Positions 1 through 64,000 of a stretch of 64,000 nucleotides of DNA are shown here, piece by piece. Position 1 is the first letter of the stretch, and the number at the start of each line of letters is the position of its first letter. A program made the translations under genes and the position numbers. Origin of the DNA: Chloroflexota bacterium (GTDB taxonomy: Bacteria > Chloroflexota > Anaerolineae > Promineifilales > Promineifilaceae); contig JAGNBF010000009.1 of NCBI GenBank assembly GCA_018004935.1, forward strand, positions 1 to 64,000. The letters run 5' to 3'. A model generated the notes under the pieces. The model saw only the letters and a list, made by a program, of their open reading frames with translations. It did no database searches and was not told the DNA's origin.

Positions 1-1931
1 TTCCAGGGGGGATTGGTGGGGGGATTGGTGACATATCCGAACTGATGAAGGGGAAGTTCGACGATATTTTTGCCAATGTAGGTGACATCTTCGAGCCGAT
101 CAAAGAACAGGCACGGGGCCTGGGTGAGACGTGGGCCGGTGTAGTTAGTGGGCTGAGTGAGAAGTGGGACGGGTTTAAGGCAAAACTGACCGGGTTTGCC
201 AGCGGGTTTAGTCTGGGCAATTTGCAAGCAAAGTTCCAACCCATTCTGGATGCGTTGGCTCCGATCAGACCTGCATTCGAGAATGTCTTCAACACGGTTA
301 TTGAGAAATTCACTCTATTAGGTCAGTTTCTCAGCACTCAGGTTCAAAAGGTTCGTGATTGGGCGACCGAGAACGAAACTACGATAACCAATTTCCTCAC
401 CTTAGTAGGGACGATTGTCGGGGCCATCGTTACCGTAGTTAGCTATGTGTATACCAACATGGCGGGCATCTTCGACATCGTGTTGGTTGCACTTGATGGA
501 TTTATTACTTACCTGCTGAATGTAGTGACCTACATCATGCAGATCGCTACAGGGGATTGGGCAGGGGCGTGGCAAACCTTCAAGGATCAGGTAGTTAATT
601 TTGTTGCCACGGTTCAGAATGTTCTGATCGCAATTATTGATTGGGTAGCCGGATGGTTTGGGAGCAGTTGGGAAGGCATAAAGACCACCTGGGAAGGGCT
701 GTGGACACAGATTAAAGAAATTGTGTCTCTGGCCTGGGAAGCTATCAAACTTGCCCTGAGTGAAGCGTGGTTGGCAATCAAGACCTTCATTGATGAGCAG
801 ATCGTCGCTTTCGTTGCCGGGTGGGCTGCGTTTTGGGATGGGCTGAAGCTGACGGTCGAAACGATTTGGGAAGCGGTCAAGACGTTTGTTGTTACCAAGT
901 TACAAGAAGCGTTTGCGTCCATGGGGCTGGACCTGGACGCGATGAAAGCACGGTGGGAAACGATTTGGAATGACGTGAAATTGATCGCCGAAACGGTGTG
1001 GGGGTTGATTAAGGATACGGTTTTGACGAAGGTGACTGAGGTCAAGACGGATGTTGATACTAAGATCACCGAATTAAAGACCTGGTGGGCAACCACCTGG
1101 ACGGAGATTAAGACCAAGGTTGAGACAATATGGGGGGAGATCAAAACGGCGGTTTTGACAAAAGTCTCTGAGGTTAAAACCGATATTCAGACAAAGATCA
1201 ATGACGTGAAGGCATGGTGGGAAACGACATGGGGGGAAATAAAAACTAAAGTCGAGACTATCTGGGCAGAAATCAAAACCGCAGTTGAGACGAAACTGAA
1301 CGAGATCCGCACTTTGATTGAGGAAAAGATCAATGCCGCCAAAAACTGGATCGGGGATCAGGTCGGAGGGTTTAAATCTGTTGGGGAAAATATTATCAAC
1401 GGAGTGAAGGATGGGGCGATGGCGATGGCCGGGGCGCTTATTGCAGCGGTGACGGGGGTTGTAGAAGATGCAATTGCGGCCGCCAAATCCCTGCTGGGGA
1501 TTGCATCCCCGTCCAAGGTCTTTATGGCAATGGGTGTCAATATGTTAGAAGGGATGGCCATCGGACTGGAAAACACTCAACCTATTATTGACCAGTTGGG
1601 GCGGGTAAAAAACGTGATTGTGGGTACGATGAAGCCAATGACGGCTGAGATGAAGGCGGAGATGGAGAAGGCGTTGGATGCAGAGCAGTCCGCCAGACGA
1701 ATTACATTAGCCGACAAACGCGGCCGCATCATCCCCCCCATTCCATCTATTTCAGACATTGCTCCCCAAACACCCCCCATCATGGATCCCGCCATGATGG
1801 AAGGGCTAAAGACTCAGGGGAAGAGGGAGTTCCATTTTCACTTTGAGAAATTGATCTTACCGAATGTAACTAATGGGCAGGAGTTTATCCGCGATCTGAC
1901 CGATTACACGCTGTCTTACGGGAGCAGGTGA
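1..1931 (+). CDS. Tail tape measure protein, C-terminal part (truncated by window edge)
   Basis: The reading frame is open to the left edge (in frame from base 3), so the first methionine at 45 is not the true start and this is the C-terminal ~640 residues. The protein would set tail length and be ejected into the host during infection. A hydrophobic stretch lies near residues 120-165. Residues ~190-440 are a long series of amphipathic helical repeats rich in Trp, of the type WETTWGEIKTKVETIWAEIK, which is typical of tape measure proteins. A second hydrophobic patch follows (MAMAGALIAAVTGVV). The next gene begins four bases after the stop and encodes a distal tail protein, the usual order in siphoviruses. 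Confidence 0.9.
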   Translation, partial: PGGIGGGIGDISELMKGKFDDIFANVGDIFEPIKEQARGLGETWAGVVSGLSEKWDGFKAKLTGFASGFSLGNLQAKFQPILDALAPIRPAFENVFNTVIEKFTLLGQFLSTQVQKVRDWATENETTITNFLTLVGTIVGAIVTVVSYVYTNMAGIFDIVLVALDGFITYLLNVVTYIMQIATGDWAGAWQTFKDQVVNFVATVQNVLIAIIDWVAGWFGSSWEGIKTTWEGLWTQIKEIVSLAWEAIKLALSEAWLAIKTFIDEQIVAFVAGWAAFWDGLKLTVETIWEAVKTFVVTKLQEAFASMGLDLDAMKARWETIWNDVKLIAETVWGLIKDTVLTKVTEVKTDVDTKITELKTWWATTWTEIKTKVETIWGEIKTAVLTKVSEVKTDIQTKINDVKAWWETTWGEIKTKVETIWAEIKTAVETKLNEIRTLIEEKINAAKNWIGDQVGGFKSVGENIINGVKDGAMAMAGALIAAVTGVVEDAIAAAKSLLGIASPSKVFMAMGVNMLEGMAIGLENTQPIIDQLGRVKNVIVGTMKPMTAEMKAEMEKALDAEQSARRITLADKRGRIIPPIPSISDIAPQTPPIMDPAMMEGLKTQGKREFHFHFEKLILPNVTNGQEFIRDLTDYTLSYGSR

Positions 1932-1934
1932 CGC

Positions 1935-3857
1935 ATGGAGATGGAAGTTAAGAGTTGGGGCAGTTTGGATATCAATGATGGCACGAACTACACCGCAACA
2001 CTGGTGGAGCGTCCTCTTTTGCCATCAGTACAAGCTCAATTGGTTGCACGCAATGATGCTCGTCCTGTTATTAGTAGCATCACCTATGAGGCGGTCCGCT
2101 TCTCTGTGCGGATCATGCTGGAGGGGGATGATTTACAGGCGTTACGCACTCAGTTGGCCCAGGCATTTGACCCCCGGAGCCGACAAGTTAAAGCTCTGGT
2201 TATTCAGGACGGCGATGGCGGCCGCGCTAGATACCTCATGTGTCTGTGTGAATCGCTGGTGCCAGTTCCGGGATCTGCCCGACGCACATTTATTGCCAAC
2301 TTTGTGCTAGATGGTTTCGGGGATCCTGATGGTCGGTGGCGCAAAGAGGTTATCAGTAGCGCGACGTGGAACATTACATCCAGCGGACAAACGACGACTG
2401 TTACCAATGCCGGTGATGATTCCGCCTATCCCATTTTTACGATTGAGCCGACATCCCCCAAAACAGGCGACTATGCGTACAAACGTTTCGTCTCCATCAA
2501 ATGGGGTACGGATATCAGCATTACGCGTCATCCCGTTGACCTGACTGGTGGGGGATGGGACACCTCGGGATTAGTCAGTGGGGGCAAGATGCAGGCAGAT
2601 GGGGATGATCTGAGGGTGGTTGTGGATGGCAACGAAACTGATCGCTGGCTTTACGACATAAATACAGCCACAACAAAGGTGTGGGCAAACCTCGATTTCG
2701 AGAGGGGGGCATCAGCAAAATTGGATAATGCCATTGGCTCTGGGGATACAGTAGAAACGATAGACGCCCATGGGTTTATTGCTTCATCGGAACGAGGCGA
2801 GGCCTGGTTTGATCTGTTCCCTTCGACAGGGATTCTGCTCATTAACAGCGAGGTGTTCACGTACACCGGCAAGAACACCACACTAAGGCGGTTCACGGGG
2901 GTGAGGCGGGCGCAAAAAGGATCTACCGCGGCCGCGCACAGTGCAGATGACACAGTGTATTGGATCCAACATGATTTATGGCTGATGTATGGCAACAGCA
3001 GTGTGTCCGCACCCACCGTCGCAGATACCTACAAACCGATATTTAATTTGTCCTCAACCAACACGAGTTGGGATTATGACAATTTTTACGATATGGATAA
3101 CCCTAACCGACCGGGAAGTTGGTATAACAACAACGAAGGGGCAGAGTATTTCTATGGAGCGGATCATGCTGGTCTCGCCAGCCCATTTGAAGAGTTAGGT
3201 ATCGCCAGAGGGAGCGCGTCGGGAAGTGTCAATCCGTATTGGTACACCTACAATGCGCTGGGGATTACCAACGCTAATTTTCAAACCGGTGAAGTATACA
3301 AAACATCTACTTTTTCTTTCACCGGCCCAGGCATACAGTCAAGTGAAGACGGCGAAACCTGGATACAAGAAGTGATTCTATCTCCCACTATTCCCGATTC
3401 TACCTGGACCAGTTGGTCACAAAATGAAGCTCTGGAAAGTGGGAGCACTTACGTCAAACTATATTTCACCTCACTGGTATTTAGTGGGGGGGCTGCGTAC
3501 ATGGAATGTTCTGATGTCACACTCTCTCTGAATAGTAGCAATACCCCTATTGCTACAGTGGGGGGAGAGCAAGGGAACTATTCGTTGAATTGCATAATCA
3601 CCAACAACACAAATGGATATGCTTTGCAAGTTACTTATTCGATGACTGTAAACCAGCAGTTTGAACTGGATACGGACGGCAAAACATTGACTGACTTGAC
3701 TGATGACAGTGGGCAATTCCAGGCCCTGTCTGTGATTGGGCCAGTCCGGCGTGACTGGTTGCCTCTGGCGGTGGGGGATAATGAGTTGGAATTTGATGAC
3801 ACAGGTACCAATGGGGTGACTGTGACGGTGGAGTGGTACGAGAGGCATTTTGATTAG
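1935..3857 (+). CDS. Distal tail (Dit)-like protein with long C-terminal extension
   Basis: A 640-residue protein directly after the tape measure gene. The N-terminal ~200 residues look like the hub domain of siphovirus distal tail proteins: a short beta-rich start, then a segment on measuring diameter and strip averages (GDDLQALRTQLAQAFDPRSR) and a strand with FVLDGFGDPDGRWRKEV. The remaining ~430 residues are beta-rich with many Gly, Ser, Thr, Asp and aromatic residues, consistent with carbohydrate-binding modules displayed at the tail tip. It probably forms the hexameric hub joining the tail tube to the tip. Position supports the role; the C-terminal part has no motif I recognise. Confidence 0.7.
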   Translation: MEMEVKSWGSLDINDGTNYTATLVERPLLPSVQAQLVARNDARPVISSITYEAVRFSVRIMLEGDDLQALRTQLAQAFDPRSRQVKALVIQDGDGGRARYLMCLCESLVPVPGSARRTFIANFVLDGFGDPDGRWRKEVISSATWNITSSGQTTTVTNAGDDSAYPIFTIEPTSPKTGDYAYKRFVSIKWGTDISITRHPVDLTGGGWDTSGLVSGGKMQADGDDLRVVVDGNETDRWLYDINTATTKVWANLDFERGASAKLDNAIGSGDTVETIDAHGFIASSERGEAWFDLFPSTGILLINSEVFTYTGKNTTLRRFTGVRRAQKGSTAAAHSADDTVYWIQHDLWLMYGNSSVSAPTVADTYKPIFNLSSTNTSWDYDNFYDMDNPNRPGSWYNNNEGAEYFYGADHAGLASPFEELGIARGSASGSVNPYWYTYNALGITNANFQTGEVYKTSTFSFTGPGIQSSEDGETWIQEVILSPTIPDSTWTSWSQNEALESGSTYVKLYFTSLVFSGGAAYMECSDVTLSLNSSNTPIATVGGEQGNYSLNCIITNNTNGYALQVTYSMTVNQQFELDTDGKTLTDLTDDSGQFQALSVIGPVRRDWLPLAVGDNELEFDDTGTNGVTVTVEWYERHFD

Positions 3858-3881
3858 TTGTTGGGAGAGGAGCGAAAAGAA

Positions 3882-4517
3882 GTGGCAATACTGAATTTAC
3901 AGGTGGCAACAGTCAATGACGATGGGTATATGAGGAGTATCCCGGATGATTCGGGGCGCAATGTAACCAATAGTGGCCCGATGGTTATTGGTGGCAGTGC
4001 ATCACTGATCGTCGGATCATTTGCAAGCAATAACGAGCGATCTGCGGCCGCCAGATTCACCGGTGCGGACGCAATTCGGGGGACAACGATCAATTCTGCA
4101 ATACTACAGGTGAAAATAGAATCAGAAATGCCCGGCGCTGTATACAAATACTATGTTTCAGGTCAGGCGGCAGACAACCCAGCCCCGTTGACCACAACGA
4201 GTGGGGACCTCAACATTACGAATAGACCCCGCACCAGCACATATACATTGTGGGAACCATCTGAGGTAGTGCAAGATGCTTGGTACGATATAGACATCAC
4301 CGGGGGCATCCAGGAACTTGCTGATCGTGCTGGTTTTGGCGGAGCTATCGTCGTAATTTTGGACACACACGCAGACATGACGGTCGGCGAGTGGGTATCT
4401 CTATACAGTTACAATATTTGGCCGCCTGACGCGCCAAAATTGGAGATTGATTATTCAGATGGCGGGGGGGTATTGAATGCCCCTGGCAAAATGTCCCCCA
4501 ACCGGGGAATTTGGTGA
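3882..4517 (+). CDS. Tail-tip adhesin-like beta-sandwich protein
   Basis: Start chosen at GTG 3882, preceded by GGGAGAGGAG; the frame is open from a TTG at 3858. The 211-residue product has alternating beta strands and the pattern 'VNDDGYMRS...' to '...PKLEIDYSDGG', resembling DNRLRE-type carbohydrate-binding sandwiches in which residues such as ARFTGADAIRGTTINSAILQVKI form the characteristic strands. It likely decorates the tail tip and binds a surface glycan. It lies between the distal tail gene and a large repetitive fibre gene. Family assignment is by style only. Confidence 0.5.
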   Translation: MAILNLQVATVNDDGYMRSIPDDSGRNVTNSGPMVIGGSASLIVGSFASNNERSAAARFTGADAIRGTTINSAILQVKIESEMPGAVYKYYVSGQAADNPAPLTTTSGDLNITNRPRTSTYTLWEPSEVVQDAWYDIDITGGIQELADRAGFGGAIVVILDTHADMTVGEWVSLYSYNIWPPDAPKLEIDYSDGGGVLNAPGKMSPNRGIW

Positions 4518-4528
4518 GGTGATTTGAT

Positions 4529-6625
4529 ATGGCTGACAATGTAACGATTCCAACTACAGGCGCAGGCACGGCTACACCGGTCATTGCCACTGATGATGTA
4601 GCGAGTGTCCATTATCAGAAAATCAAAATCGCTCTGGGAGCAGATGGGGCGATTGATACGCTCCTGGACTCGGGCCAGCAATTGAGCGCGAACAGTGCGC
4701 CGGTGGTGCTGGCCTCTGACCACGGCGACATCAAAATCACGTTGGATGGTGAGGGAGTGACCATCTCTGGCACGGTGCAGGTGCAGAGTAATTCGGCTAA
4801 TTTGGCGACTGAGACGACTGCGGCCGCGATTCAGGCGGCGGTGGAATTACTCGATACTAGCCTCGCCATCATGGACGACTGGGACGAATCCGACCGGGCA
4901 AAGGTCAACCTCATCCAAAATGAGGCTGGTATTACTGGCGGACAAGGCCCGGTGGAATCCAACACGCCCCGCGTAACGCTGGCGAGCAATGACGAACATC
5001 TTACTACGGTAAACGAATCGCTGTCAGACATCAGCACTAATACGTACAACACAGCCACCAGTGTGGGCGTCATGGACGACTGGGATGAGTCCGACCGGGC
5101 TAAGGTGAATATCATTGCCGGGCAGGCCGGGGTGTCAGCCGGGGCGGGGGCGGTAGCCGTGAATACTCCGCGTGTGACATTGGCGAGTGATGATCCGGCC
5201 GTTGCAGAGTTACAAGTCGTCAACGCCTACCTGGACAGCCTGGCCGGTGGGCAAATGCCCGCCTACATTGAAGATGCCCCAGCCGTCGCTAATCCGAACG
5301 GTGGTGCAATCGCGCTGGTGCGTGACGATAGCCGGGGCGGGGGCCTGACCACCGCCAACGGCGACATTGTGATGGCGCGGGGCAACAACAAAGGTGAGCA
5401 ATACGTCAAGGACACAGACGCGGCCGCGCTGCTGACCACCATAGACACCGACACCGGGGCCATCTCAAGCACAATGGTTGCGCTCGCCGGGGCATTGGCT
5501 TCGGTAGCTACGGACGCTCTGACTGCGAACATAATTGCGGGCGAAACGGGCGTCGCTGGCGGGACTGGAAATGCGGGGGCAAACACAATCCGGGTGGTCT
5601 CGGCTGCTGATGACCTAGCAGTAGCCGCCCTGGATAATATTTATCTAAGTTTGGGGGCGGGGGCGGGGGCAGACCTGGCTTCGATTGAGGCAAGCGCGGG
5701 GAGCCAGGTCGCAAGTCTTGGCGTCATGGACGACTGGGATGAGTCCGACCGGGCTAAGGTGAATATCATTGCCGGGCAAGCCGGGGTGTCAGCCGGGGCG
5801 GGGGCGGTGGCCGCCAATACGCCTCGTGTGACATTGGCAAGTGACGATCCGGGCGTGGGGCACTTGTCGGACATATCCAACGCGGCGCAGGACACCCTGA
5901 CGGAGATGCAGACACTCTCCGCAGCCACAAAGCGTGAGGATGATCCACACAACAACAATGATCGAGGCATTCCCGCCCTGGCCGTGCGACGGGATGCCGC
6001 AACATCGGGCACGAGCGCAGACGGGGATTACGCAACGCTCAATGTGGACGCCAGTGGACGCTTGTACGTAGCCGAAGCGACATTACAAGGCCAGATTGCA
6101 GAACTCCTCAATGCGCTCAGCAGCTACGCAAACGACGCGCTCCTGGTGGGTGGCGATATAGCCCACGATTCTGGCGACGGCAACAACCCGGTGAAGATTG
6201 GTCATAGGGCAAAAGCGTTTGACGGCACTGCGCCTGGCATCCCGGTTGATGAGGATGATCGAGTTGATTCCATCGCCGACGTGTACGGGCGTCAGTTTGT
6301 GGAGACAACCCACCCCGCTCACTGGACAGTCTCGGCCGATTACGCCAGTGCTCAGACCAACACCAGCCTCAAATCTGCGCCAGGCGTGGGCCTGAAGTTG
6401 TATATCACCGATGTCATTGTCTCCAACGGGGCGACGGCGGGGAACATCACCCTGCTCGATGGCTCCGGGGGTACGGTGAAGCTAGAGCTATACCCAGGTG
6501 TAAATGGTGGCCTGGCTCATCCATTCCGCACACCGATAGCCTTAACTGCCAACACCGCACTTTGTATCACCAGCACGACGGTGACAACGCACTCTGTCAC
6601 CATCTGCGGGTACACAGCCCCATAA
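4529..6625 (+). CDS. Large repetitive tail fibre-type protein
   Basis: A 698-residue Ala/Gly/Asp-rich protein with low Cys and Lys content. A segment starting VMDDWDESDRAKVN is repeated three times (from about bases 4868, 5066 and 5720), each time followed by an AG-rich stretch and TPRVTLASDD; the last two copies are nearly identical over ~130 bp. The C-terminal ~100 residues (from about TTHPAHWTVSADYASAQTN) look like a separate compact beta domain. The DDWDESDRAKVN module is found in proteins of tail modules and is probably a fibrous adhesin. The stop overlaps the next start (TAATG). Confidence 0.6.
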   Translation: MADNVTIPTTGAGTATPVIATDDVASVHYQKIKIALGADGAIDTLLDSGQQLSANSAPVVLASDHGDIKITLDGEGVTISGTVQVQSNSANLATETTAAAIQAAVELLDTSLAIMDDWDESDRAKVNLIQNEAGITGGQGPVESNTPRVTLASNDEHLTTVNESLSDISTNTYNTATSVGVMDDWDESDRAKVNIIAGQAGVSAGAGAVAVNTPRVTLASDDPAVAELQVVNAYLDSLAGGQMPAYIEDAPAVANPNGGAIALVRDDSRGGGLTTANGDIVMARGNNKGEQYVKDTDAAALLTTIDTDTGAISSTMVALAGALASVATDALTANIIAGETGVAGGTGNAGANTIRVVSAADDLAVAALDNIYLSLGAGAGADLASIEASAGSQVASLGVMDDWDESDRAKVNIIAGQAGVSAGAGAVAANTPRVTLASDDPGVGHLSDISNAAQDTLTEMQTLSAATKREDDPHNNNDRGIPALAVRRDAATSGTSADGDYATLNVDASGRLYVAEATLQGQIAELLNALSSYANDALLVGGDIAHDSGDGNNPVKIGHRAKAFDGTAPGIPVDEDDRVDSIADVYGRQFVETTHPAHWTVSADYASAQTNTSLKSAPGVGLKLYITDVIVSNGATAGNITLLDGSGGTVKLELYPGVNGGLAHPFRTPIALTANTALCITSTTVTTHSVTICGYTAP

Positions 6626-6783
6626 TGCTACTTCTACTCTTTGCGGCCGCGACTGAGGAAATAACCGGCATTGTAGATTTGAGCTTGTGGCCGCGAACAT
6701 TTACCGTCACCGTAATCATTCGCTCGAATGGGCTGACGCTTGGCACCAGGTCATTGGAGTTGACGCTACCAGGGAGACCATAA
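6625..6783 (+). CDS. Small tail-module protein, unknown
   Basis: A 52-residue frame starting at ATG 6625, which overlaps the stop of the fibre gene (TAATG) and ends exactly where the next gene starts. The overlap on one side and zero spacing on the other favour translation by coupling. The product has a hydrophobic start (MLLLLFAAA) followed by a beta-like segment. I do not recognise the family. It could be a tail-tip accessory or a peptide with a membrane role. Confidence 0.45.
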   Translation: MLLLLFAAATEEITGIVDLSLWPRTFTVTVIIRSNGLTLGTRSLELTLPGRP

Positions 6784-7089
6784 ATGTCTAGCACGAGAGA
6801 GGTCCGTGAAGGGACTCAATTCCAGGGGATTGACGAACGCATTGCCTACCGCCTGGATGTCACAAACTGGGGAGATTCCCCAACTATTGTATCTGTTGTG
6901 GTGAAGGATCGGGCCGGGAACGATGTCACCTCTACCGTGATGACCGGTACGACCTCAACCACTGGTAATGTCATTACCTTACCAGTGTTACATTCGCTTA
7001 TCGTAAACGTGCGTTATCGGATTGAGGTGATATTCACGGTAAATGGGAATGTCATGGAAGCCTATTTCTTCGTAAGGGCAGAGGTGTAA
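6784..7089 (+). CDS. Small beta-rich tail protein
   Basis: A 101-residue protein with an immunoglobulin-like alternation of strands (DERIAYRLDVTNW, TIVSVVVKDRAGND, RYRIEVIFTVNG, YFFVRAEV). It starts directly after the previous stop and overlaps the next start by one base, so it is translated with its neighbours. Similar small sandwich proteins sit in the tail-tip modules of siphoviruses. No catalytic motif is visible. Confidence 0.5.
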   Translation: MSSTREVREGTQFQGIDERIAYRLDVTNWGDSPTIVSVVVKDRAGNDVTSTVMTGTTSTTGNVITLPVLHSLIVNVRYRIEVIFTVNGNVMEAYFFVRAEV

Positions 7090-8138
7090 TGGGACAACGA
7101 CTATTCGGCTCATATGTGCGTTGTCTTGCCGCAGATAGGTTCGGGAGAGTTTTTGCGGAACTTGACCCGGACATTGGGCCGGTGCTCTGGAAGCATAATG
7201 ATATAGGTCAGGTAAAAATCAATTGGACGAAACAGGACCCCAAGGTAACAGAAAGGCTATTACACTTTGGCGGCCGCATCCTTTTGCAATTCTCCAACGG
7301 GTTGCCTGACTGGGGGGGCGTCATTGATCCTCCAGAACGTTGGGACAAACGAGGCATCATTGAATCTGCCATTTATGAAGCAGGGTATCTATTGGGGACA
7401 AGGCAAACCGCCAAGATGCGGCGATTCGTTAATGAGACGGTAGGGAGTATTTTGGCTACTATCTTCAATGAGGTGGGGGCTGTTTCTGAGTTGGGAATAT
7501 CTCTGGGCAACATCTGGCAGGGGGGAGATACCTATCGCGTTGAGTACAACTACGCCTCTCTACTCAAGGTTATTCGGGATAGTTTGTGTGGAGATTTAAG
7601 TGATGCTGATTGGGATGTGCGGCCAGACATTAAGTCTGGTCACGTTATTTTTCGTTTAACCCTTTATGACCGCAAAGGGTTGACCAAAAACAATGTGTGT
7701 CTTATCGAGGGGCACAATGCCGAGATAGATTTCCAGAGGGCAGGCACTATCACTAATTATTGGGTAGCGGCAGGCAGTGGCACCGATTGGTATGCCAGTC
7801 GTCGTGTAGGTGTGGCGCAAAATAATAACTCTATTTCTGACTATGGCCTACGTGAGGGGGTGCGCGTGCTTTCCGGGGTAGCGAACTCTACTGCCGCGCT
7901 AACCATCCAGGCGGGGCATCTCTTGGAAAACACGGCAACGCCACGTAACCAGTACGGGGTGACGACTGTGGACCAGGAGCCTGCTAAATTTGCTCATTAT
8001 GACGTAGGGGATACGGTAAGGCTGATGAGTCATAACATGGGACACAGTGGGCTGGTTACAGATGTGAGGGTGCTGGCACGAGAGTATGACCCGTCTACAG
8101 GTATCTGCAAATTAATCATTGAGGAGGTGACAGAGTAA
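7089..8138 (+). CDS. Tail-associated protein (ReqiPepy6 Gp37-like)
   Basis: A 349-residue protein placed where siphoviruses encode the tail-associated lysin or hub protein. Its N-terminus reports a measured-frame domain (INWTKQDPKVTERLLHFGGRILLQF...WGGVIDPP) that matches the plan of Gp37-like proteins: a hub start with a WGGVI-type strand, a mid section with many Asn and Asp, and a C-terminus with 'YDVGDTVRL...ADVRVLAREYDPSTG'. These proteins connect the distal tail ring to the fibres. No hydrolase motif is seen, so lytic activity is unlikely here. Assignment is from layout and style. Confidence 0.6.
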   Translation: MGQRLFGSYVRCLAADRFGRVFAELDPDIGPVLWKHNDIGQVKINWTKQDPKVTERLLHFGGRILLQFSNGLPDWGGVIDPPERWDKRGIIESAIYEAGYLLGTRQTAKMRRFVNETVGSILATIFNEVGAVSELGISLGNIWQGGDTYRVEYNYASLLKVIRDSLCGDLSDADWDVRPDIKSGHVIFRLTLYDRKGLTKNNVCLIEGHNAEIDFQRAGTITNYWVAAGSGTDWYASRRVGVAQNNNSISDYGLREGVRVLSGVANSTAALTIQAGHLLENTATPRNQYGVTTVDQEPAKFAHYDVGDTVRLMSHNMGHSGLVTDVRVLAREYDPSTGICKLIIEEVTE

Positions 8139-8710
8139 TGGGCCGACACCGCCGTACCCCCATTGACCTGATGGAAAACCCAGGGAATCCGCTGGAGTTG
8201 ATTCGAGAACTCCAATCGCGGATAGAGTCACTGGAGCGCATTGTCATTAGCCCAGAGGCGGCTGATGAGCGATATGCACAGATAAATTTGACTGGATTTC
8301 ATGTGCATAAAAATGGTTCTGACCAAGGGAGTGTGGCTCCGTCTACATGGACAAAAGTCACCTGGTCAACTGAGGTGTTTGATCGGGCAGAGGATTTCGA
8401 CCTGACCAATAGCAAGTTTATTGCGGCCGCGGCAGGGGAGTATCTATTCGGATCTACGATCAAATGGACGACATTTGCCAGTGGGGCAACCAGCCAATTG
8501 TGTTTATATCTGAATGGTGCGCCCACATGGTATGGCCCCACATTCCACAGTGGGTCTACGAGCAGCATTGGGGCCACGGTACAAGTGATTGTACAGCTAT
8601 CCGTAGATGATGAGGTGGAGTTGTACGCCCGTCATACTACGCCTATCGCCAACCGCACAATCGAGGGGGATGCTATGGACACATATTGGTGGGGGATGAG
8701 GATGCAGTAA
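8138..8710 (+). CDS. Tail fibre tip, coiled coil plus C1q/TNF-like jelly roll
   Basis: A 190-residue protein with a short Leu/Ile heptad segment (ELIRELQSRIESLERIVI, residues ~20-40) that could trimerise, followed by a ~125-residue beta domain beginning NLTGFHVHKNGSDQG and ending DTYWWGMRMQ. The order of strands, with F-x-V-x-K near the start and a glycine- and aromatic-rich core, resembles C1q/TNF-like trimeric receptor-binding heads of phage tails. It is the last gene of the tail module and probably contacts the host. The start overlaps the previous stop. Confidence 0.6.
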   Translation: MGRHRRTPIDLMENPGNPLELIRELQSRIESLERIVISPEAADERYAQINLTGFHVHKNGSDQGSVAPSTWTKVTWSTEVFDRAEDFDLTNSKFIAAAAGEYLFGSTIKWTTFASGATSQLCLYLNGAPTWYGPTFHSGSTSSIGATVQVIVQLSVDDEVELYARHTTPIANRTIEGDAMDTYWWGMRMQ

Positions 8711-8786
8711 TTTTATTTGTGGGGGAGATGGTTGACTAGCCATCTGGATCGGGGGGGGTATAGGTCAATGACCAGGGGAGCTAATA

Positions 8787-11546
8787 ATGGGGCATTACAA
8801 AATAGGATTCCATGCGGGAGTGGGCGGCAACCGCAATGGGATAGGGGCATGGATGAGCCGCATGGATGCGGCCGCGAAGCCGTTTTTTATTAAATCAGTA
8901 GATGATTATGGTGTATGCCAGGAAGCTACTCAATACACCAAAGCAAATCATACGATTGTTTTTCGTATGACTAGCCATATTAATGGTTACAACCTAAATC
9001 TTCCCGATTACAGCCTATCACCAAAAGCGGCCGCGGCTAAGCATTGGCATTTCTCTATGCAGGCTCTGCCACCGGAATTTAATAAGGCTCGGGTGTGGCT
9101 GGAATTGATCAACGAGGTGGATAAGGATCGAGCCGATTGGCTGGGGAACTTTGCTGTTGAGATTGCTGCCATCGCCAATGACACAGGCTACCGGGTTGCT
9201 TTATTCGGTTGGTCGGCAGGCGAACCTGAGGAATCTCACTGGGAATTGCCTGGTATGCTGGCATATTTGCGCCGGTGCGGGGCGCGGCCGCATGACTGCG
9301 CCGTATCTATCCATGAGTATTCCTACAACACAAGTGATATCCGTGACGGATGGCCGTATAAGATTGGCCGGTTCGCGATACTTTTCCGTGTCTGTGACCG
9401 GTACAATATCCCGCGGCCTCGGGTAATGGTCACGGAGTGGGGATGGGAACATGAAACGGTGCCTTCCGCGAACCTGGCGCTTGTAGATATGGCCTGGGTA
9501 GCGGATGTCTACGCCACATATCCCGACATTTTAGGAGCGGCGCTGTGGTATCTAGGTGAGGGATATGGTGGTATCGCCAATCGGGCCCAGCCACTTATCG
9601 CTCCCTCGGCTGAGGCGGCCATTGCCTACCGATATATACTCCCTGATTTTGAGCATGATCCCGCTGTTCCTGCTGGATATTTCCCCCCCCCGCACGGAGT
9701 CGCTGGCGGCGGAGATCCCCCTGCTCCGCTTCCAACTATCCCCCTGGCCCGAACACGATATACGCGCATCACGGTTTTGATCCATCCCTCAGATGGTGCT
9801 CCATTTGCACAAGCGGCCGCGGCCGCATCATGGCAATCAGGAGATCCGAACCTGCCCCACTACTTTACCATTGGGGCGAGCGCGGATGATGCCGGGGTGG
9901 CTGTACTATACGAAGATTTGTCACATACAATATTACCAATTGAACGGCATGTGATTGCGGTCAACCCGGAGCGATGGGGGCCGGGTGAGGATGGTCAAGG
10001 GCTGATGGGGTTTTTCGAGAAGTATTATGCCGGAGTGAACTATGTGCCGGTCGCGGCCGCATCGCCCCAGATATTGGCGGTTATCCTGGCGAACTTTGAC
10101 CCGGCCAATCCGCCCACTCCGCCACCGCCGATGGTTGCCCTGCCAGTAAATCCAATCCTAAACCAGCGCGATCCGCGTTGGGCGTCGGTCGTGATGGGAA
10201 CGGGAACCGATGGCAAGGTCAAGACCCTCGGCAATTGGGGTTGCCTGACCGTTGCCTATTGCATGTTAGCGAAACAGATAGGGGTATCTTCTCTGGACCC
10301 GGCACAGATGTGGGCGCACTTCAAGGCGAAAGGGGCAACGAGTGGGCCGAACTTACTGGCGGCCGCGTTGGAGACCGCTTTCCTGGACAAGGTGAACTAC
10401 TTGGGGCACCAGGAACGGGAACCGGGGCTGATTGACCGCATCTTAAACCATATTGATAGTGGCTACACCGTACCAGCCAGAGTTGATTTCATCCCAGCCA
10501 CGCCCGACCAATGGGAACAGCATTGGGTGCTGATTCGCGGATATGACCCATCTACCGGGCGGCTCCGCATCTGCGATCCCTGGCATGGGGATGAAGTGTG
10601 GGTAGATGAACGATACGACATCACTGGGGATGATGTACTGGAAGCGTTGTTCTATGAACGCGCGGCCGCGCCGCCACCACCCGATCCACCAACGTCACCT
10701 GCCTACAAATACAACGGGCCAGCCGTTACCTTCTCCCCTGCCCTACATGCTCCGGCCAGTGATTGGGAGTGGGCCTTACAACCGGTGCAGGGGCTGTTTC
10801 AGCAGGTCAACCTGCCGGTGAAATGGTTGAGCAACGGCGTCAGCGCAGATCATTATGCCCGATTCAACAAACCCCATTTTCACCTCGTCAGAATTTTCTG
10901 GAAACCGGACCGGAAGAAAACCCCAGCCGAAGCCTGGGAAGATGTATGGGAAGGGGTGACGCGGTTCTATGCCAAGGGGGCGCGGAAGTTTGAGCTACAC
11001 AACGAACCGAATCTGACCGAAGAGGGCTGGGGGCTGGTGTGGAATACATCTGCGGAGTTGGGAGCGTGGCTAAGGGAGTTTGCCATCATCATGCGCCAAG
11101 CGTGTCCCCAGGCCCAGTTGTATTTTCCGGGCATGAGTCCCGGCGTCCCCTGGACAAATCAGTTTCAGGTGACGAATGGGGCCTGGCCGGTGTGCAAGGA
11201 TTTGATGAGTGGTTTCTGCCTTCACGCGTATACGGGAATAATGAATGATGAGGTCGCGGCCGCGAACGAGATTATTAACCAAGTCAAAGAAGCGCAGAAG
11301 TATCTGAATTTGCAAGTGCCTTTGGTGGTGAGTGAGGCATCGGTGAATAGGGGGGCGAGTGCCGCGTACAAGGCGACGGTGTACAAACGGGTTGAGGCGG
11401 GTCTGCGGGGAGTGCCGGGGATCGAGGCGGTATGCTGGTATATCTCTTCGTGGCAACAGGTTCCCCCGGAGCAGGCTCCGCACCAGGAAGATTGGCTGAA
11501 GCATGGGATTGGGGCGGCTTATGCGACCGCGGGGAGTAGTGCGTGA
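8787..11546 (+). CDS. Three-domain lysin: glycosidase, C39-like peptidase, glycosidase
   Basis: The start at 8787 follows GGGGAG. Residues 1-290 look like a clan-A glycosidase barrel with a candidate acid/base Glu in ELINE (about residue 110) and nucleophile in VTEWGWE (about 217). After a Pro-rich linker, residues ~448-625 form a papain-like C39-type peptidase: Cys486 in GNWGCLTV, His579 in EQHWVLIRG and Asp597 in ICDPWHGDE are correctly spaced. After a second Pro-rich linker, residues ~675-919 form another clan-A barrel with Glu740 in HNEPN and Glu850 in VVSEAS. Its place before two membrane genes suggests the endolysin, cutting both glycan and peptide of the cell wall. A structural tail-tip enzyme is an alternative. 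At 919 residues it is far longer than usual endolysins. Confidence 0.75.
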   Translation: MGHYKIGFHAGVGGNRNGIGAWMSRMDAAAKPFFIKSVDDYGVCQEATQYTKANHTIVFRMTSHINGYNLNLPDYSLSPKAAAAKHWHFSMQALPPEFNKARVWLELINEVDKDRADWLGNFAVEIAAIANDTGYRVALFGWSAGEPEESHWELPGMLAYLRRCGARPHDCAVSIHEYSYNTSDIRDGWPYKIGRFAILFRVCDRYNIPRPRVMVTEWGWEHETVPSANLALVDMAWVADVYATYPDILGAALWYLGEGYGGIANRAQPLIAPSAEAAIAYRYILPDFEHDPAVPAGYFPPPHGVAGGGDPPAPLPTIPLARTRYTRITVLIHPSDGAPFAQAAAAASWQSGDPNLPHYFTIGASADDAGVAVLYEDLSHTILPIERHVIAVNPERWGPGEDGQGLMGFFEKYYAGVNYVPVAAASPQILAVILANFDPANPPTPPPPMVALPVNPILNQRDPRWASVVMGTGTDGKVKTLGNWGCLTVAYCMLAKQIGVSSLDPAQMWAHFKAKGATSGPNLLAAALETAFLDKVNYLGHQEREPGLIDRILNHIDSGYTVPARVDFIPATPDQWEQHWVLIRGYDPSTGRLRICDPWHGDEVWVDERYDITGDDVLEALFYERAAAPPPPDPPTSPAYKYNGPAVTFSPALHAPASDWEWALQPVQGLFQQVNLPVKWLSNGVSADHYARFNKPHFHLVRIFWKPDRKKTPAEAWEDVWEGVTRFYAKGARKFELHNEPNLTEEGWGLVWNTSAELGAWLREFAIIMRQACPQAQLYFPGMSPGVPWTNQFQVTNGAWPVCKDLMSGFCLHAYTGIMNDEVAAANEIINQVKEAQKYLNLQVPLVVSEASVNRGASAAYKATVYKRVEAGLRGVPGIEAVCWYISSWQQVPPEQAPHQEDWLKHGIGAAYATAGSSA

Positions 11547-12031
11547 GGAAGTTGGTTCGAGATGTACTGCCGTTTCTGTGGCGTGCCTGCTTTCAGGTAA
11601 TCTTATTCTTGCGCTGGATACCGAAAACTTACCACCAAGCAATGGTCGAGGTGCAGTTGCAGGTATTGGAAAAGCTCAGTGCATTAGCCTGTATGTTTTT
11701 GGGGGTATGGGTAGGAACCCCCTTGTGGGATACGTTTACCGCCTCGGTAGTTTACCGGACAATGGCGGCAATTGCCCCGGAGTGGGTTTGGGGCAGTGGG
11801 GCGATCTTAATTGGCATGGGTCAATTGGTAGGGCTATACCGCAATGACTTGAAGATGCGGTATATGATGGGGCTGGGGAGTTACCTGTTCTGGTCTTTTG
11901 TTGCCCTTATGTTTTTAATCACTGATTACCGTATCTCTAGCACACCTATTTATATTTTAATGGCCGCAAGTATGGTGGTTGTAGCGGCTAAATTAAGGCA
12001 AGAGCATCAGAGGCAACAACGTGACGAGTGA
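11543..12031 (+). CDS. Membrane protein, holin candidate
   Basis: GTG start at 11543 overlaps the lysin stop (GTGA), so translation is coupled. The 162-residue product has four likely membrane segments (around residues 45-62, 83-98, 108-128 and 132-150), a basic N-terminus and a charged C-terminal tail (KLRQEHQRQQRDE). Size, topology and position right after the lysin fit a holin or a related pore regulator. No family-specific motif is visible. Confidence 0.55.
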   Translation: MRKLVRDVLPFLWRACFQVILFLRWIPKTYHQAMVEVQLQVLEKLSALACMFLGVWVGTPLWDTFTASVVYRTMAAIAPEWVWGSGAILIGMGQLVGLYRNDLKMRYMMGLGSYLFWSFVALMFLITDYRISSTPIYILMAASMVVVAAKLRQEHQRQQRDE

Positions 12032-12557
12032 AACGGTGATGGCAATTGGGGTGGCCATGTTTGGCTCGGTGGGATTTTGGCAGGTAATCACCTGGTTATT
12101 AAATCGCCGAGCCAATCAACGGAAGGCGGAAGCTGAGGCCGACCGAGAGACTGCTGGGGCATTAGCGGCAGCTGTGGGTATTAACAAAGCCGAGTTTGAA
12201 GCGGATTCGGTAGCGGTAAAGAACTCACAAGAGATTATGGCTCAGGCGCTGAACATGCTGAAGGTGTACCAGGATGATCTCGCCACGTCCAGAGAGGAGA
12301 AACGACAGATCGTGGATGAGAACCGGAAGTTACAGGCGCAAATCCGGCATCTCGAAGAATCCATGACCAAAATGACTCAGCGGTTTGATGTAATGGATGT
12401 GGTCATTATTGATCTGGCTTCGGGAATGAAGCGGTTATCGGACCAACTCAAGGATAATGGGTTGCAACCGATATGGAAACCAACGGTGACGATGAACCAG
12501 TTGCAACAGGTACTAAGTGCCGATGTTATGGGAGATGTAAAAAGATTGTTTGATTAG
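12021..12557 (+). CDS. Membrane-anchored coiled-coil protein of the lysis module
   Basis: GTG start at 12021, overlapping the previous gene by 11 bases. The 178 residues begin with one membrane helix (IGVAMFGSVGFWQVITWLL), followed by a long charged coiled coil (residues ~28-125) and a short C-terminal tail. A single anchor with a coiled coil behind the holin gene could act as a spanin-like or holin-regulating protein. It is the last gene before a terminator at 12622. Confidence 0.5.
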   Translation: MTSETVMAIGVAMFGSVGFWQVITWLLNRRANQRKAEAEADRETAGALAAAVGINKAEFEADSVAVKNSQEIMAQALNMLKVYQDDLATSREEKRQIVDENRKLQAQIRHLEESMTKMTQRFDVMDVVIIDLASGMKRLSDQLKDNGLQPIWKPTVTMNQLQQVLSADVMGDVKRLFD

Positions 12558-12621
12558 TGGTCTAGGGTGCCTTTTGTTATGGGTCTTCGCGGCCGCGACC
12601 CCCATCACGCGGCCGCCTGGC

Positions 12622-12667
12622 TAAACCCCATTCCCCCACTTCGCCTCTGGAGGGATGGGGTTTTTTT
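12622..12667 (+). terminator. Rho-independent terminator after lysis module
   Basis: AAACCCCATtCC pairs with GGaATGGGGTTT-like sequence (agggatggggttt) and runs into a T tract of seven bases. It closes the rightward tail-lysis transcript. Confidence 0.85.
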
Positions 12668-12706
12668 AATTTCTGGGATCTAGCGTTATGCCCCTCGGTT
12701 TTTTGA

Positions 12707-12720
12707 GTATCATTTTATAA
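12707..12720. promoter_or_regulatory. Half of the AT-rich operator motif
   Basis: GTATCATTTTATAA resembles the recurrent operator found at promoters across the window (see 57482). No gene starts close by, but a further TATAAT inside the small inverted repeat GGTTTATAATGTGAACC lies at 12762-12778. It may serve the non-coding region that follows. Confidence 0.3.
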
Positions 12721-12782
12721 GTGAGTAGGTCACAAAATATTGGCAGAGAACAAATGATCGGTTTATAATGTGAACCGTAGGG

Positions 12783-13075
12783 AGAAAATAAAAAGGGCAC
12801 TCATATAGAGTGCCCTCGTAGCGGCCAATGCTTGGACGGCGAAACCGCTACAACAGGTAATAGTGTATCGAATTACGCCATACCTGGCAATAGAGGTCAA
12901 TATACCTCTAAGCCGTCCAGGTATGGCGTTTGTGTTTCTGGTGATTGCGACCACTGGCGGCCGCGATTAGTAGGAGCACAATGGAGATGAGGCCATGAAC
13001 GATGATGGATAGGCAATAGCCTAAACCGACACCAGGCCCATGAAACGGAAAAGCCACCGGACAGGGTGGCTTCTT
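12783..13075. other. Structured non-coding region, possible small RNA
   Basis: This ~290-base stretch has no convincing gene but carries several strong stems: GGGCACTC...GAGTGCCC (12795-12815, followed on the minus strand by TTTTTATTTT, which makes a leftward terminator), TAGCGG...CCGCTA (12819-12850) enclosing CCAA-TGC-TTGG, a 13-bp stem ACGCCATACCTGG...CCAGGTATGGCGT (12876-12929) with an inner AGAGGT...ACCTCT stem, and GCCACC...GGTGGC (13047-13070). GGACGGC at 12836 can also pair with GCCGTCC at 12912, competing with the large stem. A minus-strand small RNA ending at 12783 is possible; a regulatory leader is the alternative. Confidence 0.4.
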
Positions 13076-13232
13076 CTAGCCCAAATTTTTGGGGGGCATA
13101 TCGTCTGATAACTGTTTGCAAGAGGGAGTTTATCAAATCCCTCTATGTTTGGCAAGCGTTGTTTTTGTATTGCCAGATTGCAAAAAATCCCCCTCTCTGA
13201 TTAATGGGTTTTACGGGCCGATTCTACCTGTT

Positions 13233-14321
13233 ATGGTAGAACGGTTAAACGTGCCACCGCCAGGGATATCCTGGGCGTTGTGGAATGCAAACGCAGAATT
13301 ACATAGGCGACGGGCTGGACTGTCTGGCGTATCTGTTTCTGTGCCGACGGCCTCTGAGGGGCAGACAGATGACCAGTTACCAGTAACCAGTACTCCTTTG
13401 CCGGTGGATGCCCCCTGCCCTAGCGGTACGATCTCTATCTTCGGCGAAGTATTGACGGCCATCCTGAAAGCCAATGAGGTGGCTATAGGACGTGTATGGT
13501 TGGTTGCCCGTAGCGTGGATCGATCTGGATGTGGCCACATAACAGTAGCTTCGTTGCAAAAGGCTCTCCCTAAACTGTCTCTTCGCCGGGTGCGTCAACT
13601 GCTGCGGGATGGGAATGGGCGGTATTGGTGCCTGGCAGGGTCTTCCATTTACCTACAGGGTCAGGCGCGAGTGGCGGCACGGTTGGGGATTCGGCGAATA
13701 AGGCAGAACGCGGTAACTGTGCTGGTGGCTCGCTTGGCCCAGGGGGTAAAAGCGGCTAAGGCGATAATGTGGAATGCCACTCAGGGAAGCCACAAGGGAA
13801 CGCCCATCAGCCGGAAGAAATTAGCCGGGTTGGGGGTGCGTGACCCGCGCACACAACGAGGGCTGGAACGCCTGGAAGGGGTACGGGCAGCACAACAATA
13901 TGCTATCGTTGGCCCAGAGAATGAATATGATCGGCGGCAAGCTCAAGAAAATGGGGAGCCGATCTTTGTCCTACGGGATTATAAGGGGGTATGGGGGGAA
14001 CGCGGCCGCGTTTATCTGGCGAGGCATCTACCAAATAGTTACACAGGCACACTCGAAACTGTGCGTCATGGCAAGAAATGGTTCAATCGGCGGTTGTGTA
14101 AGCTCCACGAACAAGGGCCTGGGGCCACTACGCGGCCGCAGATTGAACGGGTGTTTTTTGCGGATGGCAAACAAGCGGGGCGGGCCTGGGACAAACAACC
14201 GTTGGCTGATACATACTGGCCAGTGAAACGGGCCAGGGCATGTAGGGCGTGGTGGACGATCAGGGGAGTTTCGAGTTTAGAACTGGCGAGCATTGAGTTG
14301 CAGAAACAAATGGGGAAATAA
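13233..14321 (+). CDS. Unknown protein with helix-turn-helix segment
   Basis: The frame is open from 13089; I prefer ATG 13233 because the first ~48 codons read like non-coding sequence, though no good ribosome site precedes it and the short repeat TTCTACC...GGTAGAA overlaps the start. The ~360-residue protein has basic character. A segment around IGRVWLVARSVDRSGCGHITVASLQKALPKLSLRRVRQLLRDG looks like a winged helix, and further basic helices follow (LGIRRIRQNAVTVLVARLAQ; ISRKKLAGLGVRDPRTQRGLERL). It may bind DNA, for example as a replication or regulatory protein. I cannot name it. Confidence 0.5.
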   Translation: MVERLNVPPPGISWALWNANAELHRRRAGLSGVSVSVPTASEGQTDDQLPVTSTPLPVDAPCPSGTISIFGEVLTAILKANEVAIGRVWLVARSVDRSGCGHITVASLQKALPKLSLRRVRQLLRDGNGRYWCLAGSSIYLQGQARVAARLGIRRIRQNAVTVLVARLAQGVKAAKAIMWNATQGSHKGTPISRKKLAGLGVRDPRTQRGLERLEGVRAAQQYAIVGPENEYDRRQAQENGEPIFVLRDYKGVWGERGRVYLARHLPNSYTGTLETVRHGKKWFNRRLCKLHEQGPGATTRPQIERVFFADGKQAGRAWDKQPLADTYWPVKRARACRAWWTIRGVSSLELASIELQKQMGK

Positions 14322-14343
14322 ATTGTCCTACATTAAAAGGGCA

Positions 14344-15174
14344 CTAAAACGCACTGCCAGACGGGTTGGTTAGTTCTTGGAACCAGCGATTAAGCCAGTT
14401 GATGGCATCGGCGAATTGGTTAGCAGGCAGGAATTTGTACCCGGTGATGCCGTAGCGGCGATACATTTCACCGTAGACTGCTCCGAACTCCGGGCGTCCA
14501 CTCTTTTTAGCCAGTTCCAGGGCGATGGTTTTGACGGCTTGGCTGAGTTGACTCGCCTGCTCTTCGGTAATCACATTGGCGGGGGTTAATTTCTGTTCAA
14601 TAACATTAATACGCTTGGTCAGATCGGCGAAGGCATAGGCGGCTTTGTCGAGGCGTTGGTCAACGGTGGTGAGCCGGGCTTCAAATTTGAGTTGCTCTTC
14701 TGCCATCGTCATGATTGCCCGGCCCATCTCGCGGATTTGGATGAGGGCGGCCGCATTGGGGGAAGAGTCAGCAGAAAGTGGACGGTCCAGGAACGCGGCC
14801 GCGAGGATTTCGTACACTTCCCTTTGGTAGCGGATCAACTTCTCGCGGAGTTCTGGCTTGACCCGACTTGAATTTACACCAAAGAGCCAACCATTTAGCA
14901 CGGTTAAGGGCAAGCAGATCATTTCTTGAGGATTGCTGAATGGAGAAAGCGGTGTGGGTGTAATAACCACACCGCTCAACATAGTCGAGAGAACGGGATC
15001 GCGGCGCAGGCGTTGAAGCTGAGCCGACCAGTCTATGCCAAGAAAGTCACACAGCGGCCGCACGGGAACCAAGACGATAACCTTATCCCCCTGCTGGGCT
15101 TGAACCGCAGTAATTTCATCGTCGTAGAATAGTATTTGTTGCTGGCGGATAGGGGTCAGGGCGGTGTCACTCAT
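14344..15174 (-). CDS. Phage antirepressor (P22 AR N-terminal domain plus ORF6C-like C-terminus)
   Basis: A 276-residue protein. Residues ~1-125 match the P22 antirepressor N-terminal domain (FYDDEITAVQ, VPVRPLCDFLGIDWSAQLQR, ICLPLTVLNGWLFGV, LIRYQREVYEIL). A helical middle is followed by an ORF6C-like C-terminus (LSQAVKTIALELAKKSGRPEFG...YRRYGITGYKFLPANQFADAI). Such proteins bind and disable phage repressors during the lysis-lysogeny decision. It is the only minus-strand gene among rightward neighbours here, fitting separate control. It supports a temperate life style. Confidence 0.88.
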   Translation of the reverse strand: MSDTALTPIRQQQILFYDDEITAVQAQQGDKVIVLVPVRPLCDFLGIDWSAQLQRLRRDPVLSTMLSGVVITPTPLSPFSNPQEMICLPLTVLNGWLFGVNSSRVKPELREKLIRYQREVYEILAAAFLDRPLSADSSPNAAALIQIREMGRAIMTMAEEQLKFEARLTTVDQRLDKAAYAFADLTKRINVIEQKLTPANVITEEQASQLSQAVKTIALELAKKSGRPEFGAVYGEMYRRYGITGYKFLPANQFADAINWLNRWFQELTNPSGSAF

Positions 15175-15563
15175 GCATGTATTATAATCGTCTAGTTAAA
15201 ATTGGAAAATGCCCCGTGTCTTGCTTGTGGCCGTTTGTGGCCGTTACTTGAACTATATTGTCGGTTTTTATATTGTTGGTTCCCTGGCGAGCGATAGCAG
15301 GCATTATAGCGGATTGTGAACGATTGGGGATTGTATTAATTAGTGCCAAGCAATAGAGGGATGAGGTATATGTTTTGTAGTATGGGCATTCGTTAAAATG
15401 AGGAGAACTGATACTGCGTTTGTTTGGCTTTGCGTTACAATAACATTAATAATTGGCCGTATATCAGTGACCAATTTCACACTAGTTATAGTGTGAAATA
15501 ATCAGCGTTCCCGCTGATTACGGCTATGCTTATTGTCCGATTCCAAATTTCGAGGAAATAATC
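15175..15563. promoter_or_regulatory. Divergent control region with palindromic operators
   Basis: This 389-base gap between the minus-strand antirepressor and a plus-strand gene holds no gene. TTTCACACTA...TAGTGTGAAA (15475-15498) is a perfect 10-bp-arm palindrome with a 4-base centre. AATCAGCG...CGCTGATT (15500-15519) is a second, hairpin-like repeat directly after it. Near 15225 the unit TGTGGCCGTT is repeated in tandem. The first palindrome looks like a dimer operator that could control either flanking gene; the second could be a leader hairpin. Confidence 0.6.
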
Positions 15564-15815
15564 ATGGTAGTACCTTCAATTTACTCAAAGGATGAGAGCC
15601 GGGCCAGGAATCCGGCGGTTTTTCGGGGCATTACGGGAATGGTGCAATTTGACTCACTGGATCGTTTAGTGTTTCTCCCTGATGTATCCGGGATGAAGAG
15701 TCAGCCATATAAAGAGACAGTGGCCGAGGTTGGGGGCGAGTGGGACGAGTGGACGTTTGAGCTAGATGTAGAAATGTGTCAGGATGGGGAAGTCCTTGTC
15801 ATCACCGTGTTGTAA
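15564..15815 (+). CDS. Hypothetical protein
   Basis: An 83-residue acidic protein with a clear ribosome site (CGAGGAAATAATC before ATG). It reads as a small alpha/beta fold (RGITGMVQFDSLDRLVFLPD; WDEWTFELDVEMCQDGEVLVITVL). It is transcribed alone from the control region to its left. No family is recognised. Confidence 0.6.
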   Translation: MVVPSIYSKDESRARNPAVFRGITGMVQFDSLDRLVFLPDVSGMKSQPYKETVAEVGGEWDEWTFELDVEMCQDGEVLVITVL

Positions 15816-15991
15816 CTCCGATAAGTCTTAAAAAATAATACTGAAATTACTAGCGACCAAACCGCTTAGCGAAGCGGGCTTTACGGTTGGGTCTGGCCTG
15901 TTCTGGTAGGCGCACCAGGGCAGGTTAATATGGTTTTACACTTTGTTTTTAGATTGAGCAAATATTGGTTTATTGCTATATTGTGTCCGCG

Positions 15992-16411
15992 TTAATCCAT
16001 TCCGTTTAAGACAGTTTCGTATTGATGAAATGATTCCTCAGGCAGATCCCCATTCATTTGCAATACAACATTATCTCGGACCGTAACCCAGGAAAAGAAA
16101 GCGGCACTGGTTTCTCCCAAAGTAACGTAGTACTCGCGGATGGCTTCGGTGTCTTCATTGTTGTCGGTGATGATGATGCGGCCGCCACAGTCGTCGCAGA
16201 GACTGGGGAGAAAAAAACGTGTGCCTGTACCAACAAACGGGGCCAGACCATAGTCATCTTTGGTCATAATGTAGGGGTCTTCGGCTTCTAGTCCAGCGGC
16301 TTTGAAGGCGGCGACTACATCATCTCCCGTGAAAGTTTCCCCCCCTCCCCCACAGGCGGCTAGTCCCATCATTAATAGAAACAGCCAGAACAGGTTGCGT
16401 AAACGGGTCAT
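15992..16411 (-). CDS. Secreted lipoprotein, possible lysogenic conversion gene
   Basis: A 139-residue protein with a classical signal peptide (LFWLFLLMMGLAAC) and lipobox Cys followed by Gly residues, so it should be lipid-anchored outside the cytoplasmic membrane. The mature part contains a Cys pair (CDDC) near residue 93. A good ribosome site (GGAG, five bases before ATG) precedes it on the minus strand. Host-like lipoproteins on temperate phages often act in the lysogen, for example in superinfection exclusion; that role is an inference. Confidence 0.7.
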   Translation of the reverse strand: MTRLRNLFWLFLLMMGLAACGGGGETFTGDDVVAAFKAAGLEAEDPYIMTKDDYGLAPFVGTGTRFFLPSLCDDCGGRIIITDNNEDTEAIREYYVTLGETSAAFFSWVTVRDNVVLQMNGDLPEESFHQYETVLNGMD

Positions 16412-16569
16412 ACGATCTCCTTTTGTTGGATTGCTGCCGATATAAAGAAGTTATGTTTCTGTGGCAGGAAATAACGAGACAATTGTAAAGGGGCTGTTGG
16501 GGTGCGTCAAAAAGTGAGAGTGTGATTACGTATTGGGAGTTATGGGGAATAGAGGGTTGGCATCGCCTA

Positions 16570-16592
16570 TTAAGTATTATATAATACAACTT
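16570..16592. promoter_or_regulatory. AT-rich operator-promoter element
   Basis: TTAAGTATTATATAATACAACTT carries the recurrent operator (AAGTATTAT and a mirrored half). It lies 160 bases upstream of the minus-strand lipoprotein start and 200 bases upstream of the plus-strand membrane operon, and could serve either. Confidence 0.5.
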
Positions 16593-16619
16593 CGTTAATG
16601 GTATCAAAATATTTTGGGC

Positions 16620-16654
16620 GGGTGTAAATGGTGCTAGCAACACCGTTTACACCC
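16620..16654. repeat. Inverted repeat with 14-bp arms
   Basis: GGGTGTAAATGGTG pairs with CACCGTTTACACCC around a 7-base centre, with one G-T mismatch; outer CGGG/CCCG bases extend it. There is no T tract, so it is not an ordinary terminator. It could be a recombination or protein-binding site. Confidence 0.55.
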
Positions 16655-16763
16655 TAACCCGCCGAGCGACCGGCGAGCCTAATCATATTTTACGGGTTGA
16701 GTGAACTGGTGCAAATCACGCTCTATCCGGCTTATGAGGTCTCACCGTACCCCGGCGGCGAGG

Positions 16764-16782
16764 CCTCTATTTATTTTAGAGG
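16764..16782 (+). promoter_or_regulatory. Hairpin partly covering a ribosome binding site
   Basis: CCTCTA pairs with TAGAGG over a 7-base loop just before AGGGGAAAGG and ATG 16792. In RNA it would hide part of the ribosome site of the membrane protein gene, so it may tune translation. Confidence 0.35.
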
Positions 16783-16791
16783 GGAAAGGTA

Positions 16792-17241
16792 ATGAGAGGA
16801 AACGGATGGACAGTGACAATTGGTTTGTTCGTGTTAGGCCTGTTCGTGGCCGCGTTGCTGGTCTTATCATTCTCCATCCGGGCTGTGACAAGCCAAGGCA
16901 TGACGATATTGGCGACAGCGGAGGCGCGGCCGCCGACGGTGGGGGAACGAGCCAGTGACATCCGGGAGCAAACCAGATTGGACAACAACGGCATGAAGAT
17001 CCCCTTTGTGGTGTGGTTTTTTGGCGTGGCGTCAGTAGTGGGGTTCCTGCTGACGAAACTGGAGAGTTTGCTGAAGATGTGGGCGGAACTCCAGAAGTTG
17101 TGGAACCGGGGCAAGAAGAAAGTGAAGGCCCCTTCCCTATGGATTGAAAACCCGAACGCCTGGCCACAACCGCCACATGTCCCGACGCGGCCGCAGTTAC
17201 CGAACTGGTCGCGGACACAGTTGCCAGGGGGTGAAGAGTGA
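16792..17241 (+). CDS. Two-pass membrane protein, partner of FtsK-like ATPase
   Basis: A 149-residue protein with membrane helices at about residues 8-28 and 64-84, an exposed loop between them, and a basic, Pro-rich cytoplasmic tail (WNRGKKKVKAPS; PQPPHVPTRPQLPN). Its stop overlaps the start of the ATPase gene (GTGA), so the two are translated together. It may dock or regulate the ATPase at the membrane. No family recognised. Confidence 0.6.
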   Translation: MRGNGWTVTIGLFVLGLFVAALLVLSFSIRAVTSQGMTILATAEARPPTVGERASDIREQTRLDNNGMKIPFVVWFFGVASVVGFLLTKLESLLKMWAELQKLWNRGKKKVKAPSLWIENPNAWPQPPHVPTRPQLPNWSRTQLPGGEE

Positions 17242-19148
17242 AAAACGTGATGCGTGGGGCGTGGGGTGTAGGTGTTCTGTTGCTTGTGGCCTGTGGGGGT
17301 ATGGGCAGTGGTTACTCAGCGGAGCAAATTACGGCCATCCAGCAGGGGACGCCGTATGCGGTGGTGCTGACGGCTCTGCCGGTGACACCAGGGGCGGCCG
17401 CGTATGTGGGTATCGGTGGTGTTGAGCCACCGGCGGTGCAGGCGGCATGGACAGTAGAAGCGGCCACGCGGGTGGCCGGTGAGGGAACGCGGCAGAGCGA
17501 GGCGGCGACACGGGGAGCGGCTGAGGCGACGTTGGTCAGTGTGCAGATAACCCAGGATGCGGCCGCGTTTGCCAACGAACTGGCCTCAGCCAATATTCAG
17601 CTTCAGGCGGAGCAGGAATTGACCGGTTTGCAGGTGACACTGGCGGCGCAAGCTATCTCGACCACGATTCAGGCAATGGAGTATCAGGCGAAGATTGACG
17701 CGGCTGATGTTGCCAGTGCGGAACAGCAGTTGTATTGGTTTTCCCAGGTGCAAGAAGCTGAAGCGCAAAAGGCGTTGTCGCAGGCGGAGTTTTATGAGAC
17801 GGCCCGTTATGTGCTGATGGTGGTGGCGATTGCGCTGGGGAGTGCTGTGGCGTTGTGGTGGTTCTGGTTGCGGCCGCGGAATGAAGTACGCGTGGTGACG
17901 GTCAATGGGCGGGATATGGCCATGGTCAAGACGCCCAACGGCTACGCCCCGATCATTACCTCGATGCAGGCGCGATTACCACAACCTAACGATGAGCAGG
18001 ACGAACCTCAACCCCCCTCAGCGGTTCCCCCTACCCTGCCGTCCCTGGTGGAACTGCCCGACAACATAAAGCGCGATGTATTACAAATCGGCGTATTTGA
18101 GAACGGTGCGCCCATGCACTTTGGCCCTGGCTTCCGGGGCATTCTGGTGACAGGCGAACCGGGATCAGGCAAAAGCACCTTCCTGCGTCAGCTTGTGGCC
18201 CAGGCTTTGCAACACGGGTGGGTGATTTATCTGGCCGACGGCGAACAGATCACCTTCCAGCCCCATCTGTGGGGCGAGGTGGCCAAGAGCCAGGCGGAAG
18301 TGGTAGCCTGGTTGAAGTGGCTTAAGGGGGATGTGGTAGACAAACGGCACGAGTTGTATCGCCGGGTGTCGGCCTTGATTGAGGACACACTGCCACCGGC
18401 GCAACAGTTCCTCGTTGAAGATTTGACCGGCTACAACCGGGCGGCGCAGATGTTTGATTTACCCATCATGCGGCCGCTGTTAATCGGCTGGGATGAGGCC
18501 AACAAAACGCTGGGGGATAAGCACGTGCAGATACAGTTCGACGACCTGGCACAGTCGGCCCGGAAGGTGGGCGGTGAGTTAATCGTCTCCGGTCACGACT
18601 GGCGGGCCACACAGATTCCTAAAGGGTCATCCAGCTACCTGCCTGGGCGCGTTGCCTTCCGCTCGGAAAAGACCAGCAGTGAGGTAGTGTTGCGGGGCGA
18701 CTCGTCCGCCATGCACATCCCGTTTGATCGCAAGGGGTTGGCATATGTGCAGATGCACCAGTGGCGAGGGTTCATGCAGGGGTACTTTCTGCCTGATGCG
18801 CGATTGATTCAGATGGTGCGGGAGATGCGGCCGCGGCAGGAGTTGCCTGAATCGGCCGCGTGGAAGGGGTACACCGTAACGCACGAGCGCCCTACATCCA
18901 TCCCTGCCGAGGTAGACCTGAACAGCCTCATCACCGAGAGTCAGGCTGAGACGGATGCGGCACGCCTACTTGATTCTGTGCAAAGCAACGGTAGTTTGCG
19001 GTCGCGGCGGCAGGTGGCATTGCGGCTGGCAGGTAACGATAACGCAGATGGTTATGCCCGGGGGGATGCCGCACTAAAAATACTGTCGCAACAGGGGCAC
19101 CAATGGGCCGGTAATTTACTGGAGACGGATGCACGATATGCGGCGTAG
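17238..19148 (+). CDS. Membrane-anchored FtsK/HerA-like ATPase with lipobox N-terminus
   Basis: A 636-residue protein starting at GTG 17238. The N-terminus looks like a lipoprotein signal (GVLLLVAC19GG). About 170 Ala/Gln-rich, largely helical residues follow, which would lie outside the membrane, then a membrane helix at ~190-212. The cytoplasmic part has a Walker A motif GEPGSGKST (~306-314), a Walker B-like PLLIGWDEAN (~412-421) and an FtsK-like late motif (LRGDSSAMHIP). This plan fits a DNA-pumping motor of the FtsK/TraD class. In a plasmid-like phage it could move DNA in segregation, conjugative mobilisation or cell entry. The lipobox plus helical outer domain is unusual for this family. 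Confidence 0.7.
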   Translation: MKNVMRGAWGVGVLLLVACGGMGSGYSAEQITAIQQGTPYAVVLTALPVTPGAAAYVGIGGVEPPAVQAAWTVEAATRVAGEGTRQSEAATRGAAEATLVSVQITQDAAAFANELASANIQLQAEQELTGLQVTLAAQAISTTIQAMEYQAKIDAADVASAEQQLYWFSQVQEAEAQKALSQAEFYETARYVLMVVAIALGSAVALWWFWLRPRNEVRVVTVNGRDMAMVKTPNGYAPIITSMQARLPQPNDEQDEPQPPSAVPPTLPSLVELPDNIKRDVLQIGVFENGAPMHFGPGFRGILVTGEPGSGKSTFLRQLVAQALQHGWVIYLADGEQITFQPHLWGEVAKSQAEVVAWLKWLKGDVVDKRHELYRRVSALIEDTLPPAQQFLVEDLTGYNRAAQMFDLPIMRPLLIGWDEANKTLGDKHVQIQFDDLAQSARKVGGELIVSGHDWRATQIPKGSSSYLPGRVAFRSEKTSSEVVLRGDSSAMHIPFDRKGLAYVQMHQWRGFMQGYFLPDARLIQMVREMRPRQELPESAAWKGYTVTHERPTSIPAEVDLNSLITESQAETDAARLLDSVQSNGSLRSRRQVALRLAGNDNADGYARGDAALKILSQQGHQWAGNLLETDARYAA

Positions 19149-19168
19149 TGCGGCCGCGAGTACTGTGA

Positions 19169-19200
19169 TTACAAACAATTATTTAAGTATTATAATATAT
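19169..19200 (+). promoter_or_regulatory. Promoter and operator of the CRISPR-Cas operon
   Basis: TTACAA (19169-19174), a 16-base spacer and TATAAT (19191-19196) form a good promoter. The -10 box lies inside AAGTATTATAATATAT, a copy of the AT-rich operator seen at many promoters in the window, so the operon is probably under the same phage regulator. Confidence 0.6.
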
Positions 19201-19235
19201 CTAACGTGATGACATCACACAAATAGGAGAAGAAT

Positions 19236-20525
19236 ATGCAACTGACAACCAGCACCATAACAGCAGTAATATCCACCTTGACCGAATTGGTCAACAATGC
19301 CTCGTTGAATGTCTCGCGTAATCGCTACGACTTTTATGCCGACCGTCTGCGTGTGGCAACTACAGAAAAAGACTTGCTCTCCGCAGTCAATCGGTACTCC
19401 GAATTGCTCGGTTGCCCGGTGTTGACCGAACACGCAACGGCCAATATCCTGCGGGCATCCAGCGCGGCCGACGCTAAGTCCGTCTATCAGTGGTTGCGCG
19501 AACAGCCGAAGATAGCCATTGCCATGACGAAAATAGGATATGCCCACCGGGATGACATCATTGCCGCACTTGTCGAAGCTTACGAAACACAAGAAATCAA
19601 GGTGGGCTTTCAAAAGCCACGCCGCTCGTTTGACATCAATATCTCGGCCACGGTTACTCAAGCCCTCGCTCATGGCGACGATGCGAAAGCGGGAAACGCT
19701 CAATTGTTCCGGCGTTGCGATGTGCGTGGCGGGTTGCGCCTGCCGTTTTACAGCGGGAATGCCATCGGTGGAGCCATGCGCGATCTTCTGGCGGATCACT
19801 TTCTGTCATCGCTGGGAATAAAGCTAGATCGCGCCGAACCTGCGCTCAACATTTGGGCCTTCCACTTGCTCTACTCAGGTGGCATCATGGCAGATGGAGC
19901 AATCCCCAAAGAGTTTGAGCGGGTTCTTACCGGCGCGGCCAGTGGCACAATGCGGAGTGATGGTGTCCGGCAACTTCGCAACACGTTACCATTTTTCTCG
20001 ATGCTGGGGGGAATTGGTAAATCTCCGATGGAAGGCTATGTCTATATCAACGACTTGCGGCCGCAGTGCCTTGAGTGGGGCACGGGGGATGAGTCGGTCA
20101 ACGATATGATGTCCTGGCGGTTTATAGCCCGTCGTGACGACTTTGAAGGACGTACCAGTAAGGCACAAAAGGAGTTGGGGGACGCTGGAGCGGAAACAGC
20201 CAACACGTCTATGTTGGCGAATACCGAGTGCCTGGCGGAGGGTGTGGTGCTAGAAGGCGGCATTGATGTCTCTCGCCACGTAACCGACATTGAGATGTCG
20301 GCCCTTGCACGTGGTCTGATACTCTTGCAAGAGCACGGTTATCTTGGGGGTAAAAAGCATCGGGGCTATGGGCGCGTCAACATTGAGTATCGCACCGATC
20401 TGGTTCTTGAGCCGACCCTATATGATGAGTATCTGCAAGAACACAAGGCTGAAATCCTCGCTTACCTACAGTCCATTGGTGCGTTTCCGCAGGCCGGACA
20501 GGTTGAGCAGATGGGGTTACTTTAA
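19236..20525 (+). CDS. csf2: Type IV CRISPR Cas7 (Csf2-like) with extra N-terminal helical domain
   Basis: Start after AGGAGAAGAAT. Residues ~131-429 read as a Cas7/RAMP backbone subunit: AQLFRRCDVRGGLRLPFYSGN, AIGGAMRDLLADHFLSSLG and LYSGG are the typical Csf2 signature, and LGGKKHRGYGRV (370-381) is the glycine-rich RAMP loop. Cas7 subunits coat the guide RNA in the effector filament. Residues 1-125 are almost all helical with no RAMP features; normal Csf2 lacks most of this. It may be a fused small subunit (Cas11), which is otherwise missing from the operon. It starts an operon whose genes all overlap. Identity as Csf2 is a family reading; the fusion is inference. Confidence 0.82.
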   Translation: MQLTTSTITAVISTLTELVNNASLNVSRNRYDFYADRLRVATTEKDLLSAVNRYSELLGCPVLTEHATANILRASSAADAKSVYQWLREQPKIAIAMTKIGYAHRDDIIAALVEAYETQEIKVGFQKPRRSFDINISATVTQALAHGDDAKAGNAQLFRRCDVRGGLRLPFYSGNAIGGAMRDLLADHFLSSLGIKLDRAEPALNIWAFHLLYSGGIMADGAIPKEFERVLTGAASGTMRSDGVRQLRNTLPFFSMLGGIGKSPMEGYVYINDLRPQCLEWGTGDESVNDMMSWRFIARRDDFEGRTSKAQKELGDAGAETANTSMLANTECLAEGVVLEGGIDVSRHVTDIEMSALARGLILLQEHGYLGGKKHRGYGRVNIEYRTDLVLEPTLYDEYLQEHKAEILAYLQSIGAFPQAGQVEQMGLL

Positions 20526-21253
20526 TGCACGCCACTGATTTGATTACCGCGTGTTTGACCGACGCCCAAAAGGAGCCGCTTCCCGAAGCGGCTCGATCTG
20601 GTATCTGTTGTGTGACCGGTGTGACGACCGAAACCATCGCCCGTAAGCAGTTATTCGGGTCAAGTTTTTGCGATCTAAATCTACTGGCCTGCCCTGAATC
20701 TCCCCTCGTGGGCGTGGGTGTTTGGTACGCATTCCAGTTTGGCGCGTATGGCATAGACGCTGAATCAGGCCAGGCCAAAAAGCGCAAAAAGAAACCGGAG
20801 GTAATGTCTTGCTGGTGGACAGATGGGCAGACATTCCACGAGATGGGTAAGGCGCAGATCCGCGAACTGGTCTTACGGGGTACAACCGCAAAACATTGGG
20901 CCGGATGGGTGACAACAACCTACAAGAAACACGGGGCCTTGCGCTCCCCCGTCAACGGTACACCCTTTGGCAGTTGGGGCTTTGATGATTTACTGGTACG
21001 GGCCAACGATGTAACCGCCGTGCTGGAAATGTGGCGTAAGCTACGCCAGGCCCAGAACAATGGCATCGGGCGTACAGGGATTGAAACATTGGATATTCCC
21101 ATCCCGATTATGATCAAGGTTGGGATGGGGTTTTGTAACGACTTTCTGGCCTGGGCGCGGCCGCGTTACCAATCACCGCTCTATCAGTTTCTGGTGTACC
21201 TGCTTCCCAGCCAGGAAGAGTTGCGCGAAGGATACAGCGATGGGGATATTTGA
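20525..21253 (+). CDS. csf1: Type IV CRISPR large-subunit-like protein Csf1 (Cas8-like)
   Basis: Start overlaps the csf2 stop (TAATG). The 242-residue size fits Csf1, the short type IV replacement of Cas8. Cys28, Cys29, Cys49 and Cys56 could form the N-terminal zinc site, though the first pair is CC rather than CxxC. The later features CWWTDG, VTTTYKKHGALRSPVN, GIGRTGIETLDIP and PLYQFLVYLLPSQEEL are the sort of landmarks I associate with Csf1. In the effector it would hold the 5' end of the guide and start target contact. Best support is its place between csf2 and csf3. Confidence 0.75.
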   Translation: MHATDLITACLTDAQKEPLPEAARSGICCVTGVTTETIARKQLFGSSFCDLNLLACPESPLVGVGVWYAFQFGAYGIDAESGQAKKRKKKPEVMSCWWTDGQTFHEMGKAQIRELVLRGTTAKHWAGWVTTTYKKHGALRSPVNGTPFGSWGFDDLLVRANDVTAVLEMWRKLRQAQNNGIGRTGIETLDIPIPIMIKVGMGFCNDFLAWARPRYQSPLYQFLVYLLPSQEELREGYSDGDI

Positions 21254-21941
21254 AAACCAACTGCGCGAAGGAAAAATGCTGGCCTTGTTGCCTATGCATA
21301 AGCGCAAGGTAGAACAGGCAAAAGCCGATATTGCCAGAATGCTGGAGTCGTGCCAATCACCTTATGTCTCTCTCAGTTGGGGCAAACAATCTATCTGCCT
21401 CATGCACATGGTTTATAGCCTCGCCCCCGATGTGCCTGGACTGTTCTTCCGTGAACCCGAAACGCATCTGATAGCTGATTTCGATAGCGTCATCAAACAA
21501 TTCTGCGCCAGGTGGAACATCCAATACTTTGATGTCATGCTTAACAAGCCAAGCCATCAAGCAGCCGCAGACGAACAGGAACAGGCACACGGGTGGGATG
21601 GTGTTTTTATGGGGTTTGCGCGACACGAAAGCAAGGTACGAAAGTTTACGCTATCGAAGGCTGATAAACACAATATCTTTACCTACAAGAACGGGTTTCG
21701 CCGCTCCTGCCCCTTGCGCCTTTGGTCAGATATGGACATTGCCGCCTATGTCGCGCCCAGAGACATCCCGATGTTATCTCTTTACCGAAAGTTTGGTTTT
21801 AGTATTCGCACATCCGCAGGCATCGAGATGGGGACAGCCGAAAAGCCGGATCATAGCGAGATTGGTTTTGATAATATGACTGGGGAACAGAAGGACAAAA
21901 TCCTTGAATCGCAACGAAGGAGAAAGCATGAGCAAGCATAA
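21240..21941 (+). CDS. cysH: CysH-like PAPS reductase-fold protein of type IV-B loci
   Basis: ATG 21240 is preceded by GAAGGA and overlaps csf1 by 14 bases. The 233-residue protein has a PP-loop-like SWGKQS (46-51, canonical SGGKDS), RHESKVRKF and a C-terminal CPLRLWSDMDIAAYV, the layout of adenylyl/phosphoadenylyl sulphate reductases. The C-terminal catalytic CGLH-type motif of true reductases is not present; instead it ends GIEMGTAEKPDHSEIGF. A cysH-like gene is the hallmark of type IV-B CRISPR loci, where its function is unknown. Its place between csf1 and csf3 makes a role in sulphur assimilation unlikely. Confidence 0.8.
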   Translation: MGIFENQLREGKMLALLPMHKRKVEQAKADIARMLESCQSPYVSLSWGKQSICLMHMVYSLAPDVPGLFFREPETHLIADFDSVIKQFCARWNIQYFDVMLNKPSHQAAADEQEQAHGWDGVFMGFARHESKVRKFTLSKADKHNIFTYKNGFRRSCPLRLWSDMDIAAYVAPRDIPMLSLYRKFGFSIRTSAGIEMGTAEKPDHSEIGFDNMTGEQKDKILESQRRRKHEQA

Positions 21942-22611
21942 AATCCAACCGCTGAAAATCACGTTTGAAATGGATACGGCTGGGATTATCTATGATCCGC
22001 TCGCCCCGCCCATGTTGGATAGCCTGATTGATTGGTCCTTGTCGCCGATGGTACGCACCAAAGGCGATCCCGCTCCAGGCAGAGGCGACTTGGTAGATGA
22101 AATCCGTTTGCCGTTAGGGACATGGCATGTTGGTTCTCATTGGGGTTGGTGTGCCTCGGCCCTCATCCCCGCTGAAGAGGGAACCCCACAGGAAACCATT
22201 CAGCACTTTCGCAAGAAGTTCCGGGCCAACCGGATCAGTCTCACGAATGGTGTGCCCAACCTCCAAAGCGGGGCGACCCGCGAATACAATTTACCATTTA
22301 CCGTCCAATTGGTTGACAAGTTAGTCGCCTATTGCCTCGGTGACAGACATACGATTGACAGCCTGTTGAGGCGCAATGTGCATTATCTTGGCCAGAAGAA
22401 GCACCGTGGCCGCGGCCGCGTGGAGAGCATCGCCGTTGAGGTCGTCGAGAGTGATTACTCCCTGGTGTGCGACGGAAAGGCCATGCGCTGGTTGCCTGTG
22501 GCAGAAGGGTTGCGTGAGGTGCGTTTGCGGCCGCCCTACTGGAATAACAATGATCGCGTACCGTGTTGCGAGGTGGGTGATGCTTACGCAGGAGAGATAC
22601 ATCAGCCATGA
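21928..22611 (+). CDS. csf3: Type IV CRISPR Cas5-like subunit Csf3
   Basis: Start at ATG 21928 after GAAGGAGAAAGC; the frame overlaps cysH by 14 bases. The 227-residue protein starts with a RAMP-type strand (IQPLKITFEMDTAG) and carries the glycine-rich loop LGQKKHRGRGRV (154-165), nearly the same as that in Csf2. Its size and second-half features (REVRLRPPYWNN) fit Csf3, the Cas5 homologue that caps the 5' handle of the guide. Its presence with Csf1, Csf2 and CysH defines the type IV-B-like set. Confidence 0.8.
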   Translation: MSKHKIQPLKITFEMDTAGIIYDPLAPPMLDSLIDWSLSPMVRTKGDPAPGRGDLVDEIRLPLGTWHVGSHWGWCASALIPAEEGTPQETIQHFRKKFRANRISLTNGVPNLQSGATREYNLPFTVQLVDKLVAYCLGDRHTIDSLLRRNVHYLGQKKHRGRGRVESIAVEVVESDYSLVCDGKAMRWLPVAEGLREVRLRPPYWNNNDRVPCCEVGDAYAGEIHQP

Positions 22612-22907
22612 TATATCAGCGGACGCTAAGACCACGCACCAGTTTGCACGAGGGGAAGATGGTGCGTGCTTGTGCCGTAAAATACCCCGGCAAACATCCA
22701 GCCGATGTTGTCCAGTCTTTGCGCCTGGGGGATGGGTTGACACTCAAGCAGGTAGCTAACCATCTGGGTGTATCGGAAACGACAGTAAGTCGGTGGCAAG
22801 GGCCAGACGTGCGGTACACGACACTGATAACTGATACATTCCGAGAGTCTTCCAGGCGCAATATTGGCCGGGTCAATGAGGCCCGGCGTAGCCAACACAG
22901 CTATTAA
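22608..22907 (+). CDS. Helix-turn-helix protein ending the CRISPR operon
   Basis: ATG 22608 overlaps the csf3 stop (ATGA). The 99-residue basic protein has a clear helix-turn-helix at residues ~45-65 (LTLKQVANHLGVSETTVSRWQG). It could regulate this operon or other phage promoters. An in-frame ATG at 22659 would give a shorter form that keeps the HTH. A strong terminator follows after 17 bases. Confidence 0.65.
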   Translation: MIYQRTLRPRTSLHEGKMVRACAVKYPGKHPADVVQSLRLGDGLTLKQVANHLGVSETTVSRWQGPDVRYTTLITDTFRESSRRNIGRVNEARRSQHSY

Positions 22908-22924
22908 GCGGTATCACCCACAAC

Positions 22925-22955
22925 AAAAAAGCCCGGCTCATTACCGGGCTTTTTT
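22925..22955. terminator. Strong bidirectional terminator after CRISPR operon
   Basis: AAAAAAGCCCGG and CCGGGCTTTTTT form a perfect stem of 12 bp around a 7-base loop, with a T tract in both directions. It isolates the operon from the next transcript. Confidence 0.92.
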
Positions 22956-22991
22956 GCTGCTAGGGAAACATATACATCCTTGTCTATATAA

Positions 22992-23020
22992 TTGACAAAT
23001 AGTTCCGCACGCGGTATTAT
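22992..23020 (+). promoter_or_regulatory. Consensus-like sigma-70 promoter
   Basis: TTGACA (22992-22997), a 17-base spacer and TATTAT (23015-23020) lie 33 bases before ATG 23053. No copy of the phage AT-rich operator is present, so this gene may be expressed constantly in the lysogen. Confidence 0.75.
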
Positions 23021-23052
23021 TACATCGCACTAATCAATACGGAGATGATAAA

Positions 23053-23544
23053 ATGAAAACTAATAAACACACAGTAACGCGCACGACCAGCAACGGAAAA
23101 AAAATTGAAGTAACGATTGAACGTGGAACATGGACGGAAGAAGTGCATCTTGACGGATCTCCCACCGGCACCTACGAGACATACACTATTGACCGTACAT
23201 CCATCAAAATGATGGACACTACCGGCAAAATCCTTGCCAGTGACAGTAGCGTCAAACCTATGTCATACGGCAAAATCCATTACGCAAAGGATTACGCAAA
23301 GGCAGTTAGTTTAGGGTGTGTTGGGATGGTTGGTAATGCCTACATCAAGCAAGCCACGATGGATTTGATTTCATCAGCCATTGCCGAAGCCGAAGCAGGC
23401 GCACCAAAAACCCAAGAGCAGATCGATATTGAAGTCGCCAAAGCCGCCGCACAGAAAGCGTATGATGGCTGGTACAACTCCCCCGAAGAAGGCGCACGCC
23501 GCAAATTTGCCCGTGAAATGGGGCGCACGAATAGCGATTATTGA
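23053..23544 (+). CDS. Hypothetical protein
   Basis: A 163-residue protein behind a near-consensus promoter and GGAGATG. The N-terminal half is beta-rich with many Thr (TVTRTTSNGKKIEVTIERG), the C-terminal half helical and Ala/Glu-rich. No GCGGCCGC palindrome lies in this or the next two genes (none between 22533 and 24640), one of the longest gaps in the window, hinting at a different origin. I do not recognise the family. Confidence 0.6.
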   Translation: MKTNKHTVTRTTSNGKKIEVTIERGTWTEEVHLDGSPTGTYETYTIDRTSIKMMDTTGKILASDSSVKPMSYGKIHYAKDYAKAVSLGCVGMVGNAYIKQATMDLISSAIAEAEAGAPKTQEQIDIEVAKAAAQKAYDGWYNSPEEGARRKFAREMGRTNSDY

Positions 23545-23569
23545 TACGCCCCAATCCAAACTCTTATTA

Positions 23570-23591
23570 ATGGGGAGCAATTGCTCCCCAT
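23570..23591. repeat. Perfect palindrome between two small genes
   Basis: ATGGGGAGCAA and TTGCTCCCCAT make a perfect 22-base palindrome with no spacer, immediately before the ribosome site of the next gene. It could be a dimer operator or an RNA stem that controls the second gene. Confidence 0.6.
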
Positions 23592-23612
23592 AATCAACAA
23601 AAGGAGAATCTA

Positions 23613-23825
23613 ATGAGCAAGAAAAAAAATCACTACTACGGATGGGCACAGAACGATCAGGGCGCAAGTCTGGACATTACGCACGATACCAGCATTCGTG
23701 CCGTCGAAAACGAGGCCCGGCGCACGTTGGGATCGGGCTGGATGGTACATGTTACGAGAGTTGATGGCGACGGTCATCAGGGCTATATGGGCGAGACCGA
23801 AGTTAGGAAATTCAGGATTCGCTAG
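23613..23825 (+). CDS. Small hypothetical protein
   Basis: A 70-residue protein with ribosome site AAAAGGAGAATCTA. It has a helix (SIRAVENEARRTLGSGW) followed by beta strands (MVHVTRVDGDGHQGYMGETEVRKFRI). No family recognised. It is probably on the same transcript as the gene before. Confidence 0.55.
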   Translation: MSKKKNHYYGWAQNDQGASLDITHDTSIRAVENEARRTLGSGWMVHVTRVDGDGHQGYMGETEVRKFRIR

Positions 23826-23872
23826 AGTGACCCCTTCGCCAGATGGGTGGTTAAATCTGGCAGGAGAACTAA

Positions 23873-24550
23873 ATGCTTCGCCCCCAACAATTACCAGAAT
23901 ATCGCTGGCCATCACTAAAGGTAGCCGTGCGTCAATATGTAGTGCGAGATGATCGTGGCCGCTACGGTATCGGCTACGTAGATCATCGGCGTGAGATTAT
24001 CTGGGCCTACCCCATCGGGGTCCAGACCCAGATAAAGGCCCCGGATAATCTTGCGTTGCCAGACAACGCAACCATCCTCACATCGTCATCCTGGATGCTT
24101 CAGGCCGACGGCAAGTATAGGGGATACTGGTACGATGATGACGTGCCAGTGGGGAGAGTATCCGAAGAGTATTTCCGCTATCTTGAGATTGTTGATGATC
24201 TTGGTTGGAGAATGCCAGATTCAGTTGCCGATCAAGCCCTGGAGGGGAGCGACCAGATGGGCCACTGGAACTACGGAGCAACGTTAGGGCGAGTTGGCGG
24301 AGAGCCGCCCGTAAAAGGGCAGCACGGTAACGAGATGTCCATAGATCAGGCAGTTGATTATGCCAAAGAGGTGGGGGAAAAGGTGACTGACCGGGGATTG
24401 CGACTGGCCTGCAAGAATGGGTACATTCCCGGAAGTCGAAAGGTTGGCCGGGATTGGCTCATCACCTACGAAGGGATGAATTACTATCTGGATAATCGCC
24501 CGAAGCCAGGGCCACGGACGAAAGCGGCAGTCTCGGCAGCGAAGCAATGA
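23873..24550 (+). CDS. Protein with C-terminal excisionase-like HTH domain
   Basis: A 225-residue protein. Residues ~1-110 form an unrecognised beta-rich domain. Residues ~150-210 look like an HTH_17/excisionase-type domain: MSIDQAVDYAKEVGEKVTDRGLRLACKNGYIPGSRKVGRDWLITYEGMNYYL carries the usual GxIPGxRKxGRxW core. It may bind DNA as a regulator. The stop overlaps the next start (ATGA). Confidence 0.6.
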   Translation: MLRPQQLPEYRWPSLKVAVRQYVVRDDRGRYGIGYVDHRREIIWAYPIGVQTQIKAPDNLALPDNATILTSSSWMLQADGKYRGYWYDDDVPVGRVSEEYFRYLEIVDDLGWRMPDSVADQALEGSDQMGHWNYGATLGRVGGEPPVKGQHGNEMSIDQAVDYAKEVGEKVTDRGLRLACKNGYIPGSRKVGRDWLITYEGMNYYLDNRPKPGPRTKAAVSAAKQ

Positions 24551-25137
24551 AGCAACAACCGTTAGGAGTCTGCGATAACTGCCTGAGTGAGATACTCCCG
24601 GATGAGTGGTACACCAGCAAGGGGAAGCCTCGGCGTTATTGCGGCCGCGATTGCCGTAACACGGGCAACAGCCGCGCCGGTTCCCCTATCCGCTCGGCGA
24701 AGGCCCGGCAACGGGTGGGCCGTGGTGAGTGGCAAAACCCGGCCAAGTTGAATCCCCCTACCCCCACCGAGCAATCCCACCGCGCCCGCCTCGGCCGAAA
24801 GCGTGAGGTGAAGGCGGGAACCTGGCGTAACCCGGCATTGACTGATGAGGCGAAGGAGAAATTATCGCGGCCGCGGAAACATGGCCCGGCTCTTCATGCG
24901 GTGCTGGAGAAGCTACAGCAGGGTCAACGTCTGGCCGATTTGACACCAGAAGAACAGGAACTCCACCGGGCCTATCGGCGGGAGTTACGCCAGACCAGAC
25001 GTGAAGAGGTGAACACTTGGCACAGAAACCAGTACCGGCAACAACAGGCTAATATGAGCGATGAGGAACGCGAGGCTCAGCGTGCCAAGTGGCGGGAGCA
25101 GAACCGACGAAGAACCAAGCCGAAGAGCGTAAAATAG
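24547..25137 (+). CDS. Zinc-ribbon, Arg-rich protein
   Basis: A 196-residue very basic protein. The N-terminus has a zinc-binding pattern CDNCLSEILPDEW...RRYCGRDCRNT (CxxC...CxxxC). The rest is Arg/Gln-rich and helical with coiled-coil character (EEQELHRAYRRELRQTRREEVN). It overlaps the previous gene and probably binds nucleic acid. Function unknown. Confidence 0.6.
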   Translation: MKQQPLGVCDNCLSEILPDEWYTSKGKPRRYCGRDCRNTGNSRAGSPIRSAKARQRVGRGEWQNPAKLNPPTPTEQSHRARLGRKREVKAGTWRNPALTDEAKEKLSRPRKHGPALHAVLEKLQQGQRLADLTPEEQELHRAYRRELRQTRREEVNTWHRNQYRQQQANMSDEEREAQRAKWREQNRRRTKPKSVK

Positions 25138-25470
25138 TACCTTCGAGGCCGAACAGAAAATGAACGCCAGGGCATTCTCTGCTCTGGCGTTTTTTGTTGG
25201 AGCAAAGGGGTGTAACGCGGCCGCATTCGAGCCAACCCGACAGCCTGCAAGTAAACACCCTGACCCTGCTAGAAAATGTGAAACTGATGTTTGGGACTGA
25301 CTGAACCCAATCATCCATCAACTGCGGACAGAAGCGTATAGGCGGCGTTCCGGGGCGCACATGTGGAAAGGTTTCGAGTTCAAAAGTTTCGAGTTTTGAA
25401 TTCGCGGAAAAATATTCGCTAAGGGGAAAATGTGGGGGTTTGGGGTTCGCAGCCGCGAACCGGCGAATAT
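25135..25470. repeat. Long intergenic repeat, copy 1
   Basis: This copy begins at the stop of the upstream gene with TAGTACCTTCGAGGC and GAACGCCAG-hairpin-TTTTTTGTT, then GTAACGCGGCCGCATTC, then a diverged part ending in ...CAATCATCCATC...CCGGGGCGCACATG. A second block (25395-25470: TTCGCGGAAAA, ATTCGCTAAGGGGAAAATG, GGTTTGGGGTTCGC) matches copy 2 near 31945. Many TTCGC/GCGAA units follow up to 25520. Copies lie at 31686 and 57155. The 25138-25563 gap has no gene. Confidence 0.75.
25162..25196 (+). terminator. Terminator at the head of repeat copy 1
   Basis: GAACGCCAG and CTGGCGTT pair, with further GC pairs inside, and TTTTTTG follows. It closes the transcript of the zinc-ribbon gene. Confidence 0.85.
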
Positions 25471-25563
25471 CGTGAATAGTTCGCTACCAGAGGCGAACGC
25501 GGCCGCGAATAATTCGAGGGGGAAGTGGACCATCTGCGAATAGGCGAATGGCTCCCAAAGTCT

Positions 25564-28446
25564 CTAACGGCTCGATGCGGCCGCACGCTCCAGATTCAAC
25601 GCCAGCAACCGTTCCAGTATCTGCTCATCCGTGAGGGTGTGGGGCCAGCCGTAGGCGTCCAGGACGGCGTGGTCGAGAGTGGTGTGGATGTGGTCGAGTT
25701 CGTCTATTTGTTCGAGGGAAATGACACCTTTGGTTTCTTTGGCCCAGCGCACCCGGTCGCGCAGTTTGCCTTTGAACGACTCACGGTAGAGGGTGAGGGC
25801 GTTGTAGAGGTTGGTTAGGGTGAGGTTGTTGATGATGTGGCTAGGGATGACCGTGTCAATGTCTTCTGCCGGTGGATTGAGCCAGGCGGTGCGGAACTGG
25901 TCAAGCTGGCGGGCGGCCGCGGCGATGGCCAGGACGCGAGGATCGTCAGCCTCAGCCGGTTCCTGGCCGGGGGGCCAGGGGAAGGGGAAGGTTTCAAATG
26001 TGGTGGTAGGGGTGTAGCGTGGATCATTCCCTTTTCCAAGCCACGTTCCTGCTCGTAACGCCCAAAGTTCGTGCGGCCGCGAGTGTAAAGCACCCAGAAA
26101 ATAATAGTCATCACGTGCGATTACACCTAATGCGCCATCAGGTAATGAATCCGCATCAAGAAAGGTAAAAACCATATGCTTTGAAACAAGCACCGTTACA
26201 ATGTAACGCCCCAAACCGGAAATAGCTTCTCTCATATCTGTGCCGGGGCGTCTAAAGAGCCACCAGTTACTTAGTGTCCGTTCCTCACGGTTTGTTATGC
26301 GTGCCGGTTTTACGTGTTCTTCTACATACTGAAAAGGCAAGAGATAGGCAGAGGCAGACTCCTTTGTCATTCTTGTAAAATCTATTGCCCAGACATTTCG
26401 AGAGCGACGAAGAATATCAATGCCATTCTTTAGCCGCTTCAAGACATCACTGTTTGGGCGGCCGTTTGGATTATCATTCGCAGACATCATTTTCATTGCT
26501 AGACTTTCAGGAATATCAAATGGTCCACCTTTTGCAAACCCGAGAAAGGCCAGATCGGAATTTTCGGGTAATTGTTTAGCTATGGTAATATCAACTTGTG
26601 AAGTCAGGTCAGGGTTGATATGCGTGACTGACCGCCCATTTAGTTGATACGTTTTCTCGAAGCCATTGTCGAATCCAATCATGGAAACACGCACGGCGGC
26701 ACCATCAAGTATCCAGGGTCTATCGCTCCAGGCCATAAAAATATCACCCGATTCTTTTATTCTCTCCAAGACTGTTCTGTTTGATCCCCCACGTATGGAA
26801 TTAGTTGCCAAAAGCCCCGCCCTTTGCGCCTGATTGGAAGCAATGGCGGTACGGGCTTTTTCAAACCAATAGCATACTAAATCCGCATCGCCAGGGACAC
26901 GTCCCTGATATAAACGTTGAATCTGATGGGCATAATCGTGCGAGAACCCACTGGTACCCAAGCGCCGCATGCCCAAGAATGGTGGGTTGCCGAGAATTAC
27001 GTCGGCCTTTGGCCATGTAGCTTCAACGGCGCGGCCTTGTTCGTCGTAGGCAAGGATGGCGTCTTTGTGTTCGATGTTGTGAAGCGGCCGCAAGATCGGC
27101 TCGGTAAAGTCACTGAAGCCGTTCTCTTTGCGCCATTGCAGATAGCCTATCCAGACCGTGATTTGGGCCAGCTCGTGGGCGTAGGGGTTAATCTCAATCC
27201 CATAGAGCTGGGCCGGGCTGACGCTAAGGTTAATGACGCCCAGGCCATGCGCGGCCGCGAAGGTGATAACCTCTTTCTGCAAATCGAGGAGTAGGCGCAG
27301 GCTGACGTACAAAAAATTGGCGCTGCCACATGCCGGGTCCAGTACCCGGATCGTGGCAATCCGGTGGGCGAATTGGGCCAGGCGATCAAACACGGCTGGC
27401 CGGTTATCCGGGTTAGTCGGTTGTTGGCGGCACCAGTTCCTCAGTTCGCGCCATTCGTCGCGCAAGGGCTTCATCAGCACTGGTTCAACGATGAGGAGAA
27501 TGTCGTCGCGGCTGGTGTAATGCGCTCCCAGTTGTGCCCGTTTGTCCTCGTCAATAACCCGTTCGAATAGTGTGCCGAAGATGGTGGGGTCAATGGCTGA
27601 CCAATCTTGCCGCGCCGACTTCAGCAAGTGGTGAATGATGTCGCCGGGTAGCTCCGGGACAAAGTTATCGTCGAAGAGACCGCCGTCGAAATGGGGAATG
27701 CGGTCAGGGCCGAAGAAGCCGCCGTCGCGCATGGTGGTAAAGAGGGTACGCAGGCCATCCATGAAATGCTTGCGGTTGGCTTGTTGTCGCTCAATGAGGG
27801 TGGTAAAGAGTTTGTTGGTCAGCAGGCCCAGGTCCTCAGCAAAAAGGCAGAAGAAGAGGCGGATAACGAAGTGGGCTAACCGCTCTGGCGGGGCCGGGTC
27901 TTCGTGGTGTTTGCTCCATTCCTGCAAAGTGCGCACGACCTGGACAAAGGTATCTGCCGTGGCCTGGGTCGCTTTCTCCTGGGTTTGGGTGGGTTTGAAG
28001 GAATCTGGCTCATAGAAGGCACGACGGAGCAGAGCCAGGCCGTCGCCATTCAGCAGGCGGTCGAAGGTAATCTCATGAAGCTGTTTGACTGTGCCGGTGA
28101 AGTTGGTGTGGATGATGATGCGTTGTAAGTCGCTGGTGATGAGGAGCGGGGGATTCTCCAGGTTCTCGCGGTAGAGGAGCAGTTGTTGGTAGGCTTTCTC
28201 CAGGTCAGCGTGAGTGCCTTTATATTCCCAGATGAACCGACCACGATACCAGACATCGGCGCGGCCGCGGCCGCCGGTGGTTTTGTCGGTGGAAGCCTCG
28301 AAGGTAAAGAACTCTCCCTTTGGATCAACAACATGGGGAAGCTCGTGCCCCACCAGGTTGCACACGTCATAGAAATGGGGCTGTGCGGCCGCGGTTTCCT
28401 TGAGTTGGATTTTGTCCCAGCGTTTGACGAATTGTTGTGGGGTCAT
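25564..28446 (-). CDS. Type IIL (MmeI-like) restriction-modification fusion enzyme
   Basis: A 960-residue single-chain enzyme. The N-terminal nuclease has D64...E74-Y-K76 (ADVWYRGRFIWEYKG), a PD-(D/E)xK site. A helical linker leads to an N6-adenine methyltransferase with AdoMet motif VLDPACGSANFLY (368-380) and catalytic NPPF (487-490). The last ~350 residues are the target recognition domain plus C-terminal helices (TTTFETFPFPW). The order nuclease-methylase-recognition is that of MmeI-family enzymes, which cut near the site they half-methylate. All key residues are present, so it looks active. The overlapping gene upstream is a HEPN gene. It would protect the lysogen from other phages. Confidence 0.85.
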   Translation of the reverse strand: MTPQQFVKRWDKIQLKETAAAQPHFYDVCNLVGHELPHVVDPKGEFFTFEASTDKTTGGRGRADVWYRGRFIWEYKGTHADLEKAYQQLLLYRENLENPPLLITSDLQRIIIHTNFTGTVKQLHEITFDRLLNGDGLALLRRAFYEPDSFKPTQTQEKATQATADTFVQVVRTLQEWSKHHEDPAPPERLAHFVIRLFFCLFAEDLGLLTNKLFTTLIERQQANRKHFMDGLRTLFTTMRDGGFFGPDRIPHFDGGLFDDNFVPELPGDIIHHLLKSARQDWSAIDPTIFGTLFERVIDEDKRAQLGAHYTSRDDILLIVEPVLMKPLRDEWRELRNWCRQQPTNPDNRPAVFDRLAQFAHRIATIRVLDPACGSANFLYVSLRLLLDLQKEVITFAAAHGLGVINLSVSPAQLYGIEINPYAHELAQITVWIGYLQWRKENGFSDFTEPILRPLHNIEHKDAILAYDEQGRAVEATWPKADVILGNPPFLGMRRLGTSGFSHDYAHQIQRLYQGRVPGDADLVCYWFEKARTAIASNQAQRAGLLATNSIRGGSNRTVLERIKESGDIFMAWSDRPWILDGAAVRVSMIGFDNGFEKTYQLNGRSVTHINPDLTSQVDITIAKQLPENSDLAFLGFAKGGPFDIPESLAMKMMSANDNPNGRPNSDVLKRLKNGIDILRRSRNVWAIDFTRMTKESASAYLLPFQYVEEHVKPARITNREERTLSNWWLFRRPGTDMREAISGLGRYIVTVLVSKHMVFTFLDADSLPDGALGVIARDDYYFLGALHSRPHELWALRAGTWLGKGNDPRYTPTTTFETFPFPWPPGQEPAEADDPRVLAIAAAARQLDQFRTAWLNPPAEDIDTVIPSHIINNLTLTNLYNALTLYRESFKGKLRDRVRWAKETKGVISLEQIDELDHIHTTLDHAVLDAYGWPHTLTDEQILERLLALNLERAAASSR

Positions 28447-29624
28447 GGGTTATATATATGCCTGTTTATTATTGGGTTAAGAAGGTCGTTTTTTGTCAAT
28501 AGAGACTTCCACCAGTTCAAAAGTGAGTGGCGTACAATATATTCAAAAGTGTGAAGTAGTAATGGTGTATCTTTTGCCACCCATCTCCCATTCATACCTA
28601 CAATCGTGGCGGCTAAGGCCGGGGGCTTTTCAACAAAGCGTCCCCCAGCGTGAAGTGGTGGCATTGACATCGGGGGTGGAAAAGGTATTCCCGTATGCAG
28701 AGCTTTCGAGCGAAGCTTATAAACCGTTGTTAATAACTCTTTCATGCCGCTTTTGCTCCACTGAATCTGAAAACCCTCTGGGGGCCTATCCTGTGGAGGT
28801 TTCGGTAAAAACTCAATGATAAAATCAATGAATTTTTTGGTAGACCCAAGTTTATCGGCAATCAGATCGGCAACTTGTTGTACGAATCCGTCTCCCCCTT
28901 TCTCTTGTAACAATTTGACCAACTCTGGCGAAGATGCATTCAATCGCTCTACCGCTGGCTCTTGGGCTGGTCGCCAATGATTAGCTGCCACTTCTATGGC
29001 TGATACCATCAATAGCCACGACAATTCTGGCTCACTCTCGGCTATCCAGACTGCATTCTGATAGTTTCTTGCCGCTCTAGCCAGAGCAATTGATTCTACT
29101 GGTTGAATTGAAGGCAAGTCCATGAAAAGGCTTAAATCTCCTAATCGCCGTTGTCCTAGCACTCTTGGTAAAACAGGCTCACGATAAGTTGCTATGGGCA
29201 AAATAGGATCAGGGGAATGCTTTGCCAGAGTAGGATAACCTTTCGGATCGCCGCCTGGCTCAAATCTGCGGGAGCGATACCCTGATTTCAGTCGTATGCC
29301 AAGCAATAACGAAAGGAGAGAAGCAATTTCGTCGTTAATAAAGCCACCATGAAATCCTTGAACATTGGTTTTGTTCGTCGGTTCCATAGGTTTGTAAGAT
29401 TCATAATATTCCGCTCGCAACATAATGAACGGTGCTAAACTACCTTCTCTTGGTGCTGGTACCGTATTTAAAAACTGATAAGGACCTGTTTCGGTTGTGA
29501 ACTCACCGACGATGTACGCATCAGTAAATAAAGGGAACTCGTAAGTTATCTGAACTGGAGTTCTCTTTATATATTCCTTCCAGTTTGCGTAAGCAGGCGA
29601 GCCAGTTATTTCTTCAGGATGCAT
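28443..29624 (-). CDS. Apea-like HEPN protein coupled to RM enzyme
   Basis: A 393-residue protein whose stop overlaps the RM start on the minus strand (ATGA), so both come from one transcript with this gene first. The C-terminal ~180 residues are helical, and KLRSKALHTG holds the R305-x4-H310 motif of HEPN ribonucleases of the Apea type. The N-terminal ~190 residues are an unrecognised alpha/beta part. HEPN proteins in defence loci often cut RNA to stop phage growth; here it may be a back-up to restriction. No GCGGCCGC palindrome lies in the gene and its codon use looks more AT-rich than neighbours, which suggests recent arrival. Confidence 0.65.
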   Translation of the reverse strand: MHPEEITGSPAYANWKEYIKRTPVQITYEFPLFTDAYIVGEFTTETGPYQFLNTVPAPREGSLAPFIMLRAEYYESYKPMEPTNKTNVQGFHGGFINDEIASLLSLLLGIRLKSGYRSRRFEPGGDPKGYPTLAKHSPDPILPIATYREPVLPRVLGQRRLGDLSLFMDLPSIQPVESIALARAARNYQNAVWIAESEPELSWLLMVSAIEVAANHWRPAQEPAVERLNASSPELVKLLQEKGGDGFVQQVADLIADKLGSTKKFIDFIIEFLPKPPQDRPPEGFQIQWSKSGMKELLTTVYKLRSKALHTGIPFPPPMSMPPLHAGGRFVEKPPALAATIVGMNGRWVAKDTPLLLHTFEYIVRHSLLNWWKSLLTKNDLLNPIINRHIYNP

Positions 29625-29950
29625 TGTGTAAGATTAGGAAGTATTAAACAAAATAAAAAAGCCGCGACGGGTTGTGCTTAGCTGATGATGACGTATGATG
29701 GGTGTAATGCGGCCGCGCATTCGACCAACTATTAGAGCGTCTCTCGATGGGAAGTATCGGGGAACGTTTTTTTGTTTTGATCCAGTTGTGAGTGCAAGAA
29801 GCACCAAGATGGAAGCGGTAATGTAGGGCGGGATTGTAACCAGGGGGAATAGATAGGGCAAAAAGAGGTGGGAAAAAGGGGAAAGAAGGATGGTTGCCAG
29901 GCGTAAGATTCCCTGTTAAGAAGGTATAATTATTGATAAAAGGGTTTCTC
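29625..29950. other. Divergent intergenic region
   Basis: 326 bases between the leftward HEPN-RM transcript and the rightward Mrr-like gene. I see a single GCGGCCGC, a fragment AGAGCGTCTCTCGATG that is shared with the terminator at 30683, and a possible -10 box TATAAT at 29921 before the Mrr-like gene. No gene is supported. Confidence 0.5.
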
Positions 29951-30607
29951 ATGGCCAAACGAAGACGCAAATCAACCCCTACCGCCGATCTGATTGACTT
30001 CATTATTCGCGGGAGTGTCATTCTCTCATTTATTGCCTATGCCCCCCTGGTGGCATGGTGGAACAATATCTCCCCAACGGTTCGCATCCTGCTGGTTATC
30101 TTGACAGTTGTTGTCATTGTTTCAGGAATTGGGGCATTATGGGCCTTGAACCAACACCGGAAGCAACAAAGAGCATTGGCCTGGAAACGGGCTATGGTGT
30201 CATGGAATCAAAGCACTCAGGCCGGAATGGTCTATTCACATCAGTCAGCTAGGTATTTGTCTGACATCGAACTCGAAAAGTTTGCCGCCCAGATATATAC
30301 GCAAATGGGTTATGCTGTTAAACGTACCGGGAGAACCGGGGATCATGGCGTGGATGTTGTGTTGGTTGGCCCGCAGAAACAAATTGAGTTGGTGCAGTGC
30401 AAGCAGTGGAATAAGTCAGTGGGCGAACCGCAGGTGAGAGATCTCTATGGGGCGATGGCTCACATGAAGGCGGCAAGGGGATGGCTATGGGCACCGAAAG
30501 GTTTTAGCCAACCAGCGAAACGATGGGCGAAAGATAAGCCGATTGTTTTGGTGGACGATGAAGAGATTGGTCGGTTAATTGAAAGTGCCTATGGCAGTAA
30601 GCCGTGA
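29951..30607 (+). CDS. Membrane-anchored Mrr-type restriction nuclease
   Basis: Start at ATG 29951 (AAAAGGG upstream); the frame extends to a TTG at 29933. Two membrane helices (residues ~16-36 and ~44-65) precede a cytoplasmic Mrr catalytic domain: LSDIELEKFAAQIYTQMGY, D135 in GDHGVDVVLV, and Q149-C-K151 in VQCKQWN give the D-QxK active site. Mrr enzymes cut modified DNA. Anchoring near the membrane would place it where phage DNA enters. It completes a defence block with the HEPN-RM pair. Confidence 0.8.
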   Translation: MAKRRRKSTPTADLIDFIIRGSVILSFIAYAPLVAWWNNISPTVRILLVILTVVVIVSGIGALWALNQHRKQQRALAWKRAMVSWNQSTQAGMVYSHQSARYLSDIELEKFAAQIYTQMGYAVKRTGRTGDHGVDVVLVGPQKQIELVQCKQWNKSVGEPQVRDLYGAMAHMKAARGWLWAPKGFSQPAKRWAKDKPIVLVDDEEIGRLIESAYGSKP

Positions 30608-30682
30608 TGACTGGTGGTTTGCGGCCGCGTTTGTAAATGGCGTATGATTGAGCCTATCAAGGCCCTGGCACGGCCCCGATTT

Positions 30683-30725
30683 AAGCGTCTCTCGATGACT
30701 GGTCGAGAGACGCTTTTTGTTTTTT
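30683..30725. terminator. Bidirectional terminator between convergent genes
   Basis: AGCGTCTCTCGA and TCGAGAGACGCT form a 12-bp stem around a 7-base loop, followed by TTTTGTTTTTT on the plus strand and preceded by AA on the other. It separates the Mrr-like gene from the lipoprotein gene that points toward it. Confidence 0.88.
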
Positions 30726-30751
30726 AGCAAAATGCAATAGGGCAAACCTAC

Positions 30752-31558
30752 CTAGGGTAACGATTCACAGGCATCGCCATCCCCGTCCCCATCGAGGCCG
30801 TGAATGTCGCCTGCGCCTTGAGCCACACAATAGTTGTAACAGGCTTGCGCGGCCGCGTGAGTAGAAAAGTCTGAGCAGTTGTACAGATCCCCTGAGCAGT
30901 TGCAGACAGCCACCGGGGGTGGCGTGTTTGTTGGCAGAGCCAAAGTCGGCGGCGGTTGAGTCGGTGGCAGTGATGTAGATGTTGCCGATGGCAGAGTTGG
31001 CGTGTTAGTGACGAGGGGACGGGTGTTCGTCGGCTGCGGCCGCGGTGTGTTTGTAACCGGTTCGGCGGTGATGGTAGGGGCCAGGGTGACACGAGGTATG
31101 CGGGTGAGTAAGGGTAAGGTAACGACTTGGAGTTTATCGGCAGAGAGCCAACCTTCGCGGCCGCTGTCAGTGCGGACTTGATACCACTGGCCGTCTTCGG
31201 TGATGGCGATAATTTCTACGGTGGTGCCGGTGTTGAGAGTGGCGACCGAGGAGCTGGTGGCATCGGGTTGACTGCGAAGGGAAACGGCGGTTGTGACCTG
31301 GCCGCTGGGCGCAGGTGTATTGCTGGGAAGCAGGGTGAAGGTGGCACTTGGTATGGCGGTGCTGGTTGCTGTATTGGTGCTGGTTGGCTGCGGCCGCGTG
31401 GGCGTGTTGGTGTTGGTTGGTTCGGGTTCGGCCGTGTGGGTGCTGGTTGGAGCCGTTGTCGCGGCCGCGATGTTTTCATTCTGCCCACCACAGGCAATAA
31501 CGGTCAACAGGATTAAGAGCATGGAGAAGATAAAGTAGGGTTTGCGAGACATAATCAT
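30752..31558 (-). CDS. SH3-Excalibur lipoprotein
   Basis: The start at 31558 is set by GGAAAGGAGTGATC directly upstream; the longer frame is discarded. The 268-residue protein has a signal peptide with lipobox (LLILLTVIAC), a Thr/Pro-rich spacer, a bacterial SH3 domain (VSLRSQPDATSSSVATL...WYQVRTDSGREGWLSADKL), a second Thr/Pro-rich spacer and a C-terminal Excalibur calcium-binding domain (CSDFSTHAAAQACYNYC...GLDGDGDGDACE). It would be anchored at the cell surface. This domain plan is common in Chloroflexota and is my main host clue. It may alter the lysogen's surface. Confidence 0.82.
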   Translation of the reverse strand: MIMSRKPYFIFSMLLILLTVIACGGQNENIAAATTAPTSTHTAEPEPTNTNTPTRPQPTSTNTATSTAIPSATFTLLPSNTPAPSGQVTTAVSLRSQPDATSSSVATLNTGTTVEIIAITEDGQWYQVRTDSGREGWLSADKLQVVTLPLLTRIPRVTLAPTITAEPVTNTPRPQPTNTRPLVTNTPTLPSATSTSLPPTQPPPTLALPTNTPPPVAVCNCSGDLYNCSDFSTHAAAQACYNYCVAQGAGDIHGLDGDGDGDACESLP

Positions 31559-32358
31559 GATCACTCCTTTCCATATATTATGGATATTGGGCATCGTTTT
31601 CTTACTTGAAAACTGAAAAACGTTTGTGAGTAATTTGAAGATACCAGTTTGTATTGTGGCCATGTGTGTCGGTTCGTTCTTAAGTTAGTACTATGAGAAG
31701 TTTCTAGAAAACAAACGCCAGGGGGATGGTCTACTTGACGTTTTTTGTTGGCGCAAAGGCGTGCAATGTGGGCGCATTTGCATTTACTAAATAGCCCGCA
31801 AGAAATATCTTTTCCCCGGGCCAGAAAACGAGAAACGAATGTTTGATGTGGCATGAATCCAATCCATCACTATCCGCGCCACGAAGCGCACAGGGCAACC
31901 TATGGGGGTACAAAAGCTGACGATTAGTGACTGATCGTTATTCGCTGGCGGTTCGCGGAAAATGAGTTCGCTGAGGGGAAAGGCCAGGGGTTTTTGGGTT
32001 CGCGGGGATTGTGATGTACCAGGAACATCCAGTTGGGGCTTGCCCAGAAAGAGCATCACCAAGCGGGGAGTGGGAGTGACTGCATCTATGCTTTCCGCCC
32101 TCAGTAGATCGACAAGGAACTTGCTACTGGCCGGGCATGGCACTGAATGTTTGGAAACGGGATGGATACACGATTGAAGAAAGCGGTAAATTATTGATCT
32201 GCCCCGCATCCGTTTTTTGATCAGACCCCCCTACCCCACTGCTTTTTCGACGCTAAAATATTCCGGTTTACATAATGGATTTCGCTACAATCGATTCTGC
32301 GGAGAAGTTCCTGAAAAATTTGTCTGATAAAAATAGATGATGGCAAAATGTTGACGCT
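31559..32358. other. Long intergenic region upstream of parA
   Basis: About 800 bases with no convincing gene. It contains repeat copy 2 (31686-32020) with several TTCGC units, then unremarkable sequence leading to the parA promoter. Repeats next to partition genes could mark the centromere or the replication origin of a plasmid-like phage. Confidence 0.5.
31686..32020. repeat. Long intergenic repeat, copy 2
   Basis: It starts TAGTACTATGAGAAG, carries a weaker hairpin AACGCCAG...CTTGACGTT followed by TTTTTTGTTGGCGCAAAGG (copy 1: TTTTTTGTTGGAGCAAAGG), then ...GCATGAATCCAATCCATC matching copy 3, then TTCGCGGAAAATGAGTTCGC, TGAGGGGAAAGGCCAGGGG and TTTTTGGGTTCGCGG matching copy 1. It is the most diverged copy and the only one without GCGGCCGC. 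Confidence 0.7.
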
Positions 32359-32418
32359 TTGTGTACGACTGTGTACACTGTGGCACATGGTAGTCACTTA
32401 CTAGTCACATATGTACAC
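32351..32418 (+). promoter_or_regulatory. parA promoter with direct-repeat operators
   Basis: TTGACG (32351), 17 bases and TACACT (32374) form a promoter. TGTGTAC occurs at 32360 and 32370, mirrored as GTACACA near 32413; TAGTCAC occurs at 32391 and 32402. The repeats overlap the promoter and lead up to ATG 32434, so they fit autoregulation by the partition proteins, or a centromere. Confidence 0.65.
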
Positions 32419-32433
32419 AAAAGGTGGTGGAAA

Positions 32434-33291
32434 ATGGGAACAAGAATTATTGCTGTTGTGAACCGGAAGGGGGGTGTTGCAAAAACAACAACCTCGATCA
32501 ATCTGGCCTCGCGGATTGCGGCTACCATTCGTGATTCACGCGAAGTGCCAGAAGTACAAAAGACAGATCGGGTGTTGGTGATAGATTTAGATCCGCAAGG
32601 GAATGTCGCGGCCGCATTGGGGTTGAAGCAAGGGAATCGGTGTTTGGGGCGATTCTTGTTGGGGGAAGCCAAGTTCGGGGAAACGGTTATGTCGGCAGAT
32701 CGTAGTGCCGATGGGGGGCCATCGAGGCCCAATCTTTTCGTTATGCCAGCATCGGGGGAACTACAAGAGCGGTTACGCCAACTGGATATAAAATTATATT
32801 TTCAGCAAAGTGGCAACCGTAAATACACCGGGCCGACAATGAGCAATGTATTACGTCATATGTTGGCTCCCTTTGCTGGGCATTTCAGTTATATCTTTTT
32901 AGACTGTCCGCCAACATTGGGGCATCTCGATCATGCTGTTTATGATTTTGCCCATGAGGTGATAGTTCCCGTAAGAATGGCCTATTTGGATAGCGCGGGA
33001 GCAATGCAACATTTGAAAGATTTGCGCGTGGCCCAAGAAGAACTTGGTGCCGGGGCACGACTAACGTGGATTGTGCCCACGTTCTTCCGTCCACAAGAAG
33101 TTTTGGCAAGACAAATGTTGGAGCAGATCAGAAAGGTGTATAGAGGGTTAGTGGCCGAGCCTGTGCCGCAGTCGGTAGTGGTAGAAAAGTCTCAGGCGGC
33201 GCAACAGCGTACCCTGTTTGAATATGATCCGGATTCTCCGGCCACTCAGGCTTATGCTTGGTTGGCGGATAAGGTTATGGCTCAACAATGA
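32434..33291 (+). CDS. parA: ParA-type partition ATPase
   Basis: Start at ATG 32434 after AAAGGTGGTGGAAA; the longer frame runs into the promoter. The 285-residue protein has the deviant Walker A motif KGGVAKTT (12-19), RVLVIDLDPQGNVAAALG (Walker A' / switch) and IFLDCPP (Walker B). It forms ATP-dependent patches on the nucleoid that move plasmid copies apart. It lacks the N-terminal HTH of P1-type ParA, so a partner protein must bind the operator. The next gene overlaps it and is a ribbon-helix-helix-like protein, as in type Ib systems. Confidence 0.92.
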   Translation: MGTRIIAVVNRKGGVAKTTTSINLASRIAATIRDSREVPEVQKTDRVLVIDLDPQGNVAAALGLKQGNRCLGRFLLGEAKFGETVMSADRSADGGPSRPNLFVMPASGELQERLRQLDIKLYFQQSGNRKYTGPTMSNVLRHMLAPFAGHFSYIFLDCPPTLGHLDHAVYDFAHEVIVPVRMAYLDSAGAMQHLKDLRVAQEELGAGARLTWIVPTFFRPQEVLARQMLEQIRKVYRGLVAEPVPQSVVVEKSQAAQQRTLFEYDPDSPATQAYAWLADKVMAQQ

Positions 33292-33683
33292 AAGACAAAT
33301 TTGACACGTCCATATTTGATGCTCCAGTAGGAGGGGCTGAGTCAGGAGTAAAGCAGACTCCCCCGGCTGAAAAACCCGCAAAACGCGGCCGAACCAAGTC
33401 GCCTTCTCCGCAATTTGACACTCCCATCACTGCCAGTGCCCGCCTGGATGTGGCCAGAGCCTCGGGGCATGGGGGGGAGCATTTAGGGAATGAAAAGCAC
33501 AAGCAACTCACGTTCCGCATCCCCTGGGAATGGGTGGATGAGATTGAACAGTGGGGGAATGAGTTGGGTATCAGCAAGGAAGAAATGAAGCGCTACCTGG
33601 TTCGCCGAGGGTTGGATGCCCTGAAGAGCGGGGATCGTCCACGGGTGCGGCCGCATGTGGTACGAAACATGATTGAGTATTAG
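33288..33683 (+). CDS. Ribbon-helix-helix centromere-binding partner of ParA
   Basis: ATG 33288 overlaps the parA stop (ATGA). Residues 1-65 are polar, Pro-rich and probably flexible. Residues ~68-115 form a ribbon-helix-helix-like unit (KQLTFRIPWEWVDEIEQWGNELGISKEEMKRYLVRRGL), in the place taken by ParG/ParR-type proteins. It likely binds the repeats upstream of parA and stimulates ParA through its flexible N-terminus. Separate from the larger ParB at 37183. Confidence 0.7.
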   Translation: MKDKFDTSIFDAPVGGAESGVKQTPPAEKPAKRGRTKSPSPQFDTPITASARLDVARASGHGGEHLGNEKHKQLTFRIPWEWVDEIEQWGNELGISKEEMKRYLVRRGLDALKSGDRPRVRPHVVRNMIEY

Positions 33684-33710
33684 GGGCGCGGCCGCGATTG
33701 GAAACATGCT

Positions 33711-33881
33711 ATGAAGTTATCGAAACTTATCCGTGAGTACCAGAAGAAGATAGAGGATTGCGCCACTGTACTAAAAAACAGGTCGGCGATCACTTCAGAA
33801 GAAAGGTTGGCAATCAATGCACGGAAACAAGCCTATGTCCAGATTGTGCATGATCTGGAAGATGTGGATAGTCTGGATTAA
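33711..33881 (+). CDS. Small coiled-coil protein
   Basis: A 56-residue frame below the usual length cut-off, starting ATG 33711. It is strongly helical and charged (KLSKLIREYQKKIEDCATVL, EERLAINARKQAYVQIVHDL). The codon use reads as real coding sequence, with stop followed by a GCGGCCGC. The ribosome site is weak. It may be an accessory of the partition genes. Confidence 0.5.
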   Translation: MKLSKLIREYQKKIEDCATVLKNRSAITSEERLAINARKQAYVQIVHDLEDVDSLD

Positions 33882-34002
33882 CGCGGCCGCGACTAGAGAG
33901 GATATTGCGGCCACCTAGCAGGAAATTGCCTGGGAACAGGATCCGGAACGCAAGTACGAATATCGAGATGAGGAAGAGTGACGCTGCCGCACTTCCGCTT
34001 CC

Positions 34003-34053
34003 TTGACGTGCCGCTTTTTTTTGTATCATATAGTATTATAAAATACTACTTAG
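34003..34053 (+). promoter_or_regulatory. Promoter with AT-rich operator
   Basis: TTGACG (34003) with TATCAT (34024) is a possible promoter with a short 15-base spacer. TAGTATTATAAAATACTACTTAG (34031-34053) is a copy of the recurrent operator. The leader that follows (CCAATTTAACCAATAAGG) resembles those of the promoter cassettes at 57.5, 59.3 and 62.1 kb. Confidence 0.6.
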
Positions 34054-34083
34054 CCAATTTAACCAATAAGGTGGAGGTGTTCA

Positions 34084-35292
34084 ATGTCAACGATTAGAGA
34101 TTTAATGAAACAGCGGCAAGAGGATTTGGCCGTGCAGGAAAGGCGAGAAGTGCAGGAGCATGAAACGTTCTTCAATGAAGCAACCAGGTTAACGAGCGCA
34201 GTGCTGGGGGATCTGAATGAAGAGTTGCATCCGTACAGCACACCGGATGATTGTTTTGGGAGCCAGCGGGAGCGGCCGCATTTGCCCACCGCTTTGACCT
34301 GGAAAATCAATCATCCGCAATATGGACAATTTTATGTTGTGGCCGAGGTGGATCTGGCAGGAGACATTGATCCTGAGAAAGAAACAATATCGCCCGGCGT
34401 CAAGTGTGTTTATCTCCAGGCCCACCACCGGATGAATAGTCGAAACGGGGCAGTCGCCATTACCGACATGGCGGGGGTGGCGGATTTCTTCATTAGCCGG
34501 GAGCGAGCCGTACAAGAAACGAAGGCCAAGGACCGCGCTGACCGCATCCGCGACCTGGAATATCGCCTGGTAGGTTGGGCCAACCAGAAACCGCAACAGG
34601 TCAAAGAAGCGTTGCAGGAATTGATTGGCCTGAACCCTGACCAAGAAACGGATTACCGCCTCAAGTTTGCCCGGTGGCAAGAAGGCTATGCCGCATGGCA
34701 AGCTGAACAAGCGCAACGGGCTGAAGCGGAACGGGTACACCAGGAACGCAAAGCCGCACAGCAACAGGCCGAAGATTTTTACGCCTGGGCCTTGGTCTGG
34801 TGGGATGAGGAGAGGGTGCGGGTGCTGGAGATTAACCGCCAAGCCATAGCCGATCTCCAGCTTGATTTTGATAAGGGCGAGTTCCAACTGTGGGAAATGG
34901 AGTACGCGGTCAGCGGCCGCGATGAAGATGGGACATCCATTATCGAAACGCGCACCGCCTGGGTGCTGTCTGGTCGGCAGGATGAAGATGGGAATTGGCT
35001 GGTATGGGATGCCGATGCACAGAAGATCCGTCCGACCCGTTTTTTTACTGCGGTCACCCTGAAGCGGTGGGGATTTGTCAATCCCTCGGAAAGCCCGTGT
35101 TATTTGGACATTCGTCCCAAGGGTATGTTTCCAGAGCAGATTCGGGTAAACCCGGCGCTGTGGGATCGGCAGGCTGAAGTGCAAGCGTTTGTTGATGATG
35201 CGATGTTGCCCACACCACCTCTGCCCGACCCCGTGCTGTTCGGTCTGTCGGCAGACCGCGGCCGCAATATCCGTGTTGGCTTCTTCGGGTGA
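34084..35292 (+). CDS. Unknown protein with coiled-coil middle
   Basis: A 402-residue protein with ribosome site GGTGGAGGTG. The N-terminal ~150 residues are alpha/beta (WKINHPQYGQFYVVAEVDL; VKCVYLQAHHRMNSRNG). Residues ~150-240 are a charged Gln/Glu/Ala-rich coiled coil. The C-terminal ~150 residues are beta-rich. It is the first gene behind an operator-controlled promoter. I do not recognise the family. Confidence 0.6.
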   Translation: MSTIRDLMKQRQEDLAVQERREVQEHETFFNEATRLTSAVLGDLNEELHPYSTPDDCFGSQRERPHLPTALTWKINHPQYGQFYVVAEVDLAGDIDPEKETISPGVKCVYLQAHHRMNSRNGAVAITDMAGVADFFISRERAVQETKAKDRADRIRDLEYRLVGWANQKPQQVKEALQELIGLNPDQETDYRLKFARWQEGYAAWQAEQAQRAEAERVHQERKAAQQQAEDFYAWALVWWDEERVRVLEINRQAIADLQLDFDKGEFQLWEMEYAVSGRDEDGTSIIETRTAWVLSGRQDEDGNWLVWDADAQKIRPTRFFTAVTLKRWGFVNPSESPCYLDIRPKGMFPEQIRVNPALWDRQAEVQAFVDDAMLPTPPLPDPVLFGLSADRGRNIRVGFFG

Positions 35293-35341
35293 TGGGGTGG
35301 GGGAATCCCCCCCCTGGGGATGGGTTTATGTGGATGGGGGA

Positions 35342-35419
35342 ATGTTGTTTCATGTGCGGCCGCAACAGGCCGAATTCGCTCAGTATCTTTTGGTAGAAGC
35401 AGGGGTATGGGTGCAATGA
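35342..35419 (+). CDS. Possible 25-residue peptide
   Basis: ATG 35342 follows GATGGGGGA and the frame ends in TGA 35417-35419, which overlaps ATG 35416 of the next gene (ATGA). The peptide is MLFHVRPQQAEFAQYLLVEA plus GVWVQ. The coupling geometry is the main support. It could also be just the end of a longer frame without a function. Confidence 0.3.
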   Translation: MLFHVRPQQAEFAQYLLVEAGVWVQ

Positions 35420-36081
35420 ATAATGAACAGGAATTGAAAAGTCGGGCAAGGCGTGTTCTTCGGGCCTTGAACAATTTGCGTGTAGGCCGGTGGCGCGAGT
35501 TTATGATGTCGCCCCAGGATCGGCTTGATGCGGCCTGGCTGGTGCATCGCTACCAGGAACTCAAGAGGACATGTGGATTCAGTGAGGCGCACATGGTAGC
35601 TGGGACGGAGTTTTTGCTGATGGTCATTCGCGGGGATGATCGCATCATCAGCCAGTGGGGCGAAACGCGGCCGCTGTCCTGGTGTCTGCACTGCCAGTCG
35701 TACCGGTTGGCTCCAGCGGGGAGCAAGTGCCCGGCTGAGGGATGCCGCGAGACATTGATTGAGGATGATCTGGTGGGGCAGTGGGAGCAACATTGGGCCT
35801 GGGTGCTCCGCAATCTGGTGGCGGGGAAGGTGGACAGGTTCGCGGCCGCGGGCCAGCTTTCTGTGGATGATGAGACCTTGCGCGAGTGGGTGCTGGATGA
35901 GTATTTCTCCTCGCAGATGGACCAGCCTGCAGCCTGCCGCATCCTGGGGCTGACGGCGGAAGAACTGATCGCCACCCGGGTCAAGGGTTTGATGCCAGCG
36001 ATGGCCGTTGATGACCTGCCCCCCATTGACCTGGGAGAAGCCTTGCAGACTCTCCGGCGAGTAGCTAGGATTGAAGAATAG
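35416..36081 (+). CDS. Zinc-ribbon protein, unknown
   Basis: Start at ATG 35416, overlapping the small frame before it; ATG 35407 is an alternative. The ~221-residue protein is mostly helical with a zinc-ribbon in the middle: CLHCQSYRLAPAGSKCPAEGC gives CxxC and CxxxxC. Its last third (LREWVLDEYFSSQMDQPAACRILGLTAEELIATR) resembles DNA-binding helices. A strong terminator follows. Function unknown; a phage regulator is possible. Confidence 0.55.
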   Translation: MNNEQELKSRARRVLRALNNLRVGRWREFMMSPQDRLDAAWLVHRYQELKRTCGFSEAHMVAGTEFLLMVIRGDDRIISQWGETRPLSWCLHCQSYRLAPAGSKCPAEGCRETLIEDDLVGQWEQHWAWVLRNLVAGKVDRFAAAGQLSVDDETLREWVLDEYFSSQMDQPAACRILGLTAEELIATRVKGLMPAMAVDDLPPIDLGEALQTLRRVARIEE

Positions 36082-36116
36082 CCCTGGCGGGACTATAATA
36101 CCTGTCTCTGGTATGT

Positions 36117-36168
36117 CTCCCCTGGTTCGCGGCTCCCCCGCCGCAATGAACCAGGGGAGTTTTGTTTT
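36117..36168 (+). terminator. Strong terminator
   Basis: CTCCCCTGGTTC and GAACCAGGGGAG form a perfect 12-bp stem and TTTTGTTTT follows. It ends the 34.1-36.1 kb transcript. Confidence 0.9.
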
Positions 36169-36222
36169 CTGGCGGCTTTGGCGCGGGGCGATACGCGGGA
36201 CGGATTTGGGGGTAACAAACTT

Positions 36223-36273
36223 TTGACAAATCCATTTATCAGGGTATAATTAAGTAATATAAAATGATACTTA
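36223..36273 (+). promoter_or_regulatory. Consensus promoter with AT-rich operator
   Basis: TTGACA (36223-36228), 16 bases and TATAAT (36245-36250) give both perfect boxes. TAAGTAATATAAAATGATACTTA (36251-36273) follows directly, covering the transcription start. A protein bound there would block the promoter. Confidence 0.8.
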
Positions 36274-36286
36274 AATGGAGGGGACA

Positions 36287-36586
36287 ATGTACAAAGTAGG
36301 GGCGCTGGTTTTTATTACTGCCGATGTTACGGCAAGAATCGAGAAGGTGTGCGGGGAGAACGAAGAAGCAACGTACCTGGTTGGGGGACAGTGGTACAGC
36401 TCTTCTCAGTTAGAGAGCAATGCCCCAGCCGTTCGGTCACGCATGGCACGACTGCCTGAGGGCGAATGTCCCTCAGTAAATCCTGGGGAAGATGTAGCCC
36501 AGGAGTTCTATAGGCAACATAACATCATCCCCCGTCGCGGCCGCATTGTTACGGCGCATCGGCTGGGTCGTCCTGAGTGGCGATAA
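36287..36586 (+). CDS. Small hypothetical protein
   Basis: Start at ATG 36287 after GGAGGGGACA. The ~99-residue protein starts with an SH3-like beta segment (YKVGALVFITADVTARIEKVCGENEEATYLV) and has a basic C-terminus. It is first in the operon behind the operator-controlled promoter and leading to parB. No family recognised. Confidence 0.6.
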   Translation: MYKVGALVFITADVTARIEKVCGENEEATYLVGGQWYSSSQLESNAPAVRSRMARLPEGECPSVNPGEDVAQEFYRQHNIIPRRGRIVTAHRLGRPEWR

Positions 36587-36614
36587 TTTAGTATCAAAAA
36601 ATAAGGGTGAAAAA

Positions 36615-36827
36615 ATGGCACAACAAGTCTTTGCGGGGCAACGGTATGTAGCCAAGAACGGCACGAAGTTTGAAGTGGTAAAGGTCGTGCTGGATCAATG
36701 GATTGGCGACCATGCGGTAACGGTGAGGGGCACCGATAGGCATGGGAAGCCATTGCCTGATGGGGCATGGTTCCGTCAAGCACAGGTGTTAGAGGTGTGT
36801 GTGCTGGAGGAGGATGGGCCAGCGTGA
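36615..36827 (+). CDS. Small SH3-like protein
   Basis: Start at ATG 36615 (AAGGGTGAAAAA upstream). The 70 residues form one small barrel-like domain (FAGQRYVAKNGTKFEVVKVVLDQWIGDHAVTVRG), similar in style to the protein before it. The stop overlaps the next start (GTGA). Confidence 0.55.
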   Translation: MAQQVFAGQRYVAKNGTKFEVVKVVLDQWIGDHAVTVRGTDRHGKPLPDGAWFRQAQVLEVCVLEEDGPA

Positions 36828-37186
36828 ATATCTCCGGTGAAGCACTGGTCGCCACCTTAAAGGCGGTATTTGACAAAAGTCAGCCATGGGAGGTGGATAC
36901 GGTTTCGATGAAATATCAGCACTCGGGACAGGTATTCACCTTTACCCACTATTACCGCCGGGCTGATGCAAAGGCATTAGTGGTGCGGTTGGTGATGGGG
37001 TGGGGGCGGGTGTTTATCTCGCTCACGATTGACGCAGAGAAGGCGGATGCTGATGAGACGGAGATTGGGGATGAAGTTGTACAGCAGATTGTGAATATTC
37101 TGGCGCGGCGGTTGCGGCCGCGACCCGTCAATTTTGTGGTTCTGAGTCTCAGCGGAGAGTCGGGACGGGAGATATGTTGGGAATGA
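36824..37186 (+). CDS. Hypothetical protein upstream of parB
   Basis: GTG 36824 overlaps the previous stop. The 120-residue alpha/beta protein (FTFTHYYRRADAKALVVRLVMGWGRVFISLTID) overlaps parB at its end (ATGA), so it is translated with it. No motif recognised. Confidence 0.55.
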   Translation: MNISGEALVATLKAVFDKSQPWEVDTVSMKYQHSGQVFTFTHYYRRADAKALVVRLVMGWGRVFISLTIDAEKADADETEIGDEVVQQIVNILARRLRPRPVNFVVLSLSGESGREICWE

Positions 37187-38190
37187 TTCAACAGGTGGAT
37201 GAACTCAAGGTGGTCGGGGCGGTGGTGGTTCTGCCAGTGGAGCGCATTGTACGGAACCCAGACCAGCCCCGCAAACGGTTCCAGGAGAAAAAGCTACTGG
37301 AACTGGGGACGAGTATGAAGGAAGCCGGGCAAGATGACCCGGTGCGCGTGTTCCCCATCGGTGACGGGGTTTTCATGCTTCAGGAAGGGGAACGACGATG
37401 GCGGGGGGCGCAAAAGGTGGGGTTGACGGAACTGCGGTGCATCATCGTTCCTCGGCCCGATCAAAGAACCCTGCTGGAGAAGTCTCTTATTGCCGGGGTG
37501 CAGAGAGAGAACTTATCGCCGATGGAAGAGGCGGCCGCGTATCACCAGTTGCGCTCTGGCTTCGGGATGTCGGCTTGGCAGATTAGCAGGCGGGTAGGGA
37601 AGTCTGATGCTCATGTTCGCGGCCGCATCATCTGGATGGACGAGCGCATCCCGGCAGAAGTACGGGAACTGATTGATGACGGCCAGTTTCCTCGTAGCCC
37701 GAATGTGGCTGAGGCGTTGTTCAGTTTACCCAGCAACGATGTGCGGCTGAGACTGGCGCAGAAAATGGCCGGTAAAACGCCCGGAGCCATCATCGCCGCC
37801 TGTACCCGCTTTGTGGAGATGCAGAAGGCGCGAGAAGAGAAGGCGAAAGAAGTTGAGGTCGTTGCGCCCGTGCCTTCGGCTAACGGCCACCAGCCCGTGG
37901 CTAACGGCTCCCCTGTTTCTTCGGCGGCTCTGCGGCTGGCGGTGAACGGCACACAGCCGCCTGCCGCGATTCCCCTGGCGACGGTTCGCGCCCTGGCCGG
38001 GGCGATGTGCCAGACGTGTGAATTGCGGGGCAATTTGCTGGAGAAGTTGCCTGAACCGGCGTGGTATTTGGTGGCGCAAGCGGCCGCGGACACCTGCGCC
38101 ACGTGCGGTTTGAGCTACCACGATTTGAGTTTGTGCAAGCGGTGTCAGGCGGTTGATTTGATCCGCCGGATGGTGAAGGGGGTGAGCTGA
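37183..38190 (+). CDS. parB: ParB-like protein with C-terminal zinc cluster
   Basis: ATG 37183 overlaps the previous stop (ATGA); ATG 37174 is possible. The 335-residue protein has the ParB N-terminal nuclease-like fold with NPDQPRKRF and the GERRWRGA box (69-76), then HTH helices (SAWQISRRVGKSDAHVRGRI, ~128-147). After a flexible Pro/Ala linker the C-terminus carries CQTC, CATCG and CKRC, a likely zinc cluster in place of the usual dimer domain. ParB spreads around a centromere, or in phages can act as a nucleocapsid-independent regulator. It lies 4 kb from parA, which already has its own partner, so the roles may be split. Confidence 0.8.
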   Translation: MIQQVDELKVVGAVVVLPVERIVRNPDQPRKRFQEKKLLELGTSMKEAGQDDPVRVFPIGDGVFMLQEGERRWRGAQKVGLTELRCIIVPRPDQRTLLEKSLIAGVQRENLSPMEEAAAYHQLRSGFGMSAWQISRRVGKSDAHVRGRIIWMDERIPAEVRELIDDGQFPRSPNVAEALFSLPSNDVRLRLAQKMAGKTPGAIIAACTRFVEMQKAREEKAKEVEVVAPVPSANGHQPVANGSPVSSAALRLAVNGTQPPAAIPLATVRALAGAMCQTCELRGNLLEKLPEPAWYLVAQAAADTCATCGLSYHDLSLCKRCQAVDLIRRMVKGVS

Positions 38191-39428
38191 TGGATTGCGC
38201 CCTGAGTGGAGCAGAGATGGAATTTATGCTGGACGCGGCCGCGGCTCATGGGGCTTTGCTCGACGGGCATCGGCCTGGGTTAGCCAGTGGCGTCGAGAAT
38301 GAGTCTCTATTTTTCGCCCTGGCCTTACAGCGGGGCGGGGTAAACCAGGCGAACCCCAATGCCCGGCATTGGACACCCCAGGAGATTGAGTTTGTGCGGA
38401 CAAACATCGCCCACATGAACGACAAGCAGATTGCCGACGCTCTGGGGCGGTCGCCCGATGCGGTCAAGATTTACCGGGTGCGCCACTTGGGACTGCCGCC
38501 GACGACCCGCCAGTCGCAACAGATGAGCCTGAATCAATTGGCTCTCTTCTTCGGCACCGACAGTCACAGCGTTGTGAAGTGGGCCGACAGAGGGTTGATT
38601 GCCACCCGCAATACGGGAGTAGGAGCGCGGTCGAATCAGGGGCCGATCCGCACCGTGGATCGGACGTACCTGAAAGGGTGGGTACTGAGGCCAGAGAATT
38701 GGATGCTGTTCAAAGCGGAGCGCATTGAAGATTGTGCTTTGCGGCGGCTGGTGTTGGCGAAGCAAGCCCGGTGGGGGGATCAGTGGATTACGACGGGTGA
38801 GGTAGCCCGGTTGTGGGGATGCGACAAGCGGCAGATCAATAGTTACCTGCACCAGGGCGTTATCACCGGCAGGCGCTGGGGTAACTGGTGGGTGCGCCGG
38901 AGCGAAGCCCTGGCCGCCACCAAACGACCGACGACGGGAAAGGGGTGCAACCTGTTGATCAGTTGGCCGGTGCAACAGGATTTATTCCTGGTGTTGGGCA
39001 AGGCGGTCGGGTTCAGTTGCTCCCAGATGGAATTGATGGGCGCGTGGCCAGATAAACAGATGAACCCCCGGTGGTTGTATCTGGCGAAGAAGGGGCGAGT
39101 GCCCCGGTTGATTACCCAGGCCGGGTTAGCGGTGCGCTGGCGGGGAACGGGCAAAGAGACTGAGGTGTTTGCCGACTGGCGTGATTACGCGGATCGGTTT
39201 CCGGGGTTGGTGAAGGCGATTACCCGGTTTAAGGCGGGGAAGGCATTGGCGCACGATCTGGATTACATCCAGGGGGTGCTGAAGGTGTGGGCCAATTGGT
39301 ATGGCCCGTATGAGTTAGGGTATTCGCTCACCTACAGTTGGGGTGGGCGGTCTCGTTATTCGGTTCGGGTAGCCCGGTTGATGTCGGCCTGGCAACAGTT
39401 ACGGGGGAGCGGGATAGAGCCGCTTTAG
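38190..39428 (+). CDS. Multi-HTH DNA-binding protein
   Basis: ATG 38190 overlaps the parB stop (TGATG). The 412-residue protein has at least three DNA-binding units: a GcrA/Myb-like HTH (HWTPQEIEFVRTNIAHMNDKQIADALGRSPDAVKIYR), a MerR/excisionase-like unit (LNQLALFFGTDSHSVVKWADRGLI) and another (WITTGEVARLWGCDKRQINSYLHQGVITGRRWGNWW). The C-terminus has a further unit of the same type. It may bind an origin or several operators. Coupling to parB suggests a role in replication or partition. Confidence 0.6.
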   Translation: MDCALSGAEMEFMLDAAAAHGALLDGHRPGLASGVENESLFFALALQRGGVNQANPNARHWTPQEIEFVRTNIAHMNDKQIADALGRSPDAVKIYRVRHLGLPPTTRQSQQMSLNQLALFFGTDSHSVVKWADRGLIATRNTGVGARSNQGPIRTVDRTYLKGWVLRPENWMLFKAERIEDCALRRLVLAKQARWGDQWITTGEVARLWGCDKRQINSYLHQGVITGRRWGNWWVRRSEALAATKRPTTGKGCNLLISWPVQQDLFLVLGKAVGFSCSQMELMGAWPDKQMNPRWLYLAKKGRVPRLITQAGLAVRWRGTGKETEVFADWRDYADRFPGLVKAITRFKAGKALAHDLDYIQGVLKVWANWYGPYELGYSLTYSWGGRSRYSVRVARLMSAWQQLRGSGIEPL

Positions 39429-39443
39429 GTGAAGGGGGAAAGC

Positions 39444-39794
39444 ATGGTGTTCATGGAACTCCTGGCCATTATCCGTAATTTAATCATTGGCGACCGTTAC
39501 CAACGGCTGGAACTGCACGGCGATTTGCTGGTGGAGTATCAGCCCCCGGCGGTGATGGATGAGCGTCACACTCTGCGGATTGCCCGGCGTAAGCACCTGC
39601 CGGGTGAGCATGAGTTGGTGAGTGTGCGCCTGCGCCTGCTGACAGCCGGGAACATCGTCGGGCAACCGATTGATCAAGAGAGTTGGACGTATAACCAATA
39701 TGCCGAGCGGGTGGGGCGAGATACTGCCTGGCACGGTTATGAAATCCACTGGCAGACGGCGCGGCAGCAGTGGGTGCAAGGAGCATTGTTATGA
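39444..39794 (+). CDS. Hypothetical protein
   Basis: Start at ATG 39444 after GAAGGGGGAAAGC. The 116 residues start with a short hydrophobic helix (FMELLAIIRNLIIG) and continue as a beta-rich domain. It overlaps the next gene (ATGA). No family recognised. Confidence 0.5.
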   Translation: MVFMELLAIIRNLIIGDRYQRLELHGDLLVEYQPPAVMDERHTLRIARRKHLPGEHELVSVRLRLLTAGNIVGQPIDQESWTYNQYAERVGRDTAWHGYEIHWQTARQQWVQGALL

Positions 39795-40033
39795 GCGAGA
39801 AGATACGAAAGATACGAATCGTTTGTGATTGTGACTACCAAGGAGAGTCAGCGGTAGCTGACGAATCTGGGCGTGGGGAAAGCCATGAGAATATCTATGA
39901 CCCCGAAACGGGTGCAGGGGCACATATCTTCCGTGCCAGAAAGACGTACCTGGCGCACCAACCCTATTGCCCGCGATGCGGCCGTGGTTTTCCTGCCCCC
40001 GAGAAATCTGTAAAAGGACCCCCACTATGTTGA
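39791..40033 (+). CDS. Small zinc-ribbon-like protein
   Basis: ATG 39791 overlaps the previous stop. The 80-residue protein has CDC near the N-terminus and CPRCGRGF near the C-terminus, which could bind one zinc. The last part overlaps the next start by seven bases. Function unknown. Confidence 0.5.
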   Translation: MSEKIRKIRIVCDCDYQGESAVADESGRGESHENIYDPETGAGAHIFRARKTYLAHQPYCPRCGRGFPAPEKSVKGPPLC

Positions 40034-40554
40034 CTAATGATGATCACAAACTGTTAGAAGAAGAGCAGATTTTCAACGCAGTACTGGCGGTTTGCATGCA
40101 AGTTTACCCAGGCTGGGACAATGGTCGAGATGGAGTGGCTCTGTTGCGGCCGCGTATCAACGAGGATCGGGTCATCCTGGTTATTAGTCGTCCAGATGTC
40201 CCTCAGATGCAAGAATATCTTGAGGCGGCCTTGCCGGGGTATGAGTTTTTCGCTCATCCTGCTGGCAAGAATGAATGTGCCTTTGCCACCGAAGCGTGGT
40301 ATTGGCGCGTGAATGTGGGTTTGCAAGAGGCTCCAATGCGGCAGCAATCTGCTCCAGTAAAGTTATCCCCCTGGCGAAGGTGGGTTGCTGATGGGCTGAT
40401 CATTGCGGGGACGTGGTTTATTGTGCAACTAGAACGGTTGGCGGCTCGATTTGACCCGGCATTGAAGGATCTGTTAGCGATGGATGATCCAGAAGGCTTT
40501 CCGGGATGGGATGACGAGATTCCCGGGGGAATGAATGCGGAGACGGGGAAGTAA
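40027..40554 (+). CDS. Hypothetical protein
   Basis: Start at ATG 40027 with AAAGGACCCCC upstream. The 175-residue acidic protein has an alpha/beta N-terminal half (VILVISRPDVPQMQEYLEAALPGYEFF) and one possible membrane-associated helix (VADGLIIAGTWFIVQL). No family recognised. Confidence 0.5.
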   Translation: MLTNDDHKLLEEEQIFNAVLAVCMQVYPGWDNGRDGVALLRPRINEDRVILVISRPDVPQMQEYLEAALPGYEFFAHPAGKNECAFATEAWYWRVNVGLQEAPMRQQSAPVKLSPWRRWVADGLIIAGTWFIVQLERLAARFDPALKDLLAMDDPEGFPGWDDEIPGGMNAETGK

Positions 40555-40559
40555 GCAAA

Positions 40560-40643
40560 ATGATGAAACTATACACATGGGAAGTCGTTTCTGTGCCCGT
40601 GTTGGTCCAGCGGTCGTTGTTTGGCGCGATGGGGGGGATGTGA
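40560..40643 (+). CDS. Possible 27-residue peptide coupled to methyltransferase
   Basis: ATG 40560 follows GGGGAAGTAAGCAAA. The peptide MMKLYTWEVVSVPVLVQRSL plus FGAMGGM ends in TGA 40641-40643, which overlaps the GTG start of the methyltransferase (GTGA). The reading frame and coupling suggest it is translated; the function is unknown. Confidence 0.35.
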   Translation: MMKLYTWEVVSVPVLVQRSLFGAMGGM

Positions 40644-41986
40644 AACTCAAGGCTCCGTTTCCGTGGATAGGTGGCAAGGGGTTGATCATGCCGATGGTAT
40701 GGCGTGATTACCTGGGCGACCCGCTGAACACGGTCATCCCGTTTGGTGGGTCATTTGCTGATTTGTGGACGCGGCCGCAGTGGGACACCGAAACTGGTAG
40801 TTTCTCCGGGCCGCGCCCTTACCGCACCGAGACGGTCAACGACGCCAATGCCTTCCTCATCAACGCCTTTCGCGCTATCCAGGCCGAGCCGGAAGCGGTG
40901 GCGCAGTGGTGCGACTGGCCGGTAAGCGAAGCCGATCAACATGCCCGCCATGCCTGGCTGTGTGGGTTCACGCCAGAGCCGGAAAGCGTACCGGCAGAGT
41001 TCGATAAACCCGGTTTGCGTGAGGCGTGGTTGGCGGGTTGGAAGGCATCGTACCAACCGTTTGATCCTCTGGTCTTCCGGGAACGGGTGATGAGTGACCC
41101 ATTTTATTACGACGCCCAAGTGGGGGGGTGGTGGATATGGGGACAGTGCGTATGGATCGGCTCCGGCTGGTGCGACTGGGAGTGGATTGAACGGCGGCAG
41201 GTGAAGTTGGAACGCAAGCGTACCAATGTGCATCAGACGGGCATCATGCGTAAGGATATTCGCCTGCGCCAGCAAAGACCTACACTCCGCCCAGCGCAAG
41301 GGATTGAATCGTTTCGGCTAAAGCGGCAAAGACCCCACATCACCGATAACCGGGGGCTGATGTCATTGGCGCGGCAAATTCCTTCATTGAGTGGAAGCCG
41401 GGGAGCAACGGGTACGGGTATAACGGCAGTGGGCCTGCGCTACAACGTGGGATTGGTGGAGTTCCTGAAAGCTCTGGCCGCCCGGTTGATGAATGTGCAT
41501 GTGGTGTGCGGAGCCTGGGATCGGGTGCTGAGTCCATCGGCGACGTACCTCATCGGTGAGACAGCGGTAGTGTTAGACCCACCATACGATGACCCATCCC
41601 GCGACCCGAAATTGTATGCGGTTGAGGATCAGGTGTTACGCGGCCGCAAAGACGGCGACAAGTCTCTCTCTCAGGCGGCGCGGGAGTGGGCCTTGGCCAA
41701 TGGCGATAACCCGAAACTCAAGATCGCGTTGTTTGGGTACGAAACAGAACACCAGCCGCACATGCCGGAAAGCTGGCGGTGTGTGGCCTGGAAAGGGTCG
41801 GGGGGATACGGCAACCGCAATGCGGACAATCAGAATCGCCACAAGGAGCGGGTGTGGTTGTCGCCTCATTGTTTGTACCCGGAACAGCATATTGTGGTAC
41901 GCCCCGCGCCAGTTAAGGCGGTGCAGGCAACCATGTTGGATTTATTAGGAGTGCCCAATGGGAAACATGAAATTGCCGTGGCGTGA
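40640..41986 (+). CDS. D12-class N6-adenine DNA methyltransferase
   Basis: Start at GTG 40640, directly before the conserved LKAPFPWIGGKG (residues 3-14, the AdoMet-binding start of Dam-like enzymes); the frame reaches further upstream but without conserved features. The catalytic motif DPPY is at 313-316 (TAVVLDPPYDD). At ~448 residues it is much longer than Dam (278), with a long insert between the two motifs (GWWIWGQCVWIGSGW, then a basic part). It methylates adenine in phage DNA and may guard against host restriction. It is the first of three methyltransferase genes. Confidence 0.82.
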   Translation: MKLKAPFPWIGGKGLIMPMVWRDYLGDPLNTVIPFGGSFADLWTRPQWDTETGSFSGPRPYRTETVNDANAFLINAFRAIQAEPEAVAQWCDWPVSEADQHARHAWLCGFTPEPESVPAEFDKPGLREAWLAGWKASYQPFDPLVFRERVMSDPFYYDAQVGGWWIWGQCVWIGSGWCDWEWIERRQVKLERKRTNVHQTGIMRKDIRLRQQRPTLRPAQGIESFRLKRQRPHITDNRGLMSLARQIPSLSGSRGATGTGITAVGLRYNVGLVEFLKALAARLMNVHVVCGAWDRVLSPSATYLIGETAVVLDPPYDDPSRDPKLYAVEDQVLRGRKDGDKSLSQAAREWALANGDNPKLKIALFGYETEHQPHMPESWRCVAWKGSGGYGNRNADNQNRHKERVWLSPHCLYPEQHIVVRPAPVKAVQATMLDLLGVPNGKHEIAVA

Positions 41987-42473
41987 GGTCGCGGCCGCGA
42001 TTGCTGGCGGTCTGTTGGTGTGGGCGTGGCGGAAGAAAGCTGGTCAGCATTTCAGCCCTTCAGCCAGTCAGCAGGAGTATGTGCCGGTGGTGACGCGGTT
42101 GGGGGATGAAGGCGGGGATACTCCTCGGAATAACAGCCCCGTACCGCCGGAAATGGTGGAGATGTTGCAGGCGATGATGACACAGATGATGACGACCCCC
42201 ACGCGGCCGCAACCGTTGCGGGACATTCATGTGCATGTTGACATGAACCAGTACCTCATCCTCATCTATGTTTATTCGTACTTTGCGGCCGCGTGGGTGC
42301 AGGCCGAAGCCCCGCGTTTTGGCACATTACTGTTTCCCCAGGCGGAGCAGGGGCCGTATGTGTTGGTGGTTAATCGTGTGTATCACCCCGGTCATGTGGC
42401 GGGGTGGTTAGCGTCCGGGTACGGGCAAGAGGGGGAAACCAATGGATTCGCACCAGTTGATTCATCAGGATAG
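41958..42473 (+). CDS. Membrane-anchored hypothetical protein
   Basis: The start at ATG 41958 overlaps the methyltransferase by 29 bases; ATG 41967 is equally possible. One N-terminal membrane helix (VAAAIAGGLLVWAW) is followed by a linker and an alpha/beta part (LILIYVYSYFAAAWVQAE). No family recognised. It overlaps the next methyltransferase by 32 bases. Confidence 0.45.
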   Translation: MGNMKLPWREVAAAIAGGLLVWAWRKKAGQHFSPSASQQEYVPVVTRLGDEGGDTPRNNSPVPPEMVEMLQAMMTQMMTTPTRPQPLRDIHVHVDMNQYLILIYVYSYFAAAWVQAEAPRFGTLLFPQAEQGPYVLVVNRVYHPGHVAGWLASGYGQEGETNGFAPVDSSG

Positions 42474-43089
42474 CGGCAATACGGAGTATTGGACGCCGGT
42501 CAAGATTTTGGAAGCGGCGCGAGAGGTGTTGGGTCAAATTGATTTTGATCCGGCCAGTTGTGAAGGAGCGAATGACAGGGTGAAGGCCAAGAGGTTTCTT
42601 TCGGCCCCGGAGTTCCAGATTGTGCGGGAGTGGGGTGGTTTGCCGGTGCGCCAGTATGAGATGAATACAGCGTTTCGGATTCCGTGGCGCGGCCGCGTCT
42701 GGCTCAACCATCCTTTTGCCGTCGCCGAAGCTCCATGTAAGAAGGGTTGCACCAAACAACGGTGCATCAAGCGGGGCTGGCATACGCTGACACCTTTGCC
42801 GGGTAATGCCGATTGGGTGGGTCGGCTGTTAGAGAACTATACAAAGGGATACATCGGCGAGGCGTTGAGTATCTGCTTCGCGGCCACCAGCGAACGGTGG
42901 TTCCGGCCGCTGATGCAGTACCCGCAATGTTTCCTCTCTCCTCGGTTGAACTATGACACGCCCGATGGGAAGGCGTTTACCGGCTCGACGAAGGGGAGCG
43001 TGGTGACGTATTTGGGCAAGGATGTAAAGCGTTTTGCTAACGCATTTTATGAGTTTGGCGAGGTTAAAGTTCATTGGTTGTGGCAATAA
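42442..43089 (+). CDS. Phage DNA N6-adenine methyltransferase with NHPF motif
   Basis: A 215-residue protein of the phage Dam-type family marked by NTEYWTPVKILEAAREVLG and IDFDPASC at the N-terminus. The expected catalytic NPPY/F after VWL reads N89-H-P-F92, a substitution of the first proline. The rest (ALSICFAATSERWFRPLMQ...PRLNYDTPDG) is well kept, so the enzyme may still work. It lies between a D12 methyltransferase and a cytosine methyltransferase. Confidence 0.75.
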   Translation: MDSHQLIHQDSGNTEYWTPVKILEAAREVLGQIDFDPASCEGANDRVKAKRFLSAPEFQIVREWGGLPVRQYEMNTAFRIPWRGRVWLNHPFAVAEAPCKKGCTKQRCIKRGWHTLTPLPGNADWVGRLLENYTKGYIGEALSICFAATSERWFRPLMQYPQCFLSPRLNYDTPDGKAFTGSTKGSVVTYLGKDVKRFANAFYEFGEVKVHWLWQ

Positions 43090-43099
43090 GGAGAGGGTG

Positions 43100-44815
43100 A
43101 TGCCAACTAAAAATTCTTATTTGACGGTAACGGATCAATTCTGTGGGGCAGGGGGGTCAAGCATAGGGGCAGAGGCGGCCGGGGCTACGCTTCAATTGGC
43201 GTTGAATCACTGGCAGTTAGCGATTGACACGCACAACACAAACTTCCCCCACGCCGATCACGATTGCACAGACATCAGTGCCTGTGATCCGCGCCGGTAC
43301 CGGTCTTCGGATATTTTGATCACCTCGCCGGAGTGTACGAATCACTCACTGGCGAAGGGGAAGAAACGGAAGTGGCAACAACAGCTTGAATTGTTTGGCA
43401 AGGTGACGATTGATCCGGCTGAGGAAAGAAGCCGCGCCACGATGTGGGACGTGCCCAGATTCGCCGAGTTCCATTCGTACAACATTATCATTGTCGAGAA
43501 TGTGGTAGATGCTCGTTATTGGGCGACTTGGGACGCCTGGCTTCATGCGATGGATAGCCTGGGTTATGACCACCAGATCGTTTACCTGAATTCGATGTTC
43601 GCCCATGTGCGGCCGCGCCCCGATATGTCTCTGGCAAAAGGCGATTACGCGCCGCAGTCACGGGATCGGATGTATGTAGTGTTCTGGAAGAAGGGCAACC
43701 GTAAACCCGATTTAGAGATTCGCCCGTTGGGGTGGTGCGGCAAATGCGGCCGCGATGTGGAAACGGTGCAAAGTTGGAAGAATGGGCGGCACTGGGGTCG
43801 GTATAACAAACAGTACATCTATGTCTGCCCTTTGTGTGCCCAGGAAGTGAAGCCGTATTACTACGCGGCCGCGAATGCCATTGACTGGGCATTGCCCGCC
43901 GAACGAATTGCTGACCGCCGTCACCCACTCAAAGAGCGCACGATGACTCGCATTCGGAAGGGGCTGGAGAAGTTTGCGGGGCAGGCGGTGCTTGTGCCTC
44001 TGGCTTATACATATGGACATGATGACCGGGCAAAGGTTGTTACCGATGTGTGGCCGACGCAGACAGGACGGCAAGATATTGGGGTAGCCTTCCCGCCTCT
44101 GCTGGTGCGAAATTACAGCCCAGGTTATAGCCAGCCGGTGACAGAGCCAACGGGAGCTATCACGACACAGGATCATCACAGTCTGGTCGTCCCACCGTTC
44201 ATTATGAACAACCAGGCCCACACTCAGGCGACGGGGATGGATGAGCCGATCAATACGGTGTTGACCGGCAATCATAAGTATCTGGTTGTGCCACCCTCTT
44301 ACATTATCGAGATGCGGGAGAACGCCACACCCAAGACGTTGGATCAGCCACTCTCGACGATTGTCGCCAGTGCTATTCATCACCACATCGTTATCCCGCC
44401 TTATATGGTGGAGATGTACGGCGGCTCCACAGTCAGAGAGATGACTGAGGCTATGTCTACGATGACGGCAGGGGTGATTCATCAGGGCATGGTCATTCCG
44501 CCCTTCCTGGCGAGTTACTACGGCACAGATAACGTGTCATCGGCCAACGATGCCGCGCCCACCGTGACGACGGTTGATCGACATGGGGTAGTGATTCCAC
44601 ACAATCCGGGGCTAGTTCAGCCGGGAATGATTCCGGCGGTCGAGGATTGCCGGTTTCGGATGCTGGTCCCGGCAGAGGTGGGGCGAGCGATGGCTTTCCC
44701 CTCTGATTACATTGTTCTGGGCACGAACAAAGACAGGGTAAAACAATTCGGAAATGGAGTGACCCCACCTGCACTGAAACTGTTGATGCAACGGTGTATT
44801 GCGTCGTTGGCGTAG
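43100..44815 (+). CDS. C5-cytosine DNA methyltransferase with internal repeats
   Basis: Start at ATG 43100 after GGAGAGGGTG. The 571-residue protein has motif I FCGAGGSS (14-21), the catalytic motif as SPECTNHS with Cys79 (usual form GxPCQ), ENVVD (133-137), QSRDRMYVVF and a C-terminal QFGNGVTPPAL. A zinc-ribbon-like insert (CGKCGRD...CPLCAQE) lies near 215-250. Residues ~330-515 hold about five repeats of the type LSTIVAS...HHIVIPPYMV, in the region of target recognition. It would methylate cytosines in an unknown site. Given the huge number of GCGGCCGC sites, that palindrome or GGCC within it is a candidate target, but this is only a guess. Confidence 0.85.
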   Translation: MPTKNSYLTVTDQFCGAGGSSIGAEAAGATLQLALNHWQLAIDTHNTNFPHADHDCTDISACDPRRYRSSDILITSPECTNHSLAKGKKRKWQQQLELFGKVTIDPAEERSRATMWDVPRFAEFHSYNIIIVENVVDARYWATWDAWLHAMDSLGYDHQIVYLNSMFAHVRPRPDMSLAKGDYAPQSRDRMYVVFWKKGNRKPDLEIRPLGWCGKCGRDVETVQSWKNGRHWGRYNKQYIYVCPLCAQEVKPYYYAAANAIDWALPAERIADRRHPLKERTMTRIRKGLEKFAGQAVLVPLAYTYGHDDRAKVVTDVWPTQTGRQDIGVAFPPLLVRNYSPGYSQPVTEPTGAITTQDHHSLVVPPFIMNNQAHTQATGMDEPINTVLTGNHKYLVVPPSYIIEMRENATPKTLDQPLSTIVASAIHHHIVIPPYMVEMYGGSTVREMTEAMSTMTAGVIHQGMVIPPFLASYYGTDNVSSANDAAPTVTTVDRHGVVIPHNPGLVQPGMIPAVEDCRFRMLVPAEVGRAMAFPSDYIVLGTNKDRVKQFGNGVTPPALKLLMQRCIASLA

Positions 44816-44848
44816 CCACTGATGGTAGGAACACGGATGGAGTGAATT

Positions 44849-45085
44849 ATGAGCAAGTATGTAGCCATTGTTACTTTGGGGGTGGTGGAAATCCATTTGC
44901 CTCACCCAGATGGAAACAGTGCCACATTGTGTGGCTTGGATGGTGATGATCCGCACCATTCCGTTCAGCAAACGTGCGTGGATGTTCCTAAGGGGGCGAA
45001 GGTGGATTGCCGTCTGTGTTGGAGCATCTTCCGTACCTGTAAGGATTTTACAGTGCGCGATTTTTATTCATCCGTTAGGGAGTAA
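44849..45085 (+). CDS. Small Cys/His-rich protein
   Basis: A 78-residue protein starting ATG 44849. It contains HLPHPDGNSATLCG, HHSVQQTC and CRLCW, enough Cys and His for one metal site. The stop overlaps the next small frame (TAATG). Similar short proteins are common in actinobacterial and Chloroflexota phages; the role is unknown. Confidence 0.55.
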   Translation: MSKYVAIVTLGVVEIHLPHPDGNSATLCGLDGDDPHHSVQQTCVDVPKGAKVDCRLCWSIFRTCKDFTVRDFYSSVRE

Positions 45086-45183
45086 TGGCCGGACGCGGCC
45101 GCGACGACATACCTCGTCAACCTGGGCGCGTACCCGATGAAATTCCACAGCAGAAAGAGAAAAACCGGAAGAGGCCCAGTTAA
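45085..45183 (+). CDS. Small basic peptide
   Basis: ATG 45085 overlaps the previous stop. The 32-residue peptide is hydrophilic and basic (MAGRGRDDIPRQPGRVPDEI, then QQKEKNRKRPS). The upstream TTAGGGAG is a fair ribosome site. It may be real but could be chance. Confidence 0.35.
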   Translation: MAGRGRDDIPRQPGRVPDEIPQQKEKNRKRPS

Positions 45184-45201
45184 GTCTATTTTGAGGATGA
45201 T

Positions 45202-45954
45202 ATGGCAAACGTGACGATGGTGGTATGGCAAGTAAAAGAAGTTCGTCGCCGGTGTTGGCGAGGCGAATCGCTGAAAGAGATTGCGGGGGATATGCGTTTG
45301 AATTATGGGCCGGTGTACCGTGCTGCCCGAGGGAAAACCTGGGCATCTATTGTTGACCCCCCACCGGTTCCGGTGGGGATGATGCACACAGCGAGAAAAC
45401 ACCGTGCCCGGCGATCCAGAAAATGCGGTAACTGTGGAGCCAACTATCGGGCAGGAGGGACGGACACTCGTTGTGGTGGTTGTTATGCTTACCGGCATCG
45501 TCATGGGGTAGAGAAACCAGGGCATTGGAACCGCTCAACCCATCTAAAGGTTCATCATTTGTCAGAGGCAGTTTTGCGTCTTTTGTATGAGCAATATAAG
45601 GCCGGTGCCCCCTATGCGGTGCTGGCTGAAGACCAACCGTTTTCGGCAGAAACATTACGGCGTCGGTTCAAAGAGGCGGGGTATGTGCTTCGTGACTGTA
45701 CAGGAATGCGGCGGAAGTTGACCGCTGGATTAGTTCGGCAGGCGCGGGAGATGGTTTACAACGAAGGCAAGATGGTGTCTGCCCTGGCACAAGAGTGGGG
45801 GATTAACTATCAAACTCTCCATAGTGCAGTTGTAGGGGCTACTTGGCAATTAGCGGGGGGACCACTGCCGAACATCATAGGGAAGGGGAAATCATGTTGT
45901 CGGTGTGGTTTATTAACCGAACATCCATCTGGTTATTGCCAATACTGCCGTTGA
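45202..45954 (+). CDS. HTH and zinc-ribbon DNA-binding protein
   Basis: A 250-residue basic protein. HTH-like units occur at the N-terminus (VKEVRRRCWRGESLKEIAGDMRLNYGPVYRAARGKTW) and near the C-terminus (LVRQAREMVYNEGKMVSALAQEWGINYQTLHSAVVGATW); the two are alike. CGNCGANYRAGGTDTRCGGC (two CxxC pairs) and CCRCGL...CQYC are likely zinc ribbons. The layout resembles transposon- or homing-type recognition proteins without a nuclease. It may be a late regulator. Confidence 0.55.
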   Translation: MANVTMVVWQVKEVRRRCWRGESLKEIAGDMRLNYGPVYRAARGKTWASIVDPPPVPVGMMHTARKHRARRSRKCGNCGANYRAGGTDTRCGGCYAYRHRHGVEKPGHWNRSTHLKVHHLSEAVLRLLYEQYKAGAPYAVLAEDQPFSAETLRRRFKEAGYVLRDCTGMRRKLTAGLVRQAREMVYNEGKMVSALAQEWGINYQTLHSAVVGATWQLAGGPLPNIIGKGKSCCRCGLLTEHPSGYCQYCR

Positions 45955-45969
45955 GGGGAGCGTGAACAT

Positions 45970-46047
45970 ATGGCAAGAAAGTCGAGCGAGGGGGCGCCCT
46001 TCCTAATGCAAGTGCGCCGGAGCGGAGAAAGAATTCCATGCAAATAA
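45970..46047 (+). CDS. Possible 25-residue peptide
   Basis: ATG 45970 follows GAGGGGAGCG. The peptide is basic (MARKSSEGAPFLMQVRRSGE, then RIPCK) and overlaps the next gene by ten bases. Support is limited to the ribosome site and the overlap. Confidence 0.25.
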   Translation: MARKSSEGAPFLMQVRRSGERIPCK

Positions 46048-46316
46048 CAGAGTTCCAGTTGAAGGCTTTACAAATAATCTACGACACCCCAGGAATATCC
46101 GCACAGGTTTTTGCTATAAGGCTATGGCCTGATAGTCACTACCCTAAAAAGACACAACGAGGGGCCTTAATGGGGGGGAGCTATGCGGGGCGTTTGGTTC
46201 GGAGAGGATGGGTAAATCGTCGGTTTAGTGTGGTAGGCAAAAAGATTTGGCGAGATGGATACGAATTGGCCGATGAAGGGATAGCGATTCTTGCGGCCGC
46301 GAAGAGGCAATCATGA
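46038..46316 (+). CDS. Small winged-helix protein
   Basis: A 92-residue protein with ribosome site CGGAGAAAGAATTCC. It reads as a winged helix: FQLKALQIIYDTPGISAQVFAIRLW, GSYAGRLVRRGWVNRRF and YELADEGIAILAA. It may be a transcription regulator. The stop overlaps the next start (ATGA). Confidence 0.55.
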   Translation: MQITEFQLKALQIIYDTPGISAQVFAIRLWPDSHYPKKTQRGALMGGSYAGRLVRRGWVNRRFSVVGKKIWRDGYELADEGIAILAAAKRQS

Positions 46317-46762
46317 ATGGGTATTTCATAAGGGCCGGGCAAATCGTTAAAGGTGACGAAACCTTTTTCGAGCAGGGATTACTATTTTCTCCCGATCAAC
46401 TGAATGTGCTGTGCAAGACACTTAACGCCGATGCGCGATTCGACGAAATGCTGTACCTATGGGGTGCCCCACGTTGGGGAGAACTGTGTTTTCGCAGTGA
46501 TATTCTCCCTCTTTGGGAACAAGAGTGTGAGAAGCTCGGGATTGATGCCACTCCCCCCTGGAGAAAGACCCAAAACGGAAAGCGATGTCAAATTGAACAC
46601 TACGATCCTATGATTCGCCGTGTAGCACGTTGCCGGAAACGCGCAACGCATTACATCACCATTATCGGGGGGCGCAGGATGTTTCTCTGCGAAGACCACA
46701 TTGAGTATGTCAGGGACGGGGCGAAACCAATTCAGGCGATGCCTGCGAAGGGGCAATCATGA
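46313..46762 (+). CDS. Hypothetical protein with possible metal site
   Basis: A 149-residue protein overlapping both neighbours by ATGA. The second half has CQIEHYDPMIRRVARCRKRATH and FLCEDHIEYV, a pattern that could bind zinc as in HNH- or treble-clef-like proteins, though no nuclease motif is clear. Coupled to the DpdA-like gene that follows. Confidence 0.5.
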   Translation: MNGYFIRAGQIVKGDETFFEQGLLFSPDQLNVLCKTLNADARFDEMLYLWGAPRWGELCFRSDILPLWEQECEKLGIDATPPWRKTQNGKRCQIEHYDPMIRRVARCRKRATHYITIIGGRRMFLCEDHIEYVRDGAKPIQAMPAKGQS

Positions 46763-47958
46763 AATTTGGCATATCGGGACTGAGTACCACCGGCAACATC
46801 CGGGCGGCGTGTGGAGTGGCGGGGCTGGATACCAGTGGGGCGCGGATGTTGGCGGCGGCAGTGCCGGACTTACACGCCCTGAAGGAGCGTGACGCCCTGG
46901 TGCATACGGGCATCGAGCGCATGGGCGACCGGGCCGCCCGGTCTGCCTGGGGCAAGGGGGTATGGTTCGCCGACTTCGCCTATATCACCGCCAAAGAGGG
47001 TGGGGGCATCCGTTGGCGAGAGGGCAGGGATAAGACGTTGGCGCGGCCGCATCGTGCTTTACCGCTCTTCGTTGATTCCTGCGGCTATCGTCGGGAAATC
47101 ACCGGCACCGCGCCAAAGTGGGCGCACGAGTTCGAGGTTTATCCTCAGGCTCTGGAGTTGTTGGACCCGGATGGGTATGCCGCCTGGGATTACCCCAACG
47201 ACCGGCAGGCCAGTATGGAAAGCCTGCGGGAATTGATGAAGATATTCCCCCAGGATGTGAGCAATGGGAAGCTGTGGCCGGTGTTTTCGGTGCGCTGGAC
47301 ATTCAACGACCGGGCGCATCTGGACATGGCGCAGTTACCGGCTTGGCGCGGCCGCGATTTGTCTACTCTCATCCCTTTGACCGGGACGCAGAAGCCATTC
47401 AAGCGGGAAACCCGCGAGGAGTGGGCACGGATGGCGATTGCTAATGCCCTGCGGATGGGAGCTGATCCGGATTTCAAATGGATGTGCCAGACGTTTGGCC
47501 GGGTGATGATTGGCGGGTTGGTGATGAGCCAGGTTCCCCGGATGGCGCGGCATTTGTTAGCGGCCGCGTTGTGCCATTTGTATCCTGACGTGCAATTCTG
47601 GCTGTTGGGGCAGGCCAACTTCGCCGTGATCAATGGCCTGGGGAGTCTTGGGCTATTGGAGAAGGTGTGGACGGATGGCAGTTGGTATATCAAGGATGCG
47701 ACGGCGGAGCGGTTTGCTGTCGTCGAGAATGGATTGATTACGATGTACGAAGCCAGCAGGGAGCGGATGCGGAACCGCCATACGTTCTTCACCTTCCACG
47801 AACTGTTGGCCGCCAATCTGCGGAGTTTGCTGGCGGCGTACCAGGGGCTGTGGAGTTGGCCGCCACCGGAGCCGTTACCGTTGGATTTGTTTGATGTGGA
47901 GCAGGCGAAGGAAATGAAAACGCGGCTCCAGATGGCCCAGCTTGAACTGGGATTGTGA
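46759..47958 (+). CDS. dpdA: DpdA-like DNA 7-deazaguanine transglycosylase
   Basis: A 399-residue protein that I read as a member of the tRNA-guanine transglycosylase superfamily. LFVDSCGYRREITG holds D106 at the place of the general base (VDSGxF/Y in the family); YAAWDYPND gives D144; FWLLGQANFAVINGLGSLGLLEKVWTDGSW aligns with the LFGxGxPxxF...FDSxSY end of archaeal enzymes and gives D306 as the candidate nucleophile. In phages these proteins (DpdA) put 7-deazaguanine bases into DNA. Genes to make the base (folE, queC/D/E) are not in this window. One glycine of the first motif is Cys. No tRNA-type zinc site is visible, which favours a DNA substrate. Confidence 0.7.
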   Translation: MKFGISGLSTTGNIRAACGVAGLDTSGARMLAAAVPDLHALKERDALVHTGIERMGDRAARSAWGKGVWFADFAYITAKEGGGIRWREGRDKTLARPHRALPLFVDSCGYRREITGTAPKWAHEFEVYPQALELLDPDGYAAWDYPNDRQASMESLRELMKIFPQDVSNGKLWPVFSVRWTFNDRAHLDMAQLPAWRGRDLSTLIPLTGTQKPFKRETREEWARMAIANALRMGADPDFKWMCQTFGRVMIGGLVMSQVPRMARHLLAAALCHLYPDVQFWLLGQANFAVINGLGSLGLLEKVWTDGSWYIKDATAERFAVVENGLITMYEASRERMRNRHTFFTFHELLAANLRSLLAAYQGLWSWPPPEPLPLDLFDVEQAKEMKTRLQMAQLELGL

Positions 47959-47965
47959 GGCAAAG

Positions 47966-48565
47966 ATGGAGATTCAAGAGTTAATGGGTCGGCGGATTGC
48001 AGAGCATCGGAAAATAAACGGGCTGACCCAGGCAGAACTGGCAGAGCAGGCAAATGTATCGCGGCAGACGGTGAGCAACATCGAGCGAGGGGTAGTAGAT
48101 GCCACAGTCAGCACAGTGTTCGCCCTCTGCCGGGTGCTACGTGTGTCCCCCAGCAATGTGTTTTGGGAAGTGGGTGATCCGGGGGTGGTTGAACACATCG
48201 AGAGCGATTTGCTCTTTGCGGTGGCGGAGAAAGCTAATGCTGTTATCACCCAGCAGTGGTTGAGTGACAGGGAGAGGGGTGTACCGATTTTTACCCTGAA
48301 TGGGGGGTCGGTGGAGATGCCGCGCCTATCACTCAGCATGGTAGATGGCGTGTTGAAGGCGTTGGGACAGTTGGGGCTGTACCAGTTCCCGCAGATGGTA
48401 TTGGCGTTGCCGTATTACCGGGAAATCATGCCGTGCGGCCATCTGCCCCAGGATGTGGTGAGCGATAGCGAAGGCACATCTTATTGTGGGCGATGTGTTG
48501 AGCAAGAGGAACGGAGGATGCAGTTGTATGCGGCACTCGCGGCCGCGAAGGAAGGTAATCAATGA
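47966..48565 (+). CDS. XRE-family regulator
   Basis: Start at ATG 47966 after GAGGCAAAG. Residues ~7-62 form a clear XRE/Cro-type HTH (IAEHRKINGLTQAELAEQANVSRQTVSNIERG). The C-terminal ~140 residues include a possible zinc ribbon (CGHL...YCGRCV). It is a candidate for the protein that binds the AT-rich operators, but its position far from the lysogeny genes leaves this open. It overlaps the next gene (ATGA). Confidence 0.75.
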   Translation: MEIQELMGRRIAEHRKINGLTQAELAEQANVSRQTVSNIERGVVDATVSTVFALCRVLRVSPSNVFWEVGDPGVVEHIESDLLFAVAEKANAVITQQWLSDRERGVPIFTLNGGSVEMPRLSLSMVDGVLKALGQLGLYQFPQMVLALPYYREIMPCGHLPQDVVSDSEGTSYCGRCVEQEERRMQLYAALAAAKEGNQ

Positions 48566-49236
48566 ACCGACAATGGCGAATGGTGCGAGAGTTTCATCGG
48601 CGGTTCAAGCATCTTGTGAATGAGACGCCGACGGCATTGACGCCTGCCCAGCGACGGGAACGGTTTTGGTTTATGCACGAGGAGTTGCAGGAGTTCCTGA
48701 ACGCTGAGGATGTGGTGGGCCAGGCGGATGGGCTGGTTGACTTGTTGTACTTCTGCCTGGGGACGCTGGTCAATATGGGGGTAAGGCCGGAAACGCTTTT
48801 TGCGATTGTGCATCAGGCGAACATGGCGAAGTTGTGGCCGGATGGGGAACCGCGTTGGCGCGAGGGGGATGGGAAGGTGGTGAAGCCTGCGGGGTGGGTG
48901 GGGCCGGAAGAGGCTCTACGGGTAGAGATTGAACGGCAGGCAGAAGGCTGTGACGATCTTTCCGACACGGAGAAGGCTCTGGATTATTACAAGACGGGAG
49001 CCAGGCAGAACGGGCCATTGCCCTGGCCGCGGCCGTGTTTCGTGCCTACCCGCATTCGGCTGATTAAAGAAATCCGTGAGGGGAAATTGATGGCCTTGCC
49101 AGGAGATTATGACTGTACGTGTAACCGACTGGGAGCCGTAAGTATTTCGGTTGAGGGGAAAATGTTGGGGGTTAATCAGTATGAGTTTGAGGCATTGGCC
49201 TGGGGGGAGAATGCGGCCGCGAGGGGGGCGAACTGA
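48562..49236 (+). CDS. MazG-like nucleotide pyrophosphohydrolase
   Basis: A 224-residue protein. The N-terminal half has the all-alpha NTP pyrophosphatase signature: E40-E41-x-x-E44 in HEELQEF and D56/D60 in QADGLVDLLYF, which bind magnesium. Such enzymes remove unwanted nucleoside triphosphates and help phage DNA synthesis or base replacement. The C-terminal ~100 residues (LPWPRPCFVPTRIRLIKEI) are of another kind. It lies near dpdA, so clearing a normal nucleotide is conceivable. Confidence 0.72.
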   Translation: MNRQWRMVREFHRRFKHLVNETPTALTPAQRRERFWFMHEELQEFLNAEDVVGQADGLVDLLYFCLGTLVNMGVRPETLFAIVHQANMAKLWPDGEPRWREGDGKVVKPAGWVGPEEALRVEIERQAEGCDDLSDTEKALDYYKTGARQNGPLPWPRPCFVPTRIRLIKEIREGKLMALPGDYDCTCNRLGAVSISVEGKMLGVNQYEFEALAWGENAAARGAN

Positions 49237-49454
49237 TGGCAAAAAGAAAAAGCGGCCGCGGCTTTTGGGCCACGACGCCAGAAGGTCACATGATCCACGT
49301 GAACGGCAGGCGTGACATGGATGAAGAAACCTTGAACGCCTTGTTGAGAATGGCGGATGCGGCGTGGAAGTATGCGGCCGCGAAAGCGAATTACACAAAT
49401 GCGCTAAGACGCGAAGGCGCAGAGGCGCAAAGTGGGGAACACGATGGAAGATAA
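49236..49454 (+). CDS. Small hypothetical protein
   Basis: A 72-residue protein whose ATG overlaps the previous stop (TGATG). It is basic at the start (AKRKSGRGF) with a helix (EETLNALLRMADAAWKYAAAKANY). It overlaps the following nuclease gene by 11 bases. No family recognised. Confidence 0.5.
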   Translation: MAKRKSGRGFWATTPEGHMIHVNGRRDMDEETLNALLRMADAAWKYAAAKANYTNALRREGAEAQSGEHDGR

Positions 49455-50157
49455 GCCCAGCGACAAGGAATTGACCCGGCAGATTTATGAGTTGCTGGAG
49501 ATGCGTCACCCGGTCAACGGGATGGGGGAGTGGGCCACGTTCCGCGAACTCAACATTGGGACGGGTAGTTTTGGCGGCCGCTTCATTGATTTCTTTGCCA
49601 TGAACTTGTGGCCGTCTAAGAACTATCTCAAGGTTGCCTATGAGGTCAAGGTAAGCCGGGCCGACTTTACGAAAGAGCTAAAGTACCCGCAGAAACGTGA
49701 GGGAGCGGAGCGCGTCGCCAATGAGTGTTACTTTGTCGTCCCTTCTGGTTTGCTCCAGTTCGACGAAATCCCGCAGGGGTGGGGGCTGTTGGTTATGCAG
49801 AAGGATGGCCTTAAGTGCGCCAAGAAAGCGATGCAACGGAAGGTGGAGCAGTTGCCAGAAGCGTTTGTGATGTCGTTGGCGCGGCGGGGCACAGACAAGC
49901 CTGCACCTATTGCCCCTGTTGTTGAGGACGACCTGACGCGCCAATGGGCAGAGTCCCAACAAAAGAAACAGGAAGAAATTTACCGGATTGTCCGCGATGA
50001 AATGGGTTGGTCAATACTCAACAGCCCCAAAGCGTTGCGGGAGTATTTGAGGCTTGGCAAGAAAGTGCGTCAGGCTCGGCACAAAATTGCCGATTTGTTA
50101 CGTGATGTAAAAGAGGTTGAGGAACTGCTGACAAGACCTGAACCCGTTCAGGGATAA
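49444..50157 (+). CDS. MmcB-like PD-(D/E)xK nuclease
   Basis: Start at ATG 49444 with GGGGAACACG upstream. The 237-residue protein carries D49 (GGRFIDFFAMNLW) and E67-V-K69 (VAYEVKVSRADF), followed by KYPQKREGAERVANECYFVVPSGL, the layout of MmcB-type DNA repair nucleases. The C-terminal helical part (from ~130) is extra. It probably trims DNA in repair or recombination. Confidence 0.65.
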   Translation: MEDKPSDKELTRQIYELLEMRHPVNGMGEWATFRELNIGTGSFGGRFIDFFAMNLWPSKNYLKVAYEVKVSRADFTKELKYPQKREGAERVANECYFVVPSGLLQFDEIPQGWGLLVMQKDGLKCAKKAMQRKVEQLPEAFVMSLARRGTDKPAPIAPVVEDDLTRQWAESQQKKQEEIYRIVRDEMGWSILNSPKALREYLRLGKKVRQARHKIADLLRDVKEVEELLTRPEPVQG

Positions 50158-50191
50158 GTTCGGAGAAACGCGAAAGCGCAAAGGATTAACG

Positions 50192-50722
50192 ATGGACGAC
50201 AAACTACTTACGCTATTTGAATCGAGGATGCAGTCGAAACCACGGAAAGAATTGATGCTGATTAAGCCAGATTCGGAAAGTGCCAGGTGGGTTCGCGAGC
50301 AGTGGCAGAAGCGAGTGGACGGGGAGTTACTGTCAGGGGCGATGGGCAAGATGGGAAGTGCGGGCACATCTACCAATACCAATTGGGAACCAAATGGGAG
50401 TTTAATAGTGGAGTCATTAGAGCAGACTGTGAAGTCTCTGTTGTCAACCGTGAAACCTTATGCCCAGGCTATGCAACGCCTGGCCGAACGGCTAAAGCGT
50501 GATCCATCTATCCATTACATTTCAAATGAGCATGTGCCTGGTGACGATGATGGGGTAGAGTGCTTTTGGTGGGAAACCTATGATGTGTTGCTGATAGCGG
50601 CCGCGCAGTTGGAAGATGTAACACAACAAATGGCACAGCAAGGTATCCGGCTAATACCGGTAGATGGTGCATGGTGGAAAAATGCAAACAAGACATTGAT
50701 GGATTCCTTGTGCTTATCATAG
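50192..50722 (+). CDS. Hypothetical protein
   Basis: A 176-residue mainly helical, acidic protein. The start at 50192 follows AAAGGATTAACG. No motif is recognised. It lies between the MmcB-like and DUF6884-like genes on the same strand. Confidence 0.5.
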   Translation: MDDKLLTLFESRMQSKPRKELMLIKPDSESARWVREQWQKRVDGELLSGAMGKMGSAGTSTNTNWEPNGSLIVESLEQTVKSLLSTVKPYAQAMQRLAERLKRDPSIHYISNEHVPGDDDGVECFWWETYDVLLIAAAQLEDVTQQMAQQGIRLIPVDGAWWKNANKTLMDSLCLS

Positions 50723-50733
50723 GAGCCGAGACC

Positions 50734-51186
50734 ATGAGACAAATTGCATTGATAGCCTGTTGCAAAGAGAAGTTGTACGCGCCGGGGGAAGGAAGCGCGG
50801 CCGCGGGTGAGCTGTACATCGGTCAACTATTCCGGGCGCAGTTGGCCTATGCCCGCCACCGGTTGCCTGATGAGCAGATTTACATTCTCTCGGCCAAATA
50901 TGGACTGGTGGGAGTTGGTCAACAAATCCAGTCTTATGAGCAGACTTTGAACAAGATGAATATGGCCCAGCGGCTTACCTGGGCCTGGGACGTAGAACGT
51001 GCCTTTGGTCGGCTTTGCCCGTCAGCGGCGATTGTGTGGATGATGGCCGGGCAGGCGTATCGGGAAAACCTGGTTGAATTGTTGGCGCAGCGGGGGGTGG
51101 TAGTGGTGCAGCCGCATCCAGCGGGGTTTGGATATGGTCAGCAGGTGCAATGGTATAACCGGGAACTAGGAGGAGTGGTCGCATGA
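50734..51186 (+). CDS. DUF6884-like protein
   Basis: Start at ATG 50734 after AGGAGCCGAGACC. The 150-residue protein has LIACCKEKL, GELYIGQLFRAQLAYARH, IYILSAKYGLVG and SYEQTLNKM, the landmarks I associate with DUF6884. The fold is probably Rossmann-like; the function is not known. It is found on phages and often near DNA modification genes. It overlaps the next gene (ATGA). Confidence 0.65.
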   Translation: MRQIALIACCKEKLYAPGEGSAAAGELYIGQLFRAQLAYARHRLPDEQIYILSAKYGLVGVGQQIQSYEQTLNKMNMAQRLTWAWDVERAFGRLCPSAAIVWMMAGQAYRENLVELLAQRGVVVVQPHPAGFGYGQQVQWYNRELGGVVA

Positions 51187-51446
51187 AATCTTTGAAAGAG
51201 AATGAGGCGATCATATTCCGTTGGATAGTGGCGTACAAAGAGACACATGACGGCAACTCCCCTTCAGTGCGTGAGATACTGCGGGGTACCGGGGTTCTTT
51301 CGTCTACCAGTAGTGTGCTTCACTGTCTGAGAGCATTGCAGAAAAAAGGGTGGATAACTACAGACCATGAAAATGGTGGGCATTACCGTAATATCGCCAT
51401 TGTGGGGGGGATGTGGTCTTATAAATTCAGCGAGGAAATTGCTTGA
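51183..51446 (+). CDS. LexA-type winged-helix protein without protease domain
   Basis: An 87-residue protein that matches the DNA-binding domain of LexA: FRWIVAYKETHDGNSPSVREILRGTGVLSSTSSVLHCLRALQKKGWI. The self-cleaving C-terminal domain of LexA is missing. It could be a regulator of nearby promoters; the operator-bearing promoter at 51443 follows directly. Confidence 0.72.
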   Translation: MKSLKENEAIIFRWIVAYKETHDGNSPSVREILRGTGVLSSTSSVLHCLRALQKKGWITTDHENGGHYRNIAIVGGMWSYKFSEEIA

Positions 51447-51499
51447 CGGGGGGGAGCAGTTGATCGTATTATTGAGCAATATTAAATAATACTAAATAC
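51443..51499 (+). promoter_or_regulatory. Promoter with AT-rich operator
   Basis: TTGACG (51443-51448), 18 bases and TATTAT (51467-51472) form a promoter. GCAATATTAAATAATACTAAATA (51477-51499) resembles the recurrent operator. The start codon of the next gene is at 51512. Confidence 0.6.
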
Positions 51500-51511
51500 G
51501 GAGAGGGTGTT

Positions 51512-52000
51512 ATGTTCTCTGAGGCGGATCTTGCCGTGCTATTGGCAACCAATTCAGACCTGTCGGTTGTCCATGAGGGCAGAGGCTCGCCCGTGCCCAG
51601 GTCCATGCGCCAACCAGATGTGACGATACCCCAGCCAAAGATGACGGAAACCGAGCGTCGTTTTGCGGTGGATGTCCTGGAGCCGGGGGTAGAGCGAGGT
51701 GAGATTATCACCTACTGGTACGAGCCAGGGCAGATCCGCATGGTTGGTCAGACCTACACGGCCGATTGGGTCGTTATTATGCGGGATAGAGTAGTATTTT
51801 ATGAGATTAAAGGCAAGGCCAAGTTGATGAGCGAAGAGCGGGCCAGCGTGAAGTTCAACTGGGCGGCCGCGCAATTCGCCAGCGATTTTATCTGGTTCTG
51901 TTGGGCCAAGTTGCAGGATGATGGCTCGTGGAAGGTTACACGGAGGCAACCTACAAGGCGACTTCATTCGCAACTCAAGTTTTCAGAGACAGGTGTCTAA
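51512..52000 (+). CDS. DUF1064-like PD-(D/E)xK endonuclease
   Basis: A 162-residue protein with D85 (TADWVVIM) and E98-I-K100 (FYEIKGKAKL), the nuclease core seen in small phage DUF1064-like enzymes related to Holliday-junction resolvases. It probably resolves branched DNA during replication or packaging. First gene behind an operator-controlled promoter. Confidence 0.68.
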   Translation: MFSEADLAVLLATNSDLSVVHEGRGSPVPRSMRQPDVTIPQPKMTETERRFAVDVLEPGVERGEIITYWYEPGQIRMVGQTYTADWVVIMRDRVVFYEIKGKAKLMSEERASVKFNWAAAQFASDFIWFCWAKLQDDGSWKVTRRQPTRRLHSQLKFSETGV

Positions 52001-52012
52001 AGGGGGCAGAGA

Positions 52013-52120
52013 ATGGATGATTGGGACGATGACCCAATTGATATTGATATTGGCTGGGAATGGTGCGGCGTAGGACTGGTGTTAGTCCTGTTCATAATGC
52101 TATACATAATTTTTTCATGA
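52013..52120 (+). CDS. Single-pass membrane micropeptide
   Basis: A 35-residue frame with ribosome site AAGGGGGCAGAG. It starts with an acidic segment (MDDWDDDPIDIDIGWEW) and ends in one membrane helix (GVGLVLVLFIMLYIIF). The stop overlaps ATG 52117 of the next gene (ATGA). The tidy layout suggests a real product. Confidence 0.55.
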   Translation: MDDWDDDPIDIDIGWEWCGVGLVLVLFIMLYIIFS

Positions 52121-52944
52121 CGGAGGGGAAGGTGAATAGTCAAGGCAAGTGGGCCAATGGGCAGTGGAGTGGGGGGATTGAGTGGACGCGCTGGATTGAA
52201 CCCGATGGCAATGTGTTGCCTGGGTTCACCTGGAACCCGGTAGGCGGGTGTGAGCATGATTGCCAGTGGCAAATGGCTGATGGTCATTGGGCGCAGTGTT
52301 ATGCCAAGACTGTCGCTGAAGGAACGGCACAGAAGGCGTTCTCACAAGGGTTTGCGGCTCACTACTGGCGGCCGCATCTGCTGAAAGAGCCACGCAAAAT
52401 CAAGGAAACATCAGGAATCTTCCTCGATTCCATGAGTGACCTGATGGGGGCGGATGTCCCCGCCGAACAGATTGAGCAGGTCATTCAGGTATGCCGGGAA
52501 TGTCACTGGCACCGCTTTTTTGTCCTCACCAAAAATGCCCCTAGGCTATTGAAATTTGATTGGCCGTCTAATTGCATCGTCGGCGTATCTATGCCGCCGA
52601 CAAAGATGCACGGTAACGTGCTGACGTTTGGCCAGCAGGTAGCCTACACTGCTAAGGCGTTGAAGGTGCTAATGGAATTACGCGGCCGCGGGGTAACTAC
52701 CTGGATGAGCTTTGAGCCACTGTCTTGGGATGTGGCTCCATTGGTGGCGGATGCGCCGGGGGCCTTGGCCTGGGCAGTGATTGGCGCGGCCAGCCGGGGC
52801 AAGGGGTTGTATCAGCCTGCGGCCGCGGATGTGCATGCTCTCCTCGATGTGCTGGACGAGCAGGGAGTGCCGGTGTTCTTCAAGGGTAATTTGAGTTGGG
52901 AGCCGTGGCGGAAAGCGTTCCCACACCATGAGGTAAAGCCGTAA
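52117..52944 (+). CDS. Phage Gp37/Gp68-type protein (DUF5131)
   Basis: Start at ATG 52117 (overlap) or GTG 52132, which has GGAGGGG before it. The ~275-residue protein shows the DUF5131 plan: GIEWTRW, FTWNPVGGCEHDC, CYAKTVAEG, IFLDSMSDLMGADVP, FVLTKNAPRL, VGVSM and MSFEPLSWDV. The family has Cys residues and a barrel-like fold related to radical SAM proteins; a CxxxC-type cluster is suggested but not proven. Widespread in phages, function unknown. Confidence 0.8.
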   Translation: MTEGKVNSQGKWANGQWSGGIEWTRWIEPDGNVLPGFTWNPVGGCEHDCQWQMADGHWAQCYAKTVAEGTAQKAFSQGFAAHYWRPHLLKEPRKIKETSGIFLDSMSDLMGADVPAEQIEQVIQVCRECHWHRFFVLTKNAPRLLKFDWPSNCIVGVSMPPTKMHGNVLTFGQQVAYTAKALKVLMELRGRGVTTWMSFEPLSWDVAPLVADAPGALAWAVIGAASRGKGLYQPAAADVHALLDVLDEQGVPVFFKGNLSWEPWRKAFPHHEVKP

Positions 52945-52969
52945 CGCATTAGCATGGAGGATAAATAAT

Positions 52970-53350
52970 ATGGAAGGGGTATTGAGTTTCATGCAACCGA
53001 AATTTTGGTTGTTGTGTGTTGCTTTGTCCATTACCAGTCTGGCTTACGACTGGTTGATTATTGAGAGACTTCGACTGAAAAAAACCCGTGATGGGATAGT
53101 AATCAGTCGGATGCCTGGGTATACCTGGGTAACGGTCGTTGTTGGCGTAGGGTATGTGCTAATTGCGGCCGCGATTGGGGTCGCTGTGGGGATAACATTT
53201 CAGGGCTATGGGGCAATTCTGTCCCTGTTCTGCTACTTTGCATTCGCCGGGTGGCCGATGGCTCTCGGAGAGGTGCGCCATACCTGGTCCCGAAGTGAGG
53301 AGGGTCTGCGGAAAATATTAAATTTCAACCAGAAGCATTCATCTAAATAA
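52970..53350 (+). CDS. Three-pass membrane protein
   Basis: A 126-residue protein with membrane helices at about residues 10-28, 50-72 and 76-97 and a basic C-terminal tail. The start follows GGAGGATAAATA. A perfect terminator covers its stop codon. It could take part in exclusion or lysis control; no family recognised. Confidence 0.55.
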   Translation: MEGVLSFMQPKFWLLCVALSITSLAYDWLIIERLRLKKTRDGIVISRMPGYTWVTVVVGVGYVLIAAAIGVAVGITFQGYGAILSLFCYFAFAGWPMALGEVRHTWSRSEEGLRKILNFNQKHSSK

Positions 53351-53388
53351 AAAGAGGGGTTCAATCGTCTGATTGAACCCCTCTTTTT
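53349..53388. terminator. Perfect bidirectional terminator
   Basis: AAAAAGAGGGGTTCAATC and its exact complement form an 18-bp stem around GTCT, with A and T tracts on both sides. Confidence 0.93.
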
Positions 53389-53445
53389 AGGCTAATTGGG
53401 TGGGGGGATGGGGCCATGACCGAAAAGTGACGGTCAGGAGTACCT

Positions 53446-53700
53446 ATGAAAAATAATACAGGTCGTCGAACCGATGACGTAGGAGACCAATGTGAGGAGT
53501 TCCTGAAGGACTTAAGTCGAAAGGAAATCCAGACCATCATCCATAAATTGCGTATTGGCAACGATGCATCTGAGGAACTGCTGTACGGATGGAAAACAAT
53601 GAATGATGAAACTGTCGCGTATTTCCTCAGTATTTGTCAACTATCGTTTGCCACGTTGCTAGCTGAATTAGAAAAATTTGAGGCGACAAATGAGCAGTGA
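53446..53700 (+). CDS. Small helical protein
   Basis: An 84-residue acidic helical protein. The ribosome site TCAGGAG lies in a small hairpin (TGACCG...CGGTCA, 53415-53433). It overlaps the replication gene by 11 bases and may regulate it or act with it. No family recognised. Confidence 0.5.
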   Translation: MKNNTGRRTDDVGDQCEEFLKDLSRKEIQTIIHKLRIGNDASEELLYGWKTMNDETVAYFLSICQLSFATLLAELEKFEATNEQ

Positions 53701-54772
53701 GCATCCATGGTTTTCAGTGTATGACGAAATATTGAGTGATAACAAGTTGGCCCGCGTCAGGCGGGCCACCAGGCAACACCGGCTCATGGTGATTGGTGCC
53801 TGGACAACCCTGCTGGCGTTATCCAATCAGTCCCCTGTGCGGGGAGTGTTGTTGATCCGTGAGGATCGCCCTCTCACTGTTCAGGAGATATTTGAGGAAT
53901 GGGATGTGGATACGCTAGAGGGGCAAACCTTATTAGACGCATTTATCGATCAGGGGATGTTGCATCACGAAGGAGAAGCCTGGGTCATCTGCAATTGGGA
54001 AAAACGCCAACCAAAGCAGGATAAAAGCACTGAGCGGGTGCGCCAATGGCGGCAGAAGATCGCGGCGGCAGCAAATGCTGTTAAACCCGAAAAACCTGAA
54101 ACGGATGAAACGTTTCAAGGTGTTACATATGAAACGGGTGCAACGTTTCGCGGAGGGCATGGTGAAACGTTTCGTAACGATACAGAGAAAGAGATAGAGA
54201 TAGAGATAAAGTATAAAGAGAGAGAGGGTGAGAGTGAGGGTGAGGGTCTCTATTCCTTTGAGCGACGTTTGGGAAGGATTGTTGCCAATGGGGTTTCTCC
54301 TGGAGTGGGAACGCGGCGGCAACTCCCGTATTCTGATGATGATGAGGTGGCCAATGCAATTTGGGAAGCATTGTTGACATTATGCGACAATGACGAGATG
54401 CAGGCTCGTTGTGTCGCGATAGTGACCAACGAGTTGTCAGAACGACTGGAATGGCTGAAGCCATTCCCCCGACGCAAGCAGGAGTTCCAGGACGCGTTGA
54501 GCCACTGGTGGCGTCCCATAAAGAAGGCGCTGAAAGTCCGGGACTGGGACACGGAAAGGACGGTTATAGCGATGGTCGAGGCCGCTAAGTCGCTGCATCA
54601 ACGGCAATACGCCCCCAGTCGGCCTGCGGGGTTGATGGGGGAGATGAGCAAACAAGCGGCAGGGCGGGGGTCTCCTGCCCTGCAACCGGGGAGTGCTCAG
54701 GGGAAAGCGTTGGGGGTTGATGCTATACGGGAGAAGATAAAACAGCGGGGGGGAGGTGGGGGCAATGGATAA
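53690..54772 (+). CDS. Phage replisome organizer-like initiator
   Basis: A 360-residue protein starting at ATG 53690. The N-terminal ~120 residues look like the winged-helix start of phage replisome organizers (WFSVYDEILSDNKLARVRR; LTVQEIFEEWDVDTLEGQTLLDAFIDQGML; WVICNWEKRQ). Then comes a Gly/Thr/Glu-rich linker encoded by a nearly pure purine tract (54180-54245). The C-terminal half is helical (EVANAIWEALLTLCDNDEMQ). It should bind the origin, possibly in its own gene, and load the helicase with the next gene product. Confidence 0.72.
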   Translation: MSSEHPWFSVYDEILSDNKLARVRRATRQHRLMVIGAWTTLLALSNQSPVRGVLLIREDRPLTVQEIFEEWDVDTLEGQTLLDAFIDQGMLHHEGEAWVICNWEKRQPKQDKSTERVRQWRQKIAAAANAVKPEKPETDETFQGVTYETGATFRGGHGETFRNDTEKEIEIEIKYKEREGESEGEGLYSFERRLGRIVANGVSPGVGTRRQLPYSDDDEVANAIWEALLTLCDNDEMQARCVAIVTNELSERLEWLKPFPRRKQEFQDALSHWWRPIKKALKVRDWDTERTVIAMVEAAKSLHQRQYAPSRPAGLMGEMSKQAAGRGSPALQPGSAQGKALGVDAIREKIKQRGGGGGNG

Positions 54773-55325
54773 TCCCGTACCAGTTGACATCGAGATCGCT
54801 GAGGCTGTTCTCTCCACATTGTCCAATGCCTATCCTAGGTTGTTCCAACCAGAACAAGGGACAAGAGACATTTATATTAGTCGTCTGCTGGGTTTGAATT
54901 CGACTTTTCTGTTAGAGACGGTGGAGAGATGGATTGACGAGAATCGTTTCCCACCATCGGCGGCCGACCTACGTCGACCTACATTAGTGCTAATGAAGCG
55001 TCAAGAGCTTTTGATTTGGCTGGAAGAATCACAGGTGGCGCGGCCGCCGCGTTTGACGAGTATACCGGGCAGTCAAGAAACGGTTGCTAGCGGTATGCGA
55101 GTAGCGGACGTGCTGACAGAAATTAAGCGTTCGTTTTCTCATACGTTTTTCTCACAGGTAGTGCTGGTGGAGTTTGATCCAGAGCAACGGAAAATTCGCT
55201 TGAGCCACCCGCGCCCCTTAGCAATAGATTGGTGGCGACAAGATCGCCTGCGAACCCAGATTTTAGATACCCTATGCGCATTTGCCGCCGAACCCATCGC
55301 GGTAGAGTTTGTTTCTGCCGCATGA
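54765..55325 (+). CDS. Helicase loader-like replication protein
   Basis: Start at ATG 54765, overlapping the initiator gene by 8 bases. The 186-residue protein has a helical N-terminal half of the sort seen in phage replicative helicase loaders (RDIYISRLLGLNSTFLLETVERWIDENRFPPSAADLR). The C-terminal half (HTFFSQVVLVEFDPEQRKIRLSHPRPLAIDWWRQDRLRTQ) resembles DnaA N-terminal domains. Together this fits a partner of the replisome organizer. No ATPase motif is seen. Confidence 0.6.
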   Translation: MDNPVPVDIEIAEAVLSTLSNAYPRLFQPEQGTRDIYISRLLGLNSTFLLETVERWIDENRFPPSAADLRRPTLVLMKRQELLIWLEESQVARPPRLTSIPGSQETVASGMRVADVLTEIKRSFSHTFFSQVVLVEFDPEQRKIRLSHPRPLAIDWWRQDRLRTQILDTLCAFAAEPIAVEFVSAA

Positions 55326-55397
55326 TAAGCCGTTTGTCGTTGTGACGGGCGAAGTATGATAAAATGCGACAATAGCATTTTAATGGGAAGGTGGTGA

Positions 55398-56009
55398 ATG
55401 GCAAGAAAAACGATGTATGGACAGCCGAAAAAGGTGACTTCGGTTTCTATGCCAGCGGGATTATATGAATTCTTTAGGCGGTATCATGGCAGAGAAAATA
55501 ATGCCAGTGGGGGTATTTCGTTGGCGATCTCGGTTCTAGTGAAGAAAGATTTAGGGGCACGTTGCTTGATGGCGCTGGTTGTGGCTGAGGGTTATGTGAT
55601 ACCAGATGACCTGGTAGTGATTGTCCCGGGATGGGAAACGAATGAAATGGGGTTGGCCCGCTCTCAGGAATTACGGCGAATGGGTATTGCATATGATGCC
55701 GAGTGGAAGAAAATTGCCAGCACGGCGCAACCAGAGAAATCAGAGACCGGAGAAAATTTGCCTGGACGAATAGGTGCCCCATTGCTCTTTGAGCAAATGA
55801 TGGATAAATATATGGTCAGTCTGACTCAAGGTGAGATTGCTTTTCTAGACAAATTGGGTACGGGGAAGCGCCCACGTAGCCAGGGGATTCGCTTTTTGGC
55901 GGAGCATTTGTGGTTGCTCGACCGAGCGGCCGCACAAATTATTTGTGATATTGCCAAGGAAGGGTCTCATTTTGTCCCCCAGGTGTTCTTGGAAATTGCC
56001 GAGTGTTAA
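55398..56009 (+). CDS. Regulator-like protein, paralogue A
   Basis: A 203-residue protein with ribosome site GGGAAGGTGGTGA. The N-terminus (KKVTSVSMPAGLYEFFRRYHGRENNASGGISLAISVLVKK) resembles a ribbon-helix-helix unit. The C-terminal ~70 residues (LTQGEIAFLDKLGTGKRPRSQGIRFLAEHLWLLDRAAAQIICDIAKEG) share their pattern with the next gene. The two are diverged duplicates and are possible DNA-binding regulators. Confidence 0.55.
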   Translation: MARKTMYGQPKKVTSVSMPAGLYEFFRRYHGRENNASGGISLAISVLVKKDLGARCLMALVVAEGYVIPDDLVVIVPGWETNEMGLARSQELRRMGIAYDAEWKKIASTAQPEKSETGENLPGRIGAPLLFEQMMDKYMVSLTQGEIAFLDKLGTGKRPRSQGIRFLAEHLWLLDRAAAQIICDIAKEGSHFVPQVFLEIAEC

Positions 56010-56050
56010 CCCCGTTCCTCTTCTCTATTGGTTTTTTTGTCTGATATTTG

Positions 56051-56067
56051 GTATTATATTATGATAC
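56051..56067. promoter_or_regulatory. AT-rich operator
   Basis: GTATTATATTATGATAC is a near-perfect copy of the recurrent operator core, 32 bases before ATG 56099. It overlaps a possible -10 box. Confidence 0.6.
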
Positions 56068-56098
56068 GAATTAATGATTGGGGGGGGGGAGGAGTGCA

Positions 56099-56632
56099 AT
56101 GGCTAGAGATAAAACGTTTCCGGGGATTGGTCGGTTGCTCCCAGCCAGCTACAAAGCCTTTCCGGCGGTGAAGGAGTTTTTGGCACAATATGGCGGGGAC
56201 TATGGGAGCAATGCAAGCGAAGGTGCACGTACGGCGATCCGTCGGTACTGCGAGTTAAGTCCGATGGCTCGTCGGCTGATGGGCGTGGTCGTAGCCGATG
56301 GCCATGTGCCCCCGCCTGGTGTTCAGTTTCAGGATGAGCAGGGCGAGACTGACGACGAGTTTCTCATTATTATTGAAGATCTAGGGGTAAACGCCGATGC
56401 CTCTACTCGCTATGGAGAAACAATGGAGGGGGGAAGTGTTACGCTGACTCCCGCAGAGATGGAGTTTTTGAAGCGGCTTGGGCGGGGAGTGGGCGGGGGC
56501 CTGCGCTTGGTGGTGCAGGAGCTGGTCCGCCTGGGAGATGTCCGCGCCTGCCAAATCCTAGACGAGATCGGACGCGACAAATTTGTGCCAGCACGATGGG
56601 CCGAATACGCGGCCACGGTACTGGCTGTTTAA
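56099..56632 (+). CDS. Regulator-like protein, paralogue B
   Basis: Start at ATG 56099 after GGGGGGGGGAGGAGTGCA. The 177-residue protein parallels paralogue A: an N-terminal helical unit (FPAVKEFLAQYGGDYGSNASEGARTAIRRYCELS) and a C-terminal LTPAEMEFLKRLGRGVGGGLRLVVQELVRLGDVRACQILDEIGRDKFVP. It has its own operator just upstream, so it may be autoregulated. A DNA-binding role is inferred. Confidence 0.55.
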   Translation: MARDKTFPGIGRLLPASYKAFPAVKEFLAQYGGDYGSNASEGARTAIRRYCELSPMARRLMGVVVADGHVPPPGVQFQDEQGETDDEFLIIIEDLGVNADASTRYGETMEGGSVTLTPAEMEFLKRLGRGVGGGLRLVVQELVRLGDVRACQILDEIGRDKFVPARWAEYAATVLAV

Positions 56633-56650
56633 CTGTGGGGGGAGATATTT

Positions 56651-56830
56651 ATGGAGGACGATACAGGGATTCACGATATAGTGCTTCAGGATGGGATGGA
56701 AGATGGCCGGTGCTATAGGTGTGCTAAAATTCGACGAGTGCGTCTCACATCCCGAGGCAAGTTGTGTGCCTATTGTGAGAAACGAGTGGGGGAACGATTG
56801 GGGTTGAAATCGCGGCCGCAACGGAAATGA
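56651..56830 (+). CDS. Small zinc-ribbon protein
   Basis: A 59-residue frame with ribosome site GGGGGGAGATATTT. CYRCAKIRRVRLTSRGKLCAYC holds two CxxC pairs 14 residues apart, a typical zinc ribbon, and the C-terminus is basic. Probably a nucleic-acid-binding accessory. Confidence 0.6.
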   Translation: MEDDTGIHDIVLQDGMEDGRCYRCAKIRRVRLTSRGKLCAYCEKRVGERLGLKSRPQRK

Positions 56831-56911
56831 AGTAAGCGGAGTTGCCTGCGTGTTTCCCAGAAGCTTAAAAAAGCGACTTGTAGAAAAGCGGACGCGAGAG
56901 GAGAAGCCTAA

Positions 56912-57154
56912 ATGTCTCTGTCTAAATTGATGACGATCACCGGTTTTGTAAATGTGGTTGTGATGGGGTGGCTACTGGTAGCGCAGGTTGTGTCTGCCGA
57001 ACCAGGTAACATGACTGTTTTTTGGGTGTTCTTGGGGCTGACGTTGGTGATGGGTTTTGCCTATGCTACAAGCCAGACACAGGTGAGGGGGAAACCATTG
57101 GCCTCGGGCCTGCGTCAGACTCTCATTGTGGAGACGAAAGACGCGGCCGCGTAA
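56912..57154 (+). CDS. Two-pass membrane protein
   Basis: An 80-residue protein with membrane helices at about residues 6-27 and 36-54, after GAGGAGAAGCCTAA. It ends right before repeat copy 3. Function unknown; small two-pass proteins on temperate phages include holin-like and exclusion proteins. Confidence 0.55.
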   Translation: MSLSKLMTITGFVNVVVMGWLLVAQVVSAEPGNMTVFWVFLGLTLVMGFAYATSQTQVRGKPLASGLRQTLIVETKDAAA

Positions 57155-57400
57155 TAGTACCTTCGAGGCTGATCAGAAAATGAACGCCAGACCGGGAAAC
57201 GGTCTGGCGTTTTTTGTTTGGGTAAAAGAGCGTAACGCGGCCGCATTCCGCCGCATCTTCTTTTGACCATCAAATCACTCCGGCCTGGTTTGAAAAACAC
57301 GAAACGGCTGTTTGGTGGGGCAAGAATCCAATCCATCTATACACGCGCCTCGATGCGCTCAGGGGTACTTCGGGGCGTACATGGGGGAGCCGCTGGCGGC
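57155..57400. repeat. Long intergenic repeat, copy 3
   Basis: It starts TAGTACCTTCGAGGC directly at the stop of the membrane gene, as copy 1 does, then has AGAAAATGAACGCCAG, the terminator, GTAACGCGGCCGCATTC, ...GGGGCAAGAATCCAATCCATC (shared with copy 2) and GGGGTACTTCGGGGCGTACATG (shared with copy 1). It lacks the TTCGC-rich second block. The 57155-57537 gap holds no gene, only this repeat and the promoter cassette. Confidence 0.75.
57182..57216 (+). terminator. Terminator at the head of repeat copy 3
   Basis: AACGCCAGACCG and CGGTCTGGCGTT form a perfect 12-bp stem followed by TTTTTTG. Confidence 0.9.
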
Positions 57401-57433
57401 TGGCGGCTGGCTGTGGGGGCAAGAAAACTAGAG

Positions 57434-57537
57434 GAAAACCAGGGGTGAAACACCCTTGACGTACCCGTATCGCGTGCTATACTTAAAGTATTATTTAATA
57501 ATACTTTAAGTAACCAACCAACAAACCGGAGCAGGCG
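57434..57537 (+). promoter_or_regulatory. Promoter cassette 1 with perfect operator
   Basis: AAAACCAGGGGTGAAA, then TTGACG (57456-57461), 16 bases and TATACT (57478-57483). CTTAAAGTATTAT-TTA-ATAATACTTTAAG (57482-57510) is a perfect palindrome with 13-bp arms overlapping the -10 box. The leader TAACCAACCAACAAACCGGAG precedes the gene. This is the best copy of the recurrent operator and defines the motif. Confidence 0.8.
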
Positions 57538-57702
57538 ATGTCTCAAAAAACCACCAAAACTTACTTAATTCCAGGGGCGACCATCACCCAAAATATGGCG
57601 GTGCTGAATCCCCAGGCCAACAAAAAAACATCTTCTTATCAGCAGATGTTAGATCGGCAGGTGGCGCAGTTGATGGCGGCTGATTCCCGGATCGCCAGAT
57701 AA
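57538..57702 (+). CDS. Small protein of promoter cassette 1
   Basis: A 54-residue frame below the usual cut-off, with ribosome site CCGGAGCAGGCG. It is Thr/Gln/Ala-rich (MSQKTTKTYLIPGATITQNM...YQQMLDRQVAQLMAADSRIA). Its start (MSQKTTKTYL) resembles that of the protein at 59381 (MSHTTYLFGS), which also follows a promoter cassette. Function unknown. Confidence 0.6.
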   Translation: MSQKTTKTYLIPGATITQNMAVLNPQANKKTSSYQQMLDRQVAQLMAADSRIAR

Positions 57703-57730
57703 CCCACTTCCACCAGCAGGAGTAGATGCC

Positions 57731-58156
57731 GTGAGTAAAAGTAATTGGACAAAGCCTCTGGATGAAATCGTAGCCATGGCTACGGGCTGGTTTACCGAGC
57801 GGGGGTATGTACTGACCGAGCAAAGCGGCCGCAACCTGGCGGCCCAGTTTTACATGGGCCAAGACAGAGAGTACGCCGGGCGCAAGATTCAGGTGGCACT
57901 GGAGAAGTCAGTCGCTGAAGTGACGTACCAGAAACGGATTGGCAGGCTCCGGCAATTGCGAGAGATGGAAGAGCAGTTGGTGGCCGAAGGGTGGGTGTAC
58001 TGCCAGGACATCAGCGTTGAGGGTGCGGGTGTGTGGTGGTACGAGCCTCTCAATTTATCAGTCAATCGCATGGGTGGGACGTTTCCGACCCGTGAGGCGG
58101 CCACGGTCGCCACGTTTAATAGTGGGTTACGCAAGACCATTAATGGTGAGGAGTGA
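57731..58156 (+). CDS. Hypothetical protein
   Basis: GTG start at 57731 after CAGGAGTAGATGCC. The 141-residue protein has a helical middle (KRIGRLRQLREMEEQLVAEG) and a beta-rich end (VWWYEPLNLSVNRMGGTFPTREAA). It is on the transcript of promoter cassette 1. No family recognised. Confidence 0.5.
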   Translation: MSKSNWTKPLDEIVAMATGWFTERGYVLTEQSGRNLAAQFYMGQDREYAGRKIQVALEKSVAEVTYQKRIGRLRQLREMEEQLVAEGWVYCQDISVEGAGVWWYEPLNLSVNRMGGTFPTREAATVATFNSGLRKTINGEE

Positions 58157-58159
58157 ACC

Positions 58160-58516
58160 ATGAGTAAGTTGATTGAACCAACGAGAGAGGGTGATACGTT
58201 GCAGGCGGTGTCGCGCATCCTGCGCAACGAAAAGAGTGGGTGCGCGGTCAATGTCCCCTTTGACTTCCAGTTGCCGGAACGTCCCAGCGATTTGCCACAG
58301 GGCTGGCTTCCGCCGCTGATGGGCATCTTCGATGATGACGTGCTGGTGGTGATGGATCAGACGATGGAGTACGAGTGTTGTTACAGTGCCATGTACAGTC
58401 GCCTGGGCTGGTATCAGAAGCCGGTCCCGGTGAGTTCGGTGGTGGTGCAACGGCAAAAGGCCAAACTACCCCAAGACGGTTTTTTGACCGCCGCATCCTT
58501 CTGGGAGACGTGCTGA
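58160..58516 (+). CDS. Hypothetical protein
   Basis: A 118-residue acidic protein four bases after the previous stop, with GGTGAGGAGTGAACC as ribosome site. It reads as alpha/beta (LPPLMGIFDDDVLVVMDQTMEYECCYSAMYSRLGWYQ). A terminator follows. No family recognised. Confidence 0.5.
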   Translation: MSKLIEPTREGDTLQAVSRILRNEKSGCAVNVPFDFQLPERPSDLPQGWLPPLMGIFDDDVLVVMDQTMEYECCYSAMYSRLGWYQKPVPVSSVVVQRQKAKLPQDGFLTAASFWETC

Positions 58517-58543
58517 ACTAGAAAGACAAACCAATGGAGATGA

Positions 58544-58572
58544 AAAAGACCCTGCGCAAGCGGGGTCTTTTC
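58544..58572 (+). terminator. Terminator before radC
   Basis: AAAAGACCC pairs with GGGTCTTTT around a 10-base loop, with the T tract in the stem end. It argues that the radC frame, open from 58534, really starts after it. Confidence 0.8.
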
Positions 58573-58593
58573 GTTGTAAGGAGCAGTGACGCG

Positions 58594-59271
58594 ATGGGAC
58601 GCCGATTTGTGCGCGAGTTGCCAGAGTTTGAGCGGCCGATGAACCGCATTAAGTACGCCGGGCCGGGGGCCTTGAGTGACCGGGAATTATTGGCCGTCAT
58701 CCTGGGGACGCCGGACGCCCTGGATATGGCGACTGAGGTGCTTACGCAGGTGGGGCAGGCGTTGGACTGGTTAGACCTGGGAGCGCAACAGCTTCAGCAG
58801 GTGGAAGGGATTGGGGAACAAACGGCCTGGCGGTTGTTGGCGATTGCCGAGATGGGTAAGCGGATGGCGCGGCCGCTGACGCCGCGTGTCACCATCACCT
58901 CCCCTTCGACCGCCGCCGACCTACTGATGAGTGACATGATGGGGTTATCCCAGGAAGAGTTGTGGGTCATCTCGCTGAACACGCGCAACGAGGTGATAGG
59001 CAAGGAGCGAGTGTACCGGGGGTCTTTGAATACGTCGGTAATACGGATAGGCGAGATATTGCGAGTGCCGATGCTACGGAACGCGGCCGCGTTCATTGTC
59101 GCGCATAACCACCCCAGTGGGCAACCGGAACCATCGCCGGAAGATATTCGGGTGACGCGGGAGATCGCCGAGTGTGCCAAGACGATGGATATACCGCTGT
59201 TGGATCATGTGATTATCGGACATCACCGATACGTTAGTTTGAAGGAGAGGGGGTTAGGGTTTGATCGTTAA
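58594..59271 (+). CDS. radC: RadC-like JAMM-domain protein
   Basis: Start set at ATG 58594 by AAGGAG (58578-58583) and by the terminator upstream. The 225-residue protein has the RadC layout: an N-terminal UPF0758 start with GPGALSDRELLAVILGT, a helix-hairpin-helix (LQQVEGIGEQTAWRLLAIAEMGKR) and a JAMM metal motif H171-N-H173-P-S-G...D184. RadC proteins are frequent on mobile elements; a direct repair role is disputed and the JAMM site suggests a peptidase-like hydrolase. All motif residues are present. Confidence 0.9.
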   Translation: MGRRFVRELPEFERPMNRIKYAGPGALSDRELLAVILGTPDALDMATEVLTQVGQALDWLDLGAQQLQQVEGIGEQTAWRLLAIAEMGKRMARPLTPRVTITSPSTAADLLMSDMMGLSQEELWVISLNTRNEVIGKERVYRGSLNTSVIRIGEILRVPMLRNAAAFIVAHNHPSGQPEPSPEDIRVTREIAECAKTMDIPLLDHVIIGHHRYVSLKERGLGFDR

Positions 59272-59273
59272 AA

Positions 59274-59380
59274 CCAGTAGAAAACCAGAGAGAAAATTAC
59301 TGGGCGTATCCGTTTCGTGTGTTATACTAAAAGTATCATTTAATAATACTTAATTAACCATTTACCAATAGGAGCAGATT
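59274..59380 (+). promoter_or_regulatory. Promoter cassette 2
   Basis: AAAACCAGAGAGAAAA, then TGGGCG (59301), 16 bases and TATACT (59323-59328), then AAGTATCATTTAATAATACTT (59331-59351) as operator, then AATTAACCATTTACCAATAGGAG. The order and spacing match cassettes 1 and 3. Confidence 0.72.
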
Positions 59381-59578
59381 ATGTCTCACACTACTTACCT
59401 TTTCGGTTCAATTTCAACCACTCAAATCACCATTACTCGGATCACCCGGGGAAGACTGAAGGATCACACCTACAACAACCCCACACCTTCATCTCGTCGC
59501 AGAATTCTTACCTATGCGGCGCAGAAGAATTTCACCATTGAGGGGGGGGATCTTACCTTCGGAGAATACTCCATTTAA
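59381..59578 (+). CDS. Small protein of promoter cassette 2
   Basis: A 65-residue Thr-rich basic protein with ribosome site TAGGAGCAGATT. It is the only gene on its short transcript. The hairpin CTCACC...GGTGAG (59582-59601) follows. No family recognised. Confidence 0.55.
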   Translation: MSHTTYLFGSISTTQITITRITRGRLKDHTYNNPTPSSRRRILTYAAQKNFTIEGGDLTFGEYSI

Positions 59579-59581
59579 TTA

Positions 59582-59601
59582 CTCACCCTCATTTCGGTGA
59601 G
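59582..59601 (+). terminator. Weak hairpin after small gene
   Basis: CTCACC pairs with GGTGAG over an 8-base loop. The following bases are only partly T-rich, so termination is uncertain. Confidence 0.4.
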
Positions 59602-59608
59602 GGATTTA

Positions 59609-59630
59609 GTATCATTTTATAATTATTTTT
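59609..59630. promoter_or_regulatory. Diverged AT-rich operator
   Basis: TAGTATCATTTTATAATTATT, 25-45 bases before ATG 59654, is a weaker copy of the recurrent operator; a TATAAT lies inside it. Confidence 0.45.
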
Positions 59631-59653
59631 TGTATAGTCAGCAGGAGAAACCC

Positions 59654-60112
59654 ATGATTACCAAGACGAGACCCCCCAGAAACTTAAACGAATTTAGTGG
59701 CGAGGTTTTAACGGACAACGTAGCTAACGCGCCTTACAAGGTAGCACAAACCGGGCAGGAAAAGTGGGAGATCACTTTCAGTTCCAAGTCAGTTCAAATT
59801 ACCGTTCGTGCGGGGAAGATGCGAGTAACCAATCAACCCTGGTCATTACTGGTGCAAGTAGAAAACCAGCGCGAGAAGGATTACCGCGAGAAGTTAGAGA
59901 GCATCTTCGATGAATTGATAGAAGCAGAATCCCCATTCTCCCGGGGAGCTTTAGCCAGTGGGCGAGACGTTGTAACTATCGCCAGAGGGTTAGCCCAAAT
60001 TCGGGAGCAAGTTCTGGCAGGGCCGACCGTCAGCCAGGCCAGCCCGGAAGACCTGCAACTCCTGCGGAAGTTCCAGCAGTTAGTAAAGGGGGTGGAGCAA
60101 GTGAAGCGGTGA
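59654..60112 (+). CDS. Hypothetical protein
   Basis: Start at ATG 59654 after CAGCAGGAGAAACCC. The 152-residue protein has a beta-rich first half (YKVAQTGQEKWEITFSSKSVQITVRAG) and a helical second half. It stands alone between two controlled promoters upstream of the sliding clamp. No family recognised. Confidence 0.55.
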   Translation: MITKTRPPRNLNEFSGEVLTDNVANAPYKVAQTGQEKWEITFSSKSVQITVRAGKMRVTNQPWSLLVQVENQREKDYREKLESIFDELIEAESPFSRGALASGRDVVTIARGLAQIREQVLAGPTVSQASPEDLQLLRKFQQLVKGVEQVKR

Positions 60113-60189
60113 GAAGTTCAGTCGTGCGAGGTCAGACAAATAGGAGAGGGGGTGGCGCAAGTCACCTCCTTTCTGCTTGTAGGGGCCTG

Positions 60190-60207
60190 CCACCGTTAAG
60201 TCGGTGG
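60190..60207 (+). terminator. Hairpin before dnaN
   Basis: CCACCG pairs with CGGTGG over TTAAGT, followed by TTCTCT. A weak terminator or leader hairpin 55 bases before the clamp gene. Confidence 0.4.
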
Positions 60208-60262
60208 TTCTCTGGCAATGGGCCAGGGAAGGCGTGAACCATTTTTAGTAAGGAGAAACATG

Positions 60263-61747
60263 ATGAAGGTTGAAGTATCGCGTGAAGATTTGTTGGCGTG
60301 TTTGGATTTAGTGAGTAAAGGAGTTAGCCCGCGCTCCACTCTGGCTATTCTGTCGTCAGTTTTGATCAAGGCGACAGCGGCGCAGGAAGGGTTTGCCAAT
60401 GGAGTACTGGAGTTGACTACCACGAATCTGGAACTGGTCATTCGTCTGCCTATGTCAGCTACGGTGTTTACTCCAGGCGCGGCCGCGGTGCCGTTCCGGG
60501 TACTGGTAGACACGTTGAAGGAGATCGGTGACGAAAAGGTGACGCTGGAACTGGATACCCTCCGGTTTAATGTGCGCTTTTCCACAGGTATCGCCTCGCT
60601 GATTGCGCAGACGGCTGAGGAGTTCCCTCTGGTTCCTGTTCCCCCTGATGAGGAAATGGGTGTGCTTATGCCAGCAGTGAATATGTCGCGTCTGATTGCC
60701 CGGACCACCTTTGCTGCCGCGAGTAAGGATGATCGCCCCATTCTGACTGGTGTTTTGATGGAGATTGGCACTGAAGCCAAGACCCTGCGCGGGGTAGCGA
60801 CGGATGGTTATCGGCTTTGCTTGGCTACGGAAACGGTGGGGTATGTGCCGGAATACGCTCCACGAGAAGCACTTCCATTGGCTCAGGCCGAGGGGGTTAA
60901 CCTGATCAAGAAGGTGCAAACCACGCTAGCACAGGCAAACATCTTGACGGTTGAGGATGTGGTGAAGACTGGGCGGACTGGGTTGTTGGGAATCAAGGGG
61001 TTGGGCGAAAAGACGGTAGATCACCTGATTGGCGTCTGCCAAGCCATTATGGAGCGGCGGGGGACTCAGCGCACTACCTTCATTGTTCCGGCGAGTAGTC
61101 TGGATGTTGTTGGTCGTATTATCAGCAAGATTGCATGTGAGCAAGTTGTGATGTATCAGTCGCGCCAGTTGACCTTTCAGATTGGGTCGGCGATGGTGTC
61201 TACCCAATTTATTGAAGGCAATTTCCCGATGTATCAGCCGATTTTGCCCAACGAAAACCGGGCGGTGACGGAATTGCTGTTTGTCTGTGAGGCACTGCGC
61301 GGAGCACTGAAGTTGACGGATGTTCTGGCGAAGCACACCGGACACAGCGCTAAGGTGCGTGTGGGGGAGAAGGATGGGCAGACGGGGATTTTCCTCGCGG
61401 CCGCATCAGCCGAACATGGTGACAACAGTCAGTTTGTTCCGGCGGTGTTGACAGGCACCCGGATGGAGTTGGCGGTCAATAGCCAGTTTATCCGAGAAGG
61501 GTTGGCGGTGATGGGTGAAGATGTGATCATGCGTCTGTCTAGCTCGACTGAGCCAGTGGTTCTGCGCCCTGACAACAATTCCTCCTCTTTCCTCTACCTG
61601 GTGATGCCGATGCAGTTTGGCAATGGCCAGTCGGATGCACCAGCGGCTCCATCCCAACCGGTCAGGCCCCAACCGGGCGAGGCCCAGCCAGTTGAAGAAG
61701 TGGCTACAACAGAGGCCGAAGCGATGGCGGTTGATGATGCTGAGTAG
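60263..61747 (+). CDS. dnaN: DNA polymerase sliding clamp with inserted helix-hairpin-helix domain
   Basis: Start at ATG 60263 (AGGAG seven bases upstream); ATG 60260 is the alternative. The 494-residue protein follows bacterial beta clamps throughout: domain 1 (MKVEVSREDLLACLDLVSKG; LELTTTNLELVIRLPM), domain 2 (ISRLIARTTFAAAS-like; LRGVATDGYRLCLA) and domain 3 ending VMPMQF, as in VMPMRL. Two additions stand out. Between the DGYRLCLA loop and FIVPASSLDVV, residues ~203-268 insert a helix-hairpin-helix unit (LAQANILTVEDVVKTGRTGL, then LGIKGLGEKTVDHLI). After the normal end, ~45 acidic, Pro/Ala-rich residues form a tail. It encircles DNA and holds the polymerase; the insert may add DNA or partner contacts. 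Confidence 0.93.
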   Translation: MKVEVSREDLLACLDLVSKGVSPRSTLAILSSVLIKATAAQEGFANGVLELTTTNLELVIRLPMSATVFTPGAAAVPFRVLVDTLKEIGDEKVTLELDTLRFNVRFSTGIASLIAQTAEEFPLVPVPPDEEMGVLMPAVNMSRLIARTTFAAASKDDRPILTGVLMEIGTEAKTLRGVATDGYRLCLATETVGYVPEYAPREALPLAQAEGVNLIKKVQTTLAQANILTVEDVVKTGRTGLLGIKGLGEKTVDHLIGVCQAIMERRGTQRTTFIVPASSLDVVGRIISKIACEQVVMYQSRQLTFQIGSAMVSTQFIEGNFPMYQPILPNENRAVTELLFVCEALRGALKLTDVLAKHTGHSAKVRVGEKDGQTGIFLAAASAEHGDNSQFVPAVLTGTRMELAVNSQFIREGLAVMGEDVIMRLSSSTEPVVLRPDNNSSSFLYLVMPMQFGNGQSDAPAAPSQPVRPQPGEAQPVEEVATTEAEAMAVDDAE

Positions 61748-61779
61748 ACAGTAGGTAAGTAGGTAGAAGGTAGAAGTGA

Positions 61780-61808
61780 GGTGCGGTAGGCGGGGAGTCT
61801 ACCGCACC
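61780..61808. repeat. Hairpin after dnaN
   Basis: GGTGCGGTAG and CTACCGCACC form a perfect 10-bp stem around a 9-base loop, without a T tract. Just before it GTAGGTA/GTAGGTAGAAG units repeat. It may stabilise the transcript end. Confidence 0.55.
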
Positions 61809-61823
61809 CAAAGGGGTAGCGTG

Positions 61824-62012
61824 ATGGATGAAAAGGAACAGGCTTTTCAGGAATGGATGGCTGAAGTTGATGAGGTTGTGGGTGAAACTATTGGGCTGAC
61901 AACCGCTGATTTGCCGGACTGCTTATGGCGCGATTGGTTTGATAGCGGGAGGCCGCCCCAGGCCGCGGCCGCGCAAGCCCTGGAAGATGCCGGGTTCAGC
62001 CCGGAGTGGTAG
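61824..62012 (+). CDS. Small acidic phage protein (DUF5419-like)
   Basis: Start at ATG 61824 after AAGGGGTAGCG. The 62-residue protein has DLPDCLWRDWFDSGRPPQAA and ALEDAG, the pattern of small phage proteins grouped as DUF5419. Function unknown. Confidence 0.55.
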   Translation: MDEKEQAFQEWMAEVDEVVGETIGLTTADLPDCLWRDWFDSGRPPQAAAAQALEDAGFSPEW

Positions 62013-62023
62013 GGAACAACCAG

Positions 62024-62131
62024 TTGAAAACCAGAGGTAAACCTGAAGCGTAATCATTGGGCGTTCCCCAGTCCTGCGGTATAATTAAGTATTATAAAAT
62101 ACTACTTAATAACCCAAACAAGGAGCAGACA
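62024..62131 (+). promoter_or_regulatory. Promoter cassette 3
   Basis: GAAAACCAGAGGTAAA, then TGGGCG (62058-62063), 16 bases and TATAAT (62080-62085), then TAAGTATTATAAAATACTACTTA (62086-62108) as operator, then AATAACCCAAACAAGGAG. It matches cassettes 1 and 2 in order and spacing. Confidence 0.75.
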
Positions 62132-62392
62132 ATGAACAGTTTCACGTCGGAAGAATTGTACGAAATCCAGGAAAGGCTAGAGAAGATTCAGCGCAAGATG
62201 TTGAAGCAGATTGGCAAACTGGAAGAAGTGATTGACCAGTTAGGCGATGAGAATTCCAGAGCGTACATCCTGGATCACCTGAAGATTTTGGTCAGCGATA
62301 ACCATTCATTCCTCACTCGTGACCGGTCAATCTCGGACATGATTAACAGTTTGCAGGAGTACGAGGAAGGCCATTACGACGAGGAAGAGTAG
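62132..62392 (+). CDS. Small coiled-coil protein of promoter cassette 3
   Basis: An 86-residue acidic helical protein (ELYEIQERLEKIQRKMLKQIGKLEEVIDQLGDEN) with ribosome site AAGGAGCAGAC. The long heptad segment suggests a dimer. No family recognised. Confidence 0.6.
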   Translation: MNSFTSEELYEIQERLEKIQRKMLKQIGKLEEVIDQLGDENSRAYILDHLKILVSDNHSFLTRDRSISDMINSLQEYEEGHYDEEE

Positions 62393-62454
62393 GTGTTAGT
62401 GGGGTGGGGAGCCTCACTAGTAACCAGAGTCAGTAACCAGTAAGGAGAAAGATC

Positions 62455-62775
62455 ATGGGAAAGCAAGCGGTGGTAGGGCATAAAGTATTTGTTGAGCCGG
62501 ACGGCGTGAATGTGGAAGTTGATGTGGATGTGCGGGAACCGATTACGGTATCTGTTGGCGAGTTTCGCGGCCGTACTAACCTGAACATCCGTCATTGGTA
62601 TCAACGGGAGGATGGGCGGTTCGCACGGACGCAGAAGGGCGTCGTTATCCCCTTCGATGAGCGGGGGGCGTTCCTGGCGGCCGCGGTGGATGCGGTGAAC
62701 CTGGCAACGAAGGATGGGACGCAGGTGCGACTGGTGGTGGTGCAGGCGGATGGCACGGCGCAAGAGTTGATGTAG
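62455..62775 (+). CDS. PC4-like single-strand DNA-binding protein
   Basis: A 106-residue protein with ribosome site AAGGAGAAAGATC. LNIRHWYQREDGRFARTQKGVVIPFDERGAFLAAAVDAV matches the beta-beta-alpha core of PC4-type proteins (IRxWY...KGVxIPxxExxxLxxA). They bind single-stranded DNA and act in replication or transcription. The phage has no other visible SSB in this window, so it may fill that role. Confidence 0.6.
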   Translation: MGKQAVVGHKVFVEPDGVNVEVDVDVREPITVSVGEFRGRTNLNIRHWYQREDGRFARTQKGVVIPFDERGAFLAAAVDAVNLATKDGTQVRLVVVQADGTAQELM

Positions 62776-62804
62776 ATAGGGTGGGGGAGCCAGCGAGGTG
62801 AACA

Positions 62805-63314
62805 ATGGTTGAGTTGACATGGCGGGTGACGAATGATGATGGCCTGTGTTGGCATTGGCCCACGCGTGAACAGGCTGAGGCACAGGTGGCATTGTGGGAG
62901 AGCCAGGGGGATCGGGGATTTATTACCCCTGTCTTTCGTCGGGACGGGATCGAATTGACGGATGAGGGGTTAGCGGAGTGGATCGCGGCCGCGAACAAGG
63001 CCTTGACCATTCAAGCGGGAACAGTAGAGGCAGAGCCATTTGCTCGCCCCAGCATAACCATTGATAACGGGGGCAATGGTGCGGCCGCGTTTACTGATTC
63101 CTTTTTACGCAATGGTTATGTCATAACGACGGCTCTAGTCGTGGAGCAGTATTCCCCAGGTGCGGAAGTTACCCTGAGTATCTTGAACAGCCGCCAGACA
63201 TTGGCGACCGGGTTTATTCGCATCCATTCGGAAACACTGATCCGGCTGGCCGAGAAAGTTGTGGCGAATCGGGCTTTGTTTTTGAGTTCGCCAAAGGAAG
63301 GTAACGATGGATGA
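62805..63314 (+). CDS. Hypothetical protein
   Basis: A 169-residue protein starting ATG 62805 after GCGAGGTGAACA. The N-terminal ~60 residues are a small alpha/beta unit (DDGLCWHWPTREQAEAQVALWESQGDRG). The C-terminal part has mixed strands and one helix. It overlaps the next gene by 8 bases. No family recognised. Confidence 0.5.
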   Translation: MVELTWRVTNDDGLCWHWPTREQAEAQVALWESQGDRGFITPVFRRDGIELTDEGLAEWIAAANKALTIQAGTVEAEPFARPSITIDNGGNGAAAFTDSFLRNGYVITTALVVEQYSPGAEVTLSILNSRQTLATGFIRIHSETLIRLAEKVVANRALFLSSPKEGNDG

Positions 63315-63567
63315 GGAAAAGGTGATCAAGTTCCGCTACCTGGACATTGATGCCGAGATGGCGGTCTGGCCGGTGGGGAACGAGATCAAGGACAAGGCAT
63401 TGGGTTGCCTGGGTATCCAGCGTCAGCCCGACGAAACACCTCTCCGGGCCTGGGTGTTGGCGATGTGCCGGGAGAATGGGCTACCGGAGAAAGTCCCGGC
63501 TTACGAGATCGGTGATGCCGCGATGGAGCATTTAGATGTGCGGCGTTTTATGTGGTGGCTGGCGTAA
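63307..63567 (+). CDS. Small hypothetical protein
   Basis: An 86-residue acidic protein with ribosome site GGAAGGTAACG. It reads as alpha/beta with a helix LRAWVLAMCRENGL. A GCGGCCGC follows the stop. No family recognised. Confidence 0.5.
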   Translation: MDEEKVIKFRYLDIDAEMAVWPVGNEIKDKALGCLGIQRQPDETPLRAWVLAMCRENGLPEKVPAYEIGDAAMEHLDVRRFMWWLA

Positions 63568-63596
63568 GGTACGCGGCCGCAGATGAGGAAAGAACT

Positions 63597-64000
63597 ATGT
63601 TTGCACACAGTGCGACGATCAATTATGACGATGGCTGGATACGCTTCGAGCCTGGGTATCGCCTGGACAAAGAGGAGTATGCGGCGGTGACAAAAGCCGG
63701 GTTGAACTGGAAACGGGCAGAGCAATGTTTTGTGGCTCCCTGGGCACCGACTATTGAGGACTTCTTGCGCCAGGAGTTCAGCGTAGCCCTGGAACCAGAC
63801 AACACCGACCTGCTGGCAGTAGCGCGAGGTCGGGCGGCTTATTACCAGCAGTATAGCGATAACGCGGCCGCACGAAGTCAGTCGGCACGGAAGTCGGCTG
63901 ATGCCCTGAGTGAACGCTTCGCCTTCGGTCAGCCGATTTTGGTGGGGCATCACAGCGAGAAGGGGGCACGGCGCGACAAGGAACGTATTGCCGCCAACAT
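63597..64000 (+). CDS. DUF3560-like protein, N-terminal part (truncated by window edge)
   Basis: Start at ATG 63597 after GAGGAAAGAACT. The frame is open to the right edge (134 codons seen). WIRFEPGYRLDKEEYAAVTKAGLNWKRAEQCFVAPW is followed by RSQSARKSADALSERFAFGQPILVGHHSEKGARRDKERI, the pattern of DUF3560 proteins found on plasmids and phages. The role is unknown; a link with DNA metabolism is inferred from its usual neighbours. Confidence 0.75.
   Translation, partial: MFAHSATINYDDGWIRFEPGYRLDKEEYAAVTKAGLNWKRAEQCFVAPWAPTIEDFLRQEFSVALEPDNTDLLAVARGRAAYYQQYSDNAAARSQSARKSADALSERFAFGQPILVGHHSEKGARRDKERIAAN

Follow-up and report, generated by a model that had tools for sequence, protein, structure and literature searches.

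A predicted helix-hairpin-helix domain within the sliding clamp of a phage-like contig from Anaerolineae

Few architectures in biology are, to our knowledge, as invariant as that of the sliding clamp: its partners exchange at a peptide pocket, and the ring itself hardly changes. Among phage clamps known to serve a purpose other than replication, the nearest case is gp45 of bacteriophage T4, which activates late transcription through gp33 and gp55 (PMC7892883, PMC2988020). The clamp described here is encoded on a 109,303-bp phage-like contig, the left part of which, a stretch of 64,000 nucleotides, constitutes the window analysed. It shares with bacterial DnaN (PF00712, PF02767 and PF02768; PHROG 947) all three domains, the DGYRL and MPM motifs and the whole fold, but differs from it in two respects: domain 2 carries a folded insert of 71 residues, and the chain ends in a disordered tail. 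As judged from its sequence and predicted structure, the insert is a helix-hairpin-helix (HhH) domain built into a sliding clamp, an arrangement which is new in that it was found in no other clamp examined, and which is represented by one sequence. A ring that gained a folded DNA- or protein-binding domain with its fold intact would show that the clamp is extensible, would provide a natural example on which clamps of additional grip or specificity could be modelled, and would allow tests of the means by which a phage distinguishes its clamp from that of the host.

The clamp gene (positions 60260-61744, forward strand) starts at an ATG preceded by a probable ribosome-binding site, AAGGAG (60249-60254, forward strand), and encodes a DnaN-type beta sliding clamp of 495 amino acids. 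The N-terminal, central and C-terminal clamp domains of Pfam were all recovered above the curated cut-offs (60.1, 43.6 and 43.3 bits versus 27, 27 and 24.4, respectively), the central one being broken into two stretches by the insert, and the protein matches PHROG 947 at 3e-44. In the AlphaFold2 model, the clamp core has a pLDDT above 90, and the monomer superimposes on beta clamps with a Z score of up to 42.6 (7evp; 364 residues, rmsd 1.6). The alignment shows that both pocket elements are retained, namely MPM and DGYRL (residues 182-186; 60803-60817, forward strand), the latter being the start of the strand which, by reference to the E. coli clamp, we take to line the peptide-binding pocket. 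Since the pore is of ordinary charge, the ring as such looks functional, and the idea that the insert compensates for a weak pore was rejected. Downstream of MPMQFGN, the protein continues into a Pro/Ala/Glu-rich tail (61622-61744, forward strand), which extends ~40 residues beyond the usual clamp end, is missing from the aligned clamps and is predicted to be disordered (pLDDT below 50 for residues 458-495); the C-terminus of clamps normally adjoins the peptide pocket. The host chromosome has its own DnaN, encoded on a separate contig (395 aa, no insert) and about 32% identical to the phage clamp over the matched segments. No DNA polymerase was recognised by eye or in the Pfam scans made among the longer open reading frames of the contig, and the phage clamp therefore presumably works with the host Pol III.

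Alignment with 39 DnaN proteins (40 sequences in total) showed that the phage clamp and DnaN are collinear over residues 1 to approximately 454, apart from a single clean insertion of 71 residues (202-272; 60863-61075, forward strand) between YVPEYA and TTFIVPASS. The alignment confirms the collinearity proposed in a sequence-only reading of this DNA, which had estimated the insert at ~65 residues and placed it at 60866-61076, within about a codon of the aligned boundaries. The insert occupies the loop following the DGYRL strand of domain 2; measured from DGxR up to the following [ILV]P motif, this loop spans 89 residues here versus 15-27 in about 100 other clamps, host DnaN included (a few values of 6, 13 and 64-72 arose from the search pattern and are artefactual). 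The 213 bases of the insert are open, in frame and similar in composition to the rest of the gene (GC 0.56 versus 0.55, GC3 0.66 versus 0.60), so that chance can be set aside. A remnant of an intein or an intron, either of which had been recognised from the outset as fatal to the domain interpretation, is contradicted by several features. At 71 residues, the insert is shorter than mini-inteins and falls short of the length criterion for inteins (over 100 aa), begins with REALP and ends with GTQRT, with neither a Cys/Ser/Thr start nor a His-Asn end, and lies in a non-conserved, variable loop; its frame is unbroken and nothing points to an intron. The insert is seen on one metagenome-derived contig only, as would be expected of an assembly artefact, but the continuous frame, the gene's own composition and the HhH fold argue otherwise, and it is improbable that a chimera would place an entire folding unit in frame. 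Taken together, we consider a remnant or an artefact the least probable of the explanations, to the point of being nearly negligible.

In the AlphaFold2 model of the full clamp, the insert consists of a disordered linker (residues 202-209) followed by three helices (211-225, 231-243 and 250-268) at a pLDDT of 71-86, whereas prediction of the isolated insert reached modest confidence (64 overall, 71-77 in the core). Helix 231-243, GIKGLG and helix 250-268 correspond to the general definition of an HhH, two helices connected by a GhG hairpin (hxGhGxK). The hairpin motif GIKGLGEKT (residues 244-252; 60989-61015, forward strand), located within GIKGLGEKTVDHLI at clamp residues 244-257, includes the G and K that are invariant in the alignment with domains resembling the C-terminal domain of the RNA polymerase alpha subunit (alpha-CTD). 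The PDB matches of the isolated insert were HhH domains with Z scores of about 8-10, from the Rad51/Dmc1 N-lobe, AF1548, alpha-CTD and NusA. The highest structural scores were obtained with the Rad51/Dmc1 N-lobe and the C-terminal domain of AF1548 (Z 9.8; rmsd 1.2 over 62 residues for AF1548), yet these are unrelated proteins with sequence identities of 22-28%, and the Foldseek E-values were weak (0.08 and above), which is not surprising for ~60 residues. The alpha-CTDs scored 8.3, 8.2, 8.1 and 7.9 (9dvu, 9dvt, 7vpd and 1z3e, respectively), tied with or below the Rad51-type HhH domains; the fold is thus alpha-CTD-like but not alpha-CTD-specific. In sequence searches, alpha-CTD ranked first (E 1.4e-4 for the isolated insert) and HHH_5 second, but the scores remained below the curated cut-offs of both families (18.3 and 21.9 bits versus 23.8 for PF03118; 18.7 versus 27 for PF14520), and we accordingly call the insert alpha-CTD-like without assigning it to PF03118. 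With alpha-CTD, its best sequence match, the insert shares the order of the HhH helices and the G and K of the hairpin; it differs in its shorter loop before the hairpin, in several DNA-contact residues and in its location inside a clamp. The models and matches support a compact HhH-type module, in line with the alpha-CTD-like core that the sequence-only reading had recognised. Among the closest sequence matches of the insert is a protein from a genome of the host's family (G664:C87) in which two alpha-CTD/HhH-like repeats are followed by an apparent sigma region 4.

To assess the distribution of the insert, we searched 2.9 million viral contigs for relatives of the whole insert-bearing clamp or of the insert region, and recovered no second clamp of this kind. 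Scans with the DGxRL pattern yielded 472 viral and 590 bacterial stretches, none of which encodes a relative of the insert region, and DNA patterns for DGxRL followed 55-65 residues on by a GhGxK hairpin produced 15 matches in viral and at least 118 in bacterial DNA (the bacterial scan covering one Asp codon), with none in DnaN among the matches listed. When the insert region was compared with 400 genomes from the phylum and 56 from the order, only RpoA and another HhH-containing protein were retrieved, the best match in the 400 Chloroflexota genomes being an RpoA. None of the aligned clamps carries the insert, nor was an insert-bearing clamp found in the Anaerolineae genomes with relatives of the large terminase (TerL) of the contig, a result of little weight because their phage contigs are short. 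The clamp of Caulobacter phage Sansa (461 aa), considered as a second case, was rejected, its additional residues being an N-terminal extension rather than a domain 2 insert. A related genome (G007:C46, 2902-5860) harbours two adjacent dnaN-like genes, encoding proteins of 382 and 409 aa, neither of which shows signs of the insert. No beta clamp with an HhH insert was found in the open-access literature, and, within this partial coverage, all searches agree with the initial impression that no such clamp has been described. The insert-bearing clamp is a singleton in the viral, bacterial, phylum and order collections scanned. This status, along with the variable length of the loop in other clamps, would be compatible with a passenger, that is, a folded domain accommodated in a permissive loop and doing little. 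However, the intact frame and the preserved HhH motif and hydrophobic pattern suggest that the domain is either kept or recent, and we regard a passenger as rather unlikely.

The clean insertion, the HhH prediction, the matches to DNA-binding HhH domains, the preserved G and K of the hairpin, the retained pocket elements, the ordinary pore charge and the clamp-binding-like motifs of five phage proteins described below lead us to favour, with a probability of roughly 50%, the possibility that the insert provides the phage clamp of this Anaerolineae element with an extra, sequence-independent grip on duplex DNA. Given that DnaN is a homodimer, the ring would carry two such alpha-CTD/Rad51-NTD-like modules, inserted at the far end of the domain 2 pocket strand and each hinged by its flexible N-terminal linker; the GLGEKT hairpin of each module would touch the duplex beside the ring, and this second grip would lengthen the stay of the clamp on DNA. 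The strand that starts with DGYRL in the pocket has the insert at its far end; judging by this topology, the insert probably leaves the peptide pocket free. The ordinary pocket would recruit the host Pol III as well as the phage's own enzymes with QLxLF tails. The residues aligned with R265, N268, C269, G296, K298, S299 and E302, which we take to be the DNA contacts of alpha-CTD, are K, T, T, G, K, T and H, respectively: the hairpin G and K are kept as G249 and K251, with K218 at the place of R265 and T252 at that of S299, whereas the replacement of N268, C269 and E302 by T, T and H speaks against the grip. The weakly basic charge of the insert (10 K+R versus 7 D+E) points in the same direction, and domains of the HhH fold bind proteins too. 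Since the insert is represented by a single sequence, there is no conservation to point to its functional surface.

The replaced contact residues equally favour the main rival explanation, that the insert recruits a protein partner, such as host RNA polymerase, a sigma-like factor or a replication protein, to phage DNA. The clamp would in effect resemble T4 gp45, a precedent for a transcription-activating phage clamp (PMC7892883, PMC2988020), but with the docking surface built in; gp45 itself belongs to another clamp subfamily and acts via the separate gp33 and gp55 rather than via an inserted domain. The structural and sequence matches of the insert include alpha-CTD and the C-terminal domains of NusA, which interact with both proteins and DNA. 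Nevertheless, no phage sigma-like partner was recognised among the contig proteins scanned, which are part of the full set, and no particular partner is pointed to, so that recruitment, while tentatively entertained, appears less probable than the DNA grip. The more specific scenario, in which a transcription-type docking domain couples phage replication to host RNA polymerase or another partner without the separate coactivators of T4, strikes us as doubtful. Finally, rather than binding DNA, the insert might shield or distinguish the phage clamp, for example if it blocked an unloader or inhibitor of the host. The coexistence of the host DnaN with the phage clamp could make it useful to tell the two apart, but a simple loop extension would serve as well, and we hold this explanation to be very improbable. 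In our ranking, the DNA grip is followed by recruitment, the passenger, shielding and, last, an artefact.

Five of the 151 open reading frames of the contig encode proteins whose last ten residues contain Q[LM]x[LM][FL], a clamp-binding-like motif for which the mean in shuffled sequences was 0.07; none of the 5000 shuffles reached five. One of these proteins, ending in QMGLL, is encoded in the window (19236-20525, forward strand), and the other four lie beyond it, at contig positions 64558-65709 (QLSLL), 68784-69605 (QLALF), 73455-74585 (QLALF) and 76418-77446 (QMMLF). Two of the five resemble N6-methyltransferases and two PAPS reductases. The same motif was found in none of the 77 open reading frames of phage Sansa, in none of 729 from viral loci around clamps and in 1 of 943 from bacterial loci. 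The excess over the expectation supports the view that clamp binding is important to the element, although the clamp targeted may be that of the phage or that of the host.

The contig encodes a large terminase of the GpA type (contig 91875-93698), ParA (32359), ParB (37174; contig 66742) and a tyrosine recombinase. By eye only, we also recognised a tape-measure-like protein (window 45-1931) and, towards the right end of the contig, probable capsid and portal genes. This gene content suggests a phage-plasmid or an integrating phage of Anaerolineae; comparison of the contig ends revealed no overlap. Relatives of TerL with 45-51% identity are present in several other Anaerolineae genomes, two of which belong to the host's family, making the host assignment plausible. 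The genome that includes the contig is of the Anaerolineae type, and was placed in Chloroflexota through the DnaN and RpoA sequences of its relatives. A gene of the RadC family, which has an N-terminal HhH-type region of its own (window 58534-59271), lies just upstream of the clamp gene, and close downstream is a gene resembling PC4 (transcriptional coactivator p15, ssDNA-binding; window 62455-62775). Around a PAPS-reductase-like gene, the region at window 19236-22611 contains a series of genes whose products look by eye like RAMP-type (type III CRISPR-like) proteins; the first gene of this run has no match in Pfam and matches only a family of unknown function in PHROG. On the strand opposite to the phage genes (window 25564-29624, reverse strand), a 960-aa protein which by eye resembles a fused methyltransferase-restriction enzyme is encoded beside a 393-aa protein, and the pair possibly represents a defence module.
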